Positions 1-64,000 of a DNA stretch of 64,000 bases are shown one piece after another (the first letter of the stretch is position 1; the number at the start of each line of letters is the position of its first letter). Below the pieces are notes generated by a model. It ran no database searches. It had not been told where the DNA came from and saw only the letters and a program-made list of their open reading frames with translations. The translations under genes and the position numbers were made by a program. The stretch comes from Bryobacterales bacterium. Lineage in GTDB: Bacteria > Acidobacteriota > Terriglobia > Bryobacterales > Bryobacteraceae. The stretch is from the NCBI GenBank assembly GCA_003136675.1, contig PLFE01000081.1:1-64000 (forward strand), written 5' to 3'.

Positions 1-2
1 TG

Positions 3-776
3 CAGCGGCGCATCGGCCGCTTCGAGATGGCCGCCGGCAGTTCGCTCTTCATGGACGAAATTGGCGAAGTGCCGGCGGACGTGCAGGTGGCCCTCTTGCG
101 CGTGCTGCAGGAACACGAATTTGAGCGGCTGGGCGGCACGCAGACCATCAGGACGGATGCGCGGCTCATCGCCGCCACCAACCGGAACCTGCAGCAATCC
201 ATCGCCGATGGTTCTTTCCGCAACGATCTCTACTACCGGCTGAATGTGTTTCCCATCGAAGTGCCGCCGCTGCGCGACCGGCGCGAGGACATTCCCCGCC
301 TGGTGGAATCATTCGTCAATCGGTATTCCACCAGAATCGGCCGGCGCATTCGCGAAGTCGAGCGCGCCACCATGGATCTGTTCCTCAGGTACGCGTGGCC
401 GGGCAATATCCGCGAACTCCAGAACGTGGTGGAGCGAGCCGTCATTCTGGCGGAGGATGCCGTCCTCCGGGTAGATCCGCAGGCGCTGGTGTCACCCGCT
501 CCAACGCTGGTAAGGGCGTTCGACGGAGCGGGCGACATGCGCGGCAGCGCCGCCGCGGGAAACGGACTCTCTGGAAACGCCCTGCGCGATCAGGAGCGCG
601 ACATGATCGAGGCCGCACTCTCCCACTCCCGTGGCCGCGTGGCCGGAGAGCGCGGCGCGGCGGCGCGGCTGGGGCTGCCCGCTTCCACGCTCGAATCGAA
701 AATACGGTCGCTGGGCATTGACAAGCACCGGTTCAAGTCGCGAACGGATGCTCTAGCGAAGCGCTCTGTGGCGTGA
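3..776 (+). CDS. Sigma-54-dependent transcriptional activator, 3' end only
   Basis: This is the C-terminal part of an NtrC/FhlA-type enhancer-binding protein; the gene begins before the window. The open frame runs in from the left edge. It shows the Walker B region LFMDEIGE, sensor and arginine-finger segments (FRNDLYYRLNVFPIEVPPLRDR) and WPGNIRELQNVVERA, followed by a linker and a Fis-type helix-turn-helix ending in ARLGLPASTLESKIRSLGI. Such proteins hydrolyse ATP to open sigma-54 promoters. The HTH wording resembles the FhlA/NorR group more than NtrC itself. The sensory N-terminus, and so the signal, lies outside the window. Its 3' end overlaps the convergent M24 peptidase gene by about 44 bp. 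Confidence 0.93.
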   Translation, partial: QRRIGRFEMAAGSSLFMDEIGEVPADVQVALLRVLQEHEFERLGGTQTIRTDARLIAATNRNLQQSIADGSFRNDLYYRLNVFPIEVPPLRDRREDIPRLVESFVNRYSTRIGRRIREVERATMDLFLRYAWPGNIRELQNVVERAVILAEDAVLRVDPQALVSPAPTLVRAFDGAGDMRGSAAAGNGLSGNALRDQERDMIEAALSHSRGRVAGERGAAARLGLPASTLESKIRSLGIDKHRFKSRTDALAKRSVA

Positions 777-1974
777 ACAGTTCCGCGCCGTTTTCGGTGA
801 TATGCATGTCGTCTTCCAGCCGGATGCCGAATTCACCGGGGATATAGATCCCCGGTTCGTCGCTGAAAGTCATATTCGGCGCAAGCAGCAGCTTGTTCCC
901 GCGAACCAGGTAAGGCCATTCGTGGCCATCCATGCCGATTCCGTGGCCCACCCGGTGCGTGAAGTACTTGTAGTCCGGCCCATATCCGGCCGCTGTGATC
1001 ACGTTGCGCGCCGCCGCATCCACATCGCCCGCCGCCACGCCGGGCCGCGCGGTCTTCAACGCCGCCGATTGCGCCTGATGAACAATGTCGAAAACGCGCC
1101 GCATCTTGTCGGTGGGTTTTCCCAGAACAAAGCTGCGGCTGATGTCCGATTGATAGCCTTCCACCGTGCATCCATCGTCGATCAGAATGATCTGCCCTTC
1201 GCGGATGATCTGCGGCTGCGCGGAGCCATGGGGCAGCGCTGAAGACGCGCCCACCATCACACTCGCTTCGCCGGGGAAGCCCAGTTGCTGGTAAGCGGCC
1301 GAGATGAGCGCGCCGAACTCGCGTTGCGTCATGCCGTCTTTCAACTGCCGCCACGACCATTCGTACGCTTCGAGCGTAGCCGCATTGGCGAGGCGCATCA
1401 GATCGATCTCATGCGCGCTCTTGATCATGCGGCAGCCCGCCGTCACCGGGGTTGCGCTCGTCACCGTCGCCGCCGGCAAAGCTTTCGCGATGCCGTCCAC
1501 AAAGACGAACGTGACGCGTTCCTCGATGCCGATGTGGCCGGTCGAAACGCCGCGCTCTTTCAGGCCGAACGCCACGCGCTCATAAGGGCTGTCGTCTTCC
1601 TGCCAGGTGAATACCTGGCGGCGGTCTGGCCCGAGGCCGGCCGTGATCTGCTCACGCGCGCGATCTTCCTCGAACGCCGGTGACACGAAGAACGGTTCGC
1701 CCCGCCGCGGAATGATCATCACGAACAGCCGTTCGCTATTCCACCAGCGGATCCCGGAAAAGTAAACCAGTGACGTGCCGCCGATCAGGGTGATGGCGTC
1801 GATGCTGTTTTCCTGCATCAGTTTCTGGGCGCGCGCGATCCGCGCCAGACGCTCGGCGATGGTGATGGGTCTCGCCTCGGAGGTCCGGTTTTTGAGACTC
1901 TGGGGAGAGCCCTTTAGGGCGGACGTGGTGATGACAGCGGCGGAGCCGGAGAGCCAACTGCGACGGGAGAGCAT
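733..1974 (-). CDS. M24 family metallopeptidase (Xaa-Pro aminopeptidase-like), probably Tat-exported
   Basis: A creatinase/prolidase-fold peptidase that would cleave Xaa-Pro bonds. With the start chosen here the protein has 413 residues. The five dinuclear-metal ligands of the family can be placed at about D266, D277 (SDISRSF), H344 (HRVGHGIG), E373 (FSDEPGIY) and E387 (IRLEDDMHIT), so it looks active. The N-terminus MLSRRSWLSGSAAV is a twin-arginine-type leader. That favours this ATG over an in-frame ATG 51 bp upstream, which would only add a basic stretch and overlap the divergent neighbour. A creatinase-like N-domain occupies roughly residues 40-180. The substrate is unknown. Confidence 0.9.
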   Translation of the reverse strand: MLSRRSWLSGSAAVITTSALKGSPQSLKNRTSEARPITIAERLARIARAQKLMQENSIDAITLIGGTSLVYFSGIRWWNSERLFVMIIPRRGEPFFVSPAFEEDRAREQITAGLGPDRRQVFTWQEDDSPYERVAFGLKERGVSTGHIGIEERVTFVFVDGIAKALPAATVTSATPVTAGCRMIKSAHEIDLMRLANAATLEAYEWSWRQLKDGMTQREFGALISAAYQQLGFPGEASVMVGASSALPHGSAQPQIIREGQIILIDDGCTVEGYQSDISRSFVLGKPTDKMRRVFDIVHQAQSAALKTARPGVAAGDVDAAARNVITAAGYGPDYKYFTHRVGHGIGMDGHEWPYLVRGNKLLLAPNMTFSDEPGIYIPGEFGIRLEDDMHITENGAELFTPQSASLEHPFAT

Positions 1975-2034
1975 GTCATATGGTACCCGTCGTCGCCGGC
2001 GGTGATTGGCCAGCAGGTTGCTCACAGATCCGAT

Positions 2035-2997
2035 GTGAAGAAACTTACGATTGCCGCTGTGTTGACATTGGTATCAATCAGCCACCTTGGGTCCGTTCCT
2101 GTGCCCGACAAACCGTCTGGTTTGCTCGAGACCAATACACTCTTCACAATATACGGGCGCGGATTTGGCCGAGCCCCCATTCTGGGCCGTCTGGGATCTT
2201 ATAGCAATATGGGTCAGATGGCCGCCGGCACAGGGACCTGGATCAAACAGATCAAGGCGGCGAACGGCGGCAAGGGAGTCGTAGTCGGCATTCACCTCAT
2301 CTATGCCCTGGCCGTTCCGTGTACCGGGAAAGGCGCATGTCTCGAATATCTGGACCAGTTGGAAGACGACCTCGTGGCGCGGTACATCAAGCCAGCCGCC
2401 GACCGCGGTTGGACCGTCATACTGGACACTCAGTTGGGGCAGTCCGATCCCGTCGCGCAGGTGCAGCGGATGATGGATCGGGGATACCTGAAATACGACA
2501 ACGTCCATGTCGCGCTAGACCCTGAGTTTCATGTGGTTAGAGGACACAGCGATCCCGGAATTCCCATCGGGACGGTAACCGCGGCGCAAATCAATGCGGT
2601 GCAGGACATGCTCAGCGGGTACGTAGGGGCGCAGAAGCTCAAGACTCGGAAGATCCTGATCGTACACCAGTTCGGGGACCCGGCCGTGCACGATGGAGTG
2701 CCCTTTATGATCCAGGACAAGTCAACTTTGAGGGACTTCGCCAACGTGGAACTGGTGATCGATGCCGATGGCCTGGGAAGCCCCGAAGAAAAGGTCAGGA
2801 AATACAACCTGATGACCGATCGCAAGACCTACCCCTTCCTGCAGTTCAGCGGCATCAAGGTCTTCTTCCCGAACCGTTGGGAACACGCGGGGCATTTCGA
2901 CAAACCGCCGATGACCGTCGATCAGGTCTTCGGGTTGGCGCCGGTGCCCGGAGGAGCGCGCATGGCCACCAAACCGGGCATGCTCACCATCGCGTAA
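2035..2997 (+). CDS. Secreted hypothetical protein, putative TIM-barrel-like
   Basis: About 320 residues. The GTG at 2035 gives a clean signal peptide (VKKLTIAAVLTLVSISHLGS), so I prefer it to the GTG at 2002. The mature part has regularly spaced strand-like segments (VVVGIHLIYAL, WTVILDTQLGQ, NVHVALDPEFHV, KILIVHQFGD, VELVIDADGLG, FSGIKVFF), which looks like a beta/alpha barrel. From memory, similar wording (DPEF, VHQF, VVDADGFG) occurs in uncharacterised lipoproteins and secreted proteins of Actinobacteria; a database search would settle this. The conserved D/E/H residues at strand ends could form an active site, but no reaction can be named. It is divergent from the M24 gene. Confidence 0.8.
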   Translation: MKKLTIAAVLTLVSISHLGSVPVPDKPSGLLETNTLFTIYGRGFGRAPILGRLGSYSNMGQMAAGTGTWIKQIKAANGGKGVVVGIHLIYALAVPCTGKGACLEYLDQLEDDLVARYIKPAADRGWTVILDTQLGQSDPVAQVQRMMDRGYLKYDNVHVALDPEFHVVRGHSDPGIPIGTVTAAQINAVQDMLSGYVGAQKLKTRKILIVHQFGDPAVHDGVPFMIQDKSTLRDFANVELVIDADGLGSPEEKVRKYNLMTDRKTYPFLQFSGIKVFFPNRWEHAGHFDKPPMTVDQVFGLAPVPGGARMATKPGMLTIA

Positions 2998-3002
2998 GAG
3001 GT

Positions 3003-4565
3003 TTATGGATTGGTGATCGTTGCGATCAAGCCATCCAGCTTCGTCAGCGAGATGCTGAAGTGCTCGTTATAGGTGTGGGCGCGGTCCCGCAGGTAGCTCA
3101 GCGCCACCGCCTCGCCCAACTGCATCGAGGTATCTGTATCGCTGCGCCAGTGGATCCCCGCATGGATACCATGGCCGAAGCTGATGTTATGCGCCAGCTT
3201 ATGCAACTCGCCATTCACCGTCAGCGGCGGCTCACCGGAAGCCGCCGCGTAGGGCGCGGTCAAGGTCCCATCGGCTGACGGCATCAGGGGTTCCGGCACA
3301 GCGAATGTTCCATCGAAGAAGAACTTCAGAACGGTGATGCAGGCCCCGGCCACCGCGCCATGACCGGTGGGGTAGGCCGGATGAGTCGGCGAACCCTCCG
3401 GGAACGCCTGCGAAAGAAAATAGCTGGCGTTCGCCGCGAAACTGCTCGCCACTGCTTGCGACTGCAAAACCGTCTGGCTCACCCGCCCCTCGATTGTTCC
3501 GCCCTTTCCGGTTTTCATCAGATACACAATCCCGCCACCGGATTCCGGACGGTGGCGCAGATGCACCCACCACTTCTGGTACCAGACTGCCTTGATCGCT
3601 TCAGCCGCCACCGCCGCCAAAGTGACTGCAATATCCGGTTGACCCATCGTGCCGAAGCCATTTTGCGTTTTGGAGCCGTTATAGGGATTGCCGGGGTTCA
3701 AAGGCGCAGGGTTGCCCCCGTTCAACGTGTTCAACACCAGGTACGCCATGAAATAGGACTGATACAGAACGTCATCGTGTGTGTAAGCGGCGAACCCGCG
3801 CCCGTCATGCAGGTAAAGCGCCGCGCCCGGCGTGAGGCTCTTCCCCGTCCCTATGCCGTTCTGCACCTGCAGGAACTCGCCTGGCTCGGTCATGAAGTCA
3901 ATACCCGCCTGGTTGGTGACATATTGCTGGGCGATCGGCAGTGATCCCAACGCTGTCGGCTGCAGCAGAAGCTGCGAGACATACGGTCCAATCGTCTCAC
4001 CGGCGAACCCGCCTCGAAATAAGAGCTCTGGCGTGACTTGATTGGCGCTGTTGCGGGGGCCCGCATACTCAGATAGCGACGACAATTCGGTAGCCGCCTG
4101 CGCGGCCTCGGCACAGGTTGAATAACTCGTGAACGCGACGTCCCTCAGCAGAGAGGCCCAATACAGCTCCACCAGTTCCGTCGCGTACGCCTCACTGGCC
4201 AGCGCGGGTGCGGGCGGCGCGGTAAACTGACTGGCGTCCAGGCAGTCCAGATAAAACGCCAGGCCGGCTTGCGGTCCATTCAGCGTGCGCGGGCCGCCGA
4301 GAATGATCTTCTCGAAATCCGCTGGGGCGCCGCTGCTCAACGCCGTCTTGAACGATTGATACGCGGCGGCGTCCACCAGGCCGACGCCCGATTGCAAAAG
4401 GCCTTTCGTGTAGGTGCCCGACCGGTCGGAATAGAGCGCTTCATCGCCGTTATCGATCTGCGCGGGAGCCGCGGTGAAAGCGTCGCGCGCCGTGGTTCCG
4501 GTGCGCAGCGCCAGGGATCGCAAAACCCGATTGCTGGTCGCCGGAATCAGTTCCTCGTTGAGCAT
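3003..4565 (-). CDS. Vanadium-dependent haloperoxidase / PAP2-superfamily protein
   Basis: About 520 residues. The three vanadate (phosphate) binding motifs of the family are visible in order: KWWVHLRHRPE near residue 330, PTHPAYPTGHGAVAG near 395 and FGHGIHAGIHWRSD near 465. These supply the Lys/Arg, Ser/Thr-Gly-His, Arg and axial His residues. Known members oxidise halides with H2O2, and acid phosphatases share the fold, so halide specificity is not provable here. I chose the ATG at 4565 (MLNEELIPA) because it follows the epimerase stop by 10 bp; an upstream in-frame ATG at 4643 would overlap that gene. No signal peptide is obvious. It is the last gene of the run 6379 to 3003. Confidence 0.9.
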   Translation of the reverse strand: MLNEELIPATSNRVLRSLALRTGTTARDAFTAAPAQIDNGDEALYSDRSGTYTKGLLQSGVGLVDAAAYQSFKTALSSGAPADFEKIILGGPRTLNGPQAGLAFYLDCLDASQFTAPPAPALASEAYATELVELYWASLLRDVAFTSYSTCAEAAQAATELSSLSEYAGPRNSANQVTPELLFRGGFAGETIGPYVSQLLLQPTALGSLPIAQQYVTNQAGIDFMTEPGEFLQVQNGIGTGKSLTPGAALYLHDGRGFAAYTHDDVLYQSYFMAYLVLNTLNGGNPAPLNPGNPYNGSKTQNGFGTMGQPDIAVTLAAVAAEAIKAVWYQKWWVHLRHRPESGGGIVYLMKTGKGGTIEGRVSQTVLQSQAVASSFAANASYFLSQAFPEGSPTHPAYPTGHGAVAGACITVLKFFFDGTFAVPEPLMPSADGTLTAPYAAASGEPPLTVNGELHKLAHNISFGHGIHAGIHWRSDTDTSMQLGEAVALSYLRDRAHTYNEHFSISLTKLDGLIATITNP

Positions 4566-4575
4566 GTGTTCGTCA

Positions 4576-5568
4576 CTAGGCTCTTGCGAAGTCTCTCGCC
4601 GGAAGTCTGCCCGCGGCTTCAAGCTGAGTGCAGATGAACTCATAGGTTCTCGCGATCCCTTCTTCCAGCGAAACCTGCGGCTCCCACTTCAGCACTTCCC
4701 GCAATTTCGAGTTATCGCTGTTGCGGCCGCGCACGCCTTGCGGCGCAGTCAGATCGTGTGTCCGGTGAACCTTCTTGCCGGCGATCTTTGCCACCATATC
4801 CACTAGCTCATTGATGGAAATTAGCCGGTCCTGTCCCACGTTCAAAGGATGCGGGAAGTCGGAATTCATCAGCCGGAAAATCGCCTCCACGCAATCGGCC
4901 ACATAGCAGTACGATCGGGTTTGCAGTCCGTCGCCCCACACTTCGATCGTCCCGCCATCTTCAACCAGTGCGAGCTTGCGGCAGATCGCGGCGGGCGACT
5001 TTTCACGGCCTCCGTCGTATGTGCCCAGCGGACCGAAGATATTGTGGAAGCGCGCCACGCGCGTCTCCAGGCCGAAATCCTCGCGGTAATGCCGGCATGT
5101 CCGCTCCATATAAAGCTTCTCCCACCCATACCCGTCTTCGGCATCCGCGGGATACGCGTCTTCTTCTTTCAGCGGCGTCGCGTTCGTGTCACGCTGGCGA
5201 TAGCCGGGATACACGCACGCGCTGGAAGTGAATAGAAAACGGCTCGCGCCGTTGACCCGCGCAGCTTCGATGGTATGCATGTTGATCATGGTGCTGTCGC
5301 GGACAATCACGGCTTTGTTCGATTCGATGAAACCGATGCCGCCCATCTCCGCCGCCAGCGCATACACCTCGTCGATTCCAGCCGTGGCCTGCAGGCAATT
5401 GTCCCAGCGCCGCAGGTCCAGAAGCTGAAAGTCGTGCGCCGTCGTGGGCTCGTATTCGGGCCGCTTCAGGTCCACCCCACGAACCCAGTAGCCCTGCGAC
5501 GTCAGGTGCTTTACCAGATGATGACCAATAAACCCGCCCGCTCCGGTGACCAGTATTCTCTTCGACAT
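4576..5568 (-). CDS. NAD-dependent epimerase, GDP-mannose 3,5-epimerase-like
   Basis: A 330-residue extended SDR sugar-nucleotide enzyme. It has the N-terminal Rossmann glycine motif GAGGFIGHHL, the SSACVYP serine region and a tyrosine/lysine pair in YGWEKLYME. The wording AAEMGGIGFIESN, RFHNIFGP, GGREKSPAAICRK, WGDGLQTRSYCYV and GVRGRNSDNSKL closely follows plant GDP-mannose 3,5-epimerase (recalled, not searched). That makes GDP-mannose to GDP-L-galactose/gulose chemistry the best guess, ahead of generic UDP-glucose epimerases. A GGGGAG-like ribosome site precedes the ATG. It lies 4 bp downstream of the GT26 gene and is almost certainly in one transcript with it, pointing to a role in surface polysaccharide precursors. 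Confidence 0.9.
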   Translation of the reverse strand: MSKRILVTGAGGFIGHHLVKHLTSQGYWVRGVDLKRPEYEPTTAHDFQLLDLRRWDNCLQATAGIDEVYALAAEMGGIGFIESNKAVIVRDSTMINMHTIEAARVNGASRFLFTSSACVYPGYRQRDTNATPLKEEDAYPADAEDGYGWEKLYMERTCRHYREDFGLETRVARFHNIFGPLGTYDGGREKSPAAICRKLALVEDGGTIEVWGDGLQTRSYCYVADCVEAIFRLMNSDFPHPLNVGQDRLISINELVDMVAKIAGKKVHRTHDLTAPQGVRGRNSDNSKLREVLKWEPQVSLEEGIARTYEFICTQLEAAGRLPARDFARA

Positions 5569-5572
5569 GAAC

Positions 5573-6379
5573 TTAGTTCTCCCCTGATTGAAAACGCAAA
5601 ATACGCAGCTTCTGCATGGCCCAAAGCGGCGGAAACACCGTGGTAATCAACAGATACCGCTTCCACAACCGGCTGGGTTCGCGAGTCAGCCGGAAGAACC
5701 ATTCGAGTCCCGAGCGCTGCATCCATCGCGGAGCCTGCTCCACGCGGCCCGCATGGAAATCGAAAGCCGCGCCCACACCAAACAGTGCCAGGCCCGGAAG
5801 ACGGCTGCGGTGCTCCATCATCCACCGCTCCTGCTTCGGGGTGCTTAGGCCTACGAACACCACGTCCGCCCCGGAATCGATGATCTGCCTCACGAACTGC
5901 TCGTCTTCCTCTGTCGTCAGTGCGCGAAAGGGCGGCGAAATCATGCCGCGGATCTGCAACCCCGGAAACTTCTCCAGAAGCCGTTTGGACAACGTGTCCA
6001 AAGTCTCCTGGCGTGCGCCGTAGAAGAAGAAGCGCTGCCCCTCAACCGCCGCGCGCTCGCATAGGGCCATCATCAGATCGGGTCCGTAGACGCGCGTCTG
6101 TCCCAATACGCCGAACGAACGCATCGCCCAAACCACGGGCATGCCGTCCGGTGTGGCCAGGTCCGCGGAATTCACAATATCGCGAAACGCTGGTTCAAAA
6201 TAGCCCGTAATAATGCCGTGCACAGAAGTCACCGTCACCATCCGTGCCGGGATTTGCAGGCTCGCGCGCCGCCTCTCATTCACCCACTCGCTACAGATAT
6301 CGGCAACCTGCCCATAATGGGTGGCGCTGATTCCGACACCGAGAATCGACTGTTTGCGCGGCAGTGCGACCGGACTCAT
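5573..6379 (-). CDS. WecG/TagA/CpsF family glycosyltransferase (GT26)
   Basis: A 268-residue member of the GT26 family, which transfers ManNAc/ManNAcA-type sugars onto lipid-linked acceptors in ECA, teichoic acid or capsule synthesis. Typical features are ADLATPDGMPVVWAMR, YGPDLM, RFFFYGARQETLDTLSKRL, ADVVFVGLSTPKQERWM, GVGAAFDFHAGRVEQAP and WFFRLTREPSRLWKRYL. A short hydrophobic C-terminal segment could give peripheral membrane contact. It is the first gene of the minus-strand run with the epimerase and haloperoxidase. The acceptor cannot be told from sequence. Confidence 0.95.
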   Translation of the reverse strand: MSPVALPRKQSILGVGISATHYGQVADICSEWVNERRRASLQIPARMVTVTSVHGIITGYFEPAFRDIVNSADLATPDGMPVVWAMRSFGVLGQTRVYGPDLMMALCERAAVEGQRFFFYGARQETLDTLSKRLLEKFPGLQIRGMISPPFRALTTEEDEQFVRQIIDSGADVVFVGLSTPKQERWMMEHRSRLPGLALFGVGAAFDFHAGRVEQAPRWMQRSGLEWFFRLTREPSRLWKRYLLITTVFPPLWAMQKLRILRFQSGEN

Positions 6380-6390
6380 ACACCCGTTTT

Positions 6391-6396
6391 AGTATA
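6391..6396 (-). promoter_or_regulatory. Putative -10 element for the GT26-epimerase operon
   Basis: Read on the minus strand this is TATACT, close to the sigma-70 consensus, about 12 bp from the ATG at 6379. No good -35 box sits 17 bp upstream. The assignment rests on position in a short divergent intergenic region and on the hexamer alone. Confidence 0.35.
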
Positions 6397-6421
6397 GCGA
6401 GCGAAGCATTTTCGAGGAAAT

Positions 6422-6450
6422 TTGAAAAAACTGGTATGAAGAGATACAGT
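6422..6450 (+). promoter_or_regulatory. Putative sigma-70 promoter for ybjQ-glnD
   Basis: TTGAAA (6422-6427) and TACAGT (6445-6450) are separated by exactly 17 bp. The -10 box ends only 7 bp before the ybjQ ATG at 6458, and no Shine-Dalgarno sequence is visible between them. If this promoter is real, the transcript would be leaderless or nearly so. Confidence 0.4.
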
Positions 6451-6457
6451 ATGACCT

Positions 6458-6805
6458 ATGGCTTATGAAGCTCCCGCTCCCTGGATGGTGACCACCTCCA
6501 ATCAGCTCGAACACTTTCGCGTGAAGAACACACTCGGCATTGTCCGCGGCATCACCGTCCGTTCGCGTTCCGTGCTGGGCAACATCGCCGGCGGATTGCA
6601 GGCCCTGGTCGGGGGAAATATCACGGTGTACACCGAGCTGTGCGAACGCGCCCGGCAGGAAGCATACGAACTCATGCTGGAGCACGCCGGCCAGATGGGC
6701 GCCAATGCCGTGATCGCTTTTCGCTATGACGCCAATGAGATCATGCAGGGAATCACCGAAGTATTGGCTTATGGCACTGCCGTCGTCGTCGAGCCTGCCG
6801 CCTGA
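6458..6805 (+). CDS. YbjQ family (UPF0145) protein
   Basis: A 115-residue protein with the family pattern: an N-terminal strand ending in a long loop (VRGITVRSRSVLGNIAGGLQAL), the segment GGNITVYTELCERARQEAYELMLEHA, then GANAVIAFRYD and a C-terminal EVLAYGTAVVVE strand. Members form small pentameric barrels. A heavy-metal-binding role has been suggested for the family but is not established. No ribosome-binding site precedes the ATG. Its end overlaps glnD by 35 bp, so the two are probably co-transcribed. Confidence 0.9.
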   Translation: MAYEAPAPWMVTTSNQLEHFRVKNTLGIVRGITVRSRSVLGNIAGGLQALVGGNITVYTELCERARQEAYELMLEHAGQMGANAVIAFRYDANEIMQGITEVLAYGTAVVVEPAA

Positions 6806-9050
6806 ACCCGCGCCAGGAAACGCATCCCGCAGGCTTCTGGAACGCACCAGCCTGATCGATGAGCAGGTCCTGTCGCTTTGGCCGTCACTCACCGGGTGCG
6901 CCCTCTGCGCGGTCGGCGGCTATGGGCGGCGGGAGCTGTTTCCGTGCTCCGACGTGGATCTGTTGATTGTCAGTTCGCGAACCGATCTGCGCGAGCCGCT
7001 CGCTCCTTTTCTCCGCGCGCTTTGGGATGCGGGCATGCGCGTCAGCCAGTCCGTCCACACGGTGGAAGAGTGCAACGAGGTGGACGACCTCAACATCGAG
7101 CTAAGCATCAGCCTGCTGGACCGCCGCATTTTGGCCGGCGACGCCGCCCTGTTTGAAAAGCTCCGCGATCCGCGCCGGGAACAACTGGCCCCCGCGCTGG
7201 CCCGCATCACCCGCGAGCGCCATGCCAGGTTCGGCAACACGGTCTACCACCTGGAGCCCAATGTCAAAGACGCGCCGGGCGGTCTGCGCGATTTGCAGGT
7301 TCTCCGCTGGCTGGCCAAACTCAGCCAGGTTTCCATCCCTGTTCCCGCCCACGATCTCATCGCCGAAATCCGCACCGCGTTGCATCTGGCCGCCGGCCGC
7401 GATCAGAATGTCCTCAACTTCCTGATGCAGGATGAGTGCGCCCGCATTCTGCAATTTCCCGATCCCTCCGATCTGATGGGCGCCTGGTATCGCGAAGCGA
7501 GGCCGCTCCACCAGGCCTGCCTCCGCCGGCTGGACGAATTGGAAGCGCGCCGCAGTTCCCTGCTCGCCGCTTTTCGCGATCGCGCCGCACGGCTTTCGAA
7601 CTCCGATTTTTCGGTGGTAAACGGCCGCATCTATTTCCGTGCCCCGACGGCCGATCCCCATCAATTTCTGCGCATCTTCGAATTCATCGCCCGCCACGGT
7701 TTGCCCCTCTCGACCGACGCCGAAGATCGCATCGGGCATTTCGGGAATCCGGTTTCCATCACATGGCAGGAACTCTCCGCCATTGTCGAACTGCCGTACG
7801 CCTCTGAAGCTTTGCGCGCCATGCACGACACCGGTTTCCTGCTCAATATTTTTCCGGAGCTTGCGGGTATCGATTCCCTGGTGATCCGCGATTTCTATCA
7901 TCGCTACACGGTGGATGAACACACGCTGGTGGCGGTCACCTCAGCCATTCAATTGCGGAAGGAGAACAACCAGTTTGGCGAAGTGGCGCGCGAAACTCCG
8001 GACTACGCTCTGCTTCTCATCGCGCTTCTTTTCCACGACAGCGGAAAAGGCGTGCCGTCGGAGCATCACGCCGAAGCTTCGGTCGAGATTGCCGAGCGCG
8101 CGCTGAAAGGCACACGCATACCGGCCACGCAGCTCGAGACCGTCCTGTTCCTGATTCGCGCCCACCTCGAAATGTCGCGGCTGATGACCACGCGGGACCC
8201 GGCCGACCCCGCCACCGCCGCCACCCTCGCCGCGGCCGTGGGAACATCCGAGCGATTGAAACTGCTCACCGCGCTCACTTATTGCGATATCAGCGCGGTG
8301 CATCCGGGTGCTCTTACACCCTGGCGTACCACGCTGCTGTGGCGTCTCTACGTGGCCACTTCACGCCATTTGACGCTCGGGCTGCAAACCGATCTGGCCG
8401 CCGAAGGCCTGCCCGCCCGCTATCTCCTGACCAACACCGCTGAGCAGATCGCCGAACATCACAACATGGAAAGGGAAGGCCGCACGGTGGCCATCAAACG
8501 AGAGGGCGCTCCCTATCGACTCACGGTGGTCACGCCCGACCGTCCGTTCCTGATGGCCGATATCGCCGGCGCGCTGGCCAGTTTCGGCATGAACATTCTG
8601 CGCGCGGAAGTTTTTATCAACGATCGGGACTGGACAATCAACACCTTCTCTTTTGACGACCCCATCCGCACGCTCGAACTGAACCCCGGCGAACTCGTCC
8701 GCCTGGAAGCTTTCATTGAGGACGCGGTGGCGAAGCGCAGGAATGTAGCGGAATTGCTGCAAGGGCGCGCACGGCCCCGGACCACCGCCCGCCAGCCGCC
8801 GCGCGTCGCCGCCGACAACGACGCCTCGCCCAACGCAACCCTGTTTGAGATCACGGCCGAAGACCGGCCCGGCCTGCTCTATAGCCTCTCGCGGTTTTTC
8901 TCCGAGAGTGGCTGCAATATTGAAACCGTACTCATCGACACAGAAGGCCGCAAAGCCATCGACGTTTTCTACGTCACCCGCGCCGGCCAGGCGCTCGATG
9001 AGACTGAAACCGTACAGATGCGAGAACAGCTTCAAAAGCTAACGGCCTAG
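6771..9050 (+). CDS. glnD: Bifunctional PII uridylyltransferase / uridylyl-removing enzyme
   Basis: About 759 residues, somewhat shorter than the roughly 850-900 of enterobacterial GlnD. The nucleotidyltransferase signature VGGYGRRELFPCSDVDLL is at residues 48-65 with D61 and D63 as metal ligands. A middle helical domain carries DAPGGLRDLQ. The HD hydrolase region around residue 420 reads LLFHDSGKG. Two ACT domains follow, starting near TVVTPDRPFLMADIAG and FEITAEDRPGLLYSL, which sense glutamine. It uridylylates and deuridylylates PII to signal nitrogen status. I chose the ATG at 6771; an in-frame ATG at 6726 would lie deep inside ybjQ. No glnB or amt gene is nearby. Confidence 0.93.
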   Translation: MALPSSSSLPPEPAPGNASRRLLERTSLIDEQVLSLWPSLTGCALCAVGGYGRRELFPCSDVDLLIVSSRTDLREPLAPFLRALWDAGMRVSQSVHTVEECNEVDDLNIELSISLLDRRILAGDAALFEKLRDPRREQLAPALARITRERHARFGNTVYHLEPNVKDAPGGLRDLQVLRWLAKLSQVSIPVPAHDLIAEIRTALHLAAGRDQNVLNFLMQDECARILQFPDPSDLMGAWYREARPLHQACLRRLDELEARRSSLLAAFRDRAARLSNSDFSVVNGRIYFRAPTADPHQFLRIFEFIARHGLPLSTDAEDRIGHFGNPVSITWQELSAIVELPYASEALRAMHDTGFLLNIFPELAGIDSLVIRDFYHRYTVDEHTLVAVTSAIQLRKENNQFGEVARETPDYALLLIALLFHDSGKGVPSEHHAEASVEIAERALKGTRIPATQLETVLFLIRAHLEMSRLMTTRDPADPATAATLAAAVGTSERLKLLTALTYCDISAVHPGALTPWRTTLLWRLYVATSRHLTLGLQTDLAAEGLPARYLLTNTAEQIAEHHNMEREGRTVAIKREGAPYRLTVVTPDRPFLMADIAGALASFGMNILRAEVFINDRDWTINTFSFDDPIRTLELNPGELVRLEAFIEDAVAKRRNVAELLQGRARPRTTARQPPRVAADNDASPNATLFEITAEDRPGLLYSLSRFFSESGCNIETVLIDTEGRKAIDVFYVTRAGQALDETETVQMREQLQKLTA

Positions 9051-9076
9051 CGGTCGTGAGATACTACGGAGTTTGC

Positions 9077-9391
9077 ATGAAAAACTTACTTCTGGTAATT
9101 TTGTTGGGGTCCTTCCTTGCGGGTTCCACGACCCGCGCATTCGCCGATGGCCCCGACGCGACAGCCGCGCGCCTTTACCGGCTGAAGTGCGCGCAATGCC
9201 ACGGCGCGGACGGTGAAGGGGGCATTGGCGCAAGCCTCAAGGGCAAGCTGCGGCATCACGGGGCTGCGCAACTTTTCGACGTCATCAAGAACGGAATCCC
9301 AAGCACGGAAATGCCCGCATCCGGTCTTCCCGATCCTCAAGTGAAGAAGATGGTTGCGTACGTCCTCTATCTCAACAAAAGAAAGCCCTAA
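9077..9391 (+). CDS. Small secreted c-type cytochrome
   Basis: A 104-residue class I cytochrome c. A signal peptide (MKNLLLVILLGSFLAG..AFA) is followed by one haem site CAQCH and a likely axial methionine in STEMPASGL, ending with the usual C-terminal helix VKKMVAYVLYLNKR. The start at 9077 is preceded by ACGGAG; an in-frame GTG at 9056 would spoil the signal peptide. It would act as a periplasmic electron carrier. The next gene starts 3 bp downstream, so they form one operon with the YVTN protein. The redox partner is unknown. Confidence 0.92.
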   Translation: MKNLLLVILLGSFLAGSTTRAFADGPDATAARLYRLKCAQCHGADGEGGIGASLKGKLRHHGAAQLFDVIKNGIPSTEMPASGLPDPQVKKMVAYVLYLNKRKP

Positions 9392-9394
9392 CCT

Positions 9395-10417
9395 ATGAAA
9401 CGTTTCGTTTCCGCCGCTGTCATCGTGCTCTCCGCCTGCGCGGCATTTGCGCAGGAAGGCTCGTATAAAGTAGTGAAAACCGTCAAAGCCGGTGGCGACG
9501 GCGGTTACGACTATGTGTATGCGGACGTGGATGGACGCCGTCTCTACATCCCGCGCTCCGGCCAAACCGGTCCACGAATCACGGTCTTCAATCTGGACAC
9601 GCTGGAACCGGCGGGCGAGATCCCCAATGCCAACGCGCACGGCGCCGCCGTGGACCCGAAATCGCATCACGGCTTCGTCAGCAGCAAGCCCGTGGTGATG
9701 TTCGATTCCAGTACGCTCGCAACCATCAAGACCATTGAGGTGAAAGGCAACCCCGACGGGATCATGTTCGATCCCTTCAATCAGCGGGTTTGGATATTCA
9801 GCCACTCCGCGCCCAACGCCACTGTGATCGATACGAAGGACGGTTCCATCGTGGGCACGGTGGATTTGGGTGGAGCGCCCGAGCAGGCCGCCACCGACGG
9901 ACACGGGCGCATCTGGGTGGATATAGAAAATAAGGACAGCATCGCGGAGGTAGACGCGAAGACTCTTTCCGTTACCAAACGATTCGATCTCACCGGGAAG
10001 TGCGGTGGCCCGGGCGGATTGGGTTTGGACGCGAAGAATCACATCCTGTTCGCCACCTGTCACGAGCCGGCGACCATGGCGATTGTCAACGCCGATAGCG
10101 GGAAAGTAATCACTTCCCTGCCCATCGGTTCCGGAACGGATGGCGGCGGGTTTAACCCCAACACCATGGAAGCCTTTAGCTCGAATGGAGAAGGCACGCT
10201 ATCTGTGATCAAAGAAAATAGTCCGACTGACTTCGTGGTCGAGCAGACGGTGAAGACCATGCCGCGCGCGAGAACGATGACGGTGGATACGAAAACCAAT
10301 CAGGTGATCCTGATTGGTGCGGAATTTACGCCGCCGCCAACGCCCCCGCCGCCAGGTAGTTACGCGAGAGGGAAGATGGTTCCCGGCTCGTTCGTCATTC
10401 TCGAAGTCGGAAAATGA
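9395..10417 (+). CDS. Secreted YncE-like YVTN beta-propeller protein
   Basis: 340 residues with an N-terminal signal peptide ([19 protein letters not shown]) followed by repeated blades typical of YncE-like seven-bladed propellers, for example [58 protein letters not shown] and [18 protein letters not shown] short proline-rich stretch ([10 protein letters not shown]) precedes the last blade. Such proteins occur in the periplasm or on the surface; ligands are usually unknown. It lies between a cytochrome c gene and an ADOP permease whose ATG overlaps its stop by 4 bp. Confidence 0.9.
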
Positions 10418-12858
10418 TCTGGCGCGACCTGTCTTACTCGTGGCGAATGCTCCGCAAATCGCCGCTAGTAGCCGGCGTCGCCGTTCTGTCCCTGGCCCTC
10501 GGCATCGGCGCGAACACGGCCATTTTCAGCCTCATCAACGCACTGATGCTGCGTGCTCTTCCTGTTCCCGAACCGTACGAACTCGTTTCCATAGGCATGA
10601 CGGGCCCGGACCGGTCCGTCGATAATCGATCCCTGTCTCTTGAGATGTTCAAGGCAATCCGCCGCGAACAGACCGTTTTCACTGGCGTCTTTGCATGGAT
10701 GGGCGGCGGCGTCACCAACATGGAGGCCAACGGCGTCTGGTACGAGGGCGGCATGAACAACGTGAGCGGCGAATACTACGCCACGCTCGGCGTGAAGCCT
10801 CTGCTGGGAAGACTATTTGGCCCTCAGGATGTCCGACTGGAGCAGGGTTGGGCGGAAAAGGTCGCTGTGCTCGATTACCGGTGTTGGACTCAGCGGTTCG
10901 GTCGAGACCCGAGCGTGATCGGGAAGACCATGCATATCGATGCCAACCCGGTCACCATCATTGGGGTGACGCCGCCTGAATTCTCGGGCCTCTACATCGA
11001 TGGGCAGACCGAATTAACCGCCCCGATGGGTTACAGCGGCAGGCTCGCCGGAATGGACCAGCGCAACTTTTGGTTCGAGCAAGCCATCGGACGGTTGAAG
11101 CCGGGCGTGACCATCGAGATGGCGCGCGCGCAGTTGGAGGCGCTGTGGCCGCGCTTTCTGGCCGAGACGATTCCGCCATCGCTGAACGCGCAACAGCGCA
11201 GTAAATTCCTTCAGGGTAAACCCGTGTTGGAGCAAGCGGATCGTGGGTTTTCCTTTCAACGGGACCGCCTCCGTGTTCCTTTGCGTGTACTGATGGCGCT
11301 GGTGGGAGTTTTGCTTCTGGTGGCCTGCGTGAACCTGGCCAATCTGATGTTGGCGCGGGCGGCGGCCCGGCAACACGAGTTCGGAGTGCGCCTTTCTCTG
11401 GGCGCGAGCCGTTGGCAAATCGGCCGGCAATTGCTGGTGGAGAGTCTGATTTTGTCGCTGGCGGGGGCTGGTCTCGGCGTTTTGATTGCAACCTACGCGG
11501 CGCGTTTTCTGGAACGGATGCTGTGGCGAGCATTGATTCCTGTTGCTCTGAATACAGATCCGGATCTGCGGGTTCTGCTCTTCACGCTGGCCGTCACGGT
11601 TCTCACGAGCGCACTGTTCGGACTCGCGCCTGTGTGGGGTTTGCCGCATCCAGCCGGGGCGCTTGGCCAGAATTCCCGAACGGTACGCGGAGGATCGCGG
11701 CGAATGACTCGCCTGCTGGTTAGCGCGCAGCTTGCCTTATCTCTCGTGCTGGTCATCGGAGCGGCGCTGTTCGTTCGCAGCACTCTAAAGCTCCAGAGTT
11801 TCAATCCTGGGTTCAATCGCAGCGGGATCCTTACGGTTTTGCTGACCGGCAAGCCAGGGCTTCGTGACCCGGTGATTTCGAGCCAGGTAGCTTACTATCG
11901 CGAGCTCGAAAAGCGCCTGTCGAGCATTCCGGGAATCGAATCCGTCAGTTACTCCAGTATGGGGCCGGGGACTTATGGGGAATACAAAACAGGAGTTGCT
12001 TTCCCTTCAGGAGTGAACGCTAAAGTGTTAGCCGGTGTGGTGAGTCCCGGCTTCTTCGATGAGGTCGGAATGCGGATTGTCGAGGGTCGCGACTTCACGT
12101 GGGGCGACGATGAACGCAGTCCGCGCGTTGGAATTGTGTCCCAGAGTTTCGCGCGGAAGTTCTTTCCGAAAGGATTTGTTGCAGGTCAGCGAATCACGTT
12201 AGATCCCGATGGCGACAAGCGAGACTTCACCCTAGTAGGAGTGGTAAGCGACGCAAGTTTGTGGAGCCTGAAAAGCAATCGCCCCTTGGCCGTGTTTGAG
12301 CCGATGCCGCAGAACCCGGACTACGGTTTGAACGCGGACCTACGATTCACAGGCGATCCGCGCGCCATTGAGCCGGCCGTTCGGCGAGCCGTGGACGGGA
12401 TGGGCAGACAATATCCGATATTGATTGAGACGCTTGAGGAGCACGAGAACCGCTTCCTGAGGGAAGACCGTGTGATGGCGTTGGTCTCTGCGTTCCTGGG
12501 CGGTCTCGCGGCCTTGTTGTCGGCTGTCGGAATCTACGGCGTGCTCGCGCAGGCAGTCACTCGCCGTACTAGCGAGATTGGTTTGCGGATGGCCTTGGGT
12601 GCAGACAGATCGAACGTAGTCTGGCTGGTTATGGGTGAAGTTGCCATCCTGTGCGCCGTGGGGCTGACAATTGGCGTCGCGGGGGCGCTGGCTTTGGCGA
12701 AGCTGATCGCGAGCATGCTGTACGACCTTGCGCCTCACGATCCGGTGATGATCATGCTTGCCGTTGGAATCCTCGGAGCTGTTGCGCTTGCGGCTGGGTA
12801 TCTTCCTGCGCGGAGGGCGGCATTAATCGATCCGATGCAGGCGCTACGACGCGAGTAG
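10414..12858 (+). CDS. ADOP-type ABC permease (MacB/FtsX family, duplicated)
   Basis: 814 residues. Two MacB-type periplasmic core plus FtsX permease units are fused in tandem: an N-terminal helix near residues 20-40 ([22 protein letters not shown]), a first FtsX block ([36 protein letters not shown]), a second periplasmic domain, and a final block ([29 protein letters not shown]). No ATPase gene adjoins it. This matches the 'acidobacterial duplicated orphan permease' class, which is greatly expanded in Acidobacteriota. The function is probably mechanotransmission or efflux with an ATPase encoded elsewhere. It is translationally coupled (ATGA) to the propeller gene. Confidence 0.93.
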
Positions 12859-12869
12859 GTGAGGAGGAT

Positions 12870-13123
12870 TTATCTCTCTTCGAGGTGCTTCAGGCGCGCG
12901 CCGAGAACCTCTTCAACGCGGTGCAGTTCGGCGCGCCAGAGATCGCGCAAGTCATCAAATCGCTGGTTCATGCCATCGAGGCGGGCGTCAATCCCCTTGA
13001 AGCGCTCGTTCATCAGGTGCATCATTCCGTCCAGCTTCGCGTTGATGTAGAGGACACGGTCAGCAGGACGCCGTTGAACAGGATCGGAGCGCCGAGGGCG
13101 ATGTATAACTGTTGGTCCGTCAT
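12870..13123 (-). pseudogene. Small membrane-anchored coiled-coil protein, frameshifted
   Basis: Two frames together make one plausible protein. From the ATG at 13123 one frame reads MTDQQLYIALGAPILFNGV, a short N-terminus plus a transmembrane helix ending LLTV. The neighbouring frame continues as VLYINAKLDGM and then heptads with ERFKGIDARLDGMNQRFDDL, ending HLEER. The switch lies at about 13053-13058, where the sequence reads ACC GT GTC CTC: two extra bases, apparently a duplicated GT. Proteins of this build (TM plus Leu/Ile heptads) are common small proteins in this phylum. It is either a recent pseudogene or an assembly error. The longer uninterrupted frame beginning at 13139 has an implausible Arg/Pro-rich start. 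Confidence 0.65.
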
Positions 13124-13138
13124 GCCCGGCTCGGCTCA

Positions 13139-14050
13139 CTAAACGCCATGGATTGTGTATACCGATTCGACGGCTTCACTCGCATGATAAGAACTGCGAA
13201 CTAGCGGACCCGCTTCTACATGCGCAAACCCCATCGCCAGGCCCTCATCGCGTAACTCTGCAAACTCATGCGGGGCCACATAGCGAACAATCGGCAAGTG
13301 CTTGGGCGATGGCCGCAGATACTGCCCCAGAGTCAAAATATCCACGCTGTGCGCATGCAGATCGCGCATCACGCTACGCACCTCATCCATCCTCTCGCCA
13401 AGTCCTAACATCAAGCCGGACTTCACTGGGGTCTCCGGGGAAAGCGACTTGGCATACGCCAGCATATCCAGGGAACGGTCGTACCGCGCGCCCAAACGTA
13501 CCTGCCGGTAGAGGCGCGGAACGGTCTCCGTGTTGTGATTCAGGACATCGGGACGGGCGCTCATCACAATTTCCATGGCCTCATGCCGCCCCTGGAAATC
13601 GGGCACCAGGACTTCCACCTTGCATCCGGGAACGCGCTCGCGAATGGCCCGAATCGTGAACGCAAATAACTCCGCGCCGCCGTCTTTGCGGTCGTCCCGA
13701 TTCACGCTTGTCACCACCGCGTAGCGCAGTCCCATTTGCGCCACGGCTTCGGCCACGCGCCGCGGCTCATCGTAATCCACAGCCAGCGGAGCACCTTTCT
13801 GAACCGCACAAAAGCCGCAGCGCCGGGTGCAGACATTCCCCAGAATCATGAACGTGGCCGTGCCGCGATTCCAACATTCGCCCACGTTTGGGCATGCAGC
13901 GCTCTCGCACACCGTATGCAGGTTGAGATCGGTGACCAGCGATTTGATTTCCCGGTACCGGGCGCCGATTGGAGCGGGAGCACGCAGCCAGTTGGGACGA
14001 GCGGGCTTTGTTTCTAAGGTGACCAGCACTGACTCCAGTGTAGCTATCAT
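13139..14050 (-). CDS. lipA: Lipoyl synthase
   Basis: A radical-SAM enzyme that inserts two sulfur atoms into protein-bound octanoate to make lipoate. The auxiliary cluster motif CESAACPNVGECW lies in the N-terminal region and the radical-SAM motif CTRRCGFC follows. Also present are TSVNRDD, NHNTETVPRLY, KSGLMLGLGE and the C-terminal GPLVRSSYHA, whose serine contacts the auxiliary cluster. About 303 residues from the ATG at 14050. A TTG 18 bp upstream would touch the divergent IorA start. No lipB lies nearby. No clear Shine-Dalgarno precedes the chosen start. Confidence 0.96.
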   Translation of the reverse strand: MIATLESVLVTLETKPARPNWLRAPAPIGARYREIKSLVTDLNLHTVCESAACPNVGECWNRGTATFMILGNVCTRRCGFCAVQKGAPLAVDYDEPRRVAEAVAQMGLRYAVVTSVNRDDRKDGGAELFAFTIRAIRERVPGCKVEVLVPDFQGRHEAMEIVMSARPDVLNHNTETVPRLYRQVRLGARYDRSLDMLAYAKSLSPETPVKSGLMLGLGERMDEVRSVMRDLHAHSVDILTLGQYLRPSPKHLPIVRYVAPHEFAELRDEGLAMGFAHVEAGPLVRSSYHASEAVESVYTIHGV

Positions 14051-14067
14051 AAAGGAACGGAGGCTCA

Positions 14068-14529
14068 ATGGCCACTCAGCTTACGATTAACGGACGGTCC
14101 ACCACGGTAGACGCGCCGCCCGATACCCCGCTCCTCTGGGTGCTTCGCGACGTTCTCAATCTCCACGGAACCAAATATGGCTGCGGGATCGGGCAGTGCG
14201 GCGCATGCACGGTCCATCTGGCCGGGCAAGCCGTGCGCTCCTGCCTGACACCGATTTCGGCGGCAGCGAACCAGAAGATCACCACCATCGAAGGTTTGTC
14301 TCCTAACGGCCAGCACCCCTTGCAGGTCGCATGGCAGCAGATCGATGTTCCTCAATGCGGCTATTGCCAGGCTGGCCAGATCATGTCCGCCGCCGCCCTG
14401 CTCGCGAAACATCCCAAGCCGACCGACGACCAGATCGATTCGGCGATGAACGGGAATCTGTGCCGCTGCGGCACTTATTTGCGTGTGCGGCAAGCCATCC
14501 ATCAGGCGGCCGGACAGGGGAAGGTGTAA
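14068..14529 (+). CDS. 2Fe-2S subunit of a molybdenum hydroxylase (IorA-like)
   Basis: 153 residues. The plant-type ferredoxin cluster is [13 protein letters not shown] with a following cysteine at SCLTP, and the second cluster is CGYCQAGQ plus CRCGTYLRV, as in xanthine dehydrogenase small subunits. A GGAGG ribosome site (14059-14063) lies 5 bp before the ATG. The protein passes electrons from the molybdenum subunit encoded 3 bp downstream. Two-subunit, FAD-less enzymes of this layout are isoquinoline 1-oxidoreductase or aldehyde dehydrogenase types; electrons then usually go to cytochromes or quinones. Confidence 0.94.
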
Positions 14530-14532
14530 ACG

Positions 14533-16707
14533 ATGACTGTCTCACGAAGATCCTTCCTCAGTGTCAGCGCGGTCACCGGCGGCGGAATGCTGCTGGGTTT
14601 CGGCACGAAAGCTCTCGCTCAACAACCGCCCAACCAGGCGCCGCTTGATCCCAACACTTTCATTCGCATTGCCGCCGATGGCACGGTCACGCTGGTCTCG
14701 CGCAATCCGGAGATCGGCCAGGGAATCAAGACCATGCTTCCCATGCTGATCGCCGAAGAACTCGAAGTGGATTGGAGGTCGGTGAAGGTGGAGCAGGCCG
14801 ACCTGGGAGCGCAATACGGCGCACAGACCACGGGAGGCAGCCGCGCCGCTTCGAATAACTGGGTGCCCATGCGGCAGATGGGCGCAGCGGGACGCATGAT
14901 GCTGATTGCAGCCGCGGCCAGGAAGTGGGGCGTGCCGGAGTCCGAATGCTTCGCATCAAAGGGTCGCGTTTACCATCGCGCAACCGACCGTTCGCTGGGT
15001 TATGGTGAACTGGCGGCCGCCGCGGCCACCATGCCGGTCCCGGACCTGAGCGCCATCAAGTTCAAAGAGGCGGCGTCGTTCAAGATCATCGGCCAATCGA
15101 CAATCGGTGTTGACGTCCCCGATATCACCAGCGGGAAGCCCATTTTTGGAATCGATTTCACCACGCCGGGAATGCTGTTCGCTTCATATCAGAAGTGCCC
15201 TGTGTTCGGCGGAAGAGTAGTGAGCGCGAACCTGGACGACATCAAGAAGATGCCGGGTGTGAAGCATGCGTTCGTGGTCGAGGGACAGGTAAAAATGGGT
15301 CCGGTACTGGATGGCGAACCGGGGCTGGAACCTGGAGTCGCCATCGTCGCGGACACCTGGTGGGACGCTCAAACCGCCCGTAAGAAGCTGGTCGTGAAGT
15401 GGGATAACGGCCCGGCGGCATCGCAAAGCACCGCTGAGTTCGCGAGGCGCGCAGACGAACTATCGAAGCAGAAGCCGCAGCGTACGCTCAAGAACGACGG
15501 CAACGTGGACGACGGTCTGAAAGCGGCCGCGAAGACCGTGGAAGCGGCGTATTCGTACCCCTTCATTTCGCATGCGCCTCTGGAGCCGCGCAACTGTAGC
15601 GCGCACTATCAGGATGGCAAGCTGGAGATTTGGACCACCAGCCAACTACCCGCACGGGGGCGCCAGTTTGTGGCCAAGACGCTGGGGATGAAGGAAGACG
15701 ACATCACCATTCACCTGCTGCGCGCCGGTGGATCTTTCGGACGCGGGTTGAATAACGATTACATGGTGGAAGTGGCGGCCATCGCGAAAGTCGTGGGTGT
15801 GCCGGTGAAGCTGTTGTGGACGCGCGAGGACGATATGCAGCATGACTACTACCGTCCCGGCGGCTTCCACTATCTCAAGGGTGGAGTGGACACGCAGGGT
15901 AAGTTAATCGCGTGGCAAAACCACTTCGTCAGCTACGGTGACGGCGAGCATTTTTCGTCATCGGCGGGAATCGGGCCAGGAGAGTTTCCTTCCGGGTTCG
16001 TTTCGAATTTCGCGATGTATTCCTCCGTGATGCCGCTCGAAATCAAGACAGGCGCGTTGCGGGCGCCGGGCGCGAATTCGCAATGTTTTGTTATGCAGAG
16101 CTTCATCGACGAGATGGCGCACGCGGCTGGTCAAGATCCGCTGGTATTCCGGCAGACGCTGCTGGGCGAAGAAACGAAACCAGGATACAACGTGAAGCGC
16201 ATGCGCGGCGTGCTGGATCTGGTGGCGGAGAAATCCGGATGGGGCAAGCGGACCCTGCCAGCGGGGACGGCGCTGGGCGTGGCTTTTCATTACAGCTTCC
16301 AGGGTTACTTCGCGCACGTGGCGGAAGTTACGGTAGCCGCTAATAAGTTGAAGGTGAATAGGGTCTGGGTGTGTGGCGACGTGGGCAGCCAGATTATCAA
16401 TCCGAGCGGCGCGGAAGCGCAGGTGCAGGGCGGCGTTATCGACGGCCTTTCCGAGATGATGACTCAGGAGATTACGCTGGAAGGCGGCGCGGTGGTGCAG
16501 GGCAATTACGACAAACACCAGTTGTTACGGATTCGCCAGACCCCGCAAATTGAAGTGCATTTCGTCAAGACGGATAATGCACCCACGGGTTTGGGCGAAC
16601 CGGCGCTGCCGCCAGTGATTCCGGCTGTGACGAACGCAATTTTCGCCGCGACGGGGAAACGAATTCGCAGTTTGCCACTCTCAAAGAGCGGCTATTCCTG
16701 GGCTTGA
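14533..16707 (+). CDS. Molybdopterin-dependent oxidoreductase large subunit (IorB-like), Tat-exported
   Basis: 724 residues. The N-terminus [20 protein letters not shown] is a clear twin-arginine leader, so the complex is probably periplasmic. Molybdopterin-binding segments include [57 protein letters not shown] and [19 protein letters not shown]. The C-terminal GLGEPALPP carries the catalytic glutamate of the xanthine oxidase family. Spacing to the small subunit is 3 bp. The substrate is unknown: aldehydes or N-heterocycles are possible. No XdhC-type maturation factor is in the window. Confidence 0.93.
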
Positions 16708-16710
16708 GGG

Positions 16711-17012
16711 TCAGGCCAGAAACTCAGCCGCGTGGTCAGTCGCCCAATCGCGGAACGTTCGCGGCGGCGCTCCGGTTATTTCCGCGAAGGTAGAGGTGAC
16801 GGGAGCAGGTTGACCGATTGCCGCAGCCCAGGCGTCGAGGAGCATATTCACGATAGGCGCAGGCATGAAAGAAAGCGGCTCGCCCCGCGCCTCTTCCGGT
16901 GAATTTGCGGGTTCCGGGCAAGCGCTCGGACTTTGACGCCAGCGGCCGGCAGTTGAGCGATAACCTGGCGACCCACTCTGCCGGTTGCTCCGATGACGAG
17001 GATGCGCTTCAT
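16711..17012 (-). pseudogene. Relic of an NmrA-like NAD(P)-binding protein with internal deletion
   Basis: From the ATG at 17012 the sequence reads MKRILVIGATGRVGRQVIAQ and on to VKVRALARNPQ, a perfect Rossmann N-terminus of an NmrA/SDR-a5 family protein. Near 16900-16920 the frame changes. The other frame then reads PLSFMPAPIVNMLLDAW, PAPVTSTFAEITGAPPRTF and RDWATDHAAEFLA to a stop at 16711, which is the usual C-terminus of the same family. Only about 95 codons remain of the normal 280 or so, so roughly 180 codons were deleted in the middle. The flanks are otherwise well preserved, suggesting a fairly recent event. Confidence 0.8.
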
Positions 17013-17040
17013 ACCGCGCGGGCCGAAGCCCACGACAGCA

Positions 17041-17178
17041 CTAGACTGGCACGACGGCCGGCGCAACAGGAGTCAACGCATCGATTTTCTTGCGTAACAA
17101 CCGGCTGCGTTGCTTGCGGGCGCGCTTGGCTTTTTTCTCGCGATGGAAGCGCGCTTTATCTCCGTTGATGGCTGACAT
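17041..17178 (-). CDS. 45-residue highly basic hypothetical protein
   Basis: A short frame with ATG at 17178 and TAG at 17041. The protein begins MSAINGDKARFHREKKAKRA and continues with KQRSRLLRKKIDAL, ending in a Pro/Val-rich tail. About a third of its residues are Lys or Arg. A weak AAGG ribosome site precedes the ATG. From memory, similarly sized basic proteins starting M(S/A)xINGDK are annotated in acidobacterial genomes, so I consider it a real gene, possibly nucleic-acid or ribosome associated; this function is inference from charge only. It is divergent from the SMP-30 gene by 39 bp. Confidence 0.6.
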   Translation of the reverse strand: MSAINGDKARFHREKKAKRARKQRSRLLRKKIDALTPVAPAVVPV

Positions 17179-17217
17179 GGTGCCTTGAGAGTAGCAGAGT
17201 TATAGAATGGCACTGAA

Positions 17218-18249
17218 ATGAAAGCAATCAGTTTTCTCGCAGCCGTGGCGATTCCGGTGGTCTGCGTAGCGGCGCAAGCGCAGGAAGTTCGCCGGTTCGA
17301 TGCCGCCGCAAACCGAATCATTCCCGAAAAGGCGCACCTCGAGCGCGTCGTCACCGGGTTTAATAAGTGGACTGAAGGGCCGGTCTGGACACACGGGGGA
17401 GCTCTTTTCTTCGCGGAGATTCCCGCGAATAACATTGTGAAATGGACGGCGGGAGCCGGTGCCTCCGTTTTCATTCATCCTAGTGGATATACAGGCACCG
17501 CGCCCTACAATGGACCCGAGCCCGGCTCGAACGGCATGACGCTCGATGCAAACGGCAGACTCACCGTCGCGGGTCACGCGCGCCGCAACGTGTGGCGGCT
17601 GGAATCGCTGAACCCGTCGGCCCAAATCACCGTCCTGGCCGATACGTTCGAGGGCAAGCGCCTCAGCAGCCCGAACGACCTTGTTTACAAGTCGGACGGC
17701 TCGCTGTACTTCACCGATCCTCCTTACGGTCTCCGCACGCAGGACGACAAGGATCCGGAGAAGGAATTGCGCATCAACGGCGTGTACCGGATTCCGAACG
17801 CGGCGCGGCAAAAGGCGGGGTCGTCGCCGGACCGCAAGGGATTGCAATTGCTGATCCGCGACTTGCCTCGACCCAATGGAATCGCGTTTTCGCCGGACGA
17901 AAAGATCCTCTACGTTTCCGATTCGGGGAGAAGAGTATGGATGCGCTACAGCGTGGCGGCGGATGGTTCGGTTGGGAATGGCACGCTGCTCCTCGACGCC
18001 AGCGGCGACAAGGCGCCGGGCGGCCCGGACGGTATCAAGGTGGATACGGAGGGCAATCTTTACGGTGCAGGACCGGGCGGAGTCTGGATCATTTCAGCCG
18101 CAGGCAAACATCTCGCAACCATCCCGGTTCCGGAAACCGTGGGTAATCTGACATGGGGAGAGAGCGACGCCAAGATGCTCTATATTACGGCCAGCACGAG
18201 TGTCTACCGAATTCGATTGAGCATTCCCGGAGTGATGCCGGCGCGTTGA
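17218..18249 (+). CDS. Secreted SMP-30/gluconolactonase family protein
   Basis: 343 residues with a signal peptide (MKAISFLAAVAIPVVCVAAQAQ). The six-bladed propeller carries the family's metal-ligand contexts in order: FNKWTEGPVW (Glu), SNGMTLDANGRL (Asn), SSPNDLVYKSDGSLYFTD (Asn/Asp) and RPNGIAFSPDEKILYVSDS (Asp). Members hydrolyse sugar lactones such as gluconolactone in a Ca/Zn-dependent manner. The Tyr-Phe-Thr-Asp-Pro-Pro-Tyr-Gly blade is typical. The exact lactone is unknown. It is convergent with ftcD, the two stops being 2 bp apart. Confidence 0.92.
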   Translation: MKAISFLAAVAIPVVCVAAQAQEVRRFDAAANRIIPEKAHLERVVTGFNKWTEGPVWTHGGALFFAEIPANNIVKWTAGAGASVFIHPSGYTGTAPYNGPEPGSNGMTLDANGRLTVAGHARRNVWRLESLNPSAQITVLADTFEGKRLSSPNDLVYKSDGSLYFTDPPYGLRTQDDKDPEKELRINGVYRIPNAARQKAGSSPDRKGLQLLIRDLPRPNGIAFSPDEKILYVSDSGRRVWMRYSVAADGSVGNGTLLLDASGDKAPGGPDGIKVDTEGNLYGAGPGGVWIISAAGKHLATIPVPETVGNLTWGESDAKMLYITASTSVYRIRLSIPGVMPAR

Positions 18250-18251
18250 TC

Positions 18252-19133
18252 CTATTTAGTTTCGAGCCTCCTGATCCTGCCCTCCAGCACGAAGTCCCAG
18301 ATCCGCTCGCCAACCAGCCACCGCAAATCAAACCCACGCGCTGCCTCAAGCGCCCGGTGCGGAATCAAGCCGATCAACTCGCTTCCCGCAATCGCCACAC
18401 TCCTGCGGCGCGCCTCTTCACGAACGCGCTCGAACACGACTTGAATCGGCGTCACTTCAAAATCTGTCAGGTTAATCGAAACCTGCACCTGTCGCCGCGA
18501 TCGCAATTCCAGTCCCAACGCCTTCACGCATTGCAACCCGCCGCCGGATTCGCGAACGGCCCGCGCGATTTCCCGCGCCACCTGCAAATCCTGCGAATCG
18601 AGATTGATGTTCCAGGCCACCAGGACCTTCCGGGCCCCGACAATCACGGCGCCCGCCGTCGCGTGCCGCCCATCCCCGAAATCAGGGGCTCCGCGGAACT
18701 TCGTGGAACGGAGCACCTCCAACCGGGCCCGGCTCGCGTTGCGAGCCGCGGCTTCATAGAGAAAAGCAGGCAATCGCAACTCGTCCCAGCAGCGTGCGGC
18801 CACATCCGTCGCAATGCGCGCGCATTCCTCCATGGAACTGTTCGCGAGCGGTACAAAAGGGACCACGTCCGCCGCTCCGATCCGCGGATGAACGCCCTCG
18901 TGCGCAGGCAGAATGATGCGTGCCACCGCCATCCCCACCGCGCGAAAAGCAGCTTCCGCCACGGCTGCCGGATTTCCCGCGATGGTCAGCACCGTGCGGT
19001 TATGGTCCACATCGGACGTCCGGTCGAGCAGCGCCGCTCCGTCAACCGAATCCGCCGCATCGGCCAATGCCTCAATGGTTTCAATGTCGCGCCCTTCCGA
19101 GAAGTTCGCCACGCACTCAATCAATGACGGCAT
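18252..19133 (-). CDS. ftcD: Glutamate formimidoyltransferase
   Basis: 293 residues, the transferase part only, without the cyclodeaminase domain found in the animal fusion enzyme. It moves the formimino group of N-formiminoglutamate to tetrahydrofolate, the last step of one histidine-degradation route. The catalytic histidine context EGVHPRIGAADV puts His at residue 82, the same position as in the porcine enzyme. ECVANFSEGRD, DRTSDVDHNRTVLT and VLVAWNINLDSQDL are family hallmarks. Its start overlaps the end of the HutI-like gene by 17 bp, so the two are translationally coupled and co-transcribed. Confidence 0.95.
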   Translation of the reverse strand: MPSLIECVANFSEGRDIETIEALADAADSVDGAALLDRTSDVDHNRTVLTIAGNPAAVAEAAFRAVGMAVARIILPAHEGVHPRIGAADVVPFVPLANSSMEECARIATDVAARCWDELRLPAFLYEAAARNASRARLEVLRSTKFRGAPDFGDGRHATAGAVIVGARKVLVAWNINLDSQDLQVAREIARAVRESGGGLQCVKALGLELRSRRQVQVSINLTDFEVTPIQVVFERVREEARRRSVAIAGSELIGLIPHRALEAARGFDLRWLVGERIWDFVLEGRIRRLETK

Positions 19134-20391
19134 CCCGGTCGTCCAGTAACTGGCCTCGCTTCACCATCGTCTCCACCATGTTTACTCCGGAGTAATAAGC
19201 CACTTCGCGATAATCCGAAATACTCAATATCAGGACATCGGCTTGCTTGCCGCATTCGATTGAGCCTACCGATTCCTCGGCACCGATCGCGAAGGCCGCG
19301 TTGATCGTCGCTGAACTAATCGCTTCTTCGGGAGTCATCTGATATAGGCGGCAAGCGAGCATCAGCATGAGCTGCATGTTGTAGCCGGAACTCAATTCGG
19401 CGTGGTAACTGCTTCCCATTGCCGGAATGACTCCCGCTTCCATCATGCGCCGGAAAGGCGCCGGATAGGAAAGCCCCGCCTGAAGCAGATAGCCCGGCTT
19501 GAACACAGCCAAAGTGGAGGAAGCCGCCAGCATCTGGATGTCTTCGTCGGTAACGCTCCGGAAATTGGCTACGGAAAGTGCCCCCCATCGAACCGCTGTC
19601 GACACCGCGCTGGTCAACGCGAGATGCTCACTATGTAACTTCAACCCAAACCCCAGTTCAGAAGCTGCATAGAAAATTCGCATCAGAAGCGGCGGCGGAA
19701 TCGCTTCCCGGTCATATTCAAGATCGATGAATTTCGCCAGGCGGCGTTTGCGTACCTTGGCCAGAAGTTCTTCCGTCACCCAGCGCACCCACTCTACCGG
19801 ATCGGCGCCCGCCGTCTGTTTCAGCAGCAGCGTCGAAATCAAATCCACCGGCGCATCGCGGTGTTCGTTTTGGACCCGCAGCACTTTGAGAATGTCGCTT
19901 TCGCCCAACGCATAACCAGCGCGCGACTCAACCGTGCCCGTTCCATAACGCGCCATCCGGCGCATGATTCCGGCACTACGACGCCTCAGGGTATTCGACG
20001 AAAGCCCCGCAAGCAATTTGGCGCTATCTTCCAGTGCGTCACGCGGCGCATCGGGTGGAAGGCTGTACGGATCAACGGAAGCACCGGAAGCCGAAAGCAA
20101 CCGGTTCAACGTCTCGGGTGACGGATGCGCATGCACCAGCGACGTTTCGACATCGACAAAAGCCGGCATTACCACGCGGCCTGTCGCATCGATCACGTCA
20201 GCGTCCCGAGCCGCGGCCAGGCTCTCGACTCGCCGCCCAGGACCGACATCTTCAATCACGCCGTTCCGGATCAGCACCGCGCCATCCGGAATCAGATGGA
20301 GATCTTGCAGGGCAGGCCCGCGACGGGGTCCGCCAGGGCCGCGCAACGTAAGCAGTTGACGCGCGCCCCGAATCAAAAGAGCAGAAGCCAA
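19117..20391 (-). CDS. Imidazolonepropionase-like amidohydrolase lacking most metal ligands
   Basis: 424 residues. Overall alignment to HutI is recognisable: an N-terminal beta-sandwich (LIRNGVIEDVGPG), VMPAFVDVETSLVHAHP, GTVESRAGYALGESD, KLHSEHLALT, ALSVANFRSV, AGVIPAMGSSYHAE and a C-terminal GSIECGKQADVLILS. But the HxH pair after FVD is replaced by E82 and S84, the second-sphere His becomes F277 and the catalytic Asp becomes S328; only H253 remains. A nearby HAH (87-89) is out of register. It is either a non-catalytic homologue or a changed enzyme. The start is TTG, with no better ATG. It overlaps ftcD, matching the pathway order HutI then FtcD. Confidence 0.85.
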   Translation of the reverse strand: MASALLIRGARQLLTLRGPGGPRRGPALQDLHLIPDGAVLIRNGVIEDVGPGRRVESLAAARDADVIDATGRVVMPAFVDVETSLVHAHPSPETLNRLLSASGASVDPYSLPPDAPRDALEDSAKLLAGLSSNTLRRRSAGIMRRMARYGTGTVESRAGYALGESDILKVLRVQNEHRDAPVDLISTLLLKQTAGADPVEWVRWVTEELLAKVRKRRLAKFIDLEYDREAIPPPLLMRIFYAASELGFGLKLHSEHLALTSAVSTAVRWGALSVANFRSVTDEDIQMLAASSTLAVFKPGYLLQAGLSYPAPFRRMMEAGVIPAMGSSYHAELSSGYNMQLMLMLACRLYQMTPEEAISSATINAAFAIGAEESVGSIECGKQADVLILSISDYREVAYYSGVNMVETMVKRGQLLDDRDAVID

Positions 20392-20423
20392 GGCAGGTTC
20401 TAAGAACCTATGCTACCAACCCC

Positions 20424-22706
20424 TCACTTCATGTCTTTCTTCAGATCTCGCATCCTATTTCGTAATTCTTCCGTCGCATCGGTAATCTGCGTCGTGTCAT
20501 AGATGACATGCGGGGTGAGGAAAATGATCAGCTCCGTGCGCGTGGTGCTGATGGCCTTGTTCCCGAACAAACCGCCGATGTAGGGGATTCTGTCGAGGAC
20601 CGGGATGCCGGTGTTGGTCACGCTGTTGGACGACATGATGATTCCGCCGATCGCGATGGTGTCGCCGTCCTCGAGGGTCACTTGCGTAGTCACGTTCCGC
20701 CGGTTGAAGGACGGAGAACTAATGTCGCTGAAGCTTGTGGTGGTAGGCGCGCTGACGTCCTGATCCACCACCAACGTGACCACTCCGCTCGAATTCACCC
20801 GGGCGATCACGTTCAGGTTTACGCCGGTTCCCACGGTCGATACGGCCGACGTTGTCGAGCCGCCCAGTCCCGTCGAAACCGACGTCGCCGAAAGCGTTGG
20901 AATCTCCTGTCCCACCGTGATCGACGCGGGAATACTGTCGGTGGCGATCAACTGCGGCGATGAAATCGAACGTGCCTGGCTTCTCTGCTCATACAAATTG
21001 ACCGCCGCCAGCAGCTCACGTGAATGGCCCACCAACATACCGGCGGTGAAAGTGGCTCCGGAAGCCGTAGGCGCCAAAATGCCTGCCGTGGTGCTGGCCA
21101 AACCGTTGAAGCCACCCAATAGCTGGCGGTTGGCGGTGTCCTTAGCCTGTAAACTAGCCTCCACGCCATATTGCAACTGGCCCGTCAAATCCACTTCATA
21201 GATTTTCGCGTCAATCAAAACCTGGCGCGGCGGCACATCAATCTGCTCCAACAGGTGCAGAATCGATTCCCACTGTTGCGGCGTCCCCTGTACAAGCAAA
21301 GTATTGTCGTACGGATTAGGGATAATTCTAGGCGCACCGGGAACTCCGCTCCTGGCAGACGGCGCAAGATATTGCCCCGTCTGATCCGTCCCGGCGGCTA
21401 CTTCACCGAAGGGTGTGCCGCCGGTCGGCGGAGTTCCCGCCGCTGCAGTCCCGGACGTGGTGGAAGGAAACTGCGCACCAGCGGTACCAATCGCGCCGGA
21501 GTTGCTTCCACCGTAATTGCCCGCGCCAAACCCGCTCGACTGCCCGGAATTGGTAGACCCAAACATCGACCCTCCGCCGTTTCCATACCCGCCGCCCGTG
21601 CCGCCAAATCCCGCGGGACCCTGCCCGCCCCTGCCCGTCAACAAGCCGGTTCCGCCGCCGTAGCCTTGCAGCCCGTAGCCCGAGTTCCCGCCGGGAACAC
21701 TGGTTCCATAAAGCTGCGCCACCACGTTGCCCAGAATCTCGGCTCGTCCATACTTCAGCTTGTAAACGTGATTATCGATCGCACCGGAAGTCAGCTTCAC
21801 CGGAACATCCAACTTGTCGATCCAGCGCTTCACTTCTCCGAATGCAGCCGGATTCGAAACCACCGCAATCAGCGTGCTGATGCGGTCGATCGGGATGAAT
21901 TTCACCGCCGCGTTTTTCTCTGAAAACGCGTAAGCCTTGAACAGCACATCCAGATCTTTCGCCAGATCGCTGGGGCGCCCGTTGACTACCTGAAAGGCTT
22001 GCACGCGCTGCCCCGCCATGGACTCCGCATCGAACATGGAGATCAGTTCCAAGGTGCGCTTCATGTTGCGCGCATTGTCCTGAATAATGAGAAGGTTTGC
22101 CGGATCATAGGCCACCATCTTGTAGCCCTCACCCAGAAAGGGATCGAGAAGCTTAGCCATCTCGGCCGAGGTGACGTACTTCAGGAAGATCAGATTCAGC
22201 ACCGGCTGTTCGCTGTCGCTCAGGTTTTTCGAATCGGAGGAAGGTTCTACCGGTAGACGCGCGGCTTCGGCCGAGGGCACAATCCGGTAGAGGTTGCCCA
22301 CCTGCACCATGGCGTAACCGTTCATCCGCAGGATGGTTTCGAGAAGATTGCGCAGGTCCACCGCGCGCAATTCGCCGTAGGTGTTGATGGTCACTTTTCC
22401 GGTTACTTTGGGATCCAGAATGTAGTTGATCTTCAGATCGCGCGCCAGGATGTCAATCACCTCCACCAGCGAAGCATTGGTGAGGTTGAGCCCCGGAGGA
22501 ACGCTGGCCGGTTTCGCCCGGGGAGCCGGGGCAGGCGTTTCAGCCGGTGCTGTTGTAGCCGCGGGCGTTACGGCGGGCTGGGTTTCGGTTCCCGACCGGA
22601 TCGGAACTTGTGGCCGGTCGGGCGGCGGCGCCGGCGGCTTCACTTGTGCCCCAGCGAGCGACACGAAAAAACACAGGGTAACCGCGCTGGGGAAAAAACG
22701 GAACAC
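20424..22706 (-). CDS. gspD: Type II secretion system secretin
   Basis: 760 residues. A signal peptide is followed by a Pro-rich linker (about 25-70), an N0 domain (NLTNASLVEVIDILARDLK), N1/N2 domains (LNLIFLKYVTSAEMAKLLD; VQAFQVVNGRPSDLAKDL), a Gly/Ser/Asn-rich insertion of about 90 residues near 345-435, an N3-like segment ending VPPRQVLIDAKIYEV, and the secretin barrel with QEIPTLSAT, RNVTTQVTLEDGDTIAIGG and GIPVLDRIPYIGGLFG. It forms the outer-membrane gate. It is the last gene of the minus-strand T2SS operon. The glycine-rich insertion is unusually long and lies within the N domains. Confidence 0.96.
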   Translation of the reverse strand: MFRFFPSAVTLCFFVSLAGAQVKPPAPPPDRPQVPIRSGTETQPAVTPAATTAPAETPAPAPRAKPASVPPGLNLTNASLVEVIDILARDLKINYILDPKVTGKVTINTYGELRAVDLRNLLETILRMNGYAMVQVGNLYRIVPSAEAARLPVEPSSDSKNLSDSEQPVLNLIFLKYVTSAEMAKLLDPFLGEGYKMVAYDPANLLIIQDNARNMKRTLELISMFDAESMAGQRVQAFQVVNGRPSDLAKDLDVLFKAYAFSEKNAAVKFIPIDRISTLIAVVSNPAAFGEVKRWIDKLDVPVKLTSGAIDNHVYKLKYGRAEILGNVVAQLYGTSVPGGNSGYGLQGYGGGTGLLTGRGGQGPAGFGGTGGGYGNGGGSMFGSTNSGQSSGFGAGNYGGSNSGAIGTAGAQFPSTTSGTAAAGTPPTGGTPFGEVAAGTDQTGQYLAPSARSGVPGAPRIIPNPYDNTLLVQGTPQQWESILHLLEQIDVPPRQVLIDAKIYEVDLTGQLQYGVEASLQAKDTANRQLLGGFNGLASTTAGILAPTASGATFTAGMLVGHSRELLAAVNLYEQRSQARSISSPQLIATDSIPASITVGQEIPTLSATSVSTGLGGSTTSAVSTVGTGVNLNVIARVNSSGVVTLVVDQDVSAPTTTSFSDISSPSFNRRNVTTQVTLEDGDTIAIGGIIMSSNSVTNTGIPVLDRIPYIGGLFGNKAISTTRTELIIFLTPHVIYDTTQITDATEELRNRMRDLKKDMK

Positions 22707-22708
22707 TT

Positions 22709-23218
22709 CTACTGGTTTCCCTTCGGTTGCACGCGCGCCCAGATCTTCTGTTCATCCGCCGTCAGGTCGTTCTTGCTCTTCTGCCACCGAATCACTCCGA
22801 ACGGCGAGGGACGCGAGAACTCGATGCTCTCGCCCTTCGCAACCGCGGTTACTTTTGCGTTCGGGTCATCGCTCTCTTTTGCCGAGGCTTGCGCGCTGGT
22901 CACGGCGGCAATCGCCGCGGCCTGGCTCTTCGACTGGCCAAACGGCGTCTTGCCCGCCGGCTGCCCTACTGCCGATTCGAGAGAACGGCTCAATCCGAAC
23001 GGGGTTTGACGGTAAATCCAGGCGGTCCCTTTCGGGTCCACATACCGGAAAGACCCGTCGCCCTGATCGACGGCCGTCTTCGGAATCACCAATGGCGCGC
23101 TGGCCACCTTGGCTTTCTTCTTGACGGGCGGCGACTGCGCCGAGGTAACTGTTTGCGCGAACGAGCCTTGAACAAAAATCGACCCGGCAGCGATAGCCAA
23201 CACCAAAATCATTTTCAT
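22709..23218 (-). CDS. Unknown exported protein inside the T2SS operon
   Basis: 169 residues with a signal peptide (MKMILVLAIAAGSIFVQGSFA) and a ribosome site (AAGGA) upstream. The mature part is Lys/Ala/Ser-rich with two short similar motifs, YRQTPFGLSRSLES and SRPSPFGVIRWQKS, both containing a 'PFG' core; a third PFG occurs in GKTPFGQSK. I do not recognise a family. Its place between the gspC-like gene and gspD, 2 bp from the secretin gene, suggests a periplasmic accessory, for example a pilotin-like or inner/outer-membrane bridging factor. No lipobox cysteine is present, so it is not a classical lipoprotein pilotin. Confidence 0.75.
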   Translation of the reverse strand: MKMILVLAIAAGSIFVQGSFAQTVTSAQSPPVKKKAKVASAPLVIPKTAVDQGDGSFRYVDPKGTAWIYRQTPFGLSRSLESAVGQPAGKTPFGQSKSQAAAIAAVTSAQASAKESDDPNAKVTAVAKGESIEFSRPSPFGVIRWQKSKNDLTADEQKIWARVQPKGNQ

Positions 23219-23236
23219 TTTTGCGATCCTTTTTCC

Positions 23237-23971
23237 TTACTTGACCAGTTCCCAGTGGCATGAACTTCCAAACGGGTTCGGTATCAAAACCTTCCGGTAG
23301 CCATCCGCCACCGTTCCGTTCGGCGAGTTGTCACCGGGCGTACACGTCTTGACATCCTGCTCACCCACGGACTGCACACCCGGTTTTCCGGGACCCTGCG
23401 CAGCCGGCGCGCTCACGATAGACGACCCCGACGACGCGCTTGGCGGCGCGCTCGCGGGCGGCGCCTTTTCCGCCACTTCCAAACCGTGGTAGATCATCTC
23501 TGAGACGCTTTTCGTGACCGTTTTGTCTTCCCACTTCAAAGAAATCTCGTCACGCGTCAAATCCGCCAGTTCGAATGCGCCTACCGTATCCCCTACCTTC
23601 ACGCCCTTGCTCGGCGATTTTGCATCGGCGCTCATCAACGCCAGCATGCCGCTCGGCAGGCCCATCACGCCATGCAATATCGGCAGCGGAGGCATGGGTG
23701 GCTTGGGCTTCTCGACCACCACCACCACAATGTTCGGATTGCGCTCTTTACTGAACAGCATCTTGTTCGCGATATCGCTGTAGCTCGCCGCCACCACGGG
23801 CGGCGGCGCGGCCGGAATCGAAACCGCCGGCACCGGCGGGGGCGTCACCTTGGCCTTCCGGATCTGGTCTTCGTGTTCCTTCTGCGCCGCCCACTCGCCT
23901 TGCACCTTCCACCCGGCAGCCACGATCAGACCCACCAGCAGCACATTCAGCAGGATCAGATTTCTCTTCAT
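23237..23971 (-). CDS. GspC-like inner-membrane component of T2SS
   Basis: 244 residues: a single N-terminal transmembrane helix (LILLNVLLVGLIVAAGW), a Pro-rich periplasmic linker, then a homology-region-like beta domain (PILHGVMGLPSGMLALM, VKVGDTVGAFELADLTRDEISLKWEDKTVTKSV), as found in GspC and PilP. There is no PDZ domain; the C-terminal tail is low complexity and ends in a cysteine-containing segment. By topology and operon position it takes the GspC role linking the inner-membrane platform to the secretin. It overlaps the gspM-like gene by 4 bp. Confidence 0.75.
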   Translation of the reverse strand: MKRNLILLNVLLVGLIVAAGWKVQGEWAAQKEHEDQIRKAKVTPPPVPAVSIPAAPPPVVAASYSDIANKMLFSKERNPNIVVVVVEKPKPPMPPLPILHGVMGLPSGMLALMSADAKSPSKGVKVGDTVGAFELADLTRDEISLKWEDKTVTKSVSEMIYHGLEVAEKAPPASAPPSASSGSSIVSAPAAQGPGKPGVQSVGEQDVKTCTPGDNSPNGTVADGYRKVLIPNPFGSSCHWELVK

Positions 23972-24546
23972 AACGCCATCATGTTCTTCTTCTCGGGCAC
24001 CAGCTTCTTCGGAACCACTCCGGCGAGAGTCACACGCACGTTCACGGTCTTGTTCTTGGCGTTGCCGACTGAGATATGGACTTCCGCGGGCGCGATCAGC
24101 TCCGTCTCTTTGGAAAGATCCGCTAGAAAATTGACGAACGAATCGATGGTGCTCTCAAACGTCACCGAGACCGCCACCTGTCCGTAATCCGTACCCAGCA
24201 ACGCAGGCGGAGAGAAGTCGCCACCGCGCGCGTCGATCTTGTTCGCAATGGCAATGCGCCGAATCACTTCCATCAGATGCGCCTGCGCCTGGGCCGCGGT
24301 GTTGAACGCCATTATGCCCTTCTCGCGGGTCTTCAAGACGGTATCCACGCTCTGCAAGGCCGCGCTTTTTTCGGGAACCATGGAAGCCGTTTTGCGTAGT
24401 TTGGCCAAGCGGCTTTCGAGCAGCGTTGGGGAATCGGTCACAGAGACAATCTGCGGCGTGGTATCGGAGGAGCGATCGATAATTACCCCCGCCACGCCCA
24501 GCACGAAGGCGCCCAGCATGATCAAATTCCGGGTTGACAAGTTCAC
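23968..24546 (-). CDS. gspM: GspM/PilO-like T2SS platform protein
   Basis: 192 residues: an N-terminal transmembrane helix (LIMLGAFVLGVAGVIID), a coiled region (LLESRLAKLRKTASM) and a ferredoxin-like C-terminal domain (VAVSVTFESTIDSFVNFLADLSKETE). This is the GspM/PilO fold that stabilises GspL under the pseudopilus. It uses a GTG start overlapping the gspL stop by 4 bp (GTGA). The name is given from fold features and operon order, because sequence identity in this family is low. Confidence 0.75.
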   Translation of the reverse strand: MNLSTRNLIMLGAFVLGVAGVIIDRSSDTTPQIVSVTDSPTLLESRLAKLRKTASMVPEKSAALQSVDTVLKTREKGIMAFNTAAQAQAHLMEVIRRIAIANKIDARGGDFSPPALLGTDYGQVAVSVTFESTIDSFVNFLADLSKETELIAPAEVHISVGNAKNKTVNVRVTLAGVVPKKLVPEKKNMMAL

Positions 24547-25871
24547 TTGCGCCTCCGGTAGGTCTTGATCCGGAACAGCTCGTTGCTGCCCGCCCGCACC
24601 ACGGAATTGGTGAACTCCGAGTTATGGAACAGCGGCGAACTGTCGATGATCTTCAGAAGCGGCGCGGCCTGCTCCGCTTCGCCCGAAATCACCACGTAGT
24701 CCGGATAGACTTCCACCACCGACGCCCAGGTCGGTGGCGGCAGCAACCGGGTCAGTTCGTTGAGCACTTCAAAATCTTCGTGGGAACGTCCGCGGAAACT
24801 GTCGAGAGTCTGAATCTGCTCGCGCTCGTGAACGATTCTGCCATCGAGCGCCGTCGATTTCTGCGCGACAGGCTGCACTCGCGAGATCTCCTGCGCCAGC
24901 GCCTGGATATAGCGTCGCTGGCGGTAAGGGCCCACGGCAAAGATGGCAATGGTAGCCAGCACCAGAAGCAACACGAGTATACCGGTCGGGATCAGCCAGA
25001 TCCGTGACTGCCCCGCCCTGCGCTCTGGCGGCAGAAAATTCGCCGGACGTACGAGGAGCGGGCAGGCCGCGCCGATCGCCGCCGCGTAGACCACTGGGCG
25101 GCTCATTACCGAGCCTTCGCGGTCCTGGCGGGGAAGCACCGACATCAAATCGCAAGGATCCAGATTCGAGGGCAAACGCAACTCCGCCGCACCCACCGAG
25201 ACCGCTCGCGCCGCGCTCGAGAATTCTCCGGTAAAGATCACCGATTGCGCGTTCTCGCCGTAGGCCTCGACGACGCCAGGTGTAGTTTCCGTGATCCCGA
25301 GGAACGGCCTGGCCGGGCGTCCGAAGAGCCGCAACGCGGAATGCAGCACGGAAGCGGAGCAGGTGAAACTCGCCACCGGAATGCCCGCTTCGGCGAAGAG
25401 CGATTCGTACTTGCCCAGCAGGCTCTGCCGCGTAATGCCCACCAGCGCCCCGCCTTCAACCGCGGCCCAGCACCAGGCCACGTCATCATCCCCAAATGGA
25501 TGCAGCGCACGCAGCCGCAATGCCAGCGCCGCGGCCATTTCGCGCCGCGACACGCTGGGTAGCAGCACATGCCTGACAATCAGGTCGCGCCTCGGCAGCA
25601 GAACGGTTACGCCCGACGGATCGTGCCCCTTCACGCATTCCCGGAACTCGTTGGACCATTCGGCGGCGGGCCTTTCGTGGTATCGACCGATGGTCTTGCG
25701 CCGCAACAGTTCCGGGCCGCCCGGACGGACGCGCACCAGCGCCACCTCTAGCGAATCGCCCAGAATCTCAATCGCGACGCCAGTTCCAAAGGCCGCGTAG
25801 GCGCGCCAGCCGGAACGTTTCTCCCGCCCTTCCGCGGTCGCAACGACCGGCGCCGCCTCAGCCGCGGTCAT
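24543..25871 (-). CDS. gspL: GspL-like T2SS platform protein (PilM-PilN type fusion)
   Basis: 442 residues. The cytoplasmic N-terminal part (about 1-290) looks actin-like/PilM-like (GVAIEILGDSLEVALVRV, LLPRRDLIVRHVLLPSVSRREMAAALALRLRALHPF). A single transmembrane helix follows (IWLIPTGILVLLLVLATIAIFAV, about 300-322), then a coiled segment and a PilN-like periplasmic domain (LNELTRLLPPPTWASVVEVYPDYVVISGEA). GspL anchors the GspE ATPase at the membrane. It overlaps gspK by 14 bp and gspM by 4 bp. Confidence 0.82.
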   Translation of the reverse strand: MTAAEAAPVVATAEGREKRSGWRAYAAFGTGVAIEILGDSLEVALVRVRPGGPELLRRKTIGRYHERPAAEWSNEFRECVKGHDPSGVTVLLPRRDLIVRHVLLPSVSRREMAAALALRLRALHPFGDDDVAWCWAAVEGGALVGITRQSLLGKYESLFAEAGIPVASFTCSASVLHSALRLFGRPARPFLGITETTPGVVEAYGENAQSVIFTGEFSSAARAVSVGAAELRLPSNLDPCDLMSVLPRQDREGSVMSRPVVYAAAIGAACPLLVRPANFLPPERRAGQSRIWLIPTGILVLLLVLATIAIFAVGPYRQRRYIQALAQEISRVQPVAQKSTALDGRIVHEREQIQTLDSFRGRSHEDFEVLNELTRLLPPPTWASVVEVYPDYVVISGEAEQAAPLLKIIDSSPLFHNSEFTNSVVRAGSNELFRIKTYRRRK

Positions 25872-26838
25872 ACCACCTCAGGATGTGGAACGTCGCTTCA
25901 GTGCCTACAGGCCGCAACTTCACCAGCGCCGATACGGTCCGCGTCAGATCGGAATAAGATCCATCCGGGCGCCGCAGACGAGCGGTTGCGCGCAGCGTGT
26001 AGATCGTGTGAGTCGCGAGCGACAGATGGCTCGCGAGCGCCGGGTCCTGCGCCGTAAACTCGGAAAGCTGCTGTGGCGAATGCACGGGGGACGATTGCTG
26101 GAAGGCGAGCACCGCCTGAATATCGTCGGCACTTGCTCCAGTCGCAGCCAGCACGGCGGGTTGCACCCAACCGGCGTCGAAACTGGAAAGAGAACCGAAT
26201 ACCGAAACACAGTTGCGCACCCCCACGCGCGGCACCAAGCGGCTTTCCGCGCCTTCGCCTTGCCGCACCCACGTTCCGTAAAACAGTTCCGGCGTCATCC
26301 CTTGCAGATTCAAAAGCTCCTCAACCTCCTGAAATGACGCATGCGGGGCGTGAAAAGACGGTGACTGGGAAAGATAGTATTGGTCGAAGTCGGTCAACTG
26401 GCCCGGTCCGTTCCCCTGGCGCCAGTCGGCAATGCCCGCGGCGATCAACTGCGCCTGGTCCGGAGATGCGCCCAGAGCCATCATCAGGTTCGCCAGCACC
26501 ACCGGGTCGGCGTTGTTCAAATCCAGTTTGGCGGCTTCCGGAATCACGTCCACCACCGCCTGGCCGGACGGGAAATTCAGAAGCATCTGGGCCTGGCCGG
26601 TAACGAAGTAGGGATTCGAGCCGTCCGGTTGGCCAGCCGACGGCGCCCACTGCATGTAGAGAATCGCTCTTTGAATGGCTCCCTGCGCCAGGTAATAGGC
26701 TCGGACATTTTCCTCACCCGTGGCAACGCGTTCCGTTTCCCCGCGCACCATAAGCGCCACGCTGAAGGCAATGGCGGTGAGTGCCGCCGACAGCCACAAT
26801 ACCGCCATCAGCGCGCTTCCTCGCCGGAGGTTAGTCAT
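25858..26838 (-). CDS. gspK: T2SS minor pseudopilin GspK
   Basis: 326 residues. It starts MTNLRRGSALMAVLWLSAAL, a GspK-type prepilin leader with the hydrophobic helix and a conserved Glu in RGETERV. AYYLAQGAIQRAILYM and the acidic segment KLDLNNADPVVLANLM are typical of GspK, which caps the pseudopilus tip with GspI and GspJ. The large inserted domain makes it about twice the size of the other pseudopilins, as usual for K. It overlaps gspJ by 8 bp. Confidence 0.9.
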   Translation of the reverse strand: MTNLRRGSALMAVLWLSAALTAIAFSVALMVRGETERVATGEENVRAYYLAQGAIQRAILYMQWAPSAGQPDGSNPYFVTGQAQMLLNFPSGQAVVDVIPEAAKLDLNNADPVVLANLMMALGASPDQAQLIAAGIADWRQGNGPGQLTDFDQYYLSQSPSFHAPHASFQEVEELLNLQGMTPELFYGTWVRQGEGAESRLVPRVGVRNCVSVFGSLSSFDAGWVQPAVLAATGASADDIQAVLAFQQSSPVHSPQQLSEFTAQDPALASHLSLATHTIYTLRATARLRRPDGSYSDLTRTVSALVKLRPVGTEATFHILRWYDRG

Positions 26839-27562
26839 GGTATTGCATCGCCATATCGCGGGCGGCGTGGATCTCGGCAGTGATCGTCATCGGGTGCAAC
26901 TTCGCTCCGTTCCCCGCGCCATCCATCGGAGCCATTTCAATGCGGATCGCCACGGGCCATTTCTGGCTCTCCCAATCCGGCCGCCAGATCCACTGGTGAT
27001 CCTGCGGAATGTATTGGAGATAGAGCAGATTACAGTAAGCCAAGCGATCCGCCAGCACAAAGGAGTTGGCGCCCACGGCGACGGGGTTGAATACCGTGTG
27101 CATCTGGCCATCTTTGCCGGTCTCCACCCCGGCAATGAACGCGCCCGCCATGCTTGGGCCGCGGTACGGCCACTCATTCACGATCAATCGAAACCCGCCG
27201 GTATCCCCCGGAATCACGGCAAACTCAAGCAACTGCGGCAACCCGCGATGCGCCTGGTTCAGCGAGTACGAAGAGACAAATCGCATGCTTTGCGCTTCCC
27301 CGTCGAAGAAGGGCACTTTCTGCCCGTTGCCCAATATGGCCATCTGCGGCATGAAGCTGTTCAGTTCCTCTTCCACCGCGCGCTCGGAACCCATCACGCG
27401 CCGGTTCTCCATCAGCTTGGCAGTGGCCTTCCGCTGCGAGTTGAGAGCGATCCGAATGGCCAGCAGCATCCCGGTGGAGAGCATGCCGAGCAGGCTGATC
27501 GAGATCAGGACTTCGATGAGCGTGAAGCCGGCGGCGGGCCTCCGGCTTGTGACGGGGCTCAT
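26831..27562 (-). CDS. gspJ: T2SS minor pseudopilin GspJ
   Basis: About 243 residues from the ATG at 27562. The type III leader (SRRPAAGFTLIEVLISISLLGMLS) is cut after the glycine, leaving F+1 and E+5. The size and the C-terminal part (SYSLNQAHRGLPQLLEF, NLLYLQYIPQDH) fit GspJ. The start is set by the leader and by a 4-bp overlap with the gspI stop; an in-frame start at 27640 would put 26 non-leader residues in front. Confidence 0.87.
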   Translation of the reverse strand: MSPVTSRRPAAGFTLIEVLISISLLGMLSTGMLLAIRIALNSQRKATAKLMENRRVMGSERAVEEELNSFMPQMAILGNGQKVPFFDGEAQSMRFVSSYSLNQAHRGLPQLLEFAVIPGDTGGFRLIVNEWPYRGPSMAGAFIAGVETGKDGQMHTVFNPVAVGANSFVLADRLAYCNLLYLQYIPQDHQWIWRPDWESQKWPVAIRIEMAPMDGAGNGAKLHPMTITAEIHAARDMAMQYHD

Positions 27563-27969
27563 AAAGGCGCCGCCGGAATCACCGATCTCCGGAACGCTTC
27601 CAAGTCGAACCCATGCTGCTTTTCTCCCTGCTTCCACCACACGTGCAGCACAATACGCTGCAGCACCGGGGTCAACGGCGGCGTTTGCGGAGGCGCTTCA
27701 AAAACGCTCATGGCCACGTGGTATCCGGCCTGCTCCCCGCCCGTTACCTGGGGGTCAAAGCCGCCATCGAATTCCGCCTCCAGTGGCAGCGTCCGATCCA
27801 CCAGCAGTTCATCCATGCGGGCGCGCGCCAGCATGGCCATGCGATCGTGGTCCGTCAGGCGCGCCGCATTCCGCATGGATGTGCTCAGCGCCGTCATCAT
27901 CCCGGTCACAGCCAGTCCCATGATCAACGTGGCCACCAATACTTCGAGCAGCGTGAAACCCTTCCTCAT
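27559..27969 (-). CDS. gspI: T2SS minor pseudopilin GspI
   Basis: 136 residues starting MRKGFTLLEVLVATLIMGLA, a perfect prepilin leader with cleavage after Gly4 and Glu at +5. The following ALSTSMRNAARLTDHDRMAMLARARMDELLV is the GspI-type helix with the conserved 'A..L...RMDELL' region. Starts and stops of both neighbours overlap by 4 bp, indicating translational coupling. Confidence 0.88.
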   Translation of the reverse strand: MRKGFTLLEVLVATLIMGLAVTGMMTALSTSMRNAARLTDHDRMAMLARARMDELLVDRTLPLEAEFDGGFDPQVTGGEQAGYHVAMSVFEAPPQTPPLTPVLQRIVLHVWWKQGEKQHGFDLEAFRRSVIPAAPL

Positions 27970-28394
27970 GAAATTCGCGGGCTCCCGGTGATGGCATCCA
28001 CCACGATGTGCCTGTACAAGCCGCGGCTATTGGTGAGGTCGATCGCGAACTTCGGAAACGCTCCGCCCGGCATCACGATATAACGGCGCTCATCTTCACC
28101 CAGAATCGACACACCTTGCGGCATCTGGAGAGTTCGCGAATAGCCTGCCTCGGTGGAATACGCCGCCATGCGATTCTGCTTCGGATTGATGACAATCTCC
28201 ACCACCTGTTGCCGCCGTTCGGCGCGATTCATGGCCGCATCCAGAAACGACGCCACGGAATCCGACGCCGAGCGCAGGCGGATGCCGTCCAAGCCGGAAT
28301 TCACCGCCGGAAATGTGATCGCCGCGATCAGGCCGATTATGCCCATGACGATCATCATTTCGATGAGCGTGATTCCTCTTCTCAGGCTGGTCAC
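27966..28394 (-). CDS. gspH: T2SS minor pseudopilin GspH
   Basis: About 142 residues. The leader is TSLRRGITLIEMMIVMGIIG, with cleavage after Gly and Glu at +5. The GspH/FimT-like body includes ASDSVASFLDAAMNRAERRQQVVEIVINPKQNRM. I chose the GTG at 28394 because it makes a GTGA overlap with the gspG stop; an in-frame TTG two codons upstream is the alternative. Confidence 0.83.
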   Translation of the reverse strand: MTSLRRGITLIEMMIVMGIIGLIAAITFPAVNSGLDGIRLRSASDSVASFLDAAMNRAERRQQVVEIVINPKQNRMAAYSTEAGYSRTLQMPQGVSILGEDERRYIVMPGGAFPKFAIDLTNSRGLYRHIVVDAITGSPRIS

Positions 28395-28822
28395 TTCCAA
28401 CTCAGGATGTCGGCGTTGATGCCGTCGCCGCCCGGCTGGCCGTCGGCGCCATAGGAGATAATGTCCGGCTCATCGCCGTGCTCGCCCGGGTACTTATAGA
28501 GGTAAGGACGGCCCCACGGATCTGGCGGAATGTCTTTAGGAAGGTAAGGACCATTCCATTGGTCGAGCCCTTCCGGTTTCACACGCAGCGCATTCAGGCC
28601 CTGGTCGGTGCTCGGAAACTGGCTGGTATCCAATTTATAGGCGCCCAGCGCCGTCGAAAAAGAATTCATCTGCGCCTTGGCCGCCGTCACTTTGGCCTCA
28701 TCCGCCCGCCGGAACATTCGCGGGCCCACTAATGCGGCGAAAAGCCCAATGATCGCCAGTACCACCAGCATCTCGATGAGCGTGACGCCCGCCTGCCGCT
28801 TCCTGTTTCGTTCCAAATCCAT
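28391..28822 (-). CDS. gspG: T2SS major pseudopilin GspG
   Basis: 143 residues. The leader RKRQAGVTLIEMLVVLAIIGLFA has Glu at +5. The C-terminal half has the strongly conserved major-pseudopilin features YKLDTSQFPSTDQGLNAL, WNGPYLPKDIPPDPWGRPY and DIISYGADGQPGGDGINADI, with the calcium-binding aspartates. The ATG at 28822 is preceded by AGGAG; an in-frame ATG at 28846 lies upstream of that ribosome site. Confidence 0.96.
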   Translation of the reverse strand: MDLERNRKRQAGVTLIEMLVVLAIIGLFAALVGPRMFRRADEAKVTAAKAQMNSFSTALGAYKLDTSQFPSTDQGLNALRVKPEGLDQWNGPYLPKDIPPDPWGRPYLYKYPGEHGDEPDIISYGADGQPGGDGINADILSWK

Positions 28823-28832
28823 ATCAGCTCTC

Positions 28833-30047
28833 CTAAATGGCGACATCGTTGATGCTGGTGATGGCCAGCAACAGACTCAAAATTAGCGCACCCACCATGA
28901 CGCCCATCACCAGTATCACCAGCGGCTCGAATAATGCCGTGAACCGCTTGATACCCGCGCGCGTTTCAGATTCATAAATGTCGGCCATTCGCGCGAACAT
29001 GGCGTCCAGTTTACCGGTTTCCTCGCCTACCGTAAGCAGGTGCGCGGCGAGCGGCGGAAACACCTTCGACCGGCGCACCGGACCCGCGATTCCTTCCCCG
29101 TGCTTCACGCCCTGGGCCACTTCCTTCAGCGCCCTGGTGAAGGAAACGTTATTGAGGATGCCGGCCGCGATGTTGATGGCCTGTACCAGGGGGACGCTGT
29201 TCGCCACCAGCGTGCTCATGGCGCGCGCGAAACGGGAAGTCTCCATCTTGCGGAGCACGTCCCCCAGCAGCGGTACACGCAGCCGTCCCGTATCCCACCA
29301 GTTGCGGCCCGCGGCGGAGCGGATATAAAACCGGAACCCGACAATGAAGCCGGCAATCGCCAGGGCCGCGACCCACCACCATTCCGTGATGATCTTGCTG
29401 GCCTCCAGCATGACCAAGGTCGGCACCGGGATCTGCATGTGCGAGTCTTCGAAGACGGACGCAAAACGCGGCACCACAAACGTGATCAGCACCAGCACGG
29501 CGGCCAGGCCGACCAGCACCAGCAGCACCGGGTAAACCATCGAAGAGATGATATAGCCGCGCAGATCGTCACGCGACCTTTCGAAATCCGCAAGCCGGTC
29601 GAAAACGGTAGCAAGACTTCCGGACGCTTCGCCCGCGCGCACCATGTTCACGTAGAGATCCGAGAAGTGCGCCGGGTGCATGGCCAGCGAATCCGCTAGT
29701 GACCGGCCGCCCTTCAGCACCCGCAGCACGTCTTGAATGACGCCGCGGAAGTTGGTGCGTTCGGTGAGTTCTCCGGCGATAGCAAGCGCCCGATCCACCG
29801 GGACGCCCGACGTGAGCAGCGTCGAAAGCTCCTGCGTGAAGTAAAGCACGTCCTTTTTCGAGCTGCCGCCGAATGACGGTAGTTTGAAGTTCAGCCCATT
29901 CTTATTGGCCTGTGCGCCCACGTAAAGCGGAGTAAGGCCCTGCCGGCGCAGTTCCCGCGTCACCACCTGGTCGGTTTCCCCGGTGATCGAGCCGGTGCGC
30001 AGCTTGCCGTCTGAGGCGACGGCGCGAAAAAAGAAGGTGGTTGCCAC
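28833..30047 (-). CDS. gspF: T2SS inner-membrane platform protein GspF
   Basis: 404 residues with a GTG start. Two repeated GspF domains are visible: FTQELSTLLTSGVPVDRALAI to SDLYVNMVRAGEASGSL, and FARAMSTLVANSVPLVQAINIAA to AAHLLTVGEETGKLDAMF. Three transmembrane helices follow the usual pattern (ISSMVYPVLLVLVGLAAVLVLITFV; WWWVAALAIAGFIVGFRFY; LVILVMGVMVGALILSLLL). It is the first clearly T2SS gene of the operon, which unusually begins with F because E is absent here. Confidence 0.95.
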   Translation of the reverse strand: MATTFFFRAVASDGKLRTGSITGETDQVVTRELRRQGLTPLYVGAQANKNGLNFKLPSFGGSSKKDVLYFTQELSTLLTSGVPVDRALAIAGELTERTNFRGVIQDVLRVLKGGRSLADSLAMHPAHFSDLYVNMVRAGEASGSLATVFDRLADFERSRDDLRGYIISSMVYPVLLVLVGLAAVLVLITFVVPRFASVFEDSHMQIPVPTLVMLEASKIITEWWWVAALAIAGFIVGFRFYIRSAAGRNWWDTGRLRVPLLGDVLRKMETSRFARAMSTLVANSVPLVQAINIAAGILNNVSFTRALKEVAQGVKHGEGIAGPVRRSKVFPPLAAHLLTVGEETGKLDAMFARMADIYESETRAGIKRFTALFEPLVILVMGVMVGALILSLLLAITSINDVAI

Positions 30048-30101
30048 TTTATGCTTAAGAAGTTAGACGCGAAATCGAGGATTAAAGTCGATTGTAAATC
30101 G

Positions 30102-30965
30102 TTACTTGCCCCGCTCCAGCCTTCCCAGAACCTCTTCCTCTATCTGGCGGGCCAGTTCACTTTCTGTCGACAACGCGTCCGCAGTAATCTGCCGGTCATA
30201 GTCGGCCGCCCAGATCTTTGAGTTTTTCGCCGGAACAATCAGGTGCACCAAAATTCTGGCGTGGTCGCCTTCGGCACGCACGGAGACGACCAGCAGGTAT
30301 TCCGCGTGCATCTCCCTGGCAAATTGGGTCCAGGAAACGGTCCCTCGTTGCGCCTGGTAGGCCATGACTGCGGGCCAAGCGACAGCCCGTACTCTTCCGC
30401 TTCTGGCAAATTGCGCGGTTAATTCCTCCGAGACCGCTCGGCCGAAACGGATCGCGGCCTCCGGCTCGTCCAGACCGGTAGTCGGCACGACGGCCACGAT
30501 CGGTTCGCGGCGCTGGCTTGCAGTGAGATAAATCGCCGCGGCCGCGACCACCACGATCACCGCTGGGAGGGCCCACCGTGGGAATTTACGTCGCTCTCTC
30601 GTTTCGACCGCCGGCTCCGTTTGTTCAAAAACGGGAACGTAACTACCCTTTGGGAGCGCGATCTTGATCTCGTCGTTGTGGCCGTCGGTCTCGTAATATT
30701 CCGCCAGCTTCGCCCGCAGCCGGCGTGCCTCCACGCGCACCACCGGATCGACCCTCGGATCGAAAACTTCGCCGCGGTCGAACACCTCGACGCCGATCGG
30801 GTACTCCTTGATCTGCGCCGCGGAACCAGCCAGCGTCTGTTCCACCACAAAACGCAGAAAACGGCTCAACCGCGTCGCGTTCGCAAACATCGCGCTCGAC
30901 AGGACCTTCTCGAGTTCCGCACGCACGAGTTCCGGAGACACGTCAGACCCTATCTTATTCCCCAT
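30102..30965 (-). CDS. Membrane-anchored winged-helix protein with TolB/FlgO-like periplasmic domain
   Basis: 287 residues. The N-terminal cytoplasmic part (about 1-120) contains LSRFLRFVVEQTLAG, EYPIGVEVFDRGEVFDPRVDPVVRVEARRLRAKLAEYY and KGSYVPVF, the DNA-binding-like domain found at the front of many acidobacterial TPR/adenylate-cyclase-like proteins. A transmembrane helix (WALPAVIVVVAAAAIYLTA) follows, then a domain with SEELTAQFARSGRVRAVAWPAVMAYQ that resembles TolB-like stress/assembly domains. It may be a one-component membrane regulator. It lies 54 bp upstream of gspF on the same strand, so it could control or share the T2SS transcript. Confidence 0.78.
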   Translation of the reverse strand: MGNKIGSDVSPELVRAELEKVLSSAMFANATRLSRFLRFVVEQTLAGSAAQIKEYPIGVEVFDRGEVFDPRVDPVVRVEARRLRAKLAEYYETDGHNDEIKIALPKGSYVPVFEQTEPAVETRERRKFPRWALPAVIVVVAAAAIYLTASQRREPIVAVVPTTGLDEPEAAIRFGRAVSEELTAQFARSGRVRAVAWPAVMAYQAQRGTVSWTQFAREMHAEYLLVVSVRAEGDHARILVHLIVPAKNSKIWAADYDRQITADALSTESELARQIEEEVLGRLERGK

Positions 30966-31063
30966 TCACCGGCTGTAACAAACGTGGCCTACGGTTACAC
31001 CACCCCATGACACTGCCGCCGAAAGCCTCTAGCGCGCGAAATTCGATTCAGGAGAACCACAAA

Positions 31064-31675
31064 ATGCAACTCGCATTTACCAAAGGCAACCTTTTCCGCG
31101 CGATCCTGCTTACGGGCGCGCTTTCCACTTACGCACTAGCCGGTCCACCGCTGGTTTGCCACCCTTTTGATATCAGCGGAACCCAGTCGCTCCCCTGGGG
31201 CGATGGATGGGACCGCCCCGACCCGAACTATGACCGGGCGCATCTGCCAGCCGACACGCTCGCCATCCTCACGCCGCAAGCACCCGTTCTGGTCCGCATG
31301 GAAACCCTGCGGAGGGCGGCCCTCTACTCGACGGAAAGCCCCGCCGAGGGTTATGAACTTCTGGCGCGCCTTCTTGCGCGGTCAAGAGCCGGGGACAAGC
31401 TCTCTCTGTTCGACGCGGGTTATCTGGTTGAAACATTCAAACAGGCGCATCTGGCGAACAAGCCGCTGCTGGCGGCTGGGATCGACGGCCGGGTGTGGGT
31501 GTCCGAAGCCATTCGGTCCGGAGCGGGCGACACCGCTTCCATGGAATTCGCCGCTTCCTTGATGGAGAGCGGAACGCAGCCCGGGCGCTGGCCCAACGAT
31601 CACTCGCGCCGCGCGCAATCGGGCGCAGCCGGGAATCCGCTTCTCGCGCGAAACTTGAAGAATTTCGGGCTGTGA
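31064..31675 (+). CDS. Secreted hypothetical protein
   Basis: 203 residues from the ATG at 31064, which has AGGAG 9 bp upstream and gives a good signal peptide (LFRAILLTGALSTYALA). The mature N-terminus GPPLVCHPFDISGTQSLPWG with one cysteine, then DTLAILTPQAPVLVRMETLRRAALY and an Ala/Leu-rich helical part (ELLARLLARSRAGDKLSLFDAGYLVETFKQAHL), suggests a small helical-repeat fold. I cannot assign a function. A dispersed repeat starts within 10-20 bp of its stop codon. Confidence 0.75.
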   Translation: MQLAFTKGNLFRAILLTGALSTYALAGPPLVCHPFDISGTQSLPWGDGWDRPDPNYDRAHLPADTLAILTPQAPVLVRMETLRRAALYSTESPAEGYELLARLLARSRAGDKLSLFDAGYLVETFKQAHLANKPLLAAGIDGRVWVSEAIRSGAGDTASMEFAASLMESGTQPGRWPNDHSRRAQSGAAGNPLLARNLKNFGL

Positions 31676-31684
31676 AAACGCGAT

Positions 31685-31828
31685 ATGATGTCTGGAGGGA
31701 TTGGGATGCTGGTGGCATCCCAATCCCAAGATTATCTTCTACTTTTTCAGGCGGAAGACGATCTCGACTGGCTGATCTGTATTAAAGAGCGTAGCCACAC
31801 AATCTTCAAACGAAGTGTCACAAAGTAA
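31685..31828 (+). CDS. Possible 47-residue protein within repeat copy A
   Basis: An open frame starts 9 bp after the upstream stop (ATG ATG at 31685) and ends TAA at 31828. The composition looks protein-like: an N-terminal Gly-rich part, then SQDYLLLFQAEDDLDWLICI and KERSHTIFKRSVTK. In copy B the same frame is broken early by TAG, so if this was a gene, copy B is dead. No strong ribosome site is present. Low confidence; the hairpin inside the frame argues for an RNA or DNA role instead. Confidence 0.25.
   Translation: MMSGGIGMLVASQSQDYLLLFQAEDDLDWLICIKERSHTIFKRSVTK
31697..31727 (+). other. Perfect 13-bp hairpin in repeat copy A
   Basis: GGGATTGGGATGC (31697-31709), loop TGGTG, GCATCCCAATCCC (31715-31727). 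It lies 22 bp after the stop of the upstream gene. It is not followed by a T-run, so a simple intrinsic terminator is unlikely. Its counterpart in copy B keeps full pairing with one G-C changed to A-T. Confidence 0.7.
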
Positions 31829-31980
31829 CACCCCTTTCTGCTTCACAGATTGGACGAAATCCCCCTCTTCCTGGGAGCTTTTTCGTTTTGAAGCTCAAGT
31901 GCTCCGCCACGAAAACCTATCCTTTCGTCCCTGCGGCAGACTCAAGAACAGTGCCAGGGAAGCCGAATACTTCTCCGAAT

Positions 31981-32015
31981 AGAAAAAGGCCGAGGCTACT
32001 TGAGCGGCGGCCTTT
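31981..32015 (-). terminator. Intrinsic terminator of the first M1 aminopeptidase gene
   Basis: Read on the minus strand, AAAGGCCG (32015-32008) pairs with CGGCCTTT (31992-31985) around a 15-nt loop, and the stem is followed by TTCT to give a T-rich tail. It lies 22 bp after the stop codon at 32037. Confidence 0.6.
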
Positions 32016-32036
32016 GAAGATAGAGCAGGACCAGGA

Positions 32037-34724
32037 TTAGTAATTCTGCAGAAAGGACTCAACGCTGGGACGCTGCGCCGCGACCGTAGCGATACAGACG
32101 TCGATCCCTTCGAGGACCTGGCTGAGCGCGCGCGGCGCGCCAACGAACTTATCCACGCGAGGCTGGAAATAATCGGCAAGCTGCTGGCGCGATGCGGCGT
32201 CGCAGTAAGAACCACCGACTTGAGGCAGGACTGAACCAAAGTCGAAACCGCCGCCGCTGGGCATCAGCGAGATGACCTTGTCCCAATGCGCTTGCAGGAA
32301 GTCGAACGGCATCTTGCGGGTGCCGGCGTTCTGCTGCCCGTTAAAGAGCAGGAACGCGCCTTCCATGAAAGGTACCTCGCCGGACACAAGCACATTCATG
32401 CCCTCTTCAATAGCGGCCTTGTCGCGGAACGAACCCATTGCATTGACCAAACGTCCCCTGGTCTGTTTGTCCTTAGTGTTCTTGAACTCGGCCAGGAAGC
32501 GATCGAACAGCGCCTTGTCGCCATAGTAGGCGGCAGTGCCGAGCACCGCGTTGATCATATTGGGATTAATCGCGCTATGATCCTGGAACCACTTCTCGGC
32601 GAGGGTCTGGCCTTCCTTCGCCAATTCCAGATCGCCCCCGTAAGTGGCCACCACGCGCACCAACCGGGGGCGCAGGAGGCGAACCTCATCGGATTCCCCG
32701 GCCTTCGGCGTCCACCCGAGCTCATGTGCGCGGGTCTGGAAATTCTTGAGCAGAAAACGGCGATAGTTGTCCTCGAGATTTTCCGGCACCAGGTAGGCTC
32801 GGGGGTTGAGCGCCAGACCAACAGCATTTTCAAGCACCTCCCGTTCCGGGTCGGCGTGGAAAACATCCACCAGATGCAGAGCATCCGCGGCGGACAACTT
32901 TCCGGCTTCCGCGAGCGACTGAGCGTTGCCCATCAGATCCACGCGCTCAGGCGCGGTCAAGCGATGTTCGACATCTCCGTCCGTCAGCTTAGAAAGCAGA
33001 TCCCCCTGGTAGAACACGCGGTAGTAGCCCTCAGCGTCGTCATTGGCCTGCACCCACGCCGGGCAGCTTTTCGCCTTCAGCCTGAAATCGGCCGCAGCTT
33101 CGGTCAGAAGCGTGCATTCTTTTCCCGTGCCGCTTCCATCCGCATAGCGCACGCAAACCGGAATACTCCAGACCTGGTCCGCGGAGCCCTTCGAGCCCAG
33201 TGGCAGGAAGCGTTGCTGTTCCAGATGCAAAGTAGGCGAACCCTGGTCGCACTTAAGTGTTACCGAAACCAAAGGAACTCCCGATTGATTCAAGAACGTT
33301 GAGAATGGCTTGGTAATGTTCTTGTGGCTGGCGGAACTGACCGAGTCCAGGAACTCGGGAGCCGTGGTGGCCTTCCAGGAGTACTGTTTGAGGTAAGCCT
33401 GCACGCCTTTCTGGAACGAAGCCGGTGTCATCCAGCTCTCGAACATCCCGATTACTGCGGCGCCTTTTTGATATGTAATGCTGTCAAAAGCGTTGTTGAT
33501 GTCGTCTTTGGTCTCAATAGGCTGCCGGATCTTACGAGCTGTAATAAGGCTATCTTCGCCCTCGGCGCCCAGCTTGGCATCGACGTCTCCGATCACAGTC
33601 TTCCATTCGGGATGCATTTCGGCAGTAGACTTCTGCTCGAACCAGGTGGCGAACGCTTCGTTCAGCCAGATGTCGTTCCACCATGCGGTGGTGACAAGAT
33701 CACCGAACCATTGATGCGCCAGCTCGTGCGCCGCGTCGACGAAGTAACCGCGCTGCCGGTTGATGGAATCGTTTTCCGGCTTGGCCAGGATGATGTTCTG
33801 GGAATAAGTAACCATACCCGGATTTTCCATTGCTCCCCAACCGGAGGTATCGGGAACGGCCACCTGGTCGGCTTTTTCATAGGGGTAAGGAATGCCGAAG
33901 TATTTCTCGTGGTGGTTGATGATTCCGGCGGTCACTTCCGCGGCGTACTTGGCTTCACGCGCGTGGCCCTTGGGAACCACGATGCGGACGGGAGCGCCGG
34001 TCAGAGCGGTCTTGCCGGCCGGCACATACTCAAACGGGCCCACCGCAAACGCCACCAGATAGCTGGGCAGCGGCTTGGTCTGATGGAAGACGTATGTCTT
34101 GGTTGCACCTACAGTTTTCTCGGAGGCGATATTGGTGTTGCTGATGGCTGTATTCTTCACGGGAACGTGCAGCGTTAGTTGCCACGGGGTCTTGTACTCG
34201 GGCTCATCGAAGCACGGGAACGCGCCACGGGCGTCGGTGGATTCGAACTGCGAGAAGATGTACCAGTCATTCAGATCTTTTTGGCGGAAGATAGCGGTGC
34301 TGTTCTTGGTGATCACAACGCCCTTGTAGGCGATCTTGAGTTCGGCCTTTCCTACGGGAACAGGCGCATCGAACTGTAAACCCACGTAGTCGTCGCCGCC
34401 GGGGATGGATTTCGCCGTCCATGTTTTGCCGCCCGCGGTTAAGGAAGCGGTGTCGATGGTGATCTTCTCCTGATCGAGCCAGATGGTATCGGTGGCCTTC
34501 CGGATGTCGAGTTCAATAGCGATGGATCCTTGGAAATCGTCCTTTTCGGGGTCGAGGGCCAGGTCAGCGCGGTAGCTGAGCGGCATGATGTCTTCGACTT
34601 CCGAGAGCCTCAGCTTGGGCGGCTCGGCGCCGGCTGCGCCGGAACATGTGATAAAGATAGCTGCAACGGTCAGCAGTGGTAACGCTGACGCGCGCACGAG
34701 GTTTCTTGCTTGCATAATTAGCAT
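32037..34724 (-). CDS. Secreted M1 family aminopeptidase (first paralogue)
   Basis: 895 residues including a signal peptide (LPLLTVAAIFITCSGAAGA). It has the M1 exopeptidase motif GAMENPGMVTYSQ and the zinc site HELAHQWFGDLVT, about residue 330, with the second Glu in NEAFATWFE. The C-terminal part is the long ERAP1-like helical domain. It trims N-terminal amino acids, here probably in the periplasm for peptide nutrition. A second in-frame ATG at 34715 is an equally good start. It is a clear paralogue of the protein at 40204-42861, sharing almost the same motifs and C-terminal ending (VE/VKxFLQNY). Confidence 0.94.
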   Translation of the reverse strand: MLIMQARNLVRASALPLLTVAAIFITCSGAAGAEPPKLRLSEVEDIMPLSYRADLALDPEKDDFQGSIAIELDIRKATDTIWLDQEKITIDTASLTAGGKTWTAKSIPGGDDYVGLQFDAPVPVGKAELKIAYKGVVITKNSTAIFRQKDLNDWYIFSQFESTDARGAFPCFDEPEYKTPWQLTLHVPVKNTAISNTNIASEKTVGATKTYVFHQTKPLPSYLVAFAVGPFEYVPAGKTALTGAPVRIVVPKGHAREAKYAAEVTAGIINHHEKYFGIPYPYEKADQVAVPDTSGWGAMENPGMVTYSQNIILAKPENDSINRQRGYFVDAAHELAHQWFGDLVTTAWWNDIWLNEAFATWFEQKSTAEMHPEWKTVIGDVDAKLGAEGEDSLITARKIRQPIETKDDINNAFDSITYQKGAAVIGMFESWMTPASFQKGVQAYLKQYSWKATTAPEFLDSVSSASHKNITKPFSTFLNQSGVPLVSVTLKCDQGSPTLHLEQQRFLPLGSKGSADQVWSIPVCVRYADGSGTGKECTLLTEAAADFRLKAKSCPAWVQANDDAEGYYRVFYQGDLLSKLTDGDVEHRLTAPERVDLMGNAQSLAEAGKLSAADALHLVDVFHADPEREVLENAVGLALNPRAYLVPENLEDNYRRFLLKNFQTRAHELGWTPKAGESDEVRLLRPRLVRVVATYGGDLELAKEGQTLAEKWFQDHSAINPNMINAVLGTAAYYGDKALFDRFLAEFKNTKDKQTRGRLVNAMGSFRDKAAIEEGMNVLVSGEVPFMEGAFLLFNGQQNAGTRKMPFDFLQAHWDKVISLMPSGGGFDFGSVLPQVGGSYCDAASRQQLADYFQPRVDKFVGAPRALSQVLEGIDVCIATVAAQRPSVESFLQNY

Positions 34725-34845
34725 CGTTACACAAGACGGATGGCGGCCCGGAACGGTTCGTTTTTTCTGACGGCAGCTATCTTCACAGAAGACTTCGTAG
34801 ATAATAAACGGATCGCATCTGCGAACGAAAGAGGATCCAGCCCTG

Positions 34846-36657
34846 ATGCTGACTCAAACGACAGCCACGACGCATATCACCGCACTCGACTGGCTAATGA
34901 TCGCGCTGTACTTCGGAGCCCTGGCAACGGTGGGCTGGTATGTAGTGAAGAAGGGGAAGGATTCGGCCACGGATTACTTCCTGGCTGGCCGCAACCTGGG
35001 GTGGTGGATCATCGGCGCGTCCATTTTCGCGTCGAACATCGGTTCGGAGCACATCGTGGGATTGGCCGGCTCCGGCGCTACCAGCGGCGTGGCCATGGCG
35101 CACTATGAACTGCATGCGTGGTGTCTGTTGGTGCTCGGCTGGGTTTTTGTGCCATTCTACATGCGTTCCCAGGTATTTACGATGCCAGAGTTTCTGGAGC
35201 GGCGGTTCAGCGTGCAGTCGAGGTATGTCCTCTCAATCGTTTCGATCATCATGTTCATCATCTCGAAGATCGCGGTTGGAATCTTCGCCGGAGGAGTCGT
35301 TTTTGGAGCATTGTTTCCCCAGATGAGTTTGTCGATTGGGAGCGTTACGATCGACAGCTTCTGGATTGGCTCCGTTCTGGTGATCGTGCTCACCGGGTTG
35401 TACACGACCCTCGGCGGCATGCGGGCGGTGGCTTATAACGACGCCGTGCAGGTGGTGGTGCTGATCGTCGGTTCGGCTTTGTTGACCACTTACGGGCTGC
35501 ATAAGCTGGGGGGTTGGCATGAACTGAGGGTGCTCGCCGGATCGGATATGTTCAATCTGTGGAAGCCCTTGATTCCGGCTGGAGTGCAAGGGACGTGGGC
35601 GCCAGTGCAGGAGACGAACGGCGCCGGCCAGATCGTGCGGCAGGCATGGTATTTTAACGGCAACTTCCCTTGGCTGGGGATGTTGTTTTGCGCGCCCATC
35701 GTTGGGCTCTGGTACTGGTGCACGGATCAATACATCGTGCAGCGGGCACTGGGCGCACCGGACCAGACCGCGGCGCGCCGGGGCAGTATCTTCGCGGCTT
35801 TTCTGAAGCTGTTTCCTGTGTACCTGTTCATTATTCCCGGCCTGATCGCATTCGCTTTGGCGAAGAGTGGGAAGGTGGCGGAACTGGCTCATATCATTGG
35901 ACCCAACGGGCAGCCCAATCCGGAGGCCTCAAACGCGGTCTTCCCGCTGATGGTGCAGTATCTGCTGCCATCGGGTATTCGGGGTATCGTTGTCGCCGGA
36001 TTGCTTTCGGCTTTGATGGGATCTCTCGCCGGGGTATTCAACGCCTGCTCGACGCTGTTCACGGTAGACCTTTATCAGAAGTGGAAGGCCGACGCGACGC
36101 AGCATCAACTGGTGCGAATGGGACGTTACGCGACGATCGTGATGGTGGTGGTTGCGCTGGCGTGGATTCCCGTCATCAAGAACGCCCGCGGGCTCTATAC
36201 GTATCTCCAGTCGGTTCAAGGGTATCTGGCGCCGCCGATCTTTGTCGTGTTTTTCTTCGGTGTTTTCTTCAAACGATTGAACGCAGCGGGCGCTCTTTGG
36301 GCAATGATTATCGGCTTCGCGCTGGGCATTTTCCGGATGGCTGTCGATACCCCGGTGACCCTGGGTCTCGCGGGATTCGAGAACGGGTACACGCCGGGGT
36401 CGTTTCTGTGGATCGTGAACATGATCTACTTCCAATACTTCAGCGTGCTGATCACGATCGTTTCGGCGGTGGTGATGGTGGGGGTCAGTTTCGCCACTTC
36501 CGCGCCGGATTATGGCAGGCTGCGGAGTCTGACTTTCGCGACCACGACGGCGGAGGATAAGTTGAATACGCGGGACAGTTGGACGTGGAAAGAGATTGCC
36601 GGATCGGCATTAGTGCTGATTTGCATCCTTGGCTCGTACCTTTACTTCCGCGGCTAA
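34846..36657 (+). CDS. SSS-family sodium:solute symporter (SGLT-like)
   Basis: 603 residues with about 14 predicted transmembrane helices. Family signatures are DYFLAGRNLGWWIIGASIFASNIGSEHIVGLAGSG near the N-terminus, GGMRAVAYNDAVQVVVLIVG in the middle and the region SALMGSLAGVFNACSTLFTVDLYQKW. This wording belongs to the sugar-transporter (SglT-like) branch. It would import a solute, probably a sugar, with Na+. It is divergent from the M1 peptidase, and its stop abuts the convergent ADOP gene. Confidence 0.93.
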   Translation: MLTQTTATTHITALDWLMIALYFGALATVGWYVVKKGKDSATDYFLAGRNLGWWIIGASIFASNIGSEHIVGLAGSGATSGVAMAHYELHAWCLLVLGWVFVPFYMRSQVFTMPEFLERRFSVQSRYVLSIVSIIMFIISKIAVGIFAGGVVFGALFPQMSLSIGSVTIDSFWIGSVLVIVLTGLYTTLGGMRAVAYNDAVQVVVLIVGSALLTTYGLHKLGGWHELRVLAGSDMFNLWKPLIPAGVQGTWAPVQETNGAGQIVRQAWYFNGNFPWLGMLFCAPIVGLWYWCTDQYIVQRALGAPDQTAARRGSIFAAFLKLFPVYLFIIPGLIAFALAKSGKVAELAHIIGPNGQPNPEASNAVFPLMVQYLLPSGIRGIVVAGLLSALMGSLAGVFNACSTLFTVDLYQKWKADATQHQLVRMGRYATIVMVVVALAWIPVIKNARGLYTYLQSVQGYLAPPIFVVFFFGVFFKRLNAAGALWAMIIGFALGIFRMAVDTPVTLGLAGFENGYTPGSFLWIVNMIYFQYFSVLITIVSAVVMVGVSFATSAPDYGRLRSLTFATTTAEDKLNTRDSWTWKEIAGSALVLICILGSYLYFRG

Positions 36658-36658
36658 C

Positions 36659-39073
36659 TTATACCCGCAGAGTTGTCATCGGATCAATTCGAGTGGCCCG
36701 CCGCGCCGGGATATAACTGGCGGCGAGGGCGACGAGAACGAACAGCATCCCGATTCCGGCAAAGGTGGTCGGATCGGTGGGGCTGACCTCGAACAGCACG
36801 CTTTTCATGACGCGTGTGAGCGCGACCGCTCCGCCGATGCCAACCGCGATTCCGGCCAGGGTCAAGGCGAGGCCTTCGCCCATGACCAGTCTGAGGACAT
36901 CCGCTTGGCGGGCGCCCAAGGCCCACCGGATGCCCAGTTCGTGGAAGCGTTCGGTCACCGAATAGGAAATGACGCCATAGATCCCGATCAGCGCCAAAAG
37001 GAGGGCGACGCCGGCGAACGATCCCAGCAGACCCACCAGCAGGCGGCGCTGCCCAACCTCCTCATCCACCAGTTCATCCATGGTCTTGACTGCGGAGATA
37101 GGTTGATCGGGATCAAGCGCCAAAACCTGCCGGCGAAGAGTTCCGGTAAAGGTAAGCGGGTCGCCGGAGGTGCGGATGGCGAGAGTCGCGGAAGCTTGGG
37201 CATATTGGGGAAATGCAAGGTAGAACGCCTCGGGCCAGGCTGAATTTTCGAAGTCCTGATGTACATTTCGCACAACGCCGACGATTTCCACCGGCTCTAC
37301 TTTTGAGCCGACCAACAAGTGCTGGCCAATGGGGTCCTCACCGTGCGGATAACCGGGCCAGAAGCGGCGCGCGAAGGATTCATCAATGATGGCGACGCGC
37401 GGAAAGCCGTCTTTATCGCGTTCGTTGAAATCCCTTCCGCGAAGCAGAGGAATATGGAGCGTTTGAAAATAATCCGGCATGACCACAAGGACCGTCGCGA
37501 TGGGCTTCTCGTTGAGACGAAGGGGCGGTTTACCTGCGTCTTGAACGGGACTTCCGGCATAGCCCATCATCGGAAGGAACATGGCGACCGTGGCGCTACG
37601 AACGCCGGGCAACGACTTCACGCGCTCCAGGAGCGCCCCATAGAAGGCCGCCTTCTTCTGGATGGTGTCGTAGCGCGTAGGAGGAAGCGAGACATTCGCG
37701 GTGAGAAGCTGGGCCGGATTAAATCCAAGATCCACACGGTGCAGGCGACCGACACTTTCCATCATCAGCGCCGCACCAATGAGGAGGACCACGGACAGAG
37801 CAATCTGTCCTGCGACCAACAGGCCTCGGCCGCTCAGGCGCGGCGACCGTTTCGTTGCGGCCGCGCCGGTACCGCGCAGCGCGCCGATCAGATCCGGTTG
37901 CGATGCGCTGAGCGACGGGGCGAGTCCGAACAAAACTCCTGTTCCAAGGGAGATGATGGCGGCGAACGCGAGCACCATCCAATCCAGGCGAACCCCGGCG
38001 GCGCGGGGCAGATCGAAGCTTGTGAGCATTGGAATCGCTTTCAGGCTCCACGCGGCAAGCAGCACACCGATGACCCCACCGGCGGACGAGAGCAGGACGC
38101 TTTCAGCGAGAAGCTGCCCGATGAGACGGGCGCGACCTGCGCCCAGGGCCGCCCGTACGGCGAACTCCCTCTCACGGGACGTGGCTCGCGCAAGCAGCAG
38201 GCTGGCCACGTTGGCGCAGGCGATCATCAGCACAAAACTCACTGCTCCGAAGAGCATCCAAAGTATGGGGCGAACCTTGCTGACCAGGTTCTCTTTCATG
38301 GGGGTTACGCTTTCGGGTGAATTGGGCTTTGCCTTGGCATCCAGCATGGCCGGATGAGCCTGCGCGTATTGGTGACGAATCACCACCATTTCCGCATTCG
38401 CTTGTTGCAGAGTTACTCCCGGTTTCATGCGGCCGAATATGGTGAGAAAGGGGCTCAACGGACGGAACCTGGTTGAGATCATCGACCACTCCGAGGGCCT
38501 GGTGATCCACACATCCACACCCGGTGAAGGGAACTGGAACCGCGGCGGAAGGACGCCGATGATGGTGTACGGGGTGGCGGCCAGATTGGCTGTTTTGCCG
38601 GCGATATGCGGGTCTTCACCAAAGCGCCGCTTCCAAAGTTGGGCGCTGATCATCACGACCGGGGGTGCACCCGCAGCGTCTTCCGCGGGAAGGAAACTGC
38701 GGCCCACGACGGGATTGATGTGCAATACATGAAGGAAATCGGCGGAGACGCGGAAACCGGTCAGGACCTCGGGTTCCCCGCCCCCGGTGAGAGTGAGGCT
38801 CTCCGGACCGCTGTATGCCGCGAGTTCGGTGAAGGACCGTGCGCCGGTCTTCATCTCCTCAAACCGGGTGGAAGTGGCGCCGCCTGAGACTAGGACAAGC
38901 TGATCCGGCTGGGCGTATTCGAGCGGCTTCAGTAACACGGCACGAATCACTGTGAACATGCCGGTGGTACCGCCGATACCCAATGAGAGCGTGAGGATAG
39001 CGGTTGCAGCGAAGAGAGGGTTCCTCCGCAACCCGCGGGCGGCGTAGAGGATATCGTGCCAGATCGTTTCCAT
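36659..39073 (-). CDS. ADOP-type ABC permease (MacB/FtsX family, duplicated), second copy
   Basis: About 804 residues from the ATG at 39073 (METIWHDILYAARGLRRNP). The build matches the protein at 10414: first helix TAILTLSLGIGGTTGMFTVIRAV, periplasmic domain, FtsX block FVLMIACANVASLLLARATSREREFAVRAALGAGR, second periplasmic domain, final block LALIGIYGVISYSVTERFHELGIRWALGARQ and the end PARRATRIDPMTTLR. No ATPase gene is adjacent. The chosen start has AAAGG upstream; an upstream ATG at 39121 would overlap the preceding gene by 44 bp. Confidence 0.92.
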   Translation of the reverse strand: METIWHDILYAARGLRRNPLFAATAILTLSLGIGGTTGMFTVIRAVLLKPLEYAQPDQLVLVSGGATSTRFEEMKTGARSFTELAAYSGPESLTLTGGGEPEVLTGFRVSADFLHVLHINPVVGRSFLPAEDAAGAPPVVMISAQLWKRRFGEDPHIAGKTANLAATPYTIIGVLPPRFQFPSPGVDVWITRPSEWSMISTRFRPLSPFLTIFGRMKPGVTLQQANAEMVVIRHQYAQAHPAMLDAKAKPNSPESVTPMKENLVSKVRPILWMLFGAVSFVLMIACANVASLLLARATSREREFAVRAALGAGRARLIGQLLAESVLLSSAGGVIGVLLAAWSLKAIPMLTSFDLPRAAGVRLDWMVLAFAAIISLGTGVLFGLAPSLSASQPDLIGALRGTGAAATKRSPRLSGRGLLVAGQIALSVVLLIGAALMMESVGRLHRVDLGFNPAQLLTANVSLPPTRYDTIQKKAAFYGALLERVKSLPGVRSATVAMFLPMMGYAGSPVQDAGKPPLRLNEKPIATVLVVMPDYFQTLHIPLLRGRDFNERDKDGFPRVAIIDESFARRFWPGYPHGEDPIGQHLLVGSKVEPVEIVGVVRNVHQDFENSAWPEAFYLAFPQYAQASATLAIRTSGDPLTFTGTLRRQVLALDPDQPISAVKTMDELVDEEVGQRRLLVGLLGSFAGVALLLALIGIYGVISYSVTERFHELGIRWALGARQADVLRLVMGEGLALTLAGIAVGIGGAVALTRVMKSVLFEVSPTDPTTFAGIGMLFVLVALAASYIPARRATRIDPMTTLRV

Positions 39074-39077
39074 TCGA

Positions 39078-39413
39078 TCAACCTTTCTTCGTGGTTGGTT
39101 TGGGCTTAAGGGTCTTGACAAATTCGTAGCTCAACCGGAAGTACCCGCGGAGCGTTTTGGTGTCTTTGAGCAGACTCGCCGGAACGACGACCCATTCTTT
39201 CTTGACGACGCCATAGGACTCAAACAGTGTCGTCTTATACTTTGTGAGGAATTTCTCAAGCTCTTCTTTGGGAAGCCTGAGAGCGAACGTGCCGGCCGGA
39301 GTGAGGTGCGAGAACATGTGGCCATTCACTGATGTGTAAGGGTTGGCGGCCCCTTTGCGTTCGATTTCGGGAATCGTTTCGACGAGCTTCTCGTAAAGTT
39401 CCAGTGAGCTCAT
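39078..39413 (-). CDS. Conserved small protein, TfoX-N-like
   Basis: 111 residues: a start helix YEKLVETIPEIERKG, then NGHMFSHLTPAGTFALRLPKEELEKFLTKY, the strand EWVVVPASLLKDTKTLRGYF and a basic tail KPKPTTKKG. This pattern (a Met/Phe strand followed by 'LRL') resembles TfoX N-terminal/YjbR-like small domains recalled from memory; the biochemical role is unknown. It ends 4 bp before the second ADOP start and overlaps the DUF1223 gene by 4 bp, so three genes may form one transcript. Confidence 0.75.
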   Translation of the reverse strand: MSSLELYEKLVETIPEIERKGAANPYTSVNGHMFSHLTPAGTFALRLPKEELEKFLTKYKTTLFESYGVVKKEWVVVPASLLKDTKTLRGYFRLSYEFVKTLKPKPTTKKG

Positions 39414-40147
39414 GGAGCCAGCATAGCTGAACCCAAAATGCGGCCTTGTTTCGACTGCTGAACGAAAGCGATGAACCGCATCCGTTCGGGATGCTCACCC
39501 AGCGGCAGTTCCTTGGTGAGCCCCTCTTCCGCACTTATATTTCCAACCGGGGTGAGGCTGCGTAAGACGGAGACATGATGCAGGCGGCGGCCGTTATTTT
39601 CGCCGCCATGAATGTCGGAAGTATCCTGCTTGTCGGCGGTGGCGAGAAACACGGTGGCTTCGCCCTTGAGAGATCGAGGAAGCGGTTCGACCTTCAAGAC
39701 GGCGTGTGCGCCAGGGAGCGGAGTCAGGGAGATGGGAAGACTTTCCGCGCGGACCGCTTGCTTCACCGCCTCGATCGCGGCCGCTTTGTCGCTGCCAATC
39801 AACTGCGCTGCGCCATCCACCACAATCTGCGGGGTGTAAACTTCCTCGACGTGCAAGCGTTCGGCGTAAGCGCGCTGGCGACTCGTAAATAAGGGTGAAG
39901 AGAACGGATCGCGCCAGCCGATGTGATTCCAGTAATCAACGTGTTCGCTGAGGACGAGGATCTGGGCGCCGGGGACGGGTTGGGATTTGTCCAGCTCTTC
40001 GAGCAGTGCGTCCGCCGGGGGACAACTGGAGCAGCCTTCCGAAGTGAACAGTTCCACGAGGACTGGACGAAGCAGCGCTGGATGAGCGCGGCTTTCGCCG
40101 TGATACAGGAGAGCGAAGGAGAGAACCGCCGCGGCAATTAGTTTCAT
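39410..40147 (-). CDS. DUF1223 thioredoxin-fold secreted protein
   Basis: 245 residues from the ATG at 40147, with signal peptide MKLIAAAVLSFALLYHGESRA. The DUF1223 signature is clear: VLVELFTSEGCSSCPPADALL with a CxxC pair, LSEHVDYWNHIGWRDPF, FTSRQRAYA and VYTPQIVVDGAAQLIGSD. The thioredoxin-like fold with CxxC suggests a redox role in the periplasm, but no substrate is known for the family. An upstream in-frame start at 40165 would add six residues that weaken the signal peptide. Confidence 0.92.
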   Translation of the reverse strand: MKLIAAAVLSFALLYHGESRAHPALLRPVLVELFTSEGCSSCPPADALLEELDKSQPVPGAQILVLSEHVDYWNHIGWRDPFSSPLFTSRQRAYAERLHVEEVYTPQIVVDGAAQLIGSDKAAAIEAVKQAVRAESLPISLTPLPGAHAVLKVEPLPRSLKGEATVFLATADKQDTSDIHGGENNGRRLHHVSVLRSLTPVGNISAEEGLTKELPLGEHPERMRFIAFVQQSKQGRILGSAMLAP

Positions 40148-40203
40148 GAGTTTCTCTGTACTCAAGTTCGCCCGGCGGCGTAGAAAGTTACGCGGACCGC
40201 GGC

Positions 40204-42861
40204 TTAGTAGTTTTGGAGGAAGGCCTTTACGCTGGCTTCTTCCGAGGTCTTTTCGGCGATGCAGACGTCGATGCGTTCGAGCGTTTGATGCAGCGAGCGC
40301 GGGCCACCGACGAACTTGTCGATGCGCGGCGCGAAGAATGCTTCCAGCTCTTCCTTCGATTTCGTGTCGCAGTAGGATTGGCCCACGCTGGGCAGGCGCG
40401 CGCCGAAGTCCGATCCGCCACCTTGCGGGCGCTTCGCGACAATCTCGTCAAAGTGCGCCTTGAGAAAATCGAATGGCATTTTACGCGTGGATTCCTGACC
40501 CTGGCCGGCGAAGAGCAGTTGCGCGCCCTGAATGAACGGGATCTCGCCCGACAGGACGGCGTTGTATCCGGCTTCGATAGCGGCCGGATCGCGGAACGAA
40601 GCCAGCGCGCCCAGGATGCGCTGCCGCTCCTGACGGTCTTTCGACTCTTTATACTGCGCGAGGAACGCATCGAAAAGGGCCTTATCGCCGTAGTAGGCTG
40701 CCGTCCCCAGGATGGCGGGAGTGATATCCGGCTCGATGGCGCTATGGTTTTCCATCCACTTGGCGGCCAGTGCTTTGGCCTGATTGGCGAGTTCCATGTC
40801 GCCGCCCGTGGTGGCGACGTCGCGCACCAGGCTGGGGCGCAGAAGGCGCACATCATCGGATTCGCCGGGCTTTCCGACCCACCCGAGTTCATGCGCACGG
40901 GCTTGAAAATTCTTTAGAAGGAAGCGCTGGTAATTAGGCTCCAGACTATCAGGCACCAATTCCCGGCGCGGGTTCAGCGCCACACCGAGAGCGCTCTGGA
41001 CCACCTGGCGTTCCGGATCGGAGTGAAAAACATCGACCAGTCCAAGAGCCTCGGACGCGGAGAGTTTGCCGCCGCCGAGCAGGGCTTCGGCGTTGCCCAT
41101 GAAATCAACACGCTCAGCGGCATCGAGGCGCTGATCAACGCCGTTCGCGACGAGCGTGGTGAGCAGGCCGTTCTTATAATCGGTGCGATAGTAGCCGACC
41201 GCATTGTTGTTGGATTCAATCCACGTCGGGCAGGTGGCGGCTTTGAGGGTCCAATCTGCGGTAGGCTGCGTAAGCAGCGTACACTCGCTCTCGCCCGTGG
41301 TTCCGGTGCCGTAGCGTATGCAAACGGGGATCTGCCAGGTCTGCTCCGTCGAGCCTTTTGACCCGAGCGGCAGGTACCTCTCCTGCTGGAGGTGGACGAC
41401 ACTGGCGCCCTTGCTGCAATCGAGCGACATGGAAATGAGGGGAACGCCGGCTTGATTCAGAAATGTGGAGAATGCCTGGGTGACGTTCTTCTTCGAGGCG
41501 GAACTGATGGTATCGAGAAAGTCGCCGGCGGTGGCGTTCTTGAAGGCGTACTGTTTCATGTAAGCCTGAATGCCTTTGCGGAAGCTATCCGCGCCAATGT
41601 AGTTTTCGAACATGCCGATTACGGCCGCGCCTTTCTGATAAGTAATACCGTCGAAAGCGTTGCTGATATCGTCCTTGGTCACAATCTCCTGCCGGATCTT
41701 ACGGGCGGAAATCAGGCTGTCCTGACCTTCCGCGCCCAGCTTGGCGTTTACATTACTGACGCGCGTGTTCCATTCCGGGTGCCATTCGGCCAGGATCTTA
41801 TCGGACATCCAGGTAGCGAAGGCTTCGTTCAGCCAGATGTCGTTCCACCAGGCGGTGGTGACCAGGTCGCCGCACCATTGGTGGGCTAATTCGTGAGCCG
41901 CCACGCTGGCATAGCCGCGCTGACGAGTGACTGTGTCGGTGGCGGGGTTCGCGAGGAGCAGGTTTTGGGAGTAGGTGACTAAGCCGGCGTTTTCCATCGC
42001 GCCGAAACCGAAAGTCACGGGGATGGCGAGTTGGTCGGCCTTCTCATATGGATAGGGGACGCCGAAATAATCTTCGAGACGCGTCAGGATGGTGGCCGTT
42101 ACCTCCGCCGCGTACTTGGCTTCGCCGGCTTTGCCTTTGGGGGTAATGATCCGCACGGGCACATGGTTCTTACCGGCAAAGCCAGCTTCCACGTATTCAA
42201 ACGGTCCCACGGCAAATGCCACCAGGTAACTCGGAAGCGGTTTGGTCTGCTTGAAGATAAAAGTGTGGTTGTCGTTCTCGAGAATTTCGTCCTGGAGGGG
42301 CGTGTTACTTACGGCGCGCATCGTGGCAGGCACATGGAGAGTTAGCGACCAGGGCACCTTATAGGACGGTTCGTCGAAGCAGGGGAACGCATCACGCGCG
42401 TCAGTGGATTCGAATTGCGTAAACAGGTAGTGATTGCCGGCGTCCTCGGAACTGAAGATCCCGGCGCTGACGCCCTTGCGGATGCGGCCGCTATAGGTGA
42501 TCTCCAGAATGGCCGGACCGGCGGGAAGGGCCGAATCGTAATGGAAACCCGCGAAATCGGCGCCGCCGGGGAGAATGGTGGCCGAGAGCTGCTGGCCACC
42601 GGTACGGACGACGGCGGAATCGATTTCGAGCTTGTTGGCGTTGAGCCAGATGGTGTCCGTGGATTCCTCGATGTCGAGTTTGATCTCGATCGAACCGGAG
42701 AACGTGGTCTCCTGTGGGTCGAGCGTGAGCGCGGCGCTGTAACTGGTGGGGTGGATTTTCTGCACTTCGGACAGGCGCAGCTTGGGCGCTTGACTGGCCG
42801 CGAAAGCAGAGGCGGCTGCGAGGAGGGTGATGAGGGCGATAAGAATGGGGCGTAGACGCAT
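40204..42861 (-). CDS. Secreted M1 family aminopeptidase (second paralogue)
   Basis: About 885 residues from the ATG at 42861, giving the signal peptide MRLRPILIALITLLAAASAFA; the frame is open 174 bp further upstream but that part is Arg-rich and not leader-like. Motifs are GAMENAGLVTYSQ and HELAHQWCGDLVT (near residue 320) with NEAFATWM. Domain layout and wording follow the paralogue at 32037-34724 throughout, including the shared LPLGSKGS(A/T) segment. A cysteine replaces Phe next to the zinc motif. It is probably a periplasmic peptide-trimming enzyme. Confidence 0.93.
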   Translation of the reverse strand: MRLRPILIALITLLAAASAFAASQAPKLRLSEVQKIHPTSYSAALTLDPQETTFSGSIEIKLDIEESTDTIWLNANKLEIDSAVVRTGGQQLSATILPGGADFAGFHYDSALPAGPAILEITYSGRIRKGVSAGIFSSEDAGNHYLFTQFESTDARDAFPCFDEPSYKVPWSLTLHVPATMRAVSNTPLQDEILENDNHTFIFKQTKPLPSYLVAFAVGPFEYVEAGFAGKNHVPVRIITPKGKAGEAKYAAEVTATILTRLEDYFGVPYPYEKADQLAIPVTFGFGAMENAGLVTYSQNLLLANPATDTVTRQRGYASVAAHELAHQWCGDLVTTAWWNDIWLNEAFATWMSDKILAEWHPEWNTRVSNVNAKLGAEGQDSLISARKIRQEIVTKDDISNAFDGITYQKGAAVIGMFENYIGADSFRKGIQAYMKQYAFKNATAGDFLDTISSASKKNVTQAFSTFLNQAGVPLISMSLDCSKGASVVHLQQERYLPLGSKGSTEQTWQIPVCIRYGTGTTGESECTLLTQPTADWTLKAATCPTWIESNNNAVGYYRTDYKNGLLTTLVANGVDQRLDAAERVDFMGNAEALLGGGKLSASEALGLVDVFHSDPERQVVQSALGVALNPRRELVPDSLEPNYQRFLLKNFQARAHELGWVGKPGESDDVRLLRPSLVRDVATTGGDMELANQAKALAAKWMENHSAIEPDITPAILGTAAYYGDKALFDAFLAQYKESKDRQERQRILGALASFRDPAAIEAGYNAVLSGEIPFIQGAQLLFAGQGQESTRKMPFDFLKAHFDEIVAKRPQGGGSDFGARLPSVGQSYCDTKSKEELEAFFAPRIDKFVGGPRSLHQTLERIDVCIAEKTSEEASVKAFLQNY

Positions 42862-42914
42862 CAACAATATGTTTACATAGCCCTGTGCGGCAATCCGGCT
42901 TAGTGTCCCTGGGG

Positions 42915-44123
42915 TTAGTGTTCGTGGAGCTTCAAGATGATGCCGGTGTCGGTTGCCGCCCAGATTCCGACGCCCGGCGAGGCCAGCCAGACGCGGCGGG
43001 CGGACGCGCGGTAATCCACCAGCATCTCGTCCCAATTCTCCAACCCATCGCTGCGCAGGATGTGCACTTTGCCGGGGATCACGCTGGGATGCACCTGGCC
43101 GAGCGGCTCAACCCCTGCCAGAAAGCAATCCTGGTCGGGGAGGCAAACCACGTCGGTGATGGCGCGGTCCTTGTTGCGGTAGACGCGCTCGCTCCCGCCG
43201 GTTTCGAGATCGATCTTGTAGACCTCGCTGGGGAAGAAGAACTCCTGCTGGAACTCGATGAGGCCGAGGCCGAAGCCGCGCGTGGTGAGGCTGAGGTGGG
43301 TCACTTCCCCGAAAAGTGACGCCTTCTGCGGTTTCCAGGTATTGCCGCCGTCCTTCGTTTCAAGAAAGATCATGACGTTGGGAACCTGCTTGCGATGGAT
43401 CTCCTCCTGGGGGTTGGATACGTCGGGCTCATCATCGCGGCGCGGCGGACGGCTGAAGCCGGTGATCATGCCGTTCTTGTCGCTATCATCGAACGCGACG
43501 GCGCTGAAGGTGGTCCACTCCTTGGTGGTTCCGGCTTCGGTGGCCGCTGAGAGTTCTTTCCAGGTAACGCCGCCGTCGAAGGATTCGAGAGCCTGCTGGT
43601 CGCCACCCACCGCGTAGCCGTGCGCCTCGGTGAGGAAGTAGACCTGCAGCAGGCCTTTTTGTTTTGAAATCTGTTTCCAGGCCCGGCCGGATTCGTTGCT
43701 GAACCAGATGCCGTCGTCAGCCACCAGCCAGCCCGTGGAGTCGTCCAGAAAATAGAGGGAGTTGGCTTCGGCTTTGACAGGGATTTGGGTCCAGTTCTTG
43801 CCACCGTTGGAGGTGACGAGGACCACGGGAGTTTCTTTATCCGTCTCAGGGCGCAGCACGTTGCCTTTCTGGTGCGTGGTCAATACGCCGGACGCGATGC
43901 CGTGGGTTTCGGAGGGGAACTGGAGATTGGTTAAGCGCAGGGAACCTTGCGGATCATCATAGAGATATTGGACCTCCCATTTGTCCTGGGGGTCGTTCTT
44001 TGGGGGGGATTTGCGAGTCGTGGACGTTCGGTGAGGCGCGGGTTTGACCGGAGCCTGAGCGAAAGCGAGGCAGGCGAGGGTCGCCAGAGACGAGAGTGCG
44101 AACGCGCTTCGAGAATTCCGCAC
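42915..44123 (-). CDS. Secreted YCF48/BNR-like beta-propeller protein
   Basis: 402 residues with a signal peptide (SAFALSSLATLACLAFAQA) and a basic Pro/Lys linker. Repeats of the photosystem-II-assembly-factor (YCF48) and sialidase BNR type are visible: TSNGGKNWTQIPV, SNESGRAWKQISK, SFDGGVTWKELSA and TKDGGNTWKPQKA, alternating with strands such as TGWLVADDGIW and GYAVGGDQQA. In non-photosynthetic bacteria such proteins are of unknown function, probably periplasmic scaffolds. Four genes (GAF, this one, M1 peptidase, DUF1223) follow one another on the minus strand with short gaps. Confidence 0.85.
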   Translation of the reverse strand: MRNSRSAFALSSLATLACLAFAQAPVKPAPHRTSTTRKSPPKNDPQDKWEVQYLYDDPQGSLRLTNLQFPSETHGIASGVLTTHQKGNVLRPETDKETPVVLVTSNGGKNWTQIPVKAEANSLYFLDDSTGWLVADDGIWFSNESGRAWKQISKQKGLLQVYFLTEAHGYAVGGDQQALESFDGGVTWKELSAATEAGTTKEWTTFSAVAFDDSDKNGMITGFSRPPRRDDEPDVSNPQEEIHRKQVPNVMIFLETKDGGNTWKPQKASLFGEVTHLSLTTRGFGLGLIEFQQEFFFPSEVYKIDLETGGSERVYRNKDRAITDVVCLPDQDCFLAGVEPLGQVHPSVIPGKVHILRSDGLENWDEMLVDYRASARRVWLASPGVGIWAATDTGIILKLHEH

Positions 44124-44127
44124 AGCG

Positions 44128-44733
44128 TCAGGTCCGCGGCCGGATGGGACCGGAACTGAGGACTAATTCCACATGGTTCGCCGCGGCGACGGCAGTGGGC
44201 TCCATGCGCGCCAGCACCAGGGAACAGCCCACCTGTTCTCCGATGGTGGTGAGCGTTTCCATCTCACTTCCCGTGTGCTGGTGAGGCTGGCGGTGCTGCA
44301 CGTTGATAACGCCTACAACGCGGTTCCGAGCGATCACTGGAGCGGACAGAAAGGCTTCATAACTGTCTTCAGCTAATTCTCCGAAGTACTTGAATCGCGG
44401 GTCCTTATAGGCCTCGCGCGGGATCGCGAGCATACGGCGTTCGCGCGCCACCCACCCCGTCAGACCTTCCGTGGTACGGAGCCGCACTTTGCCGATGGTA
44501 GAGGGATGCGGATTATTGGCGGCGCAGAGCACAAGTTCGTTATTGTCGATCAGGTAGACGAGGCAGGAATCGCACTCCATGAACTCAGCGATGAGGGAGA
44601 CGATGCCCTGCAGAACCTCCTGCAGATTCATCTCACGGACCATGAACCGGCTGACCCGCTGGAAGAGGCGCAACTGCTCTTCGGTGCGTTGGAGGCGAAG
44701 CTCTAGGTCTTTTCCCTTGGACACGTTTAACAT
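44128..44733 (-). CDS. GAF-domain protein
   Basis: 201 residues from the ATG at 44733 (MLNVSKGKDLELRLQ). A short coiled-coil (ELRLQRTEEQLRLFQRVSRF) leads into one GAF domain: LQEVLQGIVSLIAEFMECDSCLVYLIDN, LTGWVARERRMLAIPR, SYEAFLSAPVIARNRVVGVINVQHR and EMETLTTIGEQVG. There is no output domain, so it probably works as a sensor subunit or in trans. The conserved cysteine pair is absent. It ends 4 bp from the YCF48-like gene and may be read with it. Confidence 0.88.
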   Translation of the reverse strand: MLNVSKGKDLELRLQRTEEQLRLFQRVSRFMVREMNLQEVLQGIVSLIAEFMECDSCLVYLIDNNELVLCAANNPHPSTIGKVRLRTTEGLTGWVARERRMLAIPREAYKDPRFKYFGELAEDSYEAFLSAPVIARNRVVGVINVQHRQPHQHTGSEMETLTTIGEQVGCSLVLARMEPTAVAAANHVELVLSSGPIRPRT

Positions 44734-44837
44734 TATATGCGGCAAGACTGGCAAACTGCCGTACTAGTAACTTTTGAGAATCTCAGTACCGAAACTTTAC
44801 TTAGACTATTAGTTTGAGATCACGTCCCTCCGAGCCC

Positions 44838-47195
44838 ATGCTTACGATGGATGCTGCAGCCGACGCCGCTCGGTACCAGCTTACGGACGCGCCGGAGAGC
44901 CCGTTCACAGTTGAATTCGCGACGGAAGTACTGGTGGAGATCCGCCAGGCAGCCCTTGAGGCATTCCGGTCGCTCCCTTATGGCGGCCTGGAAATTGGGG
45001 GCGTCCTGTTCGGAAGCGTAGCTCCCAGCGGGCGTAACCCAAAAAGAGTGGAAGTAGCGGCGATGCGCCCCATAGAATGCGATCACGCCGCGGGGCCCGC
45101 GTTTATTCTCTCCAGTGCGGAGCGCGTGCGGCTGACGCAACTGTTCGAACGCGCGCGGCAGGAGGAAGACCTGGCGGCGCTGGCGGTGGTTGGTTTCTGG
45201 GTTTCGCATGGCAGAAGCGAACTGGGGATGACGTCGCATGACGCGGACCTCTATCGCGCATTTTTCCCGCATCCGTGGCAGGTGGCGCTGATGCTGAAGC
45301 CGGAGAATCGGCAGCCGTTGCGAGAGGCGATGTTTTGCCGCGTGAATGCTCGGGTGGTTCCTTATCGGCGGCCCGCGGAACCCGTTGTGACGCCGAGCGT
45401 TGCTGCGCCGAGTATCCCGGTGCAAAGCGCTCCTGCGCCAAGTATTCCCGAGCCAAGTATTCCCGAGCCGAGTGAACCGGATTTTGTGGCTGCGCCAGAG
45501 CCGGCAACTGCGCCCTTGGCAGAGGTTGTCCCGGAGCCCGAAGCCACGGCGTTACCCGAAGCCGCGCCGTTACTCGAAGCGACACCTTTACCCGAGGCTG
45601 CACCTTTACCCGAAGCCGTGCACGAACCCGCTGTTGAGCCGCTTCAAGCGGCTGCGCCGGCAGAGGAAGCTGCGCCTGAACCGGAACCCGCGCCTTTCAA
45701 TCACTTTGCTTCCGAGTCACCGTACTATCCAGAGCCCGCGTACACCGACGCTGCGGAACCAGAGCCAGTGTATGAGGCCCCGGCCTCTTTCGAAGCCAGT
45801 TTTCAAAACGACGATTTTCCGGTCCGGACGGCGGCCGAAGAGCGATTGTTGAAAAAGTCCTTCCAGGAGAGGGCCTGGCAGGAACAGGCATTCCAGCCGC
45901 CGCCACTTCCGGAGCCACCATCTCACGAACTTACAGCGGAGCCGCCAGTTTCCGAGCCAGCCGTGGTGAAGCCGCCGACGGCGGCCGAACTTCCGCGGTT
46001 CGCGACCGATATCTATCTGCCGACGCCTCCCGTGGAGCCGCCATCCCCAAACAAGGCATGGTCGAAAGACTTGTATCGACCGGCGGGCCGGGCTCGCGCT
46101 CTGATTCAGGCGTTGCCCGTCGCTGAGGCGGAGCCGGCGCATCACTCAGATCTCCACGAACGGGATCTCGATGAAGAAGTTCCGCAGGATGTTCCGCGGC
46201 TGCGCAGCTATTGGGAAACGGAGCCGGAACCAGTGGCGGAGCATCCCCGCGAGCAAGCCCAACCGGAGGCCATCGCCAGCGCACCGCCGCCATTGCCGGA
46301 TCCGCCATCTGCGCCGGTGGAGGTTTTGGAAGCCGTCGAAGAAGAGGCTACGCCCGCCCCCGCAGGTGTCGCAGTTCTGGAACCGCAGGACCACGACGCG
46401 AACATTCCCCCTTCGTTCGATCTTTCGGGAAGCGCCCGCCCCGTGAAAGACCCGGTGGTCACCCCAATCACCATCGCGAAAGAGCAACCGCCTGCCCTGC
46501 CGGCGCCTGTGGCCGCCGACGCGGAGACCATTCCTGGCCCTGGGTTCACTCGCGGCAGGAACGCCCCTCCCGATGTGTACGTCGCGCCCAAGCCGGAAGC
46601 CGCCAAGCTGGAATCGCAGAAGCCGGACGCTCCTAAACCGGAACCGGCAGACGCCCCAGCGGCGGCGCCGCTTACGCATGCTTCAGAAATTGAGGATGAA
46701 CTGGCGCGTCTGCTGGTTTCAATTCGCGCCGCGGCGGCAGACACGAAAACGAAGCGGCCGTCGTACGATGAAGTGGACGACCCGGCGGTTCGCGAACCCC
46801 GCCAAAGCAAACATAGCTTCGGTCTCATTACCGTTGTGCTACTCATGATTGTCGGCCTCGTGCTCGGTGGAGTGCTTGGGTACTGGTTCTTCGGCAACCA
46901 TCAACAGGTAGCCGCGAAAGCTCCGGGACCGGACCTTGCCCTGGAGATGTTTAACACAGGGAAAGAAGTACTGATTCACTGGGATGCAAAGTCGCCGCTG
47001 GTTCTGAATGCGCGCACCGCGGAACTACGCATCCACGATAGCGGGATGGTGCAAACTCTTCTGCTGGACCTTAGCGGGCTCAGCAGGGGCTATTACCGGT
47101 ATCAGCCTACCAGCAGCGATGTGCAGACAACTTTGATTGTCACAGAGAACGACGGGCACACGGAGCAAAGCGTCTCTTCGCGGTTTGAGGAGTAG
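44838..47195 (+). CDS. Large membrane protein with degenerate JAB/MPN-like domain and proline-rich region
   Basis: About 785 residues. Residues 1-175 resemble a JAB/MPN domain: GGLEIGGVLFG, then VVGFWVSHGRSELGMTSHDADLYRAFFPHPWQVALML. The JAMM HxH would read H-G-R, so zinc binding is doubtful. Residues about 180-600 are Pro/Glu/Ala-rich low complexity with short repeats such as IPEPSIPEPSEP. One transmembrane helix (LITVVLLMIVGLVLGGVLGYWFF, about 660-685) is followed by a roughly 100-residue fibronectin-like end domain (EVLIHWDAKSPLVLNARTAELRI). Likely topology: JAB domain inside, C-terminus outside. The ATG at 44838 is chosen; a TTG at 44814 is possible. Confidence 0.75.
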   Translation: MLTMDAAADAARYQLTDAPESPFTVEFATEVLVEIRQAALEAFRSLPYGGLEIGGVLFGSVAPSGRNPKRVEVAAMRPIECDHAAGPAFILSSAERVRLTQLFERARQEEDLAALAVVGFWVSHGRSELGMTSHDADLYRAFFPHPWQVALMLKPENRQPLREAMFCRVNARVVPYRRPAEPVVTPSVAAPSIPVQSAPAPSIPEPSIPEPSEPDFVAAPEPATAPLAEVVPEPEATALPEAAPLLEATPLPEAAPLPEAVHEPAVEPLQAAAPAEEAAPEPEPAPFNHFASESPYYPEPAYTDAAEPEPVYEAPASFEASFQNDDFPVRTAAEERLLKKSFQERAWQEQAFQPPPLPEPPSHELTAEPPVSEPAVVKPPTAAELPRFATDIYLPTPPVEPPSPNKAWSKDLYRPAGRARALIQALPVAEAEPAHHSDLHERDLDEEVPQDVPRLRSYWETEPEPVAEHPREQAQPEAIASAPPPLPDPPSAPVEVLEAVEEEATPAPAGVAVLEPQDHDANIPPSFDLSGSARPVKDPVVTPITIAKEQPPALPAPVAADAETIPGPGFTRGRNAPPDVYVAPKPEAAKLESQKPDAPKPEPADAPAAAPLTHASEIEDELARLLVSIRAAAADTKTKRPSYDEVDDPAVREPRQSKHSFGLITVVLLMIVGLVLGGVLGYWFFGNHQQVAAKAPGPDLALEMFNTGKEVLIHWDAKSPLVLNARTAELRIHDSGMVQTLLLDLSGLSRGYYRYQPTSSDVQTTLIVTENDGHTEQSVSSRFEE

Positions 47196-47242
47196 TATTT
47201 CGCGAGCTTGGCCCCAATAACTTCCCTGCTACCCTAGTTAGA

Positions 47243-50200
47243 ATGATTTCGAGTGGGTTCCCGAACCGTCTGGGCGTCGTATTGGTCTTACTTGCGGTTC
47301 GGGCTCCGGCGCAAATTGTTCCTTACTCCTCTACTACTGTCCTCGATTACTCCGGCGGCCAGGCCACCTGGGCGGGAACCGGCCAAATCATCGAGGAGTA
47401 TCCGGTGCTGGAGAGGAGCGACGGCAGCTCCGTTTATGCAATGGGATTGCTGCAGACGAGTCTGGCCCCTTCCAAGACGACGATTACGAACGGCCTCTAT
47501 CCTTCCATTATTGCGAGCCCATTCTGCAGCGTGGGAAACCCGAGTTCGGATGGGAAGAACGTCGTTTTTCTGGTGCAATCGAACGCTATCGATGGGACAG
47601 GGACGCCGAATTGCACGCCCCCCGCGCTTCTCGCGGACCAGGCGCCAAAGGACGGCGGGGGCTACGGGATCGGCGCATGTGAGGGTCCCATCACGCCGAA
47701 CTTCCAGATGACTGCGGCCAATTGCCGCTTCCTGTTGCCGTTGACTACGCCTGAAATCGAGGGTGACGCCGGCTATCTCGATCCGGTGCTGATTGGCACT
47801 AATCTGTTTATTGCGCATCGAAATCACGGCGCAGTGAATGGATATACGTCGGCGTCCTGGCAAGTTGTCCATTTCACGATCGATTTCAGCACCCAGCTTT
47901 ACCCCACTAACATCCAGTTAGTGAGTGCGTTGCAGCCGGGTAACTGGCCAACTAATAATGTTAGTAACAACTGCGAGCAATTCTATAAACCCGCGTCGGC
48001 TATCCTGGGGTCGGACGGGCAATGGACGGTTTATACGCAAGCCGACCAGGTGAGTTACTCCTCAGTCACGGTGGCGACGCCGGGGAATAACACTCTTGAT
48101 GGAGGGAACAGCGCTTGCGTCGGATCGGGTGCAACTCGCACGCAGTCCGGCCTCTATTCCTATAACGAGAGCAACCCGGCTTCCACGTGGACGCAGATCT
48201 GGCCGCAACCCGCGACCGAACTGGTGACGGCCGGCCCCAATTACAACTCCAAGGGGTACGCGGAATACCCGGCGTGGTTCTCTTATAACGACATTCCCTA
48301 TCTTTTGTTCATCGCGCAGGCCGGGTCCACCGATGCGGCGGTTGACGATTGTGCGAGTTTGTCCCCCCAGTGCGCGCCGAATTCGGACAACGAGATCGTG
48401 ATTCTGAACCTGGCGACCGGGGTGGCATCGACCGTCACGAACTTTTTCAACCCACCATCGGATCTGAATACAAATTACTTTCCGGGCGACCCGCAGAATG
48501 GCTTTGGGGAGACGGCGCGACTGAGCGTAAGCCCGACCGCGCAGAATTTTCTATTCAATCTGGAAGACCAAACCGGGCGCCACTGGCTGGCCGAGTTCCC
48601 CCTCTTCTATCCAGGCACGCCGGTCGCGAGCCTGCCCTCGGCGATTTCGATTTCGTCCGCGCCGAATCCGGCGCAGTTCGGCAGCGGCGTGACGATCACC
48701 GCAAATGTTCCCACTGACGGCGCAACGGGGAGTGTTACGTTTTTCAGCGGCGCGAGCGTTCTGGGAGTGTCTCCACTGACGAATGGCACGGCGACTCTCA
48801 GCACGGCTTTCCTGCCGGCAGGCAGCCAGACGCTGGTGGGGCGCTACGATGGCAATCTCATGGTGACTCCGAGCACCTCGGCCGGGCTTACTGAGACGGT
48901 CGGCACGCAAGCCGGCGGGACATTCGGGTTGCAGCAGGCAACCAGCGCGATCAGCGCCGCGGCGATTGCCGTAAATGACTTCAATGGCGACGGGATTCCC
49001 GATCTTGCGGTCTCGACCGGTACCGGGAACGAACTGAGCTTGCTGATCGGCACAGGCTTTGGAACTTTCATTCAGACAGGACCGTTCGGAACGGAATCGG
49101 CTGATCCGTCGATTAGCGATTCACTGGCGGTGGGAGATCTGAATGGCGACGGCAAGCAGGACGTGGTGATTGGGCTCGCGAACCAGGGCGCGGTCAGCGT
49201 GCTGCTGGGAACCGGAAACGCCAGTTTTCAGGCGGGCGTTCATTACGCCGTGGATCAGAACCCAAACTCGGTGGTGCTGGCCGATTTCAACGGCGACGGC
49301 ATTCCCGATATCGCCGCGGCCAACGGAACCAGCGGTGATATCAGCGTCCTGCTGGGCAATGGAGACGGGACATTTCAAGCCGCGCAGAACTTTGCGGCTG
49401 GCACGATGCCGGTATCGCTTGTGGCGGGGGATTTCAACGGCGACAGCCACGTGGACCTGGCCGTGTCAAACCCGGGAAGCTCGCAGATAGCCATCCTGCT
49501 GGGGAATGGGGATGGGACTTTTCAGAATCCCATCTTCGCGGCGACAGGCTCCGGCGCGCAACAAATTGCGGCGGCCGATTTCAATGCGGACGGAAAGCTG
49601 GATCTGGTAGCGGTGACTTCGCTGACTTCCGGTTTCTCGATTCTGCTGGGCAACGGGGATGGAACTTTCCAAACGGCCGCGCCCTATAGTGCGGGGAACG
49701 CTTTCGCCACCTACGGGGTCGCCGTTTCGGACTTCAACGGCGATGGCATTGCGGACCTCGCGATCAGCGCGAACGGTCTGGAAATCTTTCTGGGGAAAGG
49801 CGATGGCACATTTCAGCCGGCCGACGACTACCCGTTTCCGCCTTCTCCAACGATCACTCCGACATCGCTCGCCGTGGGTGATTTCAATCGGGACGGACGC
49901 GCCGACCTGGCGGTGGCGGGGCAAAGCAGCGCGGGCGTGCTGATTTCGCTGGCCGCTGCCCCGGTGGCGTGCACGTATAATTTTTCGCCGGCGAGCATTA
50001 CGCTCGATGCAAGCGGCGGCACGGTTCCCGTTCAAGTGACTCCGAGCAATCCGGATTGCTTATGGAGCGAGTCGTCGAGCGCGCCGTGGCTTTCGGCGGG
50101 ACCTCCATCAGGCAACGTCACGACGATTGCGATTTCGCCAAACTCGACGGGCGCGGCACGTTCCGGCACGATCCTGATTGGCGGCCAGTCGCTTTTGGTC

Positions 50201-51064
50201 TCTCAAGACCTGACCACTCAGGTTTACAGCGACGTTCCCCCGACCGCTTACTATTTCGACGCAGTCGATTTACTTTCCACCCACGGAATTACCACCGGTT
50301 GCGCGCCCGATGAGTATTGTCCGGCGGAGGATGTTACCCGCGCGCAGATGGCCGTCTTTATTGTTCGGACTGTCTTTGGAGGCGATGACTTTACTTACTC
50401 GCCGACGCCCTATTTCACGGATGTTCCGGTGGGCGCGTTCGGGTTCGCGTGGATTCAGAAGCTATTTGAACTGGGGATTACGGGGGGCTGCTCAGCCGGA
50501 CTTTTCTGTCCGGATGCCGATATCACCCGCGACCAGATGGCGATCTTCATCATTCGTATGCGGTATGGGACACCGAACCCGCCCGACTTTCCGGCAACGC
50601 CTTACTTCACCGACGTGGGGCCGGACACGTTCGGGTGGGAGTGGATTCAGAGGATGAGGGAAGACAACATCACTTCAGGCTGCTCCGCCACCGAATACTG
50701 CCCAACGGACACGGTGACAAGAGGGGATATGGCGATCTTTATCATGCGCGGCGGGTTCAACGCTTTGCTGCCTTCGAATGAGCCGGTTCTTTCCGGGATC
50801 AGCCCCGCTACATTGAGCGTCGGGAGCACCGGCACGTTCAACGTGACTGGATTGAACACGAATTTTGTCGAAGGGACGACGGCTCTGGCGCCGATGCCGG
50901 GTATTACGGTCGTGAGCGTGACGGTGATAAGCCCGACCACGCTGAACGTGGAGCTTGCGGCTTCCGGGACGGCAACGCAGCAGCCGGTCTCCGTGCTTGC
51001 GATCACAGGGAATGCACCGGGGAACGAGGAAGCGGTCTTGCCGAATGGATTGGTGATTCAGTAA
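47243..51064 (+). CDS. Secreted multidomain FG-GAP / SLH surface protein
   Basis: 1273 residues with a signal peptide (LGVVLVLLAVRAPAQ). The first 450 or so residues form an unrecognised Asn/Gly-rich domain. An Ig-like Big_3-type domain follows (PNPAQFGSGVTITANVPTDG), then six or more FG-GAP/VCBS repeats (NDFNGDGIPDLAVS, ADFNGDGIPDIAAA, LLGNGDGTFQ) from about 570 to 905, a BACON-like domain (CTYNFSPASITLDASGGTVPV), three SLH modules (about 993-1170, each with a CxxDxxC-like CAPDEYCP or CSAGLFCP loop) and a C-terminal IPT/TIG-like domain. The SLH modules imply non-covalent attachment to the envelope; the cysteine pairs are an acidobacterial trait. Confidence 0.88.
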   Translation: MISSGFPNRLGVVLVLLAVRAPAQIVPYSSTTVLDYSGGQATWAGTGQIIEEYPVLERSDGSSVYAMGLLQTSLAPSKTTITNGLYPSIIASPFCSVGNPSSDGKNVVFLVQSNAIDGTGTPNCTPPALLADQAPKDGGGYGIGACEGPITPNFQMTAANCRFLLPLTTPEIEGDAGYLDPVLIGTNLFIAHRNHGAVNGYTSASWQVVHFTIDFSTQLYPTNIQLVSALQPGNWPTNNVSNNCEQFYKPASAILGSDGQWTVYTQADQVSYSSVTVATPGNNTLDGGNSACVGSGATRTQSGLYSYNESNPASTWTQIWPQPATELVTAGPNYNSKGYAEYPAWFSYNDIPYLLFIAQAGSTDAAVDDCASLSPQCAPNSDNEIVILNLATGVASTVTNFFNPPSDLNTNYFPGDPQNGFGETARLSVSPTAQNFLFNLEDQTGRHWLAEFPLFYPGTPVASLPSAISISSAPNPAQFGSGVTITANVPTDGATGSVTFFSGASVLGVSPLTNGTATLSTAFLPAGSQTLVGRYDGNLMVTPSTSAGLTETVGTQAGGTFGLQQATSAISAAAIAVNDFNGDGIPDLAVSTGTGNELSLLIGTGFGTFIQTGPFGTESADPSISDSLAVGDLNGDGKQDVVIGLANQGAVSVLLGTGNASFQAGVHYAVDQNPNSVVLADFNGDGIPDIAAANGTSGDISVLLGNGDGTFQAAQNFAAGTMPVSLVAGDFNGDSHVDLAVSNPGSSQIAILLGNGDGTFQNPIFAATGSGAQQIAAADFNADGKLDLVAVTSLTSGFSILLGNGDGTFQTAAPYSAGNAFATYGVAVSDFNGDGIADLAISANGLEIFLGKGDGTFQPADDYPFPPSPTITPTSLAVGDFNRDGRADLAVAGQSSAGVLISLAAAPVACTYNFSPASITLDASGGTVPVQVTPSNPDCLWSESSSAPWLSAGPPSGNVTTIAISPNSTGAARSGTILIGGQSLLVSQDLTTQVYSDVPPTAYYFDAVDLLSTHGITTGCAPDEYCPAEDVTRAQMAVFIVRTVFGGDDFTYSPTPYFTDVPVGAFGFAWIQKLFELGITGGCSAGLFCPDADITRDQMAIFIIRMRYGTPNPPDFPATPYFTDVGPDTFGWEWIQRMREDNITSGCSATEYCPTDTVTRGDMAIFIMRGGFNALLPSNEPVLSGISPATLSVGSTGTFNVTGLNTNFVEGTTALAPMPGITVVSVTVISPTTLNVELAASGTATQQPVSVLAITGNAPGNEEAVLPNGLVIQ

Positions 51065-51070
51065 AAACGG

Positions 51071-52939
51071 CTATGCGGTCTGCGCGCGCGAGAGAGTGCC
51101 ATCGGGTTCCGGCTGGGCCGGGAGATATTCGCGGCTGAGTTCGTCGAATTCCGACGGCGTCACCAAATGAAATCGAATTTCGAGAGCACAGAAATCGCCA
51201 ATTCTTTTTCTGATAACGTCGTCCGGCATATCGGTACCAGCGACGTAGAGTTGGTGCGCCACCACGCGAAAGGGCAATAGGGAGCAGCTTCTGGAAACCT
51301 CGGCGGGAAGCAGCCGCGTGATGGGCTTATAGATCTCCTCCCGTGACGGCTTGCCCAGCGGCACGCATTCCACGAGCGACAACGCTTCATATAGATGCTC
51401 CACGCTCAGATTGCCCTGCAGTACCAGCCACTCCCCGATCCGCATGTCTTGCGGCTGGGTAGCCAGAGCCTGAGCCAGGACTTCCGCGGTGACGTATCCG
51501 GAGCCGGTGAGCACCTCCCCGAGCTTGGGGCGGTGAGTCACAAGAGCCTCGCGGGTGGGGTAGGCATGATCGGTCTTCAACCACACCAGAGGGCGGCCTT
51601 GTAACTTGGCGACGCCGTACTGCCGGATGGCTTGAAACGTGGCGAGAAAATTCATCACGTTGGCCCACAGGATGCGGAGCGGAACGCCGGAAGCGAAACG
51701 CCATCCGTAAACCTTGGCGGAGCACCAGCCGCGCATGCCGAGATGCATGCCTTGAATGGAGAACGTAGCGGCACACACGGGCGGGAGCCACGCATAGTGC
51801 GCGGCGGCGGCTAGACCCCAGGGATGGTGCAGCGCCTCGGCCACCGACCACGTGAATGCGCCGTAAAGGAAGAGGGCGTTGGCGAGCGGCGTGGTCAAGT
51901 TGGCGAGGATGCCTTTGCGATCGCGCCAGAACCAATAAGGATGACGGGCAAGATCGCGCCAGCCGTGGAATTCCCACGATTGCAGGGCGATTCCGGTGAC
52001 CCAGCGGGTGCGCTGCCGCACGGCGCGCGAGAAAAGGCGCGGGAAATATTCGCGCGTGGCCACGAAACTGCCGTTGTGGAAATGAATGGGGACGAAAATC
52101 TGTTTGAGCCCCAGGCGGTTGATGCGGAATCCGTTCTCGTAGTCTTCCGTGAGGCAGCGCGGCTCGAAGATGCAATTGGCGTTCGCCAGCGCCAGGGCTT
52201 CCAGGGCCTGGCGCGAGAAACCGGTGCCGACGCCGCTCGACGGGATGAAGCCGCCCATCAGCACACGGGCCGCCATGTCCTTGAACTGGAACTCGGCGAA
52301 TTCATCGCAATAAGCCCCGTGTGTGAGCTGGAGTGCGGGCGTGGGGAGGGCAAGGACGGGAATCTGCACCATGTCGTACCACTGCGCGTAATAGTTGATC
52401 CAGCGCAGGGCCTCGGGGTGCACCAGGTCTTCGGCGTCGTGCGTGAGAACGGTTTCAAAGCGCGCGCCAGTCTGCTCTTCATGCAGGAGCATGCGCTGAT
52501 AGATCCAGTTGAGGCAATCGGCTTTGGAGGTGGGGCCGGGGTGCGCGCAGACGGCCAGATGGACGGTCTTGAACCGCCGCACCAGTTCGTTGACGGCGGC
52601 CAGGGTGGGCGCGTCATTGGGGTACGCGCCGATGAAGAAATCGTAATTGGCGTACTTTTGGGCGGCGATGTTGTGCTCGACCATGTTCTGGATGACGGAG
52701 TATTCCTTCCAAAGCGGAACAAAGATCGCGGTGCGTTTCTCTGGGACTGCTTGGAGGTCCTTGTCGGCAGGCATGGGGGCGCGGCGGCCGCGGATGTAGC
52801 GGACCAGGCAGGCGACGTCGATCACGATGTCATCGAGCGCGTTCAGCAGCACCCAGATGGCGAGTGGGGCGAGAAGCGCGGCCACCCAGCTGTCGAGCAA
52901 AGGAAAACCTCCAGGTAAAGGCTGTGCGGCGGGGGGCAT
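51071..52939 (-). CDS. NfrB-like membrane glycosyltransferase with C-terminal GspE-N (MshEN) domain
   Basis: 622 residues: an N-terminal helix (WVAALLAPLAIWVLLNAL), a GT2-like catalytic domain (about 70-340) with FVPLWKEYSVI, AHPGPTSKADCLNWI, LTHDAEDLVHPEAL (the DxD-like site), PSSGVGTGFSRQAL and ERQRTRW-like RAVRQRTRWVTG, then several transmembrane helices (about 345-440), and from about 473 a domain with LTGSGYVTAEVLAQALATQPQ and RIGEWLVLQGNLSVEHLYEAL. That end resembles the MshEN/GspE-N domain, which binds c-di-GMP in some ATPases. E. coli NfrB (phage N4 adsorption protein B) has the same build. Polysaccharide export under c-di-GMP control is an inference. Confidence 0.88.
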   Translation of the reverse strand: MPPAAQPLPGGFPLLDSWVAALLAPLAIWVLLNALDDIVIDVACLVRYIRGRRAPMPADKDLQAVPEKRTAIFVPLWKEYSVIQNMVEHNIAAQKYANYDFFIGAYPNDAPTLAAVNELVRRFKTVHLAVCAHPGPTSKADCLNWIYQRMLLHEEQTGARFETVLTHDAEDLVHPEALRWINYYAQWYDMVQIPVLALPTPALQLTHGAYCDEFAEFQFKDMAARVLMGGFIPSSGVGTGFSRQALEALALANANCIFEPRCLTEDYENGFRINRLGLKQIFVPIHFHNGSFVATREYFPRLFSRAVRQRTRWVTGIALQSWEFHGWRDLARHPYWFWRDRKGILANLTTPLANALFLYGAFTWSVAEALHHPWGLAAAAHYAWLPPVCAATFSIQGMHLGMRGWCSAKVYGWRFASGVPLRILWANVMNFLATFQAIRQYGVAKLQGRPLVWLKTDHAYPTREALVTHRPKLGEVLTGSGYVTAEVLAQALATQPQDMRIGEWLVLQGNLSVEHLYEALSLVECVPLGKPSREEIYKPITRLLPAEVSRSCSLLPFRVVAHQLYVAGTDMPDDVIRKRIGDFCALEIRFHLVTPSEFDELSREYLPAQPEPDGTLSRAQTA

Positions 52940-52982
52940 CGAAGTCGCACTTTAATTGAGGTTTCAGAATGGAACACACTGC

Positions 52983-53651
52983 TTAGCAGTCGACAATTTC
53001 ATTTCTGATGGCATAGCGGACGAGATCGCTGAGGGAGCCGAGATTCAGCTTCTGCATGATGTGGCCGCGATGCGTCTCGACTGTACTGACGCCGATCGAG
53101 AGGCTGGAAGCGATCTCCCGGTTCGTGTTTCCTTCCGCGAGCAACTGCACGATTTCGCGCTCGCGCGCCGTAAGCCGCCCGTTTTCCTTTGCCCCGTTCT
53201 CCGGGTCGCTCGTTCGCGGTTGGGATTTTGCCACGAAACCGGCCATGACCACTTCGGCGACTTTCGGTGCGAAGAAGGTGCGCCCTTCCGACACGGCCAG
53301 CATCCCGGTCAACAGATCGCGTCCCGCATCGGATTTCAGCACGTAGCCCCTCGCGCCCGAGACCAGCACTTCGCGAATCAGGTGCTCGGAGTGGTACATC
53401 GATAGGATCAGGACGCGAGATCCCCGAACCTTCCGGGTAATTTGCCGGGTGGCTTCGAGGCCATTGAGCTCGGGCATCATGATATCCATCACAATCAGGT
53501 CCGGCTTCAGGTGAGTCGCCTCGGCGACCGCGATTACGCCCGTACTGGCTTCCGACACAACCTCGAACTCAGGCGCCCCGGCCAGGATCTGGATGAGTCC
53601 CTTTCGGACAACTTCATGATCGTCGGCTACCAGGACCGTTTTTGGTGTCAA
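52983..53651 (-). CDS. NarL/FixJ-type two-component response regulator
   Basis: 222 residues. The receiver domain has the acidic pair DDHE at 10-13, the phosphoacceptor D56 in IVMDIMMPELNG and the Lys in YVLKSDAGRDL. The C-terminal LuxR-type helix-turn-helix is LTAREREIVQLLAEGNTNREIASSL to VSTVETHRGHIMQKLNL. It starts with TTG (AAGGA about 10 bp upstream), since no ATG or GTG fits the N-terminal strand TPKTVLVADDHE. No histidine kinase is adjacent, so it is an orphan here. It could control the NfrB-like gene downstream, 43 bp away on the same strand. Confidence 0.93.
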   Translation of the reverse strand: MTPKTVLVADDHEVVRKGLIQILAGAPEFEVVSEASTGVIAVAEATHLKPDLIVMDIMMPELNGLEATRQITRKVRGSRVLILSMYHSEHLIREVLVSGARGYVLKSDAGRDLLTGMLAVSEGRTFFAPKVAEVVMAGFVAKSQPRTSDPENGAKENGRLTAREREIVQLLAEGNTNREIASSLSIGVSTVETHRGHIMQKLNLGSLSDLVRYAIRNEIVDC

Positions 53652-53848
53652 TTCTGTGTTCCTTCTGGCCTACTGAATCTAAGAAAACCAGTTGTGATTA
53701 GAAGTTACGGATTGAATGAATGGAATGGTGGTTAAACCTCACAATTCTTCGTTTTCTTATGACGATTGAAATTAGAAATCCCGAATTTAACCTTCTGGTA
53801 CCAACGGATTTTGAATCGCGAGTCATGCATCCATGGCAAGTACTTTTT

Positions 53849-53866
53849 TGTTCTGAATTCAGAACA
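53849..53866. promoter_or_regulatory. 18-bp perfect palindrome, putative operator
   Basis: TGTTCTGAATTCAGAACA is a perfect dyad of 18 bp in the AT-rich 255-bp divergent region between the response-regulator gene and the small gene at 53907; it ends 40 bp before that GTG start. Such spacing suits a dimeric repressor or activator site. GTTC-N8-GAAC does not match a LexA box I can name. The rest of this intergenic region shows no gene. Confidence 0.45.
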
Positions 53867-53906
53867 GATGATTGATTTGAAACTGTCCGTGGTTTAGGCT
53901 GGTTTT

Positions 53907-54191
53907 GTGATTGCCAACTCCCAGGATGGCCCCCTCATCAAGGTCGCGGAAGTGAGCGAGTGCGCATCGTGCGAAGCGCTCTGGCGGGATCACGCGAACG
54001 CCTTGATCGCCCACCTTGAAGCTGTTGATGAGCTGGAACTGGCGCAATTTGAGGACAACGTTCCGCGAGCGCGTTTCCTGAGGAAGGTCGTCTCCTTCGC
54101 GGAGCGCTCCCGCGAAGAAAAGATGGACGCGATCGTCGCTCACGAGCATGCTCACGAGAATGCCCACGCAGCCGGGCGCAGCGTCAATTGA
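53907..54191 (+). CDS. Small hypothetical protein with CxxC motif
   Basis: 94 residues with a GTG start. The N-terminal part contains VSECASCEALWRDHANALIAHLEAVDELELAQ and the rest is helical and charged (KVVSFAERSREEKMDAIVAHEHAHENAH). Small helical proteins with a CxxC followed by 'LWR.(Y/H)A' and a long helix pair are, from memory, common unannotated proteins in this phylum. The His-rich tail and CxxC might bind a metal. A longer frame on the opposite strand lacks any recognisable feature and overlaps the PilZ gene, so I prefer this one. It converges on the PilZ gene with an 8-bp overlap. Confidence 0.6.
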   Translation: MIANSQDGPLIKVAEVSECASCEALWRDHANALIAHLEAVDELELAQFEDNVPRARFLRKVVSFAERSREEKMDAIVAHEHAHENAHAAGRSVN

Positions 54192-54561
54192 CGAAGCCGT
54201 GGGTCGGGAGCTTATCGGTGCGCGAGGAGATCGTGTCAAGATCAACCCGAAACTCATGTGCCAAGATGGATACTGCCGCCTGGGATGGGGTGGATCGGAT
54301 CACGCGTCCTTGCGCAACCATCTTCAAGGGGAGTTCGTTGTTGAATTTCGCGGGCCACGAGAGGAACAGTTCCACCCGCATTCCGACCGGTAGCTGAGTA
54401 GCCGTTTCGAAGGCGACGCAATGGCTACTCAGATTCACAGTCTTGCCGGGTTCAAGGCGGATATACCGGTGGCGGTCGAGCGGCCGGTAACCCAGTTCGA
54501 ACTCCAGTCGGAATCGCAGTCGGCGTCGCCGCTCGGATGGTTGAGACAACGATTCGCTCAT
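54184..54561 (-). CDS. PilZ-like domain protein with altered motif
   Basis: About 125 residues from the ATG at 54561 (MSESLSQPSERRR); an in-frame ATG at 54654 is possible but adds an unstructured stretch. The first PilZ element is RRRRLRFRLEFELGYRPL and the second is TVNLSSHCVAFETATQLP. The canonical (D/N)xSxxG becomes N-L-S-S-H-C, so the glycine is replaced by cysteine. The barrel continues with VGMRVELFLSWPAKF and LKMVAQGRVIRS. c-di-GMP binding is therefore uncertain. Proteins of this layout are frequent in Acidobacteriota. Confidence 0.75.
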   Translation of the reverse strand: MSESLSQPSERRRRLRFRLEFELGYRPLDRHRYIRLEPGKTVNLSSHCVAFETATQLPVGMRVELFLSWPAKFNNELPLKMVAQGRVIRSTPSQAAVSILAHEFRVDLDTISSRTDKLPTHGFVN

Positions 54562-54691
54562 AACAGCAACTAATTTCCGGTATTTCGCGGGCGAACACAA
54601 TGGTGTTTGCGGTTCGTTTTCCCTTAGCCCGGAGGTACTGTCCCTTACGGCCATTCACTTTAGCTTTTGAAAGCGACTGTCAGAATGAATC

Positions 54692-55510
54692 ATGATCACG
54701 TGGTTCGCTTTCGCATTTCTGGCGCAGTCGCACTTCGCCATCCTGGGCGATCGCACAGGGCGGGCTGTTCCTGAGGTCTACGAAGCGGCGTGGAAAGAAA
54801 TTGCGTCGACGCACCCCGCGTTTGTGGTTACCGTCGGCGATTCCATCGAAGGAATGGACGACAAACATGCGCGGGCCGAATGGGAAGCGCTGAAGCCGGT
54901 TTGGCCGCGGACTTTCAAAATTTACCAGACTCCGGGCAATCACGATGTCTGGGACGATTTTTCGGCGCGGCTGTTCACCGGGGAGACGGGCGACGCGACG
55001 TCTTATTCGTTCGACGCCGGCGGCGCGCATTTCATTATTCTCGATAACTCTCGAACCGACGACCTCAGTGCGGATCAACTCGATTTCCTGCAGAAGGATT
55101 TGGAGGCTCACCGCTCGCAGTCGCCCACGCTGGTGTTCTTTCACCGGCCGTTTTGGCTGATTCCTCTGAAGCTGCGGGTGACGAACTTCAGACTGCATCA
55201 GTTGGTGAAACAGTACGGGGTTTGTTGCGTGGTCAGCGGGCATGGGCATCAATATCAATCGGTGATGCAGGATGGCGTGCTGTATCTGGAAGTCGGTAGT
55301 TCGGGTGCGAGCCTGGCGCAAGCCGGGGCGGCGGGTATCGGGTACGGCGATGGCTGGTTCTACCAATATGTATACGCCACGGTGAAAGGTTCGGGCGTTG
55401 ATTTTGAGGTGCGGGAATTGAACCCGCCATTCGGGCGGGGGCGGGTGAAGTTGCTGCACGGGGGCACCCAGCCGAAAGCGCCTGCTTCTGCACGCCCTGA
55501 CCAACGCTAA
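54692..55510 (+). CDS. Calcineurin-like metallophosphoesterase
   Basis: 272 residues. All metal-site motifs are in order: AILGDRTG (in place of the usual D-x-H), VVTVGDSIEG, TPGNHDVWDD, LVFFHRPFW and VSGHGHQYQ. The usual first motif D-x-H is G-D-R-T, as in several purple-acid-phosphatase-like branches. The N-terminus ITWFAFAFLAQS may be a short signal peptide. The substrate is unknown; phosphomonoesters or phosphodiesters are possible. It precedes the ECF operon by 85 bp on the same strand. Confidence 0.9.
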   Translation: MITWFAFAFLAQSHFAILGDRTGRAVPEVYEAAWKEIASTHPAFVVTVGDSIEGMDDKHARAEWEALKPVWPRTFKIYQTPGNHDVWDDFSARLFTGETGDATSYSFDAGGAHFIILDNSRTDDLSADQLDFLQKDLEAHRSQSPTLVFFHRPFWLIPLKLRVTNFRLHQLVKQYGVCCVVSGHGHQYQSVMQDGVLYLEVGSSGASLAQAGAAGIGYGDGWFYQYVYATVKGSGVDFEVRELNPPFGRGRVKLLHGGTQPKAPASARPDQR

Positions 55511-55595
55511 GCGTTTTCGGATATAAACTAGGAATTATTCGACCTGAATCAACTTTCCCCGCGCCACCCGCGTCTTACGGCAAGGAGCAAACTAC

Positions 55596-56147
55596 TTGAT
55601 TTTTCGGGCGGTTGAGGATGCCGACCTGATTGAACGCACGCGTAAAGGGGACGTGGAGTCCTATAACCTGCTGGTTTCGCGGTGGGAAAAGCGTGTTTAC
55701 AACTATCTTCTGCGCATCCTCGGTAACCGGCTGGCGTGCCGGGAGGACGCTCTCGATTTGAGTCAGGACGTGTTTCTGAAGGCGTATCAGAATATTCGCA
55801 AGCTGGAAGATCCATCGCGGTTCGGTCCGTGGCTGTTCCGCATCGCGCACAACGAGGCGTACTCGTTGTTCCGTAAGCGGAAGCCTGAGGACGAACTGAC
55901 TGGAATCGAACAGACGCATGAACAGGCTTACCCGGTGGAACTGCGTCTGGCGGCGTCGGCCGCTCTCGACAAGCTTTCTCCGGAACAGCGCGAGGCGGTT
56001 GTTTTGAAGATCTACCAGGGGTTCAAGTTCGAGGAGATGGCGCAGGTTTTGGATTGCCCGGTTTCTACGGTGAAGTCGCGGCTGTACACGGCGCTCGAAA
56101 TCCTCAAGATTCAGTTGGCTCCAGTGAGAACGAGGGGTGTTGGATGA
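55596..56147 (+). CDS. ECF-type RNA polymerase sigma factor
   Basis: 183 residues. Region 2 reads DLIERTRKGDVESYNLLVSRW to EDALDLSQDVFLKAYQNIRKLEDPSRFGPWLFRIAHNEA, and region 4 reads ALDKLSPEQREAVVLKIYQGFKFEEMAQVLDCPVSTVKSRLYTALE. It uses a TTG start with AAGGAG about 10 bp upstream; no ATG fits. Its stop overlaps the anti-sigma ATG (ATGA), the usual arrangement for co-regulated ECF pairs. Target promoters cannot be read from the window with certainty; the operon itself is the likely first target. Confidence 0.93.
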   Translation: MIFRAVEDADLIERTRKGDVESYNLLVSRWEKRVYNYLLRILGNRLACREDALDLSQDVFLKAYQNIRKLEDPSRFGPWLFRIAHNEAYSLFRKRKPEDELTGIEQTHEQAYPVELRLAASAALDKLSPEQREAVVLKIYQGFKFEEMAQVLDCPVSTVKSRLYTALEILKIQLAPVRTRGVG

Positions 56148-56737
56148 GTTGCGCGCCGTTTGATTTACGCGATTATTATTTCGAGGCGCTGCCCGAGGAG
56201 CAGCGCCGCGCCGTGGAAGAGCATGTGGTCCGCTGCGAAGAGTGCGCCGGAGAGTTGGAGCGCGTGCGGGTGACGGGCATGGCGCTCGCGACCGTTCCCG
56301 AAGAGGAACTCCCGCGCCGGATCGGATTCGTTTCCGATAAGGTGTTCGAGCCGTCGCCGGTGGCGCGCTGGTGGCAGGCGTTTTGGATGTCCGGTGCGCG
56401 GATGGCGTCCGCGTCGGTGGCCCTGCTGGCGGTGGCGATTTTGGTGCATGCGTTTTACCAGCCGAGGCGTGTAGAGGTTACGACCGGAACCCCGCTTGTG
56501 GTCGCGGCGGCTGCCGATCCGGCGGCCATCCAAGCGGCTGTAGATCGGGCGGTCGCGAAAGCGGTGAACGCGACCGAAGCTCGCTACGACGTGAAATTAC
56601 AGCAGATTGTGGCGGAGAACGCTCGTCAGAAGATGGTGATCGAGCGGGCGGCGGAGACCATCGATACGATGGACCGGCGATCGCGCGTGATGATGGTGGC
56701 CAGCAACCGCGAGAGCGGTCCGGTGCCCGGACAGTGA
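56144..56737 (+). CDS. Anti-sigma factor, zinc-finger (HC2-like) type
   Basis: 197 residues. The N-terminal zinc-finger-like motif is DYYFEALPEEQRRAVEEHVVRCEECAGELERV, giving the pattern H-x3-C-x2-C of anti-sigma ZAS domains. A transmembrane helix (MASASVALLAVAILVHAFY, about 87-105) divides it from a periplasmic part that is largely helical or coiled (IQAAVDRAVAKAVNATEARYDVKLQQIVAENARQKMVIERAAETID). It would hold the ECF sigma at the membrane until a periplasmic signal acts. The next gene starts by a GTGA overlap. Confidence 0.88.
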   Translation: MSCAPFDLRDYYFEALPEEQRRAVEEHVVRCEECAGELERVRVTGMALATVPEEELPRRIGFVSDKVFEPSPVARWWQAFWMSGARMASASVALLAVAILVHAFYQPRRVEVTTGTPLVVAAAADPAAIQAAVDRAVAKAVNATEARYDVKLQQIVAENARQKMVIERAAETIDTMDRRSRVMMVASNRESGPVPGQ

Positions 56738-57264
56738 AGCGTATCCTGGCGATTGCGTTTCTGTGCGGGTTCGCCCTGCTGGCTGATGCGCCGCGCATCA
56801 GCCGATTGGCCATGTCGCAGTTAGAAGCGCAAGTAGACAAACTCTTCGCAAGCGATCCGCGCCTCATGATCGAGGGCAACACACGGGGGGTTTATCTCGA
56901 TGGATATGGCGCGGTTTTTACAACCATGGTGAGCGTGCCCACCAAGGTGCCGAGTCCGTTCAACGATTTCTCCAAAAAAGACATGCTGGAAGTGCGCGAC
57001 ACAAAGCTGAAGGAGTTGCCGGCGCTGCGGGACAAGATGCGGCAATCTCTGCTGATGATGGCGGCGAGTCCGGCGCTGGATGGCGTTCGGCCTGCTGAGC
57101 AGGTGGTGTGCGGGGTGACGCTGTTCTATTACAAGTGGGAAAATACGGCAGGTCTGCCGCGTGAGATCATGATCCAGGCCGAGAAGCAGCAACTGATCAG
57201 CGTGCAGAGCGGGCGCGTGCCGCGGAACCAGTTGGAAGCCCTGTTGAAAGTGCAGGAACAGTAA
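56734..57264 (+). CDS. Exported hypothetical protein of the ECF-GspE operon
   Basis: 176 residues from the GTG at 56734, giving a signal peptide (VKRILAIAFLCGFALLADA). The mature part (SRLAMSQLEAQVDKLFASD, YLDGYGAVFTTMVSVPTKVPSPF, LKELPALRDKMRQSLLMMAASP, EQVVCGVTLFYYKWENTAG, PREIMIQAEKQQLI) is alpha/beta with no family I recognise. It is translationally coupled to both neighbours (GTGA with the anti-sigma gene; its stop touches the gspE GTG). A periplasmic partner of the anti-sigma factor or of the secretion machine is possible. A longer frame from 56371 would lie inside the anti-sigma gene and is rejected. Confidence 0.75.
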   Translation: MKRILAIAFLCGFALLADAPRISRLAMSQLEAQVDKLFASDPRLMIEGNTRGVYLDGYGAVFTTMVSVPTKVPSPFNDFSKKDMLEVRDTKLKELPALRDKMRQSLLMMAASPALDGVRPAEQVVCGVTLFYYKWENTAGLPREIMIQAEKQQLISVQSGRVPRNQLEALLKVQEQ

Positions 57265-58920
57265 GTGGCGTTTATCGCGGCCGCGCCCCGGCTGGGCGAA
57301 ATTCTGGTTTCGCGCAAGCTGATCGAGCCGGAAGATCTGGAGCGCGCGCTGGAGTTGCAGCGCGAACGGAACGACCGGCTGGGCAAGATCATGGTCGATA
57401 TGGGCTTGCTGGCCCAGCGCGATCTGCTGGCGATCCTCGCCGAACAACTGGGCATTCCGATGGCGGTGATCGGCGAACCCCCGGCTCTGCCCGAGACTGA
57501 CGGCCTCGCCACCGACTTCATGCGCGAGTTTCGCTTCCTGCCGGTATCGTTCGACGGAACCGCGCTGCACATCGCGATGAACGATCCTCTGGATCACGAA
57601 ACCATCAATGCGGTGCGCAGTTTCACGGGGCTGGAAGTAGCTCCGGAACTGGCCGGCGAGCAGGAGATTCTGGACGCGATCGACCGTTATTTCGGCGAAG
57701 CGCAGAAGCTGGCCAACGAGGTGGATTTCGCGGGAGGCGAAGGCGGCGAAGATCTGGAACAGCTTCGCGATATGGCGAGCGAGGCGCCGGTGATTCGCTT
57801 AGTGAACGCGACCATCGCACAGGCCATTGAGAAGCGAGCGAGCGATATTCACCTGGAACCGTTCGAGAAGGAGTTCCGCATCCGGTTTCGCGTGGATGGA
57901 GTGTTGTTCAATCAAGACCCGCCGCCGCGCGAAATGAAGGCGGCCATCATTTCCAGGCTGAAGCTGATGGCCAAGCTGAATATCGCCGAGCGGCGCTTGC
58001 CGCAGGATGGGCGCATCAAGATCAAGATCGTGGGGCGCGAAGTAGATTTGCGTGTCTCCACTTTGCCGACGCTCTATGGCGAGAGCGTGGTGATGCGTTT
58101 ACTGGATCGTTCATCGGGCGATTTCTACGATCTGCGCCGGCTGGGTTTTGACGATCACATGCTGGAACGCATGGAATACTACACGTCGCTCCCGCATGGA
58201 ATTTTCCTGGTGACGGGCCCCACGGGCAGCGGCAAATCGACCACGCTGTATTCCGCGCTGAAGCGTATTAACACGAGCGAGCGCAAGATTATTACGATTG
58301 AAGACCCGGTGGAATATCAGATGGACGGCATCAACCAGATCCACGTGAATCCGCAGATCGGGTTGTCGTTTTCGGCCGGGTTGCGGCACATTGTGCGGCA
58401 AGACCCGGACGTGATCATGGTGGGCGAGGTGCGCGATCGCGAGACGGCGGATACGGCCATTCGCGCCGCGCTGACGGGGCATTTTGTGTTCTCGACGCTG
58501 CATACCAATGACGCGCCGAGCGCCATTACGCGCTTGACAGACATGGGAGTGGAGAATTACCTGATCACGAGCTCACTGGTGTCCGTGCTGGCGCAGCGGC
58601 TGGTCCGGACCATATGCCGGAAGTGCATCGTGAGCGTGGGTCGCGAGTACAGCCCGTTCGGCGCGCAGGTGGAGACGTTCCGGGGCGCGGGGTGTCCGGA
58701 GTGCAATGGAACGGGCTATCGGGGCCGCATGGGGATCTTCGAATTGATGGAGTTGAATGAGCAGATCCGCCGGTTGATTATGGCGAATGCGGATGCGTCG
58801 CAGATCACCAAGGCCGCGAAGGCGAATGGAATGCGGCAATTGAGGGAAGACGGCTGGGAGAAGATTGGGTTGGGGGTGACGACGACAGAGGAAGTGATGC
58901 GGGTGACGCAGGAGTTCTGA
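57265..58920 (+). CDS. gspE: Type II secretion/type IV pilus assembly ATPase, GspE type
   Basis: 551 residues, GTG start directly after the previous stop. The N-terminal MshEN domain (LGEILVSRKLIEPEDLERALELQRERN, RLGKIMVDMGLLAQRDLLAILAEQLGIP) spans about 1-150. The ATPase core has Walker A GPTGSGKSTTLYSAL near residue 318, the Asp box EDPVEYQ, Walker B DPDVIMVGEVRD and the His box TGHFVFSTLHTNDAPSA. The tetracysteine zinc motif is CRKC with CPEC (about 450-483). It would power pseudopilus growth. It is most like GspE, though PilB cannot be excluded, since no gspE is in the T2SS operon. Confidence 0.92.
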   Translation: MAFIAAAPRLGEILVSRKLIEPEDLERALELQRERNDRLGKIMVDMGLLAQRDLLAILAEQLGIPMAVIGEPPALPETDGLATDFMREFRFLPVSFDGTALHIAMNDPLDHETINAVRSFTGLEVAPELAGEQEILDAIDRYFGEAQKLANEVDFAGGEGGEDLEQLRDMASEAPVIRLVNATIAQAIEKRASDIHLEPFEKEFRIRFRVDGVLFNQDPPPREMKAAIISRLKLMAKLNIAERRLPQDGRIKIKIVGREVDLRVSTLPTLYGESVVMRLLDRSSGDFYDLRRLGFDDHMLERMEYYTSLPHGIFLVTGPTGSGKSTTLYSALKRINTSERKIITIEDPVEYQMDGINQIHVNPQIGLSFSAGLRHIVRQDPDVIMVGEVRDRETADTAIRAALTGHFVFSTLHTNDAPSAITRLTDMGVENYLITSSLVSVLAQRLVRTICRKCIVSVGREYSPFGAQVETFRGAGCPECNGTGYRGRMGIFELMELNEQIRRLIMANADASQITKAAKANGMRQLREDGWEKIGLGVTTTEEVMRVTQEF

Positions 58921-59033
58921 CCGCGCGGTCAAGCCGAACCATCGCTCCACGGTGACGGTCGATTGGAAGCGTCTCATGAAGATAATCTGAGATACTCAGG
59001 CAATGGGCGGGTTTGGGCGCCCGAAGGCGAAAC

Positions 59034-59249
59034 ATGAGTCTGACCGACGAAGACAAGGCGTGGATAGATGGACGGCTTGAGCGCGTAGAGACGGCGCTTC
59101 TCACCGAGTTTCACAAATGGGCTAGCCCGCTGGACATGCGAGTGAGGAGCCACTCGGCGGCGCTGCGCGCGATCGATGTTGAACTGGAAGCGGTTGCGGA
59201 CCGCGTGAGCAAGATAGAGGGTGAAAAAGGGAGCGGGCAAGCGCACTGA
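59034..59249 (+). CDS. Small coiled-coil hypothetical protein
   Basis: 71 residues from the ATG at 59034 with AAGG upstream. It contains DEDKAWIDGRLERVETALLTEFHKW and AALRAIDVELEAVADRVSKIEGEKG: two heptad-rich helices split by a short Trp-Ala-Ser-Pro turn. There is no membrane helix. Similar small coiled-coil proteins are common in this phylum (compare the C-terminal half of the frameshifted gene at 12870-13123), but no role is known. It stands 113 bp after gspE and immediately before a HigA relic; a link to a toxin-antitoxin locus is possible. Confidence 0.6.
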   Translation: MSLTDEDKAWIDGRLERVETALLTEFHKWASPLDMRVRSHSAALRAIDVELEAVADRVSKIEGEKGSGQAH

Positions 59250-59252
59250 AAA

Positions 59253-59415
59253 CGGATAGCGGGAGGCGTGGCATTACGGCGGACACGCGGCGCAGCCCGG
59301 ACGCTATTTCGGCACCTCGCCGCAATACTGGCTAAACATTCAGAATCGCTTTGACCTTGACTCCATCGACAAGGCCGCCATCGAGCGGGACGTGATCCCG
59401 AAGCAGGCAGCCTGA
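59253..59415 (+). pseudogene. C-terminal relic of a HigA-family antitoxin
   Basis: One frame reads SGRRGITADT around 59260-59287; after a frameshift near 59290-59300 the next frame reads GRYFGTSPQYWLNIQ, NRFDLDSIDKAAI and ERDVIPKQAA to TGA at 59413. HigA proteins have RGITADTALRLARYFGTS followed by PQFWLNLQ and a short charged end, so the assignment is secure, while the N-terminal half with the helix-turn-helix is missing. No HigB toxin gene is adjacent. Confidence 0.75.
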
Positions 59416-59465
59416 ATTGAGAATCTACCTCAATGCCTGTTGCGGCGACGATGCTCCAACGGAGT

Positions 59466-59715
59466 TTTCGAGAACTATCCGCCGTCGCACGCACTTCTCT
59501 AGTTCTGCCGCAGTGACGAAACGGTAAGTTTCGTGGCGAAGCACTTGAGCTTCAAAGCGAAAAGCCCCCGATCAGCGCAGGCTTTCGTCCTATCTGCGAA
59601 GCAGAAAGTCTTCGTTTGAAGATCGTGTGGCTCAACCGCACGGTCGAGATCGGAAGATGATCTGGGGATTGAGATGCTATACCGGCATCTCAATCCCTTC
59701 AAACATCATACCTCT
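59466..59715. repeat. Dispersed repeat, copy B (inverted relative to copy A)
   Basis: The reverse complement aligns to 31684-31965 over most of its length. Strongest blocks are 59610-59632 (22 of 23 with 31793-31815), 59529-59558 with 31886-31914, a TTTCTGCTTCGCAGAT-type block near 59593-59608, and the hairpin at 59665-59697. Reading frames found in copy A are interrupted here by several stops. This and the HigA relic fill the 519-bp gap before ftsY. Confidence 0.75.
59665..59697 (+). other. Perfect 13-bp hairpin in repeat copy B
   Basis: GGGATTGAGATGC (59665-59677), loop TATACCG, GCATCTCAATCCC (59685-59697). Compared with copy A the loop differs, but both arms change together (G-C to A-T at one pair), keeping the stem perfect. 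It lies about 70 bp upstream of ftsY. Confidence 0.7.
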
Positions 59716-59768
59716 TCTCCAACGCGTTTGAGATGATCTTCCGATGCCCACGATAGAATCATACTTAC

Positions 59769-60719
59769 ATGGCCATCCAGACGCTTTTCGGCGCAGAGCC
59801 GCAAGAACCGACGCTGCTCGAAAAGCTGAAGCTCGGCGTACAGAAGACGCGGGCGGGGCTGGTCTCCGCTCTTGAGGACGTCATCTCCGGCAAGAAAGAG
59901 ATCGATGCCGATCTTCTCGATGAATTGGAATACTCACTTCTGAGCGCGGATATTGGGGTAAAGACCACCACCGAGATCCTGGACCGAATTCGCGAACGCG
60001 TGGAACGCCATCAACTCGGCGACGCGATCGAACTGCGCGGACTCATCAAGCAGCATCTTCTTGAAATTCTGGAGGCTTCCGAACGTCCGGTACCGCGGTT
60101 GTCCGAGCCGCCCGCCGTCATCATGGTGGTCGGGGTGAATGGCGCAGGGAAGACCACTACGCTCGGCAAACTGGCGCACCGTTTTCATGGAGAAGGCCGC
60201 AGCGTTTTGTTCGCGGCCGCCGACACCTTCCGCGCCGCCGCCATTGATCAGCTTGAAGTGTGGGGTGAGCGCACGGGCACGGAGGTGATCCGCCAGCAGC
60301 CGGGGTCGGACCCCAGCGCCATCGTCTTCGACGCGCTGCAAGCCGCCAAAGCCCGCAAGATCGATTACGTGATCGTCGATACCGCGGGGCGCCTCCAAAC
60401 CAAAACGAACTTAATGGCGGAGCTTGAGAAGATGAGCCGCACGGCCGCTCGCGTGGTTCCGGGCGCGCCTCACGAAGTTCTGCTGGTGCTGGACGCCGTC
60501 ACCGGCCAAAACGGCCTGGAACAAGCACGCAAGTTCACCGAGTCTTCCGGCGTCACCGGAATCGTACTGACTAAATTGGATGGAACCGCGAAAGGCGGCA
60601 TCGTGATCGCCATCGCCAGAGAACTGAATTTGCCCATCCGCTACATCGGAGTGGGCGAGAAGGCCGACGATCTGCTTCCGTTCGAACCCGAAAGCTTCAT
60701 CGACTCTCTTTTCGAATAA
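59769..60719 (+). CDS. ftsY: Signal recognition particle receptor FtsY
   Basis: 316 residues, the short form without the acidic A domain. The N domain (about 15-100) is followed by the SRP GTPase: [15 protein letters not shown] near residue 122, [66 protein letters not shown] near 268 and [22 protein letters not shown]. It docks ribosome-SRP complexes at the membrane. It lies 12 bp upstream of ribD and probably shares its transcript. Confidence 0.97.
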
Positions 60720-60731
60720 ACGGCGCTTCGA

Positions 60732-61844
60732 ATGACAGAACGTGACTATCTCACCCGCGCCCTGGAACTTGCCGCGGAGGGACGCGCCCGCACCAGCCCC
60801 AACCCCATGGTAGGAGCGGTGCTGGTGAATGCCGGCGACGTGGTGGGCAGCGGCATCCATATTTACAAACATCGGGATCACGCGGAGATTGCCGCTCTGC
60901 GCGAGGCGGGCGACCGGGCGCGCGGCGCCACGCTGTATGTGAACCTGGAGCCCTGTTCGCACTCCGGCCGCACCGGGCCCTGCGCGGAAGCTCTGATTGC
61001 GGCGGGCGTGGCGCGGGTGGTCGCGGCGATGGAAGATCCCAATCCATTGGTGGCCGGGGATGGATTCCGGAGACTTCGCGCCGCCGGGATTGCGGTGGAG
61101 ATTGACGACTCCGCGCGAGCCGCGGCCGTAGCCCTCAACGAGGCGTTCGTGCATTTTATGAAGACCAGGCGCCCGCTGGTGACTCTGAAGACCGCGCTTA
61201 CGCTCGACGGTAAAATCGCAGCGCCGGACGATAACCGAGGCTGGCTCACGAGCGAGACGGCGCGGCGGCACGTGCAGCAGCTTCGCCACGAATCCGATGC
61301 CATGCTCACCGGGATTGGAACCGTACTCGCTGACGATTGCCTTCTTACCGATCGCACCGGCCGCGAGCGTTCGCGGCCTTTGCTGCGGATGGTGCTTGAT
61401 TCGCAGCTTCGTCTGCCACTCAATTCACGGATGGTGAAGCAAGCGGATGGAAACGTGGTGGTGGTCACCACCTCCGCCGCCTCTGAGGAACGGCGGAAGG
61501 CTCTCGAAGCTTTCGGAATCCGCGTTCTCACATTCGATGGACGCGGCGGCCGCACGGATATTCCGCGCGCGATCGAATGGCTGAGCCAGCAACAGATTCT
61601 TTCCGTCATCGTCGAGGCAGGCAGCAAAGTCAACTGGGCCATTCTGGAAGCGCAGGCCGCCGATAAGATCTTTTTCTACTACGCGCCGAAGATTCTCGGC
61701 GGCACGCAGTCGCTTTCCATGGCCGGCGGCGTGGGCCGGCGAACGCGATCGGAAGCCATTCGCGCGCGAGACATCAAGCTTCACACCATCTCAACAGACG
61801 AGTTCGCGGTGGAGGGTTGGCTGGAGAAGGACTGGCAGGTATAG
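60732..61844 (+). CDS. ribD: Bifunctional riboflavin deaminase/reductase
   Basis: 370 residues. The zinc-dependent deaminase domain carries DHAEIAALREAGDRARGATLYV and PCSHSGRTGPCAEALI (His, two Cys); the C-terminal reductase domain (about 145-365) carries KTALTLDGKIA, SDAMLTGIGTVLADDCLLTDR and VIVEAGSKVNWAIL. It catalyses the second and third steps of riboflavin synthesis. In the reductase the common glutamate-glycine-glycine near the end reads EAGSKVN rather than EGG, a modest deviation. ribE follows with no gap. Confidence 0.96.
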   Translation: MTERDYLTRALELAAEGRARTSPNPMVGAVLVNAGDVVGSGIHIYKHRDHAEIAALREAGDRARGATLYVNLEPCSHSGRTGPCAEALIAAGVARVVAAMEDPNPLVAGDGFRRLRAAGIAVEIDDSARAAAVALNEAFVHFMKTRRPLVTLKTALTLDGKIAAPDDNRGWLTSETARRHVQQLRHESDAMLTGIGTVLADDCLLTDRTGRERSRPLLRMVLDSQLRLPLNSRMVKQADGNVVVVTTSAASEERRKALEAFGIRVLTFDGRGGRTDIPRAIEWLSQQQILSVIVEAGSKVNWAILEAQAADKIFFYYAPKILGGTQSLSMAGGVGRRTRSEAIRARDIKLHTISTDEFAVEGWLEKDWQV

Positions 61845-62435
61845 GTGTTTACCGGGATCATCGAAGAGTTAGGAACGGTTCGGGAAACCGGCGCGCGCCT
61901 TACCATCGAATGCCGTAGCGTGCTGAGCGACGCTACCGAAGGTTGCAGTATTTCGGTGAACGGAGTGTGCCTCACCGCGCTCGACTTGCAACCGGATTCC
62001 TTTTCGGCCGACTTAGCCCCGGAAACGCTGAGCCGCAGCAACCTTGGTGCGCTTTTAGTGGGTTCGCGAGTGAACCTGGAACGGCCGCTGCTGCCTTCCT
62101 CCCGTCTCAGCGGGCATTTCGTACAAGGGCATGTGGATGGCAAAGCGAAGATCCTCGGCCTCGATTTTTTGGGCGACGACAACTGGTGGCTTCGTATCCG
62201 CCTGCCGGAAAACCTGGAGCGCTACTTCGTCGAAAAAGGGTCAATCGCGATAGATGGGATCAGTCTCACCATCGCCGCGATTTCCGGCCCCGATGTTTCC
62301 ATTGCCATCATCCCGCACACTTACCAGGCGACGGCGCTGCAATTCCACAAGCCTGGCGACTTAGTCAACATCGAAGTGGATGTTATCGCGAAACATGTCG
62401 AGAAGCTTCTAAGCGCTCGTGTACCGCGGCCTTGA
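61845..62435 (+). CDS. ribE: Riboflavin synthase alpha chain
   Basis: 196 residues with a GTG start giving MFTGIIEELGTV. Two lumazine-binding repeats are present: the first with CSISVNGVCLTALDLQPDSFSADLAPETL and the second beginning SSRLSGHFVQGHVDGKAKIL with SIAIDGISLTIAAI. The C-terminal GDLVNIEVDVIAKHVEKLL is standard. It dismutates 6,7-dimethyl-8-ribityllumazine to riboflavin. It directly follows ribD. Its last 53 bp overlap the 3' end of the convergent LarA-like gene. ribA/B and ribH are not in the window. Confidence 0.96.
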   Translation: MFTGIIEELGTVRETGARLTIECRSVLSDATEGCSISVNGVCLTALDLQPDSFSADLAPETLSRSNLGALLVGSRVNLERPLLPSSRLSGHFVQGHVDGKAKILGLDFLGDDNWWLRIRLPENLERYFVEKGSIAIDGISLTIAAISGPDVSIAIIPHTYQATALQFHKPGDLVNIEVDVIAKHVEKLLSARVPRP

Positions 62436-63684
62436 TGGGAAGTAAGTTGCCCACGGAATCGAACTCCAGGTCGTAAGGCGGTCCGGCAATTTCCAGCAGC
62501 GGATTGGCCTCAATCTCACTGCGCAGATTTTCGCTCAATACAATCGGCGTCAATTCCATCGTGTTGCGGATTCGGCCAATCCGGATCTGCGCCTGATCGA
62601 ACTTACCACAGGTTGTAGCAATGCGCTCCATGCATTCCTTGTCGGTGGGGAAGTGAATCGGGATGCTGCCGCAGCCGGGCGATGAAGCGGTCAGCGTATT
62701 GATGTACGTGGACTTCAGATCGATCATGTCGACTAACCGATCCGTCACAATATCGGCCATCCCGATTCCGGCGGCGTTGCCGTAGCTTTGCTTGCTGAGG
62801 CTGCGCACAAAGACGCGCTCGATGCGCGGCGCGACGCTCCAGAGGTTCGAGCCGCCTTCCACGCTCCGGTTTACCACCTTCGTGTCCATTCCCGCCCCGC
62901 TGATGTTCTTGCCGTTTTCATCGATAACCAGCAGATCAAGATCCATGGGGATCTTGCCCATCCAGCTCTTGACCAGCGCCAGCAGTTCCTCCTCGCGCTG
63001 CTCCATCACCTCAACGGGAACGGCGGTCACCTGCCCCGTGTTGTGATAAGCGTCTTCGAGAATAGCGAGGCCGCCGAGGATTTTGCCGGTCTCGAGCATC
63101 TTGCGCCCGATGGAACGAATGGTCGCTTCGAGCCCGATCTTATAGGCGTGCGTATGATAGTGCTGCGCACCGGTCCACTTACCCAGTCCGATGGCCATCA
63201 TCTTGAACAGACCGCTCTCGATCCGCCCTTCAAAATCGGTGTGCCACTTGACGCGGCCGATCAACATGATGCCGTCGCTGCCGGCGGCGTGCCGGTCGAG
63301 AAACGTGTTGATACCCTCGGGGGTCGCGCCGAGCGGAACCGTTTCGAGAGAACTGCGGATGGGGCAGCCCATGGTTTCTTCGATGATTCCGTAATGCGCC
63401 AGAACGTCCGCCTGGCCTTCGGCGGTACCCGCGCCGTGGCTGCCCATGGCGGGGAAAATAAACGGGTGCGCGCCTTTCGCTTTCCAATAATCCACCACCG
63501 CGCGGGTGATGGCCGCGATGTTCGCGATGCCGCGACTGCCGACGCCAATGGCGATCGTGGCTCCCGGCACAACGCGTTGCGCGAAGGACGCCTTCTCCAG
63601 TTCCTGCCGGACTGCGCCCGCGACATCCGGCAAACGACGGTCCGGAAAGTTCTGCAGCACGGTGAGCATCTTTGAGAAGGCCAT
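62383..63684 (-). CDS. LarA-like (DUF2088) lactate racemase-domain protein
   Basis: 433 residues from the ATG at 63684 (MAFSKMLTVLQNF). The N-terminal lactate-racemase-like part has ATIAIGVGSRGIANIAAITRAVVDYW, IFPAMGSHGAGTAEGQADVLAHYGI and LIGRVKWHTDFEGRIESGLFKMMAIGLGKWTGAQHYH, with histidines where LarA holds its nickel-pincer ligands. DLLVIDENGKNISGAGMDTKVVNR and SKQSYGNAAGIGMADIVTDR follow. The substrate is unknown; LarA relatives racemise or epimerise hydroxyacids. No larB/C/E maturation genes are nearby. A further ATG at 63753 would add an unlikely Pro-rich start. Confidence 0.87.
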   Translation of the reverse strand: MAFSKMLTVLQNFPDRRLPDVAGAVRQELEKASFAQRVVPGATIAIGVGSRGIANIAAITRAVVDYWKAKGAHPFIFPAMGSHGAGTAEGQADVLAHYGIIEETMGCPIRSSLETVPLGATPEGINTFLDRHAAGSDGIMLIGRVKWHTDFEGRIESGLFKMMAIGLGKWTGAQHYHTHAYKIGLEATIRSIGRKMLETGKILGGLAILEDAYHNTGQVTAVPVEVMEQREEELLALVKSWMGKIPMDLDLLVIDENGKNISGAGMDTKVVNRSVEGGSNLWSVAPRIERVFVRSLSKQSYGNAAGIGMADIVTDRLVDMIDLKSTYINTLTASSPGCGSIPIHFPTDKECMERIATTCGKFDQAQIRIGRIRNTMELTPIVLSENLRSEIEANPLLEIAGPPYDLEFDSVGNLLPIKAAVHERLEASRHVSR

Positions 63685-63715
63685 GAATGAATTATAAATC
63701 CGGGGCGGGGGCGCA

Positions 63716-63930
63716 CTACCGGGGCAAGGCAGCTCTCGTATCTTCGTCGTCAAGCAGGAAGTGCAGCGTATTCCACCCGGCGGTCGAACGCGTCATAGGA
63801 AAACGAGTAAGTATCGATCGTCGCCGTGCTTCCATTAGCATCCCACTGTAAGTGTGGAAAGTATCGTTAGTCAAGTTGCCGTTGCCATCATCACTCACAT
63901 CCGCGAGAATGCTACGCCCGAATCAGGCCT
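63716..63930 (-). pseudogene. RHS/YD-repeat fragment, frameshifted
   Basis: On the minus strand, one frame reads DVSDDGNGNLTNDTFHTY and, after a one-base shift near 63845, the next frame reads WDANGSTATIDTYSFSY followed by DAFDRRVEYAALPA. Together they give the YD-repeat pattern 'D.NGNLTNDTFHTY.WDANG....YSYDA..RRVE' of RHS/YD proteins. The shift and early stop make it a relic. No upstream RHS shell or toxin is visible within the window; the region beyond the right edge could hold more of it. Confidence 0.65.
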
Positions 63931-64000
63931 GTCGCGAACCTTGCCAGAAACAGCACTCCGTTCGCGAAGCCCGCCGTTCTCCTACTGAGAGAGGAATGCG

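Follow-up and report, generated by a model that had tools for sequence, protein, structure and literature searches.

The analysed window, a stretch of 64,000 nt at the start of contig PLFE01000081.1 from a Bryobacterales bacterium, carries on its reverse strand a gene for a HutI-like protein that runs into the start of ftcD (Table 1). The protein resembles HutI along its whole length: it aligns with Bacillus HutI (PDB 2bb0) over residues 10-422 with E = 5e-51, which bears out the full-length HutI architecture described in the first-pass annotation, and it nests among HutI sequences in the tree, although its TIGR01224 score of 212.8 bits lies below the equivalog cut-off of 298.15. Judged by this homology, it is a descendant of HutI. 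The annotation had also described it as coupled to a normal-looking ftcD, and this agrees with the 17-bp overlap and with the profile search, in which the window FtcD, at 288.7 bits, exceeded the cut-off of 221.25; its H82 falls in the column of the His in the 'GEHPR' motif of pig FTCD, and PF02971 matches its C-terminal formiminotransferase subdomain over 2-105 of 145 positions. The region directly upstream of the hutI-like gene on the same strand (20424-26838) contains the gspD secretin gene, a protein K match and the genes between them.

Table 1 Features of the window around the hutI-like gene (residue columns taken from the alignment to 2bb0)
Feature	Position	Strand	Remarks
Single-domain FtcD	18252..19133	-	293 aa; formiminotransferase domains only, without cyclodeaminase domain
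Overlap between the end of the hutI-like gene and the start of ftcD	19117..19133	-	17 bp
Putative HutI-derived pseudoenzyme	19117..20391	-	424 aa, TTG start
S328	19408..19410	-	column of the metal/base Asp of 'ATDFNPG'
N276	19564..19566	-	column of the catalytic His of 'ADHL'
H253	19633..19635	-	sole metal ligand retained; His of 'LKIHAD'
S84	20140..20142	-	column of the second metal His (HxH)
E82	20146..20148	-	column of the first metal His (HxH)
gspD	20424..22706	-	type II secretion secretin, directly upstream of the hutI-like gene

The alignment to 2bb0 places E82, S84, H253 and S328 at the four metal-ligand columns of HutI (H, H, H, D; the first two form the HxH after 'VD'), so that three of the four ligands are lost and only H253 is kept, as originally reported. 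The His of 'ADHL', which we take to be a catalytic residue and not a metal ligand, is gone as well; its replacement had been recognized correctly, while the position given for it, F277, is one residue off the true column, N276. The HAH at residues 87-89 does exist in the window protein. Among the compared copies, it recurs only in the sister species (G001), and it is therefore not a conserved relocated site. The sister species possesses an independent full-length HutI copy with the pattern Q/S/H/N at the ligand columns, which makes the ligand loss in the window more than a chance event. A single-sequence AlphaFold prediction of the window protein gave an unusable model (pLDDT 35.7).

The window genome harbors a second HutI on contig C191, with all ligands intact and a score above the TIGR01224 cut-off, adjoining hutU, hutF (formimidoylglutamate deiminase) and an ArgE-like hydrolase gene. 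Since this contig encodes intact HutI, HutU and HutF, the gene content suggests that histidine breakdown can run via the HutF route and that the window HutI and FtcD are dispensable for it. At locus L120 (7076-8518) and on contig C226 of genome G000, hutU contains undetermined sequence and was split in the search, and hutH lies in two overlapping frames; these are probably assembly faults.

HutI copies and their neighbours were aligned across the family, order and class of the window genome, with ligand states read from automatic alignments, and 85 of the loci proved to be linked to ftcD. Where hutU was adjacent, all four HutI ligands were intact (27 of 27 loci); where it was not, at least one ligand was lost in 56 of 58. 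The two exceptions without adjacent hutU are G025, in which the catalytic His is lost, and G058, in which hutU lies somewhat further upstream. Between one and four ligands are missing from each degenerate copy, often together with the catalytic His and residues of the pocket, and the patterns vary by lineage (E/S/H/S, Q/S/H/N, H/M/H/G, Q/H/R/A, D/V/R/A and others). In a thinned set of 43 degenerate sequences with at least two ligands lost, the Asp column contained no Asp and held Gly in 32. The consistent E/S/F/S pattern across a clade, proposed beforehand as a test of a new subfamily, was absent; ligand loss is idiosyncratic, and even the sister species departs from that pattern. In the rest of the class and the phylum, HutI was intact in all of the ~ 54 genomes sampled, which were mostly better-scoring hits, so that rare degenerate cases there may be missed.

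The supported branches of the FtcD tree require four or more switches between the intact and the degenerate state, and the best tree has six, the direction of each resting on the assumption that the intact state is ancestral. An independent-pairs test, underpowered with four supported pairs, found agreement with hutU loss in two to three of them and disagreement in none. Taken together, the alignments indicate that the HutI metal site is lost recurrently within one bacterial family, usually beside ftcD. One HutI subgroup, HHHN, keeps all three His and carries Asn in place of the Asp, and it often does not adjoin ftcD (loci L103, L104, L129, L211-L217, L219-L222 and L234). Its pairs show higher dN/dS, ~ 0.2-0.4, and these copies, which are under weaker constraint and stand partly apart as a group, may still be active.

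These data raise the question of why the degenerate genes persist. One answer would be that they are slow relics, dead genes drifting to loss under relaxed selection, and the idiosyncratic ligand loss and the frequent deletion of the active-site loop at about residues 100-118 fit such a decay. Some copies are also shortened or broken: that of G004 measures only 271 aa, that of G053 is interrupted, and in some genomes, many of them of genera g24 and g38, FtcD is kept but no HutI-like gene was detected. The broken copy of G053 (locus L110) belongs to a related family, where the degenerate hutI contains a stop and adjoins ftcD. Relaxed selection, however, is contradicted by the substitution data. 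In five species pairs with degenerate copies, taken from different genera and including one genus without adjacent ftcD, the observed amino-acid changes against the neutral mean were 14/37, 25/91, 42/74, 59/114 and 27/140, i.e., two to five times fewer than expected and below all 500 neutral simulations in each pair. The dN/dS values (NG86) of these pairs were ~ 0.04-0.21, low in both the barrel and the small domain, and thus near the 0.07-0.15 of three intact HutI pairs. In several degenerate pairs, HutI was at least as conserved as FtcD (HutI/FtcD identities of 94/87%, 93/88% and 97/94%). Moreover, 47 of 52 degenerate copies still measure at least 380 aa despite large divergence. Purifying selection acts on the whole degenerate protein in these relatives, as the first-pass annotation had supposed for the open frame; it was measured there since the pair that includes the window copy, at 58% identity, has diverged too far for a reliable dN/dS, and YN00 fails on distant pairs. 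A simple relic is accordingly an improbable account. An apparent gain of constraint at R53/R54 and similar sites of the degenerate copies was rejected, as nearby intact relatives share these residues.

Selection on the frame could also be explained without any function of the protein, if a dead hutI served as a translational leader, kept open only so that ribosomes reach the overlapping ftcD start. The stop/start overlap with ftcD is indeed common among the linked loci, and ftcD itself is near-universal. A leader, however, predicts no amino-acid constraint, in conflict with the deficit of changes and the low dN/dS across the barrel, and a short one would suffice, yet the full length is retained. 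One additional piece of evidence against it is provided by degenerate copies located away from ftcD, in genus g50 and in G008 and G023. In g50, the degenerate HutI lies behind gspD, ftcD is absent from the fetched flank, and the closest degenerate pair, with no ftcD following, shows a dN/dS of 0.07. The leader explanation is largely refuted by g50 and is left with a small probability, slightly above that of the relic.

Another important question is whether the selected property could be catalysis. The initial reading had offered an enzyme that dispenses with the usual metal or has moved its site, and purifying selection on the protein, as well as H253 and the HAH in the window copy, would be in keeping with a new enzyme. 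Across the degenerate copies, however, the active-site strands are decayed, the columns of the ligands and of the rest of the active site have changed in a different way in every lineage, and no conserved alternative set of polar pocket residues was found, while the HAH occurs only in the two sister species. Both variants of this proposal thus find no support, and we regard a new enzyme as no more probable than a relic. The conservation of residues 1-80 and 351-395, by contrast with the decayed strands, is close to that seen in intact HutI. Since the small domain and the length are kept while the pocket varies freely, a non-catalytic role appears the most likely one, and because selection preserves a full-length protein despite the loss of the site, a new job of this kind is probable. 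We therefore consider it very likely that the degenerate HutI is a maintained non-catalytic protein.

What such a protein might serve is suggested by the state of FtcD. Among loci where the FtcD length is known, FtcD is short in 50 of 54 degenerate loci and long in 24 of 26 ligand-intact ones. The extra domain was confirmed as cyclodeaminase PF04961 in one long FtcD; two of the four long exceptions at degenerate loci lack the cyclodeaminase GGGS motif, and one of these reaches only the Pfam threshold for the domain. FtcD was found in 59 of 61 relatives, including all 49 good genomes among them, and family-wide the good genomes have FtcD in 146 of 148 and hutU in 63 of 148. By comparison, 5-formyl-THF cycloligase (5-FCL) was detected in none of the 61 relatives, whereas the same search was positive in 11 of 14 control genomes. 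FtcD proteins of COG3643, including that of an Acidobacterium gene, replace 5-FCL (YgfA) in E. coli, and for the Acidobacterium gene the clearance of 5-formyl-THF in vivo has been demonstrated (PMC3223725). The window genome, with formiminotransferase domains present and 5-FCL absent, fits the use of FtcD as a 5-FCL substitute. Because 5-FCL is absent, FtcD is near-universal and FtcD replaces 5-FCL elsewhere, 5-formyl-THF disposal and folate repair are a plausible reason for the retention of FtcD once histidine catabolism is lost or moved. That FtcD was freed for folate maintenance is likely, to a degree little short of the non-catalytic status of its companion. For the same locus, the earlier suggestion of a scaffold or regulator for formimino transfer holds in one half: a role other than catalysis fits the evidence best, but formimino transfer is unlikely to be involved, given that the adjacent FtcD usually lacks the cyclodeaminase, that hutU no longer belongs to the locus, and that the histidine genes of the window genome lie elsewhere together with HutF.

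The partner of the degenerate HutI could in principle be sought among other neighbours: the window lineage has type II secretion genes upstream of it, and in many lineages lipA lies beyond ftcD. The gene preceding the degenerate HutI is gspD in G000, G001, G007 and genus g50, whereas lipA comes after ftcD at many of the linked loci and, in G008, directly after the degenerate HutI itself. Neither gspD nor lipA, however, is common to all lineages, and ftcD is the commonest neighbour; a partnership with either is very unlikely, the least probable of the alternatives. The lipA gene (lipoyl synthase) was recorded 3' of ftcD at loci L106, L107, L111, L119, L126, L127 and others, and directly after the degenerate HutI at L116, the locus of G008. 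Being the commonest neighbour makes FtcD the leading guess, so that the degenerate HutI may be its partner or stabiliser; a physical partnership can be proposed tentatively, with rather less than even confidence. The role would not be obligatory, because some genera have FtcD without a detected HutI.

The course of events could have been as follows. The ancestral operon would have been hutU-hutI-ftcD, with FtcD a two-domain formiminotransferase-cyclodeaminase. A lineage would then drop the Hut pathway or move it to another locus, retaining FtcD since 5-FCL is absent and FtcD would be needed to clear 5-formyl-THF. The cyclodeaminase domain would then be lost from FtcD, and the neighbouring HutI would lose its metal site and substrate pocket while keeping the small beta-domain, the length and probably the fold. 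The resulting protein would catalyse nothing itself and would most likely bind or stabilise the FtcD-side folate system. This explanation as a whole, in which a HutI pseudoenzyme arises recurrently and is maintained by selection, with the release of FtcD to folate work as the trigger, is the one we favour, with somewhat better than even confidence. Its most specific form, that within one family HutI repeatedly becomes a regulatory or structural, non-catalytic partner dedicated to single-domain FtcD each time FtcD is released from histidine breakdown, is more doubtful and is put forward as a possibility.

Pseudoenzymes of the amidohydrolase superfamily, e.g., the dihydropyrimidinase-related CRMP proteins, have lost the metal site and perform a non-catalytic role. 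The degenerate HutI is similar in keeping the amidohydrolase sequence and probably the fold, in the loss of the metal site and in its predicted non-catalytic role; unlike CRMP, it is bacterial, derived from HutI, lost its site several times in one family and is tied to a folate-repair gene. With imidazolonepropionase proper (TIGR01224; PDB 2bb0/2g3f), it shares the full-length match, the small beta-domain motifs, the C-terminal DYRE...GxN and the place before ftcD, and it differs by the missing ligands and, often, the missing catalytic His and pocket. The COG3643 study likewise concerns FtcD retained where 5-FCL is absent, but its accessible text mentions no degenerate HutI companion (PMC3223725). 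A literature search for a HutI pseudoenzyme found nothing relevant.

For annotation, these results mean that an 'imidazolonepropionase' beside ftcD in this family is often wrongly named and that its presence does not equal histidine degradation. More broadly, the intact, partly degraded and fully degraded copies of related genera form a natural series from active enzyme to putative pseudoenzyme, with a plausible metabolic trigger, and such a series makes it possible to test why dead enzymes are retained.
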